Shown here in pieces: positions 1 to 14,627 of a stretch of DNA of 14,627 nt. Numbering within the stretch: position 1 is the first letter of the stretch; each line of letters opens with the position of its first letter. The notes under the pieces were generated by a model. The model ran no database searches. It saw only the letters and a list, made by a program, of their open reading frames with translations, and was not told the DNA's origin. This stretch comes from Phycisphaerae bacterium (lineage in GTDB: Bacteria > Planctomycetota > Phycisphaerae > Sedimentisphaerales > SG8-4), in the NCBI GenBank assembly GCA_030603035.1, contig JAUVYQ010000065.1:1-14627 (forward strand), in the 5' to 3' direction. A program made the translations under genes and the position numbers.

Positions 1-1
1 T

Positions 2-1480
2 GACAAATACAAAAAATTCTTTGCCGGTGCCGTAAGCGAGGAAAACCCTTACGGCTTCGGGTATAAGCTGCCCGACAGGGTCCAGCTCGAATACATCGCC
101 GTCAAGCTCGATGATGTCTCGGGGATAGTGACGGCACCCACACAGGAAGAAGCAGAAGAATATTACCAAAAACATAGAGAACAATTATTCACTACATCGG
201 TTCCATCGGACCCGAACGACCCGAATTCGCCGCCAACCGAACAAATTAAAAGCTACGCCGAGGTGGCAAGTACCATTTCAAAGCAGCTTCTGCAGAACAA
301 GATAAATTCAAAGGCAGAAAAGATTCTGCAGGAAGCAAAGACACTTACCGGGGCGGAATTTGAAGATATAGAGGATGCAAATCTCAGTGCCGAGCAGCTC
401 AGGCAAATGGCCGGCGATTATGAAACCACCGCCGAGGAATTGAGTGAAAAATACAAAATCAAGGTATATGCGGGACAGACGGGACTGCTCAGTGCGCTCG
501 ACATACAGGCAGATAAATACCTTGGAATGCTGTATCTAAAGGGCTACGGATACGGATATAATCCGGTGGGATTGACTCGGATTGTATTTGCGATTGATGA
601 GCTTCAGGCCAGCGAACTTGGGCCCTTCGATGTGCCAAAACCGAGAATGTATGAAAATATCGGGCCGGCGAGGGATATACGGGGATATACCGGGACAAAC
701 ATGGTGGTTGTGAGGGTAATTGGAGCGGAAAAGGCCTCTGAACCGGAAAGCATAAATCAAACCTTTAGTACGAGCGCATTTGTATTTGGGCAAGACCCAA
801 ACCAAACAAGTGAAGATGTTTATTCGGTAAAGGAAAAAGTGACGCAAGATTTGAAAAGACTTGCGGCAATGGATACCGCCAAAAGCAAAGCCGAGGAGTT
901 CATTGGCCTGATGGCAAAAGATGGCTGGGAGAGTACAATTGAGAAATTTAACGAGCTTTATGGACAGCAGACCAAACGAGACGAAAGCGACCCAAATGTA
1001 TCCGGGGACCCAAACGCGATAAAGGGTCCTGACCAACCTTTTAAGCTGGAAAATTCGACAAACCTGCAGAGAATCTCACGAGAGACAATAGCGAGGTTGG
1101 CTGTTCAAAGCGAGGGTAATCCGGTGACACAATTTTTAGTCAATGAGAGAAAAAATAATGCCCGGCTCATAGCTCGGCTCTATTCACTCGTGCCGCAGGA
1201 CAGTAACTCCATTGACAGCGTGCCTTTAGTTCTGGAATTCAAGCCGGATATGAGCTACTATTGTTTAAAGAAAATTTCAGTTAAACGGCTTGAGCAGGAG
1301 CAATACGAAACAATCAAGGCGATACAAATATACAAAGAAGAGCACATTCAATCCCAGAGCCTGGCAGCGGTGCACTTTAACCCTGAAAACATATTAAAAC
1401 GTATGAACTTCAAGTGGGCCGGAGAGGAAAAGCAAGCGGCAGACGCCAACACGCCGGAAGAATCTGAGGGAGCATCTTAA
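2..1480 (+). CDS. SurA/PpiD-like periplasmic folding factor (5' end outside window)
   Basis: The reading frame is open from the first bases, so the gene starts upstream; a GTG at 128 is internal because the protein continues sensibly before it. About 492 residues are visible. Near the start, VQLEYIAVKL followed by a charged helix PTQEEAEEYYQKHREQLF resembles the segment of PpiD/SurA-type proteins in which a beta-strand precedes a helix feeding into a parvulin-like domain. A later stretch around residues 190-245 (GPFDVPKP to NMVVVRVIGAEK) resembles the end of a parvulin domain, and helical segments such as SVKEKVTQDLKRLAAMDTAKSKAEEF follow, as in PpiD C-terminal regions. The family role would be prolyl isomerisation or chaperoning of exported proteins in the periplasm. 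The signal or anchor lies outside the window, and I cannot verify active-site residues. It overlaps the next gene by one base (TAATG), so the two are probably co-transcribed and translationally coupled. The family assignment is moderate. Confidence 0.6.
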   Translation, partial: DKYKKFFAGAVSEENPYGFGYKLPDRVQLEYIAVKLDDVSGIVTAPTQEEAEEYYQKHREQLFTTSVPSDPNDPNSPPTEQIKSYAEVASTISKQLLQNKINSKAEKILQEAKTLTGAEFEDIEDANLSAEQLRQMAGDYETTAEELSEKYKIKVYAGQTGLLSALDIQADKYLGMLYLKGYGYGYNPVGLTRIVFAIDELQASELGPFDVPKPRMYENIGPARDIRGYTGTNMVVVRVIGAEKASEPESINQTFSTSAFVFGQDPNQTSEDVYSVKEKVTQDLKRLAAMDTAKSKAEEFIGLMAKDGWESTIEKFNELYGQQTKRDESDPNVSGDPNAIKGPDQPFKLENSTNLQRISRETIARLAVQSEGNPVTQFLVNERKNNARLIARLYSLVPQDSNSIDSVPLVLEFKPDMSYYCLKKISVKRLEQEQYETIKAIQIYKEEHIQSQSLAAVHFNPENILKRMNFKWAGEEKQAADANTPEESEGAS

Positions 1481-1887
1481 TGGCACGCCGTTCGAAAGAA
1501 AACCAGGTACTGTTTATGCTGATTGTGGGACTGCTGGCCTGGCTCGTGCCGGGCGCGGGGCATTTTGTGCTGAAAGAAAAAAAACGGTCGATAATTATAT
1601 TCGCAACTATTGTCTCAACTTTCTGCGCAGGCTTATATGTCGGCTCAATTGGTGTAATTGACCTGGTTGGGATAACGCCGTGGTATGTGGTACTGGCACA
1701 GGTTATGAATTCGCCGCTGGTGGCCGTCCTGGGGCGCCTGACCGCCGGTGGAGGTTATCCCGTCTACGGCTGGCCCAACGAAATCGGACAGATATACACA
1801 AGCACCGCGGGCTTGCTCAACCTTTTGTGCATTGTCAACGCTGTTTATTTGGCCCATCTGCGCAGCGCAGAGACGGCCGGAGGGTAA
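1480..1887 (+). CDS. small polytopic membrane protein, DUF6677-like
   Basis: This 135-aa protein starts at an ATG that shares its A with the stop codon of the upstream gene; GAGGGAG just before it is a good ribosome binding site. The N-terminus is basic (MARRSKENQ), followed by hydrophobic segments at about residues 10-27 (LFMLIVGLLAWLVPGAGHF), 35-60, 65-85 and 108-127, so three or four membrane spans are likely. The LLAWLVPGAGHF segment followed by a basic KEKKRS patch is the pattern I associate with the DUF6677 membrane family of planctomycetes; this comes from memory and was not checked. The function is unknown. Its tight coupling to a periplasmic folding factor suggests a role in the cell envelope, but nothing more specific can be said. 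Confidence 0.75.
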   Translation: MARRSKENQVLFMLIVGLLAWLVPGAGHFVLKEKKRSIIIFATIVSTFCAGLYVGSIGVIDLVGITPWYVVLAQVMNSPLVAVLGRLTAGGGYPVYGWPNEIGQIYTSTAGLLNLLCIVNAVYLAHLRSAETAGG

Positions 1888-1888
1888 A

Positions 1889-2137
1889 ATGTCGGGAATA
1901 GCTATCTTTGTAGTGAGCTTTACAGCACCGGAAGAAATCGGGGCAAATCCACAATCTATGCTGTGGCTGCTGCCATTATCGGCGGCAATAGCCATCGTCT
2001 ATAAAGCAACGAAACTTCCAACAATCACGGCACGCAATTTTATCAAAGAAGCAGCGATTCTATTCGGCTCAATCATTGTTTTCATAATTATAACCGCATT
2101 GGCTTTATACACTTTGGCGTGGCTAATTACAGAGTGA
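1889..2137 (+). CDS. small two-span membrane protein, unknown function
   Basis: I chose the ATG at 1889 (82 aa) rather than an in-frame upstream start inside the previous gene, because GGAGG at 1879-1883 sits five bases before it and the preceding gene ends only one base earlier. Two hydrophobic segments are visible, about residues 24-40 (SMLWLLPLSAAIAIVY) and 54-80 (KEAAILFGSIIVFIIITALAL and on), separated by a short basic stretch with a conserved-looking ARNFIKEA. There is no recognisable domain. It completes a three-gene operon with the folding factor and the DUF6677-like protein. Its stop codon (2135-2137) overlaps the last codons of a fliS fragment on the opposite strand, which marks an old rearrangement junction. 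Confidence 0.7.
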   Translation: MSGIAIFVVSFTAPEEIGANPQSMLWLLPLSAAIAIVYKATKLPTITARNFIKEAAILFGSIIVFIIITALALYTLAWLITE

Positions 2138-2243
2138 TTGCCAGCCGCATGAATTTGATTGCCCCATCGTAAAGCAAGACAATGAGCCGACCTCTGCTCT
2201 GTGTGGTGACTGCGGCATCCTGATATGCTTCGACTCCGTTCAT
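2127..2243 (-). pseudogene. fliS: N-terminal fragment of flagellar chaperone FliS
   Basis: Read on the minus strand from the ATG at 2243, this gives 38 residues beginning MNGVEAYQDAAVTTQSRG and continuing RLIVLLYDGAIKFMRLAI before a TAA. The AYq..aV.T.s..rLi.lLYDGAIkF pattern is the hallmark N-terminal helix region of FliS, the cytoplasmic export chaperone that binds flagellin. Intact FliS is about 120-150 residues, so roughly three quarters is missing. A plausible ribosome binding site (GGAG, eight bases before the ATG) is still present. FliS similarity ends at about 2136, exactly at the stop codon of the plus-strand membrane protein gene, and the minus strand beyond it shows no FliS continuation in any frame. 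No other flagellar gene is in the window. It is best read as a remnant left by a deletion or rearrangement, although a short peptide could still be made. Confidence 0.75.
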
Positions 2244-2345
2244 AGTGTTACTCCGTTATATTTTCAAAGGCCTTACGCCTTGATTACAGCTTTTCAAGCC
2301 GTTAGGATTTGGGGTTGGGCTAAACGAATTGGGATGGTTCGGTGC

Positions 2346-5156
2346 TTATTTTTGTTCTTCTTCGAGCAGAGTTTGCGGCTCGGCTATGATGCGGATACGA
2401 CGTTTTTTGGGTAACACTTTTGCCGAAATTCCCCTTCTTTGCCCGGGTTTTAATTCAAGCTCGAAAGTATCTTTTTCAAGATAGTGATATTGCGGCAGAT
2501 TGTCACTGTAGATTTTAATCGTCCATTTGTCAGGTCGCAATTCTTCAAATTCAAAACGCCCTTGATTGTCTGTAACGGTGCGTCTTACTTCCAAGCTGTT
2601 TCTAAGTTCTACTATAGTATTTGCCAGCCCGTGATATTCGACAAGTTTATCACCTTCGCCATAGCCGCTGCCTTTTCCGACAACATAACGAGGTTCATTG
2701 GTGCCGGTAGGTTTCTCGCTCAGGGTCGTTCTGTTTACGTTCTTTTCGTAACTATAAACCATAATTCGACCTGAGAGTTGCGCAGCTCGCGTTACTGGTA
2801 TAATCACCGGGGTTTTTTCGCCCCCTTGAACAGCCAATTGGATGGGTGTTTTTTGGCCGGGGATTCGGTTCATACCAATACTCGCCGTATCCACACTCAG
2901 GTAAAATATACCGGGATTTACGGAGGGGAAGGTGAAGCTGCCGGCCTTGTTGGTTACTGCGGTTAAACCGTTGAGCCTGAGAATCGCATTGGGAATTGGC
3001 TTTTGTGTCTCCTGGTCATAAACATATCCTTTAACACTACCGATGCTTTTCTTGCGAGCTACAGGCAGGCCTAAAGGAATTGTGTACTGCACCATAAAAG
3101 CGGTGTCATCTTCGGAGTACGAATTCTCGTACCTGGTATGACGGGCAAGAATGGAAAGTTTATTTTTATTGGCGAAAGTATGGCTCAATCTTAATTCCAG
3201 ATTATCTCTGCCGCCTTGTGCTGAGCCTTCATAATCGTTGGTTTGCAAAGCGAGGCTAAAGGAGGTTCTCTTTGCTATTTTGTAGCGGGCGCTGACGCCC
3301 ACGGTTGTACTGCGTCTGCCTTCTCCGGTGAAGTCACTATTTTTATCATAGTAAATATAGCCGCTGTAAGACTGCCTGTTAGTTGGCCTAAAATGAGCAG
3401 AAGCGGTATATCTTTCTGAGTCAGAGGTCGCGTTGTCCAGCTTATTTTTTGTTTTGCCCAATTCGGCAGAGGCACTAAGGGCTAATTTGTTGAAACTCTG
3501 CCCTATACCAAACCTGAAAGTGTTCTCCTGATAGTCAAAGGTGGGGCTGTCGAGCTGGTCCCGGCGGTCTCGGCTGCGCCAATCAAGAGAAAAAGTGGTA
3601 TTAGTTTCCATCTTGTAGTCTAAACCCAACCGATAGTATTTCTCCAGAGGGGCTGAGTAAAGCGACGGGTCTAAATCAAGGTTATTCTCTTGCCGTCTGA
3701 AAGTGGCATTTAGTCTTAGACGTTTGTCTATGGGAACTGTCACACCACCTGAGACATAATCAAGGTCGCTGTAATAACCCGGGTAGTCGGGGCCGCCGTG
3801 AATCAATTTTAAGTAGTAGCTGAGCCAGTCGCTGCGTCCGTAGAGCCTGGTCAGATACGCATTGTCTTTTTTGGTGCCACCCGGCCCCAGCGCATATTCG
3901 AGGTCGAGTTGGGTATTTTCAAAAGGCCGAAGCTCTCCCTCAACGCTCGTGATATTACTTACTTTGCCGTCTCTGTCTTTTCTAAGGTAATTCAAGCCTA
4001 CTTTGTATTTGTCATTTATTGAATAATCCATATAGGCAGCGGTCTCTTCTGTACCGGGCTGCCGCCAGCGTGTTTTCATATAGTAGGCTCCCAAAGTAAA
4101 ATCATCGTCAATACTGAGCTTGCCTTCCAGACCTCTGCCGTATAGATAATTTTCAGTCAGGGGAGAGAGGGAATAAGTGCGGTCACCCAAGTGAAGCTCA
4201 TAGTCTTCTGTCCAGTGGCTAAGAAAATACTCATCGCGCTGGCCAAAGATTGATTTGTCCTGAACGTCCGGGCCTCTGAAGCGAAACCTTATATGTTTTT
4301 TACCTTCTTCGTCTAAGGTACCCTCACCACGGAGCTCAGTTTGAAAGCCGGATTGACGCTGCTCATTTTTCTGGAATACATATCTGAAGGTTATCTCTGC
4401 CGGTATTCTGTGAAAAATATCCTCTACACCGCTTACCCTCGGCAAAATCTCCACCGAACTTGCAGATTTGGCCTTCGCTTTTATCTTGCCGTCTTCAACG
4501 GCTTCAACAGTTAACTGAAGACGATGTTTCAAAATCTTTATTATGTCTGCACTGGTCTTTACGGTTACATTAGCCGTCTCTGATTCACCAGGTGCAAGCT
4601 TGAACGTATCAGTATCAACAGTAAAGGGAAGGTTGTCGCTGCTGTCGATTTTTATTCTTATGGCATTTTCTGTATTGCTTTGATTGACAATTACGAAAGA
4701 GGCTTTGTAATCTTCGCCGGCAATTACCGCCTCAGGAGCGTCCAGAAGTTGCACCTCTAATTTGACAACCGGCAATACCACCGCATAAATAGTATGAAAA
4801 TCGCGAATGGAAGGATATTTCCTGTCTTTAATAATATATGTAATTTCATATTTGCCGGCTAAGGTTGCTTGAGGGACGAAGAAACTTACCAGCTTTGTAT
4901 CACTTGCATTCGAATTTAATTCAAACGGGAAGTCTTTAGTGATAAGCGCCCAGCCATAAGGTAGTTTCACTTCAGAGACGAATTCTCGTTTCTCATCGGT
5001 GTAATTGGTTACGCGGAAGACAGTAGTTATTATCCTGCGAGGTTCCGTTTCAAATAATTCTTTTCCTGCCGGTCTTACCTCAATATTTGGCCCCTGAGCT
5101 TTAACTGATACAGCCATTACCAGGCAGAGGTAAGTTATTAAGGAAATCCTTTTCAT
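2346..5156 (-). CDS. usher-like outer-membrane protein: Ig-like domains, beta-barrel, two C-terminal regulatory-like domains
   Basis: The protein has 936 residues. Residues 1-20 (MKRISLITYLCLVMAVSVKA) are a Sec signal peptide. Residues 21-130 and 131-235 look like two Ig-like (NEW3-type) domains, for example LAPGESETANVTV. Residues about 240-700 are a long run of alternating polar and aromatic strands rich in Tyr, Arg and Asp, including HLGDRTYSLSPLTENYLYG and LDYVSGGVTVPIDKRLRLNA, typical of an outer-membrane barrel. Residues about 704-795 and 795-920 look like carboxypeptidase regulatory-like beta-sandwich domains (GSVKGYVYDQETQKPIPNA; TVTDNQGRFEFEELRPDKW). N-terminal domain, barrel and two C-terminal sandwiches is the plan of fimbrial ushers, and the gene directly follows a chaperone and two small secreted subunits in the same direction. 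I infer an usher-like secretion and assembly pore. The sequence is not FimD/PapC-like, so a different large surface beta-barrel protein remains possible. The start has an AGGA about nine bases upstream, contributed by the flanking repeat. Confidence 0.65.
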   Translation of the reverse strand: MKRISLITYLCLVMAVSVKAQGPNIEVRPAGKELFETEPRRIITTVFRVTNYTDEKREFVSEVKLPYGWALITKDFPFELNSNASDTKLVSFFVPQATLAGKYEITYIIKDRKYPSIRDFHTIYAVVLPVVKLEVQLLDAPEAVIAGEDYKASFVIVNQSNTENAIRIKIDSSDNLPFTVDTDTFKLAPGESETANVTVKTSADIIKILKHRLQLTVEAVEDGKIKAKAKSASSVEILPRVSGVEDIFHRIPAEITFRYVFQKNEQRQSGFQTELRGEGTLDEEGKKHIRFRFRGPDVQDKSIFGQRDEYFLSHWTEDYELHLGDRTYSLSPLTENYLYGRGLEGKLSIDDDFTLGAYYMKTRWRQPGTEETAAYMDYSINDKYKVGLNYLRKDRDGKVSNITSVEGELRPFENTQLDLEYALGPGGTKKDNAYLTRLYGRSDWLSYYLKLIHGGPDYPGYYSDLDYVSGGVTVPIDKRLRLNATFRRQENNLDLDPSLYSAPLEKYYRLGLDYKMETNTTFSLDWRSRDRRDQLDSPTFDYQENTFRFGIGQSFNKLALSASAELGKTKNKLDNATSDSERYTASAHFRPTNRQSYSGYIYYDKNSDFTGEGRRSTTVGVSARYKIAKRTSFSLALQTNDYEGSAQGGRDNLELRLSHTFANKNKLSILARHTRYENSYSEDDTAFMVQYTIPLGLPVARKKSIGSVKGYVYDQETQKPIPNAILRLNGLTAVTNKAGSFTFPSVNPGIFYLSVDTASIGMNRIPGQKTPIQLAVQGGEKTPVIIPVTRAAQLSGRIMVYSYEKNVNRTTLSEKPTGTNEPRYVVGKGSGYGEGDKLVEYHGLANTIVELRNSLEVRRTVTDNQGRFEFEELRPDKWTIKIYSDNLPQYHYLEKDTFELELKPGQRRGISAKVLPKKRRIRIIAEPQTLLEEEQK

Positions 5157-5170
5157 TTTTCACGTCCTGT

Positions 5171-5269
5171 CATTCTGAGCTAACCCCTGCTTTGGGTTCC
5201 CACAAGGCGGGGTCCCTCGCAGGGGCAAGCTTGCACCCGCGCAAGCGGGTGTGAATCGAAGAACCCAAA
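5171..5269. repeat. palindrome-rich intergenic element (REP/MITE-like)
   Basis: The chaperone-usher gap is filled by nested inverted repeats: TTTGGGTTC (5191-5199) with GAACCCAAA (5261-5269), CCCCTGC (5184-5190) with GCAGGGG (5219-5225), CACCCGC (5234-5240) with GCGGGTG (5245-5251, four-base loop), and the palindrome GCAAGCTTGC (5225-5234). The flanks GTCATTCTGAG and GAATCGAAGAACCC resemble dispersed intergenic repeats seen in many bacteria. It could stabilise or attenuate the transcript between the two genes. There is no T-run, so it is not a classical terminator. Confidence 0.6.
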
Positions 5270-5271
5270 TT

Positions 5272-6096
5272 TTACTTTCCAAATTTCAAGGTATAGTTGG
5301 CTCCAAAAATATAATCACCCCCGCAGTCGGCCACTATCAGGGTCTTGTATGTGCCTTTTGGTACGTTAGTTAAATCAACTTTAAATCGGACAGAGGTACC
5401 TGGATAGATGCGTTTCTTACCGCCTTCGAACTTGCCAAGGTAAGTGCCGGTGGTATCATAGAGTTCAACCCACAAAAGTGGCCTCAGCCATCTCTGGCCC
5501 GTGTTTTCCATATCAAGCTGCAGAACTCGCTTTTCGGTTTCTTTTAGAAGTTTTGTCTTTAGAAATTTAAGTTTACGCTCGCCGGTATCGCCAATATGTG
5601 TAACCATCTGGATGTTGTAACGGAATATTTGTGTTATACCCACTTTGGTTTTACCCCTCTCCGGTTGACTGCTCAATGGCGAGCTTTTGGGGACTCCCTC
5701 CACCATAAGCGAACTCCAATAGGTGCCCACAAGGTTTGGGTCATTGGGGACCTTTATGGTGTAATTGACCCTTGATGTGTCGCCGGGGCCGATTACCAGC
5801 CGATGCGGGCTAAAGCCGAGCCAGTCGGCGTTGGAGCGGGGGGTTTTACCCGGCTTACCATAAATATTTCTACCATCAAAGAAAAATAGATAGTCGGTCT
5901 GATAGACCTTCACCTCCTGCAACTCAGTGCCGGTGTTCTTAATAAGGATGGAGCCTTTGTAGGTATCACCCGGACCGGGATTGCTTTTTTTCTCATGGGT
6001 CAGGCCTCCTATGAGGGATACCGCGGCTTCGGTCGCACAGGGCACCAGCAAAAAGAAGAGTAAAACCGGGATAATAATTTTAGTTTTTAGTTTCAT
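5272..6096 (-). CDS. two-domain Ig-like periplasmic chaperone of the pilus-like operon
   Basis: I start this at the ATG at 6096 (274 aa) because MKLKTKIIIPVLLFFLLVPC followed by ATEA is a clean signal peptide; the longer in-frame start at 6186 lies inside the preceding gene and adds an unconvincing leader. Residues about 26-170 form a first Ig-like domain with GDTYKGSILIKNTGTELQEV, WLGFSPHRLVIGPGDTSRV and GTYWSSLMVEG, followed by the strand RYNIQMVTHIG. This order (edge strand, proline-rich PGDT turn, YW..L.VEG, then a strand after a basic loop) is that of pilus-assembly and related Ig-like chaperones. Residues about 172-274 form a second Ig-like domain (LDMENTGQRWLRPLLWVELYD, GTYKTLIVADCGGDYIFGANY). 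The expected role is to hold subunits in the periplasm for delivery to the usher-like protein encoded next. I could not place the PapD Arg8/Lys112 pair with certainty. A DUF916-like or other Ig-fold envelope protein is the main alternative. Confidence 0.65.
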   Translation of the reverse strand: MKLKTKIIIPVLLFFLLVPCATEAAVSLIGGLTHEKKSNPGPGDTYKGSILIKNTGTELQEVKVYQTDYLFFFDGRNIYGKPGKTPRSNADWLGFSPHRLVIGPGDTSRVNYTIKVPNDPNLVGTYWSSLMVEGVPKSSPLSSQPERGKTKVGITQIFRYNIQMVTHIGDTGERKLKFLKTKLLKETEKRVLQLDMENTGQRWLRPLLWVELYDTTGTYLGKFEGGKKRIYPGTSVRFKVDLTNVPKGTYKTLIVADCGGDYIFGANYTLKFGK

Positions 6097-6109
6097 AAGG
6101 TTTTCCCTT

Positions 6110-6598
6110 TCAATCAGTGTCAACAACTGTATAGTAAATCGTCGTCGCATAGTTATTCGGCGGGACCTGTACGGAAACCCCGTCAACCTTCAACTGGACA
6201 TTTATGTTGCTTCTGTCGTTATCACCGCTGAAAAAGCTCTGATCGTCGAAATCTACCTCCTGGTAAAAACCCCCACCTGAGATGTCTCCAGAGCCGGCTC
6301 CATCGGATGTCCTTTTTACATACAGATTAAAATTATCATGCCAGACAGAATCGACCTTCTTAACATTTATCCGCCAATTATCGCCAGTGCCGGCTGTTCC
6401 TGAAATATCTATCGAAACCGCGTTTGAAGCGCTTTCATAGGTACTGTTCAGGTTACTTCCAGCGCCAGCTTGCAAATCTGAAGCATCTATAGTCTCCGAC
6501 CAGCTCCCAGTTACTGTAATGGATATGGGCGCCTCGGCTTTACTGCATAAAAGAATAAGCCCAATTAATAAAACCAGGATGACAGAATTCCTTTTCAA
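6110..6598 (-). CDS. small secreted beta-rich protein, probable second (minor) fibre subunit
   Basis: The gene begins with TTG at 6598, supported by AAGGAG seven to eight bases upstream (around 6607-6612); no better start lies nearby. The 162-aa product has a signal peptide (about residues 1-23, RNSVILVLLIGLILLCSKAEA). The mature N-terminus PISITVTGSWSETI alternates hydrophobic residues like a donor strand. The rest is Ser/Asn/Asp/Gly-rich beta sequence ending PNNYATTIYYTVVD, the Gly/Asn-Tyr-x-x-Thr-Ile-x-Tyr-Thr type of final strand seen in archaic-type (SCPU-like) pilins. It has no cysteine after the signal. It lies 70 bp after the first subunit gene, separated by the 6624-6651 hairpin, and 13 bp before the chaperone start. 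I infer a minor or tip subunit, or adaptor. Sequence similarity to any named family is not evident by eye. Confidence 0.55.
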   Translation of the reverse strand: MKRNSVILVLLIGLILLCSKAEAPISITVTGSWSETIDASDLQAGAGSNLNSTYESASNAVSIDISGTAGTGDNWRINVKKVDSVWHDNFNLYVKRTSDGAGSGDISGGGFYQEVDFDDQSFFSGDNDRSNINVQLKVDGVSVQVPPNNYATTIYYTVVDTD

Positions 6599-6623
6599 CC
6601 TGATACTCCTTCATTCAAGAAAA

Positions 6624-6651
6624 TAGATAGGGGGCAAGAGCCCCCTATCTA
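6624..6651 (-). terminator. 12-bp hairpin with T-run between the two subunit genes (attenuator)
   Basis: TAGATAGGGGGC (6624-6635) and GCCCCCTATCTA (6640-6651) pair perfectly over 12 bp around the four-base loop AAGA. On the minus strand the stem is followed directly by TTTTCTT, so it has the form of a factor-independent terminator. It lies 17 bases after the stop of the first subunit gene and before the AAGGAG of the second. Partial termination or 3'-end protection here would favour the first subunit over the chaperone and usher. Confidence 0.75.
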
Positions 6652-6667
6652 CAATCAGCAACTCTGA

Positions 6668-7162
6668 TTATGAAACATCAGCACTCGTGTAAGTAATCAC
6701 GAAATCGTAACCCGCAGTCGGAGTAGCAGTTGTCGCAGTAGCATTGTAAGTGACGTCCGCATTAGTTATCGCACCAGCTGTAATGCCGGTGTAAACAACC
6801 GCGCCGCCTTCCGTGGCGGTACCAGCAGTGCAAATGGTCTGTATTCCTGCCCCACCATTAACTGTCACTTTGAGCGTAATATCATCACCTGATGGGTCAG
6901 TAGTTACCTCCGCCGTTATCTTCTTGCTGGTGGCTGAGTTGTGGGTGTAATTCAACTTCGCAGTGGTATCGTCCGCGCCTGTCAGAGCACTCGAGCCGGC
7001 GGTACCGTTCAGAGTAATTCCAGTAGTCGCATTGTCGACGGCAAGCAAATCAATTGAACTGACGGTTACAGTCAGATTCGATGTGTCAGTTATCGCCATT
7101 GCTACGCCTGTCAGTCCCACGACCAGCACTGCCACTAACAACATTTTTCTTAATGCCTTCAT
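6668..7162 (-). CDS. small secreted beta-rich protein, probable major fibre subunit
   Basis: This 164-aa protein starts at an ATG with GAAAGGG six bases upstream. MKALRKMLLVAVLVVGLTG followed by VAMA is a signal peptide cleaved near residue 23. The mature N-terminus ITDTSNLTVTVSSIDLL alternates hydrophobic residues, as expected of a donor-strand extension. The remainder is low-complexity Thr/Ala/Gly-rich beta sequence with few charges and ends AGYDFVITYTSADVS, parallel to the YYTVVD ending of the next protein. There is one cysteine (TICTAG). Being first in the operon, behind a long structured leader and in front of a terminator-like hairpin, it fits the position of a major pilin. The pilin role is inferred from size, export signal, composition and context; it has no type IV prepilin cleavage motif. 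The high Thr/Ala content could equally fit another surface beta-protein. Confidence 0.6.
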   Translation of the reverse strand: MKALRKMLLVAVLVVGLTGVAMAITDTSNLTVTVSSIDLLAVDNATTGITLNGTAGSSALTGADDTTAKLNYTHNSATSKKITAEVTTDPSGDDITLKVTVNGGAGIQTICTAGTATEGGAVVYTGITAGAITNADVTYNATATTATPTAGYDFVITYTSADVS

Positions 7163-7236
7163 AATTTACCCTTTCATAATTTCGTCCCGTAAAGGTCTTT
7201 TTCACTATTGGCCTCTGGGACTAACCAATTTTTCGC

Positions 7237-7490
7237 CAGGCACACATCGTGCCTGAACCATAAACTTTCAGCGGACAAAAATCTCCTTAACCGACCCCCC
7301 CAGGCGACTCCCGCTTTAGATCCCTTTAGATCTCGCCTGTGTCGGAGCTAATACCGCCTCAAGACTTAGCTATGTTCTCGAAGCGGTTTTTCAACTACTT
7401 AAGTTAGAGTATCGGGTAGAACACCCGCCTACTTTAACCAGGCTATTCCGTGTTCTAAGGTTCGAAAAACCCTGTGGCTCAGGTTGCCAC
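7237..7490 (-). promoter_or_regulatory. long structured 5' leader of the pilus-like operon (candidate cis-regulatory RNA)
   Basis: On the minus strand upstream of the first subunit gene, many segments pair: GTGGC/GCCAC (7486-7490 with 7474-7478); GGTTTTTCGA/TTGAAAAACC (7462-7471 with 7385-7394, one G-U); inside that, GAACAC/GTGTTC (7450-7455 with 7419-7424) enclosing GCCT/AGGC; CCGCTTC/GAGGCGG (7380-7386 with 7354-7360, one G-U); CCGAC/GTCGG plus AGGCGA/TCGCCT (7333-7345 with 7291-7307), whose apex holds two copies of GATCTAAAG; and CAGGCAC/GTGCCTG (7237-7255). TATATAA at about 7493-7499 could be the -10 element just upstream. I do not recognise a known riboswitch class. The pairing is directly visible; regulation is inferred. 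Confidence 0.45.
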
Positions 7491-7643
7491 TTTATATAAA
7501 CTTGCCTTTTTACACATATGTGCAATACGTTCCCTGTTTTGGCACTTTTATGAGACTCACCAAGTTTTTAAGTCCTATGAATCTAATCTTCTTAACTTTC
7601 CTCACCTGAGTTTGATACAATGATTGCAGGTAGAGTGGTGAAA
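7491..7643. promoter_or_regulatory. divergent intergenic core with a CACATATGTG palindrome
   Basis: This stretch separates the structured leader of the minus-strand operon from the plus-strand secreted protein gene. It is AT-rich and holds the 10-bp palindrome CACATATGTG (7513-7522), well placed for a regulator acting on both directions, with TATATAA (7493-7499) oriented for the minus strand. No convincing -35/-10 pair with normal spacing was found on either strand, so the operator and promoter roles are tentative. Confidence 0.25.
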
Positions 7644-8255
7644 ATGAGAAGTTATTTATTCATCGCAGTGTTGGCAGTATTTGCCTTGTCTTCGGCTTCA
7701 AATTTGGCATTGGCCAAGCCATCGTCTGTCAGTGCCACGTGCAATATAACCTGTACTGTCGCAGAAATTGTGGAGTGGTCAGAGGCCAGTTTTCCAGCTA
7801 TCAATCTCGCGGACCTTACCAGCCAGAACACCCATGTGTCCGGCAGCGCAGCGCTTGTGCTCTATACGAACGCAGATGTGAAAATCACCGCTGATAACTC
7901 AGATGTAGCACAACTTTCAAAAGAGGACAATCATAGGCTTGTTACAGAGTACAAGCTGGAATATGATGCTTTTGGATTAAACAAAACGGGTGGTAGTATG
8001 GTGGATTGGAGTGGGTATGACTCATTCCTCAGCGAAGGTTCAACAGTAACACACGTTTCTGGTGATGGTGCCGTCGAGGTTACTCTGTCAGTGAGGGTTT
8101 CCAACGACAGCGGTGGCTTTGGGAATTCATTGACTCCAGATTTAATGTCGGCCAATCCATCAAGTTGCAATGCCACGTGCATTATATCGTGTACTCTCGA
8201 AAACATCGGTGAGTGCACTGCAACCCAGACCCTCACGGCCTGCTGGAAATCCTAA
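7644..8255 (+). CDS. divergent secreted beta-rich protein with duplicated Cys motif, possible adhesin or third subunit
   Basis: I choose the ATG at 7644 (203 aa) over the in-frame ATG at 7620, because GGTG lies just upstream and MRSYLFIAVLAVFALSSA followed by SNLALA is then a normal signal peptide. The mature protein opens SSVSATCNITCTVAEIVEW, an alternating strand with two cysteines. It continues with a beta domain containing LVLYTNADVKITADNS, WSGYDSFLSEGSTVTHVSG and VEVTLSVRVSND, then near its end repeats the opening motif as CNATCIISCTLENIGEC. Seven cysteines in total contrast with the nearly Cys-free minus-strand subunits. The opening strand and the following LxxYTNA..ITA layout resemble SCPU-like pilins and parallel the first subunit (LNYTHNSATSKKITAEV). 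The C-terminal copy of the first strand without a following domain suggests a truncated second domain or a self-complementing strand. The function is inferred from context only. Confidence 0.6.
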   Translation: MRSYLFIAVLAVFALSSASNLALAKPSSVSATCNITCTVAEIVEWSEASFPAINLADLTSQNTHVSGSAALVLYTNADVKITADNSDVAQLSKEDNHRLVTEYKLEYDAFGLNKTGGSMVDWSGYDSFLSEGSTVTHVSGDGAVEVTLSVRVSNDSGGFGNSLTPDLMSANPSSCNATCIISCTLENIGECTATQTLTACWKS

Positions 8256-8312
8256 ATCGACTTTTCAACAGTCCCACCGCCCCTATTTTCCTGGTGGCTT
8301 TAGCGATGAACT

Positions 8313-9023
8313 CTAACTGCTGTGGTCCGGCAAAGCACTTTCAAGCACACCTAATTCGATGAGGGCATTGAGAGCGGCTTTTTGCTCTGCTTCTTTTTTG
8401 TTCGTCCCCCAGCCGCTTAGGAAATGACGGTCTGCGAGAATCACTTCCGACTCAAAACATTTGTTGTGGTCGGGCCCTTTTTCATCAAGTAGCGCATAGA
8501 CAGGCGTGGTATTAAACTGCTGCTGGGCGTATTGCTGCAATAAGGATTTGAAATTGCCATGAGCTTGTTCTGCATCGACTCTATCAATTAATGAAGCAAA
8601 AGTTCTTAAGATGAAACTGCGAGCAGCGTCAAATCCGCTGTCAACATAAATTGCAGCGATAACGGCCTCCAACAAACCGGCAACAAGAGAACCTGACAAA
8701 GACCGGCTGGAGCTCATACCTTTGCCGACTTTTAGAAATTTTTGCAGGCCGAGCTGCCTGGCGACCCGAGCGCAGGTCGCACGAGAAACAAGCATACTCT
8801 TAATTTTCGTTAAGTCACCTTCCAGATAACCTGAGAACCGCTCGAAAAGGTCTTGACAAATAACCGCAGCTAAAACGGCGTCACCAAAAAATTCCAGCCT
8901 TTCATTACTTAAAAGACGATTATCAACAGCAGAGGAATGAGTGAACGCCTTGGCTAAGAGATTGCGGTTAGAAAATTTATAACCTATTATCTGCTCGATT
9001 TGCTGCAGAGTTTCTTCGTCCAT
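8313..9023 (-). CDS. rnc: ribonuclease III
   Basis: This 236-aa protein is the normal length for bacterial RNase III, the double-stranded-RNA endonuclease that matures rRNA and cuts structured mRNAs as a dimer. Residues 1-150 are the endonuclease domain, with the signature NERLEFFGDA at 40-49 giving acidic residues E41, E44 and D48 (equivalent to E. coli E38, E41 and D45) and LLEAVIAAIYVDSG at 117-130 giving E119 (E. coli E117). Residues about 156-230 are the dsRNA-binding domain (NFKSLLQQYAQQ, GPDHNKCFESEV, NKKEAEQKAALNAL). Two family residues differ: the position of E. coli D114 is G116, and the E100 position appears to be Met (KVGKGMSSS). The ribosome binding site is weak (GAAG four bases before the ATG). 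It is convergent with the secreted protein gene at 7644-8255. Confidence 0.95.
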   Translation of the reverse strand: MDEETLQQIEQIIGYKFSNRNLLAKAFTHSSAVDNRLLSNERLEFFGDAVLAAVICQDLFERFSGYLEGDLTKIKSMLVSRATCARVARQLGLQKFLKVGKGMSSSRSLSGSLVAGLLEAVIAAIYVDSGFDAARSFILRTFASLIDRVDAEQAHGNFKSLLQQYAQQQFNTTPVYALLDEKGPDHNKCFESEVILADRHFLSGWGTNKKEAEQKAALNALIELGVLESALPDHSS

Positions 9024-9043
9024 TTACTTCTGCCCTACTTTTG

Positions 9044-9089
9044 CCCCGCACCAAAAAGCAGCTCACTGCGCTCCGCTCTGGGTGCGGGG
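9044..9089. repeat. 9-bp perfect inverted repeat between STAS gene and rnc
   Basis: CCCCGCACC (9044-9052) and GGTGCGGGG (9081-9089) pair perfectly around a 28-base loop that itself contains smaller dyads (GCTCACTGCGCTCCGCT). It lies between the end of the STAS gene and the start of rnc on the minus strand. It is not followed by a T-run on either strand, so it is more likely a REP-like element, or an RNA structure in the rnc leader, than a terminator. The rest of 9090-9224 shows nothing recognisable. Confidence 0.55.
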
Positions 9090-9224
9090 TTACAAGAACC
9101 TCGCGAGCAGATTACGAACACCGCCGTTTTAGAGCGATCTTCGTAGCCGGCTCAACAAGGAAAAGATACGTCATATTATACAAAAGATAAGCCGGATGTC
9201 AAGCCCCTTAGTCCGAAATTACGG

Positions 9225-9560
9225 CTAACTGACCATCTGCAAGCCGGCCAGGGCAACGAACTTGTCATCAGCAAGTTCAAAAATTCCGTCAAGGCCGGTT
9301 ACCGTAAAGATACCTCTTGTTGCGGCGGCAACGCTGCAAAAAACAAGCCGATGCTCACAATCGGCCAACATCTTGCGCAACTTCAGCAGCTTCGAGAGAC
9401 TCGAAGAAGTTACAATATCGACGCTGGAAAAATCAATTACCACGTCACAGTCACCTCTGTCACGCACGATTTCGATAACGCTTTTGAGCTCATCAGACAT
9501 TTCCGGTTCCTGGGGCAGGTCCACAAGAACGATATTCTCCGACCAATTTTGAATCCCCAT
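9225..9560 (-). CDS. STAS-domain protein (anti-sigma-factor antagonist type)
   Basis: I start at the ATG at 9560 (111 aa) because AAAGGAG lies six bases upstream and MGIQNWSENIVLVDLP begins a STAS fold; the longer in-frame start at 9656 lacks a ribosome binding site and adds an N-terminus with no family match. The whole protein is one STAS domain: a first strand (NIVLVDLP), the central DCDVVIDFSSVDIVTSSSLSKLLKLRKML, which matches the D-S-x-V-x-x-x-x-S-S-S/G-L region of SpoIIAA-like proteins, and VTGLDGIFELADDKFVAL at the end. In the family, a Ser in the SSSL loop is phosphorylated by an anti-sigma kinase and controls partner switching; one of the serines at about residues 57-59 is the candidate. 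No kinase or sigma factor gene is adjacent, so the partner is unknown. It is probably upstream of rnc in the same direction. Confidence 0.85.
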   Translation of the reverse strand: MGIQNWSENIVLVDLPQEPEMSDELKSVIEIVRDRGDCDVVIDFSSVDIVTSSSLSKLLKLRKMLADCEHRLVFCSVAAATRGIFTVTGLDGIFELADDKFVALAGLQMVS

Positions 9561-9656
9561 TTTAATCTCCTTTTTTAACTCAATACAGCTTTCGGAAGTT
9601 TCAAATGTTTTATCGGCACAAGTTTGGGCCAGGTTAAGCGAAAAATTAAGTTGCAT

Positions 9657-9869
9657 TTAATTTGTCTTGTAGTACTGAACTGCCAAAAACGGGCGTTTTA
9701 GTATCTTCAGGCATATGCTTTTAACAAAAGCTACAAATGAGAGGTAAAAAAATTTCGTTCTCTCTTTTTGCGAACCAGTTTTTCAGGAACCAAATGGTTC
9801 GGAGGTATTCATTTTGAGAGCATCCATATAGGACGTACACCGCCCCTGACATCCCACGAGGGACACGTT
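9657..9869. other. intergenic stretch without a recognisable gene
   Basis: No gene with a family match or a good start was found. A 60-codon minus-strand frame at 9721-9903 runs out of the palindrome and shows no domain or ribosome binding site. Overlapping dyads around GAACCAAATGGTTC (9788-9801) are visible. The stretch AGGACGTACACCGCCCCTGA and GAGGGACAC near the hairpin looks like the edge of inserted or rearranged DNA, but I could not identify an element. Confidence 0.4.
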
Positions 9870-9909
9870 TTAGACTTGACAGCGTCCTACGAGACGCTGT
9901 CAAGTCTAA
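9870..9909. repeat. 17-bp perfect hairpin abutting the comM fragment
   Basis: TTAGACTTGACAGCGTC (9870-9886) and GACGCTGTCAAGTCTAA (9893-9909) are exact inverted repeats around the six-base loop CTACGA. No T-run follows on either strand, so it is not a standard terminator. It begins three bases after homology to comM stops at 9912, so it marks the breakpoint of that duplicated fragment and may be the end of a mobile or foldback element. Confidence 0.85.
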
Positions 9910-9911
9910 TT

Positions 9912-9968
9912 CGCACAGGACGAGTAGCCAACAACGCCTTGTTTTTACCCAACAGCCCTACCGAAAAG
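9912..9968. repeat. direct repeat copy 1, shared with 14571-14627
   Basis: This 57-bp stretch matches 14571-14627 with two mismatches near its end (9965-9966, AA against GG). The copies are about 4.66 kb apart and in the same orientation. The second copy runs to the window edge, so the true repeat is probably longer, covering most of 9912-10096. Confidence 0.95.
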
Positions 9969-10096
9969 TACACACGAGTGGTCTCAAGCGACTCTTCCAG
10001 ACTCAAAGGCGGCAGAATGGTCGCCAATCTTTGGGCCGGCATCGTCTTCCCTAATAGGATGTTCACGAGCAGAAACAGGTATGTTGTGGTCACCAC
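9912..10096 (-). pseudogene. comM: decayed internal fragment of comM/yifB
   Basis: The minus strand encodes GKTMPAQRLATILPPLSLEE followed by SLETTRVYFSVGLLGKN and KALLATRPVR. This is the ComM/YifB region running from the end of the Walker A loop to just before the PHHS motif. The first 57 bases (9912-9968) match the end of the window (14571-14627) at 55 positions, 53 in an unbroken run, so this copy and the intact gene are closely related. The fragment is broken at both ends. The Walker A loop, normally GPPGSGKT, is reduced to ILLGKT, with a frameshift between upstream GDHNI and the rest. Downstream, the frame enters the 9870-9909 palindrome and stops. Weaker traces of the preceding region (a VRGQ-like stretch around 10115-10135, with indels) may extend the relic to about 10150. 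It is not functional. Confidence 0.8.
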
Positions 10097-10204
10097 ATGG
10101 TAGGGTCATGGTAATGAAAGTTGGCCGCGCCACGGTCTAACCGACAAGAAGAATCCTCGGCGACAGGCCCCTCTAATGAGCAACCAATCAATGCGAGTGT
10201 CTCC

Positions 10205-10621
10205 TCATTTCTTTAGGTCACCCCTTATTCGATGTTCAACAGTCTTAACTATTCGTTCACGAACAAGGCGCTGAACCGCTTTCTTACTCGCTCTCGATTG
10301 TCGGGTTGCCTCGGTGTTAAGAACGCCTTTTAAGGTTGCTGATGCCGATTCAGGATGTTCCAGTTGGGTCACAAGTATGTATTCCAAATGAGCCACTCTC
10401 GCTTCAAGCTGTACAAGTCTACTTGAAGAGATACCTTCTCCTCTCCGCTTCCTTTCGCCAAAGCGGCTTTGTCTCCGATTCTGTTCTGCTTGCCATTGCT
10501 CATGTAGCTGCTTTTGCATTTTCCTCTGTTCTTCATAAGAGGGAAGCTCTCTGCGTCCATATCCAACTACTCCAGCCAACGATAACACCAACACAACTAA
10601 CAATACTATTTTAGTTTTCAT
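10205..10621 (-). CDS. small secreted basic coiled-coil protein, unknown function
   Basis: This 138-aa protein starts at an ATG with GGAG six bases upstream. MKTKIVLLVVLVLSLAGVVG is a hydrophobic signal sequence. The mature part is strongly charged and basic: YEEQRKMQKQLHEQWQAEQN and RRQSRFGERKRRGEG, then a predicted short coiled coil (SSRLVQLEARVAHLEYILVTQLEH), then a basic C-terminus (ASKKAVQRLVRERIVKTV, HRIRGDLKK). No domain is recognised. It lies 74 bp downstream of the frameshifted oxidoreductase in the same direction and could be the last gene of that transcript, but it has its own ribosome binding site and a base composition closer to the flanking AT-richer DNA. A periplasmic or surface-associated basic protein is a reasonable guess. 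Confidence 0.65.
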   Translation of the reverse strand: MKTKIVLLVVLVLSLAGVVGYGRRELPSYEEQRKMQKQLHEQWQAEQNRRQSRFGERKRRGEGISSSRLVQLEARVAHLEYILVTQLEHPESASATLKGVLNTEATRQSRASKKAVQRLVRERIVKTVEHRIRGDLKK

Positions 10622-10695
10622 TTCAATCTCCTAATCTAATACAATCTTCTTTTCTTTTTTCTCTTATAACAGGTTGGAAGCAAGCTGGTTCTGCC

Positions 10696-12043
10696 CTATA
10701 CGAGCTTGTCGCGGCCGGTCGCGATGGAGTGGAAAACCCCGGGACCGGGCTTGAGATCTTCCTGCTTCGGCACAAGGTCCAGTTTGGAGGCGTTCAGCAA
10801 CCAGTTCCAACTAAAGCTGCGACCCGTGTAGGCGGACATGCGTGCGCCGATGGCCGTCAGCGTGCTCTCGGCGATGCGCTGACCCTCGTTTGAGCGGGTT
10901 GCCGCTGCGAATGCTCTTGATGAGGTCAATATGCTCCTGCTGCTGTCCGTTGACGTTCCTGCCTTTGAACCTCCACGGGTTTTCACCGGAGGTGCTGTTA
11001 CTGCAGTTGCTGGTGCCCTTGGTGCCGACGACTTTCTCGCCGCCTCGGCCGGTGCCGGGACTATGTCCGCTGAAGCTCAGGCAGCGGGCGCCGTTGGGAT
11101 ACTCGAACTCGGCGAAAATATGGTCCCAGATGTCCCCGTTGTACTTCTCCCAATCTGTTTCGCTGCCGTTGTTGTACTTCCGGCAGACCTCTTTCGCCGG
11201 CCCCACCTGGCCGTCGTTGTAGCTGCGCCAGGCGCGGCCGCCCACCGCCGTGAACTTAACCGGCGGGCCGTCGAAGCACCAGTTCATTATGTCGATATTG
11301 TGGATGTGCTGCTCGCATATCTGGTCGCCCGAAAGCCAGTTGAAGTGGTACCAGTTCTCGCACTGCCACTCCAGCTCGCTCAGGCCTTCCTTGTAGCTGC
11401 GGAACCAGATGCCGCCGCCGTACCAGTAACACTGGCCGCTCACCAGCTCGCCAATCTGGCCGTCGTGAATCCGCCTCATAAGTTCAATCCGGCTGAACTC
11501 GTGCCGCCGCTGCGTCCCGGCCACGATGCCGAGGCCTTTCTTTTTGGCGATTTTGGAGGCCTCCATCACCTCCCGACAGCCGGCCGGGTCCGTGGCTACC
11601 GGCTTCTCTGTGAAAATGTGCTTCCCGGCCTTGACAGCGGCCAGCATCTGCCTGCCGCGAAACGCAGGAGCCGTCGCCATACACAGCAAATCCGCCTCGC
11701 ACTTGGCCAGCTTCTCGTGGCAGTCGAAGCCCCAGAAAAGATTATCATCCGGGATTTGCACTCGGCCTTCGAATTTCTTATCACTCATAAGGGAATCCCT
11801 GGTTCTCTTGACCTTGCTCTCGAACAGGTCGGCCACCGCGACGACCACCACGCCCGGATCGGCATTGAGGCACTGCTTTATAGCCCCGTTGCCGCGTCCG
11901 CCGCACCCGAGCAGCCCCGCCTTGATCGTACCTGACCCTCGTGCATGCACTACAGAGGCCAATGAGCCGGCCAGCGCTGCTGCGCCGGCGGCCGTGGTCG
12001 CGTGTTTATTCTGTTTCGGTCTACCTTTTTCTGACGATGCCAT
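10696..12043 (-). pseudogene. Gfo/Idh/MocA-family oxidoreductase, frameshifted near the C-terminus
   Basis: I start at the ATG at 12043, preceded by AGGAG seven bases upstream, rather than at a GTG at 12061. Residues 43-51 (GLLGCGGRG) are the Rossmann nucleotide-binding loop, 146-150 EKPVA is the family motif holding the conserved lysine, and 244-251 EQHIHNID is the conserved histidine region before the C-terminal domain. At 10889-10891 there is one extra base in the run that reads CTCAAACGAGGG on the minus strand; the paralog has CTCAACGAGGG. The frame therefore leaves the family sequence at about residue 384 and stops at 10811. The correct continuation (EGQRIAESTLTAIGARMSAY to DKLV) lies in the neighbouring frame and ends at 10696, giving about 448 residues if repaired. 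The N-terminus looks like a Tat signal (ATTAAGAAALAGS) but has GRPKQNK where the twin arginines belong. It may be a recent pseudogene, a sequencing error in a homopolymer, or a shortened working protein. Confidence 0.75.
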
Positions 12044-12165
12044 CAGTAATCTCCTTTGCACAGTATCTTTAAGCCGTCTGGCAGAACAAGCTGGTGCTTT
12101 CTATCCACCGGCTCCGTCTAAAGCCGGACCGACTTTTCTCATCCCTTCTTCTGCTTTGCGTCCCA

Positions 12166-13431
12166 CTATCCGAAGCCGGCCAGCTTGTACTTGCCCGGAA
12201 CAGCGAACGGAGGCACCGGCTTGGAATCGCTGAGCTTGAGACCATCCGGCGGCAGCAGGTTCAGCGTGCACTTGCTCATGAACCATGACGTTTTAAGCTG
12301 CTGCCTTGCATAGGCCGATTCCCGGGCCATAATTGCACAAAGCGTGCTCTCGGCTATCCTCTGGCCCTCGTTGAGCGGGCTGCCGCTCCGGATGCTCTTG
12401 ATCAGGTCGGCATGCTCCTGTACGTACGGGTTGGGGTTCGGGCCCTGGTAACGCCACGGGTTCTCGCCCTCGATTGTCCCGCAGCAGTTGCTGACGCCTT
12501 TCGTGCCGACCACGCGCTCACTAACCTGGTGCGTCGTGCCATCGATCTGCCGGCACATGCTGATGGTTCGCACGTCGCCGGGGTAGAAGAACTCAACCCC
12601 GAAGTGGTCAAAGATGTTGCCATACTCCGGGCCCGTGCGGTATTGCCGGCCGCCCAGGCCGTGTACTTGGTCGGGAAGTTTGTTAAATGCCCAGTTGATT
12701 ACGTCGATGTTGTGCACGTGCTGCTCGACAATGTGGTCGCCCGAGAGCCACGTAAAGTACAGCCAGTTACGGAGCTGCCACTCGACGTCGCCCTGATTGG
12801 GCTGGCGCTTGTTGACCCAGAGTCCGCCCTGGTTCCAGTAACATTGGGCCGAGACAATCTCGCCGATCGCGCCGTCGTGAATCCGCTTCATCGTCTCCAC
12901 ATACGCCCGCTCATGGCGACGCTGTGTGCCCGCAACCACGGCCAGTTTCTTCTGCGACGCCTTTTTGGACGCCTCGATGACCATTTTGATCCCCGCCGGA
13001 CAAACCGCCACGGGTTTTTCCATGAAGACATTTTTGCCGCGGTTGATGGCCTCGGCGAACTGCACGGGCCGAAAGCCCGGCGGCGTCGCCAGGATTACCA
13101 GGTCCACCTCGTCCAGAGCCAGCACCCTCTTGTAGGCGTCGAGGCCGACGAAGCAGCGGTTGTCGCGGACTTCGAACTGGTTCTTCAAGCCGGCGAGCCG
13201 GTCCTCAAAAGCGTCCGCCAGGGCGACGATTTTTACGCCCGCCGATGACTTGACGCAGTCATTCGCCGCGCCGGATCCTCGCCCGCCACAGCCGACCACA
13301 CCGACGCGGATTGTGTCGCTGCCCCTCGCTTCCGCCAGAGGAGCTGCCACGCCCGTCAACGCCAGGGCTCCGGCTGCTACTGCCGAACTCTTCAAGAGTT
13401 CTCGTCGTGTTAGTTTCTGTCTTTGTACCAT
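12166..13431 (-). CDS. Gfo/Idh/MocA-family NAD(P)-dependent oxidoreductase with Tat signal
   Basis: This 421-aa protein starts at an ATG with GGAGAGG five bases upstream. Residues 8-14 (TRRELLK) followed by a hydrophobic Ala-rich stretch to about residue 35 form a twin-arginine export signal, so the folded, cofactor-loaded enzyme is expected in the periplasm. Residues 44-52 GVVGCGGRG bind the dinucleotide, 138-142 EKPVA carries the conserved lysine, and 236-243 EQHVHNID followed by INWAF is the catalytic histidine region. The C-terminal half is the bacterial-type Gfo/Idh/MocA C-terminal domain (ENPWRYQGPNPNPYVQEHAD, NEGQRIAESTLCAI). Family members oxidise or reduce sugars, inositols and related polyols, and in planctomycetes exported versions are common in sugar degradation; the substrate cannot be told from sequence. 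It lies 122 bp upstream of its tandem paralog, which it resembles along its whole length, and probably heads a two-gene transcript. Confidence 0.9.
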   Translation of the reverse strand: MVQRQKLTRRELLKSSAVAAGALALTGVAAPLAEARGSDTIRVGVVGCGGRGSGAANDCVKSSAGVKIVALADAFEDRLAGLKNQFEVRDNRCFVGLDAYKRVLALDEVDLVILATPPGFRPVQFAEAINRGKNVFMEKPVAVCPAGIKMVIEASKKASQKKLAVVAGTQRRHERAYVETMKRIHDGAIGEIVSAQCYWNQGGLWVNKRQPNQGDVEWQLRNWLYFTWLSGDHIVEQHVHNIDVINWAFNKLPDQVHGLGGRQYRTGPEYGNIFDHFGVEFFYPGDVRTISMCRQIDGTTHQVSERVVGTKGVSNCCGTIEGENPWRYQGPNPNPYVQEHADLIKSIRSGSPLNEGQRIAESTLCAIMARESAYARQQLKTSWFMSKCTLNLLPPDGLKLSDSKPVPPFAVPGKYKLAGFG

Positions 13432-13597
13432 ATTTGCCTCTCCAACTATACGTCTGTGGTGAGCTTCGCGCCCTTCTTGGCGCTATCAAAATCTCCTAAA
13501 ATGGCTGCTTTTTCCCACTGCCTACTCAGCAGCTGGAAACACGCCGGAACCGCTTCCTCAGACTTTTGACCTGTGCGCCCGAGCCACAAGTCTTGAA

Positions 13598-13627
13598 ATT
13601 ATAACGCAGGCCGAGAGAAAAAGTCAA
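13598..13627 (-). promoter_or_regulatory. sigma70-type promoter of the oxidoreductase operon
   Basis: On the minus strand TTGACT (13627-13622) and TATAAT (13603-13598) are separated by 18 bases. The -10 is a perfect consensus and the -35 differs by one base. Transcription would start near 13591, leaving a leader of about 160 bases before the ATG at 13431. Confidence 0.7.
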
Positions 13628-13787
13628 GAGTAAAAATATAAATCATTTTCTGGAGCAAGGAAAAAATGCGGAATCCTGCTGCCCTGTTGGTCGTGCTGAA
13701 GGAGGATATTGTATGCCGTCAGCAGAAATGAGACAAATTTAGCTTTGAATTAGAGAGCGATTTCAACTCCTGTTTTCATGATTTTAC

Positions 13788-13796
13788 TGTTATAAT
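13788..13796 (+). promoter_or_regulatory. extended -10 promoter reading toward the comM 3' end
   Basis: TGTTATAAT is a perfect extended -10 element on the plus strand; no good -35 is found 16-18 bases upstream. A transcript would begin near 13803 and run antisense into the end of comM. A possible start ATG at 13843 behind GGGGGGTGGTGAG opens a 57-codon frame that is mostly antisense to comM. Confidence 0.35.
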
Positions 13797-13858
13797 ACTT
13801 TCTTTCAAAAGAGGGACACCTGTGTTGCAGGGGGGTGGTGAGATGAATGAAGCGCCTT

Positions 13859-14627
13859 TCATAGTTTCCTATCGAGCTTGCGATAGCTTATGGCTTCAGC
13901 AATGTGCTCGGGAGCAATGTTTTCCGCACCGGCCAGGTCGGCTATTGTTCGGGCGACTTTGCAAATCTTATCGTGGGCCCGGGCGCTCAGGCCGAATTCC
14001 GTCATCGCCTGTTTGAGCATCAGCTCAGAAGCTGAATCAAGTTCACAAAACTTTCTAACTTGTTTGTGACTCATTCTTGCGTTGATATAGACTTTGTCAT
14101 TGCCGAAGCGCCTCGTCTGAACATCTCTGGCTCCGGTAACATCCTGTCTTATCGTAGCAGAATCGAGCTGGCCCGATTTTGAACGCAGCTTGGTGAAACT
14201 TATCGCAGGGACATCGATATGAATATCAATTCTGTCCACCAGCGGCCCGGATATTTTCGACAGGTATCGCTCGATTTGGCCGGGTGTGCACTTGCATCTT
14301 CTTGCATACGTGCCGAAATAGCCGCACGGACAGGGATTCATTGCTCCAACAAACATAAATTGGGCCGGAAAGCGGATGGTGCCTTTGGCCCGTGAAACGG
14401 TGATAAAACCATCCTCCAGCGGCTGGCGAATCATCTCTAAAACGTGCCTGGGAAATTCCACAAATTCATCGAGAAACAATACTCCGAAATGAGCCAGGGA
14501 CAATTCTCCCGGCCGGGGTACCGTCCCGCCGCCCACCAGGGCCGGGCCGCTCGCTGAATGGTGCGGCATCCGCACAGGACGAGTAGCCAACAACGCCTTG
14601 TTTTTACCCAACAGCCCTACCGAGGAG
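13859..14627 (-). CDS. comM: ComM/YifB-family AAA+ ATPase, C-terminal part (runs off the window)
   Basis: The frame is open to the window edge; a TTG at 14611 is internal, because SSVGLLGKN continues the family sequence upstream of it. About 255 residues are visible. They contain PHHSASGPALVGGG, the Walker B region GELSLAHFGVLFLDEFVEFP, RQPLEDGFITVSRAKGTI, the Cys-rich AMNPCPCGYFG and RRCKCTPG elements, the arginine-containing YLSKISGPLVDRIDIHI, and the C-terminal Mg-chelatase-like helical domain (SARAHDKICKVARTIADLAG, IAEAISYRKL). In naturally competent bacteria ComM is a helicase promoting branch migration of incoming DNA; in others the role of YifB is unclear. The N-terminal Lon-like domain and Walker A motif lie outside the window. 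Its first visible 57 bases are duplicated at 9912-9968. Confidence 0.95.
   Translation of the reverse strand, partial: SSVGLLGKNKALLATRPVRMPHHSASGPALVGGGTVPRPGELSLAHFGVLFLDEFVEFPRHVLEMIRQPLEDGFITVSRAKGTIRFPAQFMFVGAMNPCPCGYFGTYARRCKCTPGQIERYLSKISGPLVDRIDIHIDVPAISFTKLRSKSGQLDSATIRQDVTGARDVQTRRFGNDKVYINARMSHKQVRKFCELDSASELMLKQAMTEFGLSARAHDKICKVARTIADLAGAENIAPEHIAEAISYRKLDRKL
14571..14627. repeat. direct repeat copy 2, within comM
   Basis: This is the in-gene copy of the 57-bp repeat at 9912-9968 (53 consecutive identical bases, 55 of 57 overall). It encodes SSVGLLGKNKALLATRPVR, so this is the source copy and the other the relic. The repeat is cut by the window edge. Confidence 0.95.

Follow-up and report, generated by a model that had tools for sequence, protein, structure and literature searches.

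A candidate divergent chaperone-usher-like locus with a wide, plugless outer-membrane barrel in a Phycisphaerae bacterium

Organization of the locus

The window analyzed here, a stretch of 14,627 nucleotides from a Phycisphaerae bacterium, contains an operon of four consecutive minus-strand ORFs, established from ORF calls and a check of the sequence, which encode two small secreted proteins (s1 and s2), a chaperone and an outer-membrane protein. A preliminary description of the same DNA had recognized these four co-directional genes, for two small exported beta-rich proteins, a two-domain Ig-like protein and a 936-aa outer-membrane protein, and this reading is confirmed. The features are as follows:

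6668..7162, minus strand: s1, 164 aa, ATG start; secreted beta-rich subunit, probably the major one (ORF call, alignment A5, homology to s2)
6623..6652, minus strand: GC-rich hairpin of 13 bp in the s1-s2 gap, with a T-rich tail; probably acts as a partial terminator
6110..6598, minus strand: s2, 162 aa, TTG start; secreted beta-rich subunit adjoining the chaperone gene, probably a minor, tip or initiating subunit (ORF call, 375 homologues, alignment A4)
5272..6096, minus strand: periplasmic chaperone of 274 aa (ATG start at 6096) with two Ig-like domains, of the WxLIP/PapD superfamily
5689..5727, minus strand: segment GTYWSSLMVEGVP of the chaperone, matched to strand F1 of PapD (hhalign alignment and conserved columns)
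5641..5688, minus strand: variable linker of the chaperone, counterpart of the F1-G1 loop (hhalign alignment; no strand predicted at the orthologous residues 277-299 in the L003 model)
5593..5640, minus strand: candidate G1 donor strand GITQIFRYNIQMVTHI of the chaperone, with alternating hydrophobic residues (hhalign alignment; near-invariant columns)
2346..5156, minus strand: usher-like outer-membrane protein, 936 aa
4440..5084, minus strand: its two N-terminal Ig-like sandwiches (AF2 strands 24-237), the second resembling a PapD-like Ig domain
3075..4400, minus strand: its beta-barrel, 26 listed strands, with no inserted plug domain
2394..3041, minus strand: its two C-terminal carboxypeptidase-regulatory-like sandwiches (Pfam/NCBIfam match and AF2 model), mutually homologous at 97.9%

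For the chaperone, the TTG at 6186 chosen by the ORF caller, which gives a 304-aa ORF, lies too early, and the ATG at 6096 is preferred. Each of the four proteins opens, by eye, with a segment resembling a signal peptide. No RNA family was found in the 5' leader, and a blastn comparison of this leader with the 80 related loci described below gave just two short matches (E 0.12 and 0.41).

The encoded proteins

Matches of the chaperone to Pfam/NCBIfam models are weak, namely fn3_5 (0.0054) and WxLIP_HBD (0.063). It has 619 homologues at E<=0.001, and its nearest named relative among the matches listed is protein P0018 of a Phycisphaerales MAG (68%). The tandem-Ig fold of the PapD superfamily was found by VIA-align fold comparison, with both the two Ig domains of PapD type and the PGBD-HBD tandem fold of WxLIP present in the protein. 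The chaperone accounts for all fold matches listed there, none of them for a subunit. Remote profile homology to PapD extends over both domains (hhalign), the F1 strand, the loop and the G1 strand of PapD being aligned with chaperone segments. The hhalign figures given throughout are single pairwise comparisons of small sets, with no database search; the reference sets comprised 13 of 14 loci for PapD (L097 omitted), 10 of 14 for the usher (L109-L112 omitted) and 2 of 6 for WxLIP. In the candidate G1 segment, the chaperone alignment contains the near-invariant positions I157, Q159, R162, Y163, Q166, M167, T169 and I171. In the fused model of the Desulfobacteraceae locus L003, the first residues of the G1-like segment fall in a low-confidence stretch (288-297) and the strand begins at 300; no donor-strand complex is apparent in this model, whose pTM of 0.59 is in our judgement close to the value expected of unlinked domains, and therefore binding is not demonstrated by it.

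Nothing above noise was found for s1 and s2 in Pfam/NCBIfam, and no Pfam family was matched at E<=0.1 in more than one member of the subunit families. The two proteins are homologous to each other by hhalign (95.9%, with 1.6% for the reversed control), and 53 subunit sequences, selected by eye, form two alignable families, one s1-type (alignment A5, 26 rows) and one s2-type (alignment A4, 27 rows), with 375 homologues for the s2 family. A C-terminal Thr/Tyr strand is kept in both types, so that the similar Tyr-Thr terminal strands previously remarked on in the two subunits are a conserved trait. At the sequence level, s1 and s2 belong to one subunit family, in which s1 is probably the major subunit and s2 probably a minor, tip or initiating one. 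Hairpins of at least 9 bp lie 3' of 28 of the 121 subunit genes that are not last or that are separated from the chaperone gene by more than 120 nt (2.8 expected from shuffles), and 3' of 2 of the 46 last subunit genes (1.1 expected). Known pilus operons have an analogous arrangement and, by this comparison, the hairpin at 6652-6623 would raise the level of s1 above that of the other operon genes.

The AF2 model of the outer-membrane protein (pLDDT 89.7, pTM 0.67) consists of two N-terminal sandwiches, 26 listed strands within residues 252-693 and two C-terminal sandwiches. The domain plan put forward earlier thus stands for the barrel and the C-terminal sandwiches, whereas its single N-terminal domain is actually a pair of sandwiches, the second of which resembles a PapD-like Ig domain by both domain match and hhalign. 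The Pfam/NCBIfam matches are to CarboxypepD_reg (1.8e-11), Porin_4 (2e-8) and FixG_C (8.8e-8), and at least 126 homologues were found at E<=0.001 among the best 7992 candidates scored. In a Foldseek search of the PDB, chains of FimD and PapC occupy the first eleven places (E 6.6e-15 to 2.1e-12, identity 8-12%) at low TM-scores (0.21-0.39), and Ig-array proteins of cilia come after them. When the barrel is ranked by Z, MtrB is closest (22.0 over 420 residues); PapC (17.7 over 371) and FimD (17.4 over 350) come next, tied with Fiu (17.1 over 288) and OpdL (16.9 over 281).

As in ushers, a very wide barrel is combined with N-terminal and two C-terminal domains. Against a set of ten ushers, hhalign gives a weak match (36.6%, with 1.2% for the reversed control), the 936-aa protein has no PF00577 match at E<=1, and among 39 members of its family PF00577 is absent from the 25 families listed of 54. 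No plug domain is inserted in the barrel of the AF2 model, in which consecutive barrel strands are at most 13 residues apart. A barrel lacking an usher-type plug or pore had been named beforehand as an outcome that would refute the chaperone-usher reading, and this outcome applies in part: the wide, usher-sized barrel was found, and the plug domain is missing. In plan and size the protein thus resembles an usher, but by family tests it is not one, as plug and sequence match both fail. If the pore needs closing at rest, the N-terminal sandwiches would be the obvious candidates for its closure.

Conservation and distribution

When GTDB species genomes were searched with the alignment of chaperones, 92 loci could be confirmed and 80 of these were retained; a contig scan with the single outer-membrane-protein sequence confirmed no relative. 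The outer-membrane-protein gene lies downstream of the chaperone gene, on the same strand, in 75 of the 80 loci (gap -61 to 388, median 10 bp). Among the others, L010 has the barrel gene upstream of the chaperone gene in the same cluster, L028 and L065 have none in the 2.2 and 4.4 kb of downstream contig, and in the Chlorobi loci L075 and L078 it is absent despite 9.9 kb being available. Subunit-like ORFs, defined as small ORFs with a hydrophobic leader and the C-terminal strand pattern, occur within 1.5 kb upstream of the chaperone gene in 57 of the 61 loci with enough sequence (the exceptions being L038, L073, L075 and L078), compared with 3 of 488 control windows taken strand-wise from the same loci; since the strand pattern was drawn by eye from these loci, the control is more telling than the raw count. 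Their number varies among loci, up to five. Pairwise distances of the chaperone and of the barrel protein are correlated (rho 0.69 for 61 pairs, including that of the window; maximum 0.17 in 500 permutations). The conserved order, together with the excess of upstream subunit-like ORFs, is more than chance would give, and the conserved linkage of the four genes, named in the preliminary description as a supporting outcome, is observed.

The 75 loci span 14 phylum-level groups, according to our own grouping by record title: Deltaproteobacteria/Desulfobacterota, Zixibacteria, Planctomycetota, Spirochaetales, Troglogloeales, Acidobacteriota with Aminicenantes, Bacteroidetes/Ignavibacteria, Armatimonadetes, KSB1, Bipolaricaulota, Gammaproteobacteria, Firmicutes (Orenia, Clostridia, Bacillota), Verrucomicrobia and Cloacimonadota. 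Phylum surveys by even draws, in which the centre genome counts among the hits, gave strong chaperone matches (E<1e-60) as follows in the phyla of five hosts: Phycisphaerae locus L006, 2 of 199 genomes (both already among the genomes analyzed above); Ignavibacteriales locus L020, 10 of 198 (two such); L003, 3 of 198 (one such); Thiohalocapsa, 1 of 200 (its own genome, the centre); and Orenia, 4 of 149 (two such). These low frequencies across phyla indicate that the system is broad but patchy and rare. Weaker matches, with E down to 1e-30, also occur and could represent either divergent members of the family or Ig proteins of another kind. The PF00577 usher was found in the control E. coli and in none of 29 host genomes, which account for 29 of the 80 loci; this absence is suggestive only, as ushers are missing from the majority of genomes in any case (for Thiohalocapsa, 14 of 100 genomes of its phylum gave a match).

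Proposed pathway and comparison with known systems

The gene order and its conservation, the homology of s1 and s2, the fold and remote homology of the chaperone, and the size and domain plan of the barrel protein were all computed, and from them we infer donor-strand transfer, subunit order, secretion via the pore and the fibre. We consider it likely that the locus represents a divergent chaperone-usher-like pathway for a donor-strand-linked surface fibre. The chaperone-usher-like logic first suggested for this operon is supported by synteny across phyla, the PapD-superfamily fold and remote PapD homology of the chaperone, the usher-sized barrel, ushers as best Foldseek matches and the single subunit family. 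According to this model, s1 and s2 would be exported to the periplasm as beta-sandwich subunits and each capped by the chaperone, most likely through its G1 strand (GITQVxRYGIQM) lent to the incomplete sandwich. The chaperone would then take the capped subunit to the outer-membrane protein, whose N-terminal sandwiches would receive the complex. Folded subunits would pass the roughly 26-stranded pore while the C-terminal sandwiches hold the growing chain, and donor-strand exchange would join them into a surface fibre, with s1 as the main repeat and s2 as a minor or first component.

The main rival is that the locus encodes the diderm equivalent of a WxL surface complex, in which the WxLIP-like protein would be a lasting structural partner and the barrel would anchor or export a fixed complex, with no polymer. 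We regard it as unlikely: the chaperone has no C-terminal membrane helix (peak 19-residue hydropathy of 0.74 beyond residue 60 of the 304-aa ORF), two W.L motifs occur in 0 of 167 subunit-like ORFs (one in 13), a large barrel gene adjoins in nearly all loci, and several subunit-like genes may be present in one locus. A secretion channel for separate surface proteins, such as adhesins or coat proteins, which would use the chaperone and form no donor-strand-linked chain, agrees with the large plugless pore and with the differing number of subunit genes, and is nonetheless improbable, given that the 53 chosen and aligned subunits make up two families, homologous to each other and with the C-terminal strand conserved, and that a hairpin lies 3' of probable major subunits. 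That the barrel is an MtrB-type electron conduit or a general porin, with unrelated surface proteins as neighbors, is very improbable in view of the lack of CxxCH haem motifs in the three operon-strand frames, a strand count above the 16-18 of ordinary porins, the sandwiches at both ends of the barrel and its linkage to the chaperone.

No description of this gene set was found among the literature matches listed, which come from open-licence PMC papers; in the main text of the WxLIP paper, the words chaperone, usher and Gram-negative do not occur (PMC10599100). In a 2015 account, chaperone-usher systems are listed from Proteobacteria, Cyanobacteria and Deinococcus-Thermus (PMC4654587). With a chaperone, plugless barrel and subunits of its own, a parallel system in Planctomycetota, Bacteroidetes/Ignavibacteria, Spirochaetales, Verrucomicrobia, Orenia and others would broaden this range, and would supply an outgroup for the evolution of usher gating as well as a connection to WxL surface complexes that can be tested; three hosts with records titled as strains (Orenia metallireducens, Thiohalocapsa marina, Thiococcus pfennigii) make it approachable. 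More tentatively, the loci may form a separate donor-strand assembly branch across many diderm phyla, with a chaperone between WxLIP and PapD; WxL complexes and chaperone-usher pili might then derive from one ancient subunit-chaperone machine, the barrel having been lost along with the outer membrane.

Among known systems, MtrB has a barrel that differs from the one described here, which has no haem motif in the operon-strand frames and has N- and C-terminal sandwiches added; an ordinary porin or cytochrome conduit was rejected on the former ground. Archaic pilins (SCPU, PF05229) are likewise small secreted beta proteins with a terminal Thr-rich strand, but homology to s1 and s2 is not detectable, and SCPU identity was rejected on hhalign values of 0.5% (s1) and 8.7% (s2) against 16 SCPU domains. 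A classical or CS1-type pilus by sequence was also rejected: as the preliminary description had judged by eye, no Fim, Pap or CS1 family is found at E<=1 for the window proteins, and the usher, PapD-like, SCPU and CS1 profile searches that it had called for end with the classical models failing, also for the family members (25 of 54 barrel families listed). The FimD/PapC ushers (PF00577), the top Foldseek matches, share with the outer-membrane protein a large barrel, an N-terminal part and two C-terminal sandwiches. The usher barrel has 24 strands, whereas the barrel described here has 26 listed strands and lacks a plug, the N-terminal part of the protein is a pair of Ig-like domains, its C-terminal domains are carboxypeptidase-regulatory-like, and there is no significant sequence match; a passage of PMC3960871 counts the plug as one of five usher domains. 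The chaperone shares its tandem Ig fold with the pathway chaperones PapD, FimC, Caf1M, CsuC and CfaA; its profile is remotely homologous to theirs across the two domains, and the F1, loop and G1 segments are aligned. Unlike in PapD-type chaperones, neither PF00345 nor a PapD_N/PapD_C model is among the 16 families matched at E<=0.1 in 42 members of its family, and its fold is nearer to WxLIP. WxLIP (DUF916 and DUF3324, from Gram-positive WxL loci), absent from the preliminary description, is its strongest relative. A true WxL locus was rejected, as WxLIP has a C-terminal membrane helix and its WxL partners carry paired WxL motifs, both of which are lacking here, and, unlike Gram-positive WxL loci, this one includes an outer-membrane barrel.

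Chaperone relatives in other genomes

The Pfam model PF06030 (WxLIP_PGBD) finds matches in two control genomes, those of Lactococcus lactis and Thermotoga maritima, the latter being a diderm that may harbor another member of this chaperone superfamily. In the phylum of Orenia, from which 149 genomes were drawn evenly and scanned with the chaperone, 13 genomes gave nothing stronger than weak matches (best E values from 2.8e-21 to 3.2e-5), and these are possibly divergent WxLIP-like proteins.

Three chaperone-bearing loci, one from Bacteroidia (L057) and two from Chlorobi (L075 and L078), contain the following features:

L057, 6470-7042: DUF4402 protein (PF14352, E 5.1e-19)
L075, 9887-10792: chaperone homologue
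L078, 9920-10780: chaperone homologue

The DUF4402 gene lies upstream of the chaperone, a position hinting that some DUF4402 proteins may be clients of such systems. Neither a barrel protein nor a subunit-like ORF was found beside the chaperone homologue in the two Chlorobi loci, where it is possibly a repurposed copy.

Leader, spacer and divergent gene

7490-7474, minus strand: terminator-like hairpin
5157-5271, minus strand: chaperone/barrel-gene spacer, 115 bp
7620-8255, plus strand: gene for a 211-aa secreted-looking protein, divergent from the operon

The hairpin lies inside the leader upstream of subunit gene s1 (7163-7520, minus strand), which folds better than shuffled sequence (z -3.0, 100 shuffles); the leader has no Rfam match at E<=1 and, by blastn against the 80 loci, two short matches only. 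The spacer exceeds the 10-bp median across loci. By eye, it is GC-rich and has repeat-like stretches. The 211-aa protein contains several cysteines, with SATCNITCTV close to its N-terminus, and its Pfam search gave nothing past noise.

N-terminal part of the barrel protein

4440-4763, minus strand: second N-terminal sandwich, PapD-like Ig likeness by hhalign

With hhalign scores of 83.0% against the chaperone and 76.5% against PapD, this domain is itself similar to Ig domains of the PapD-like kind.
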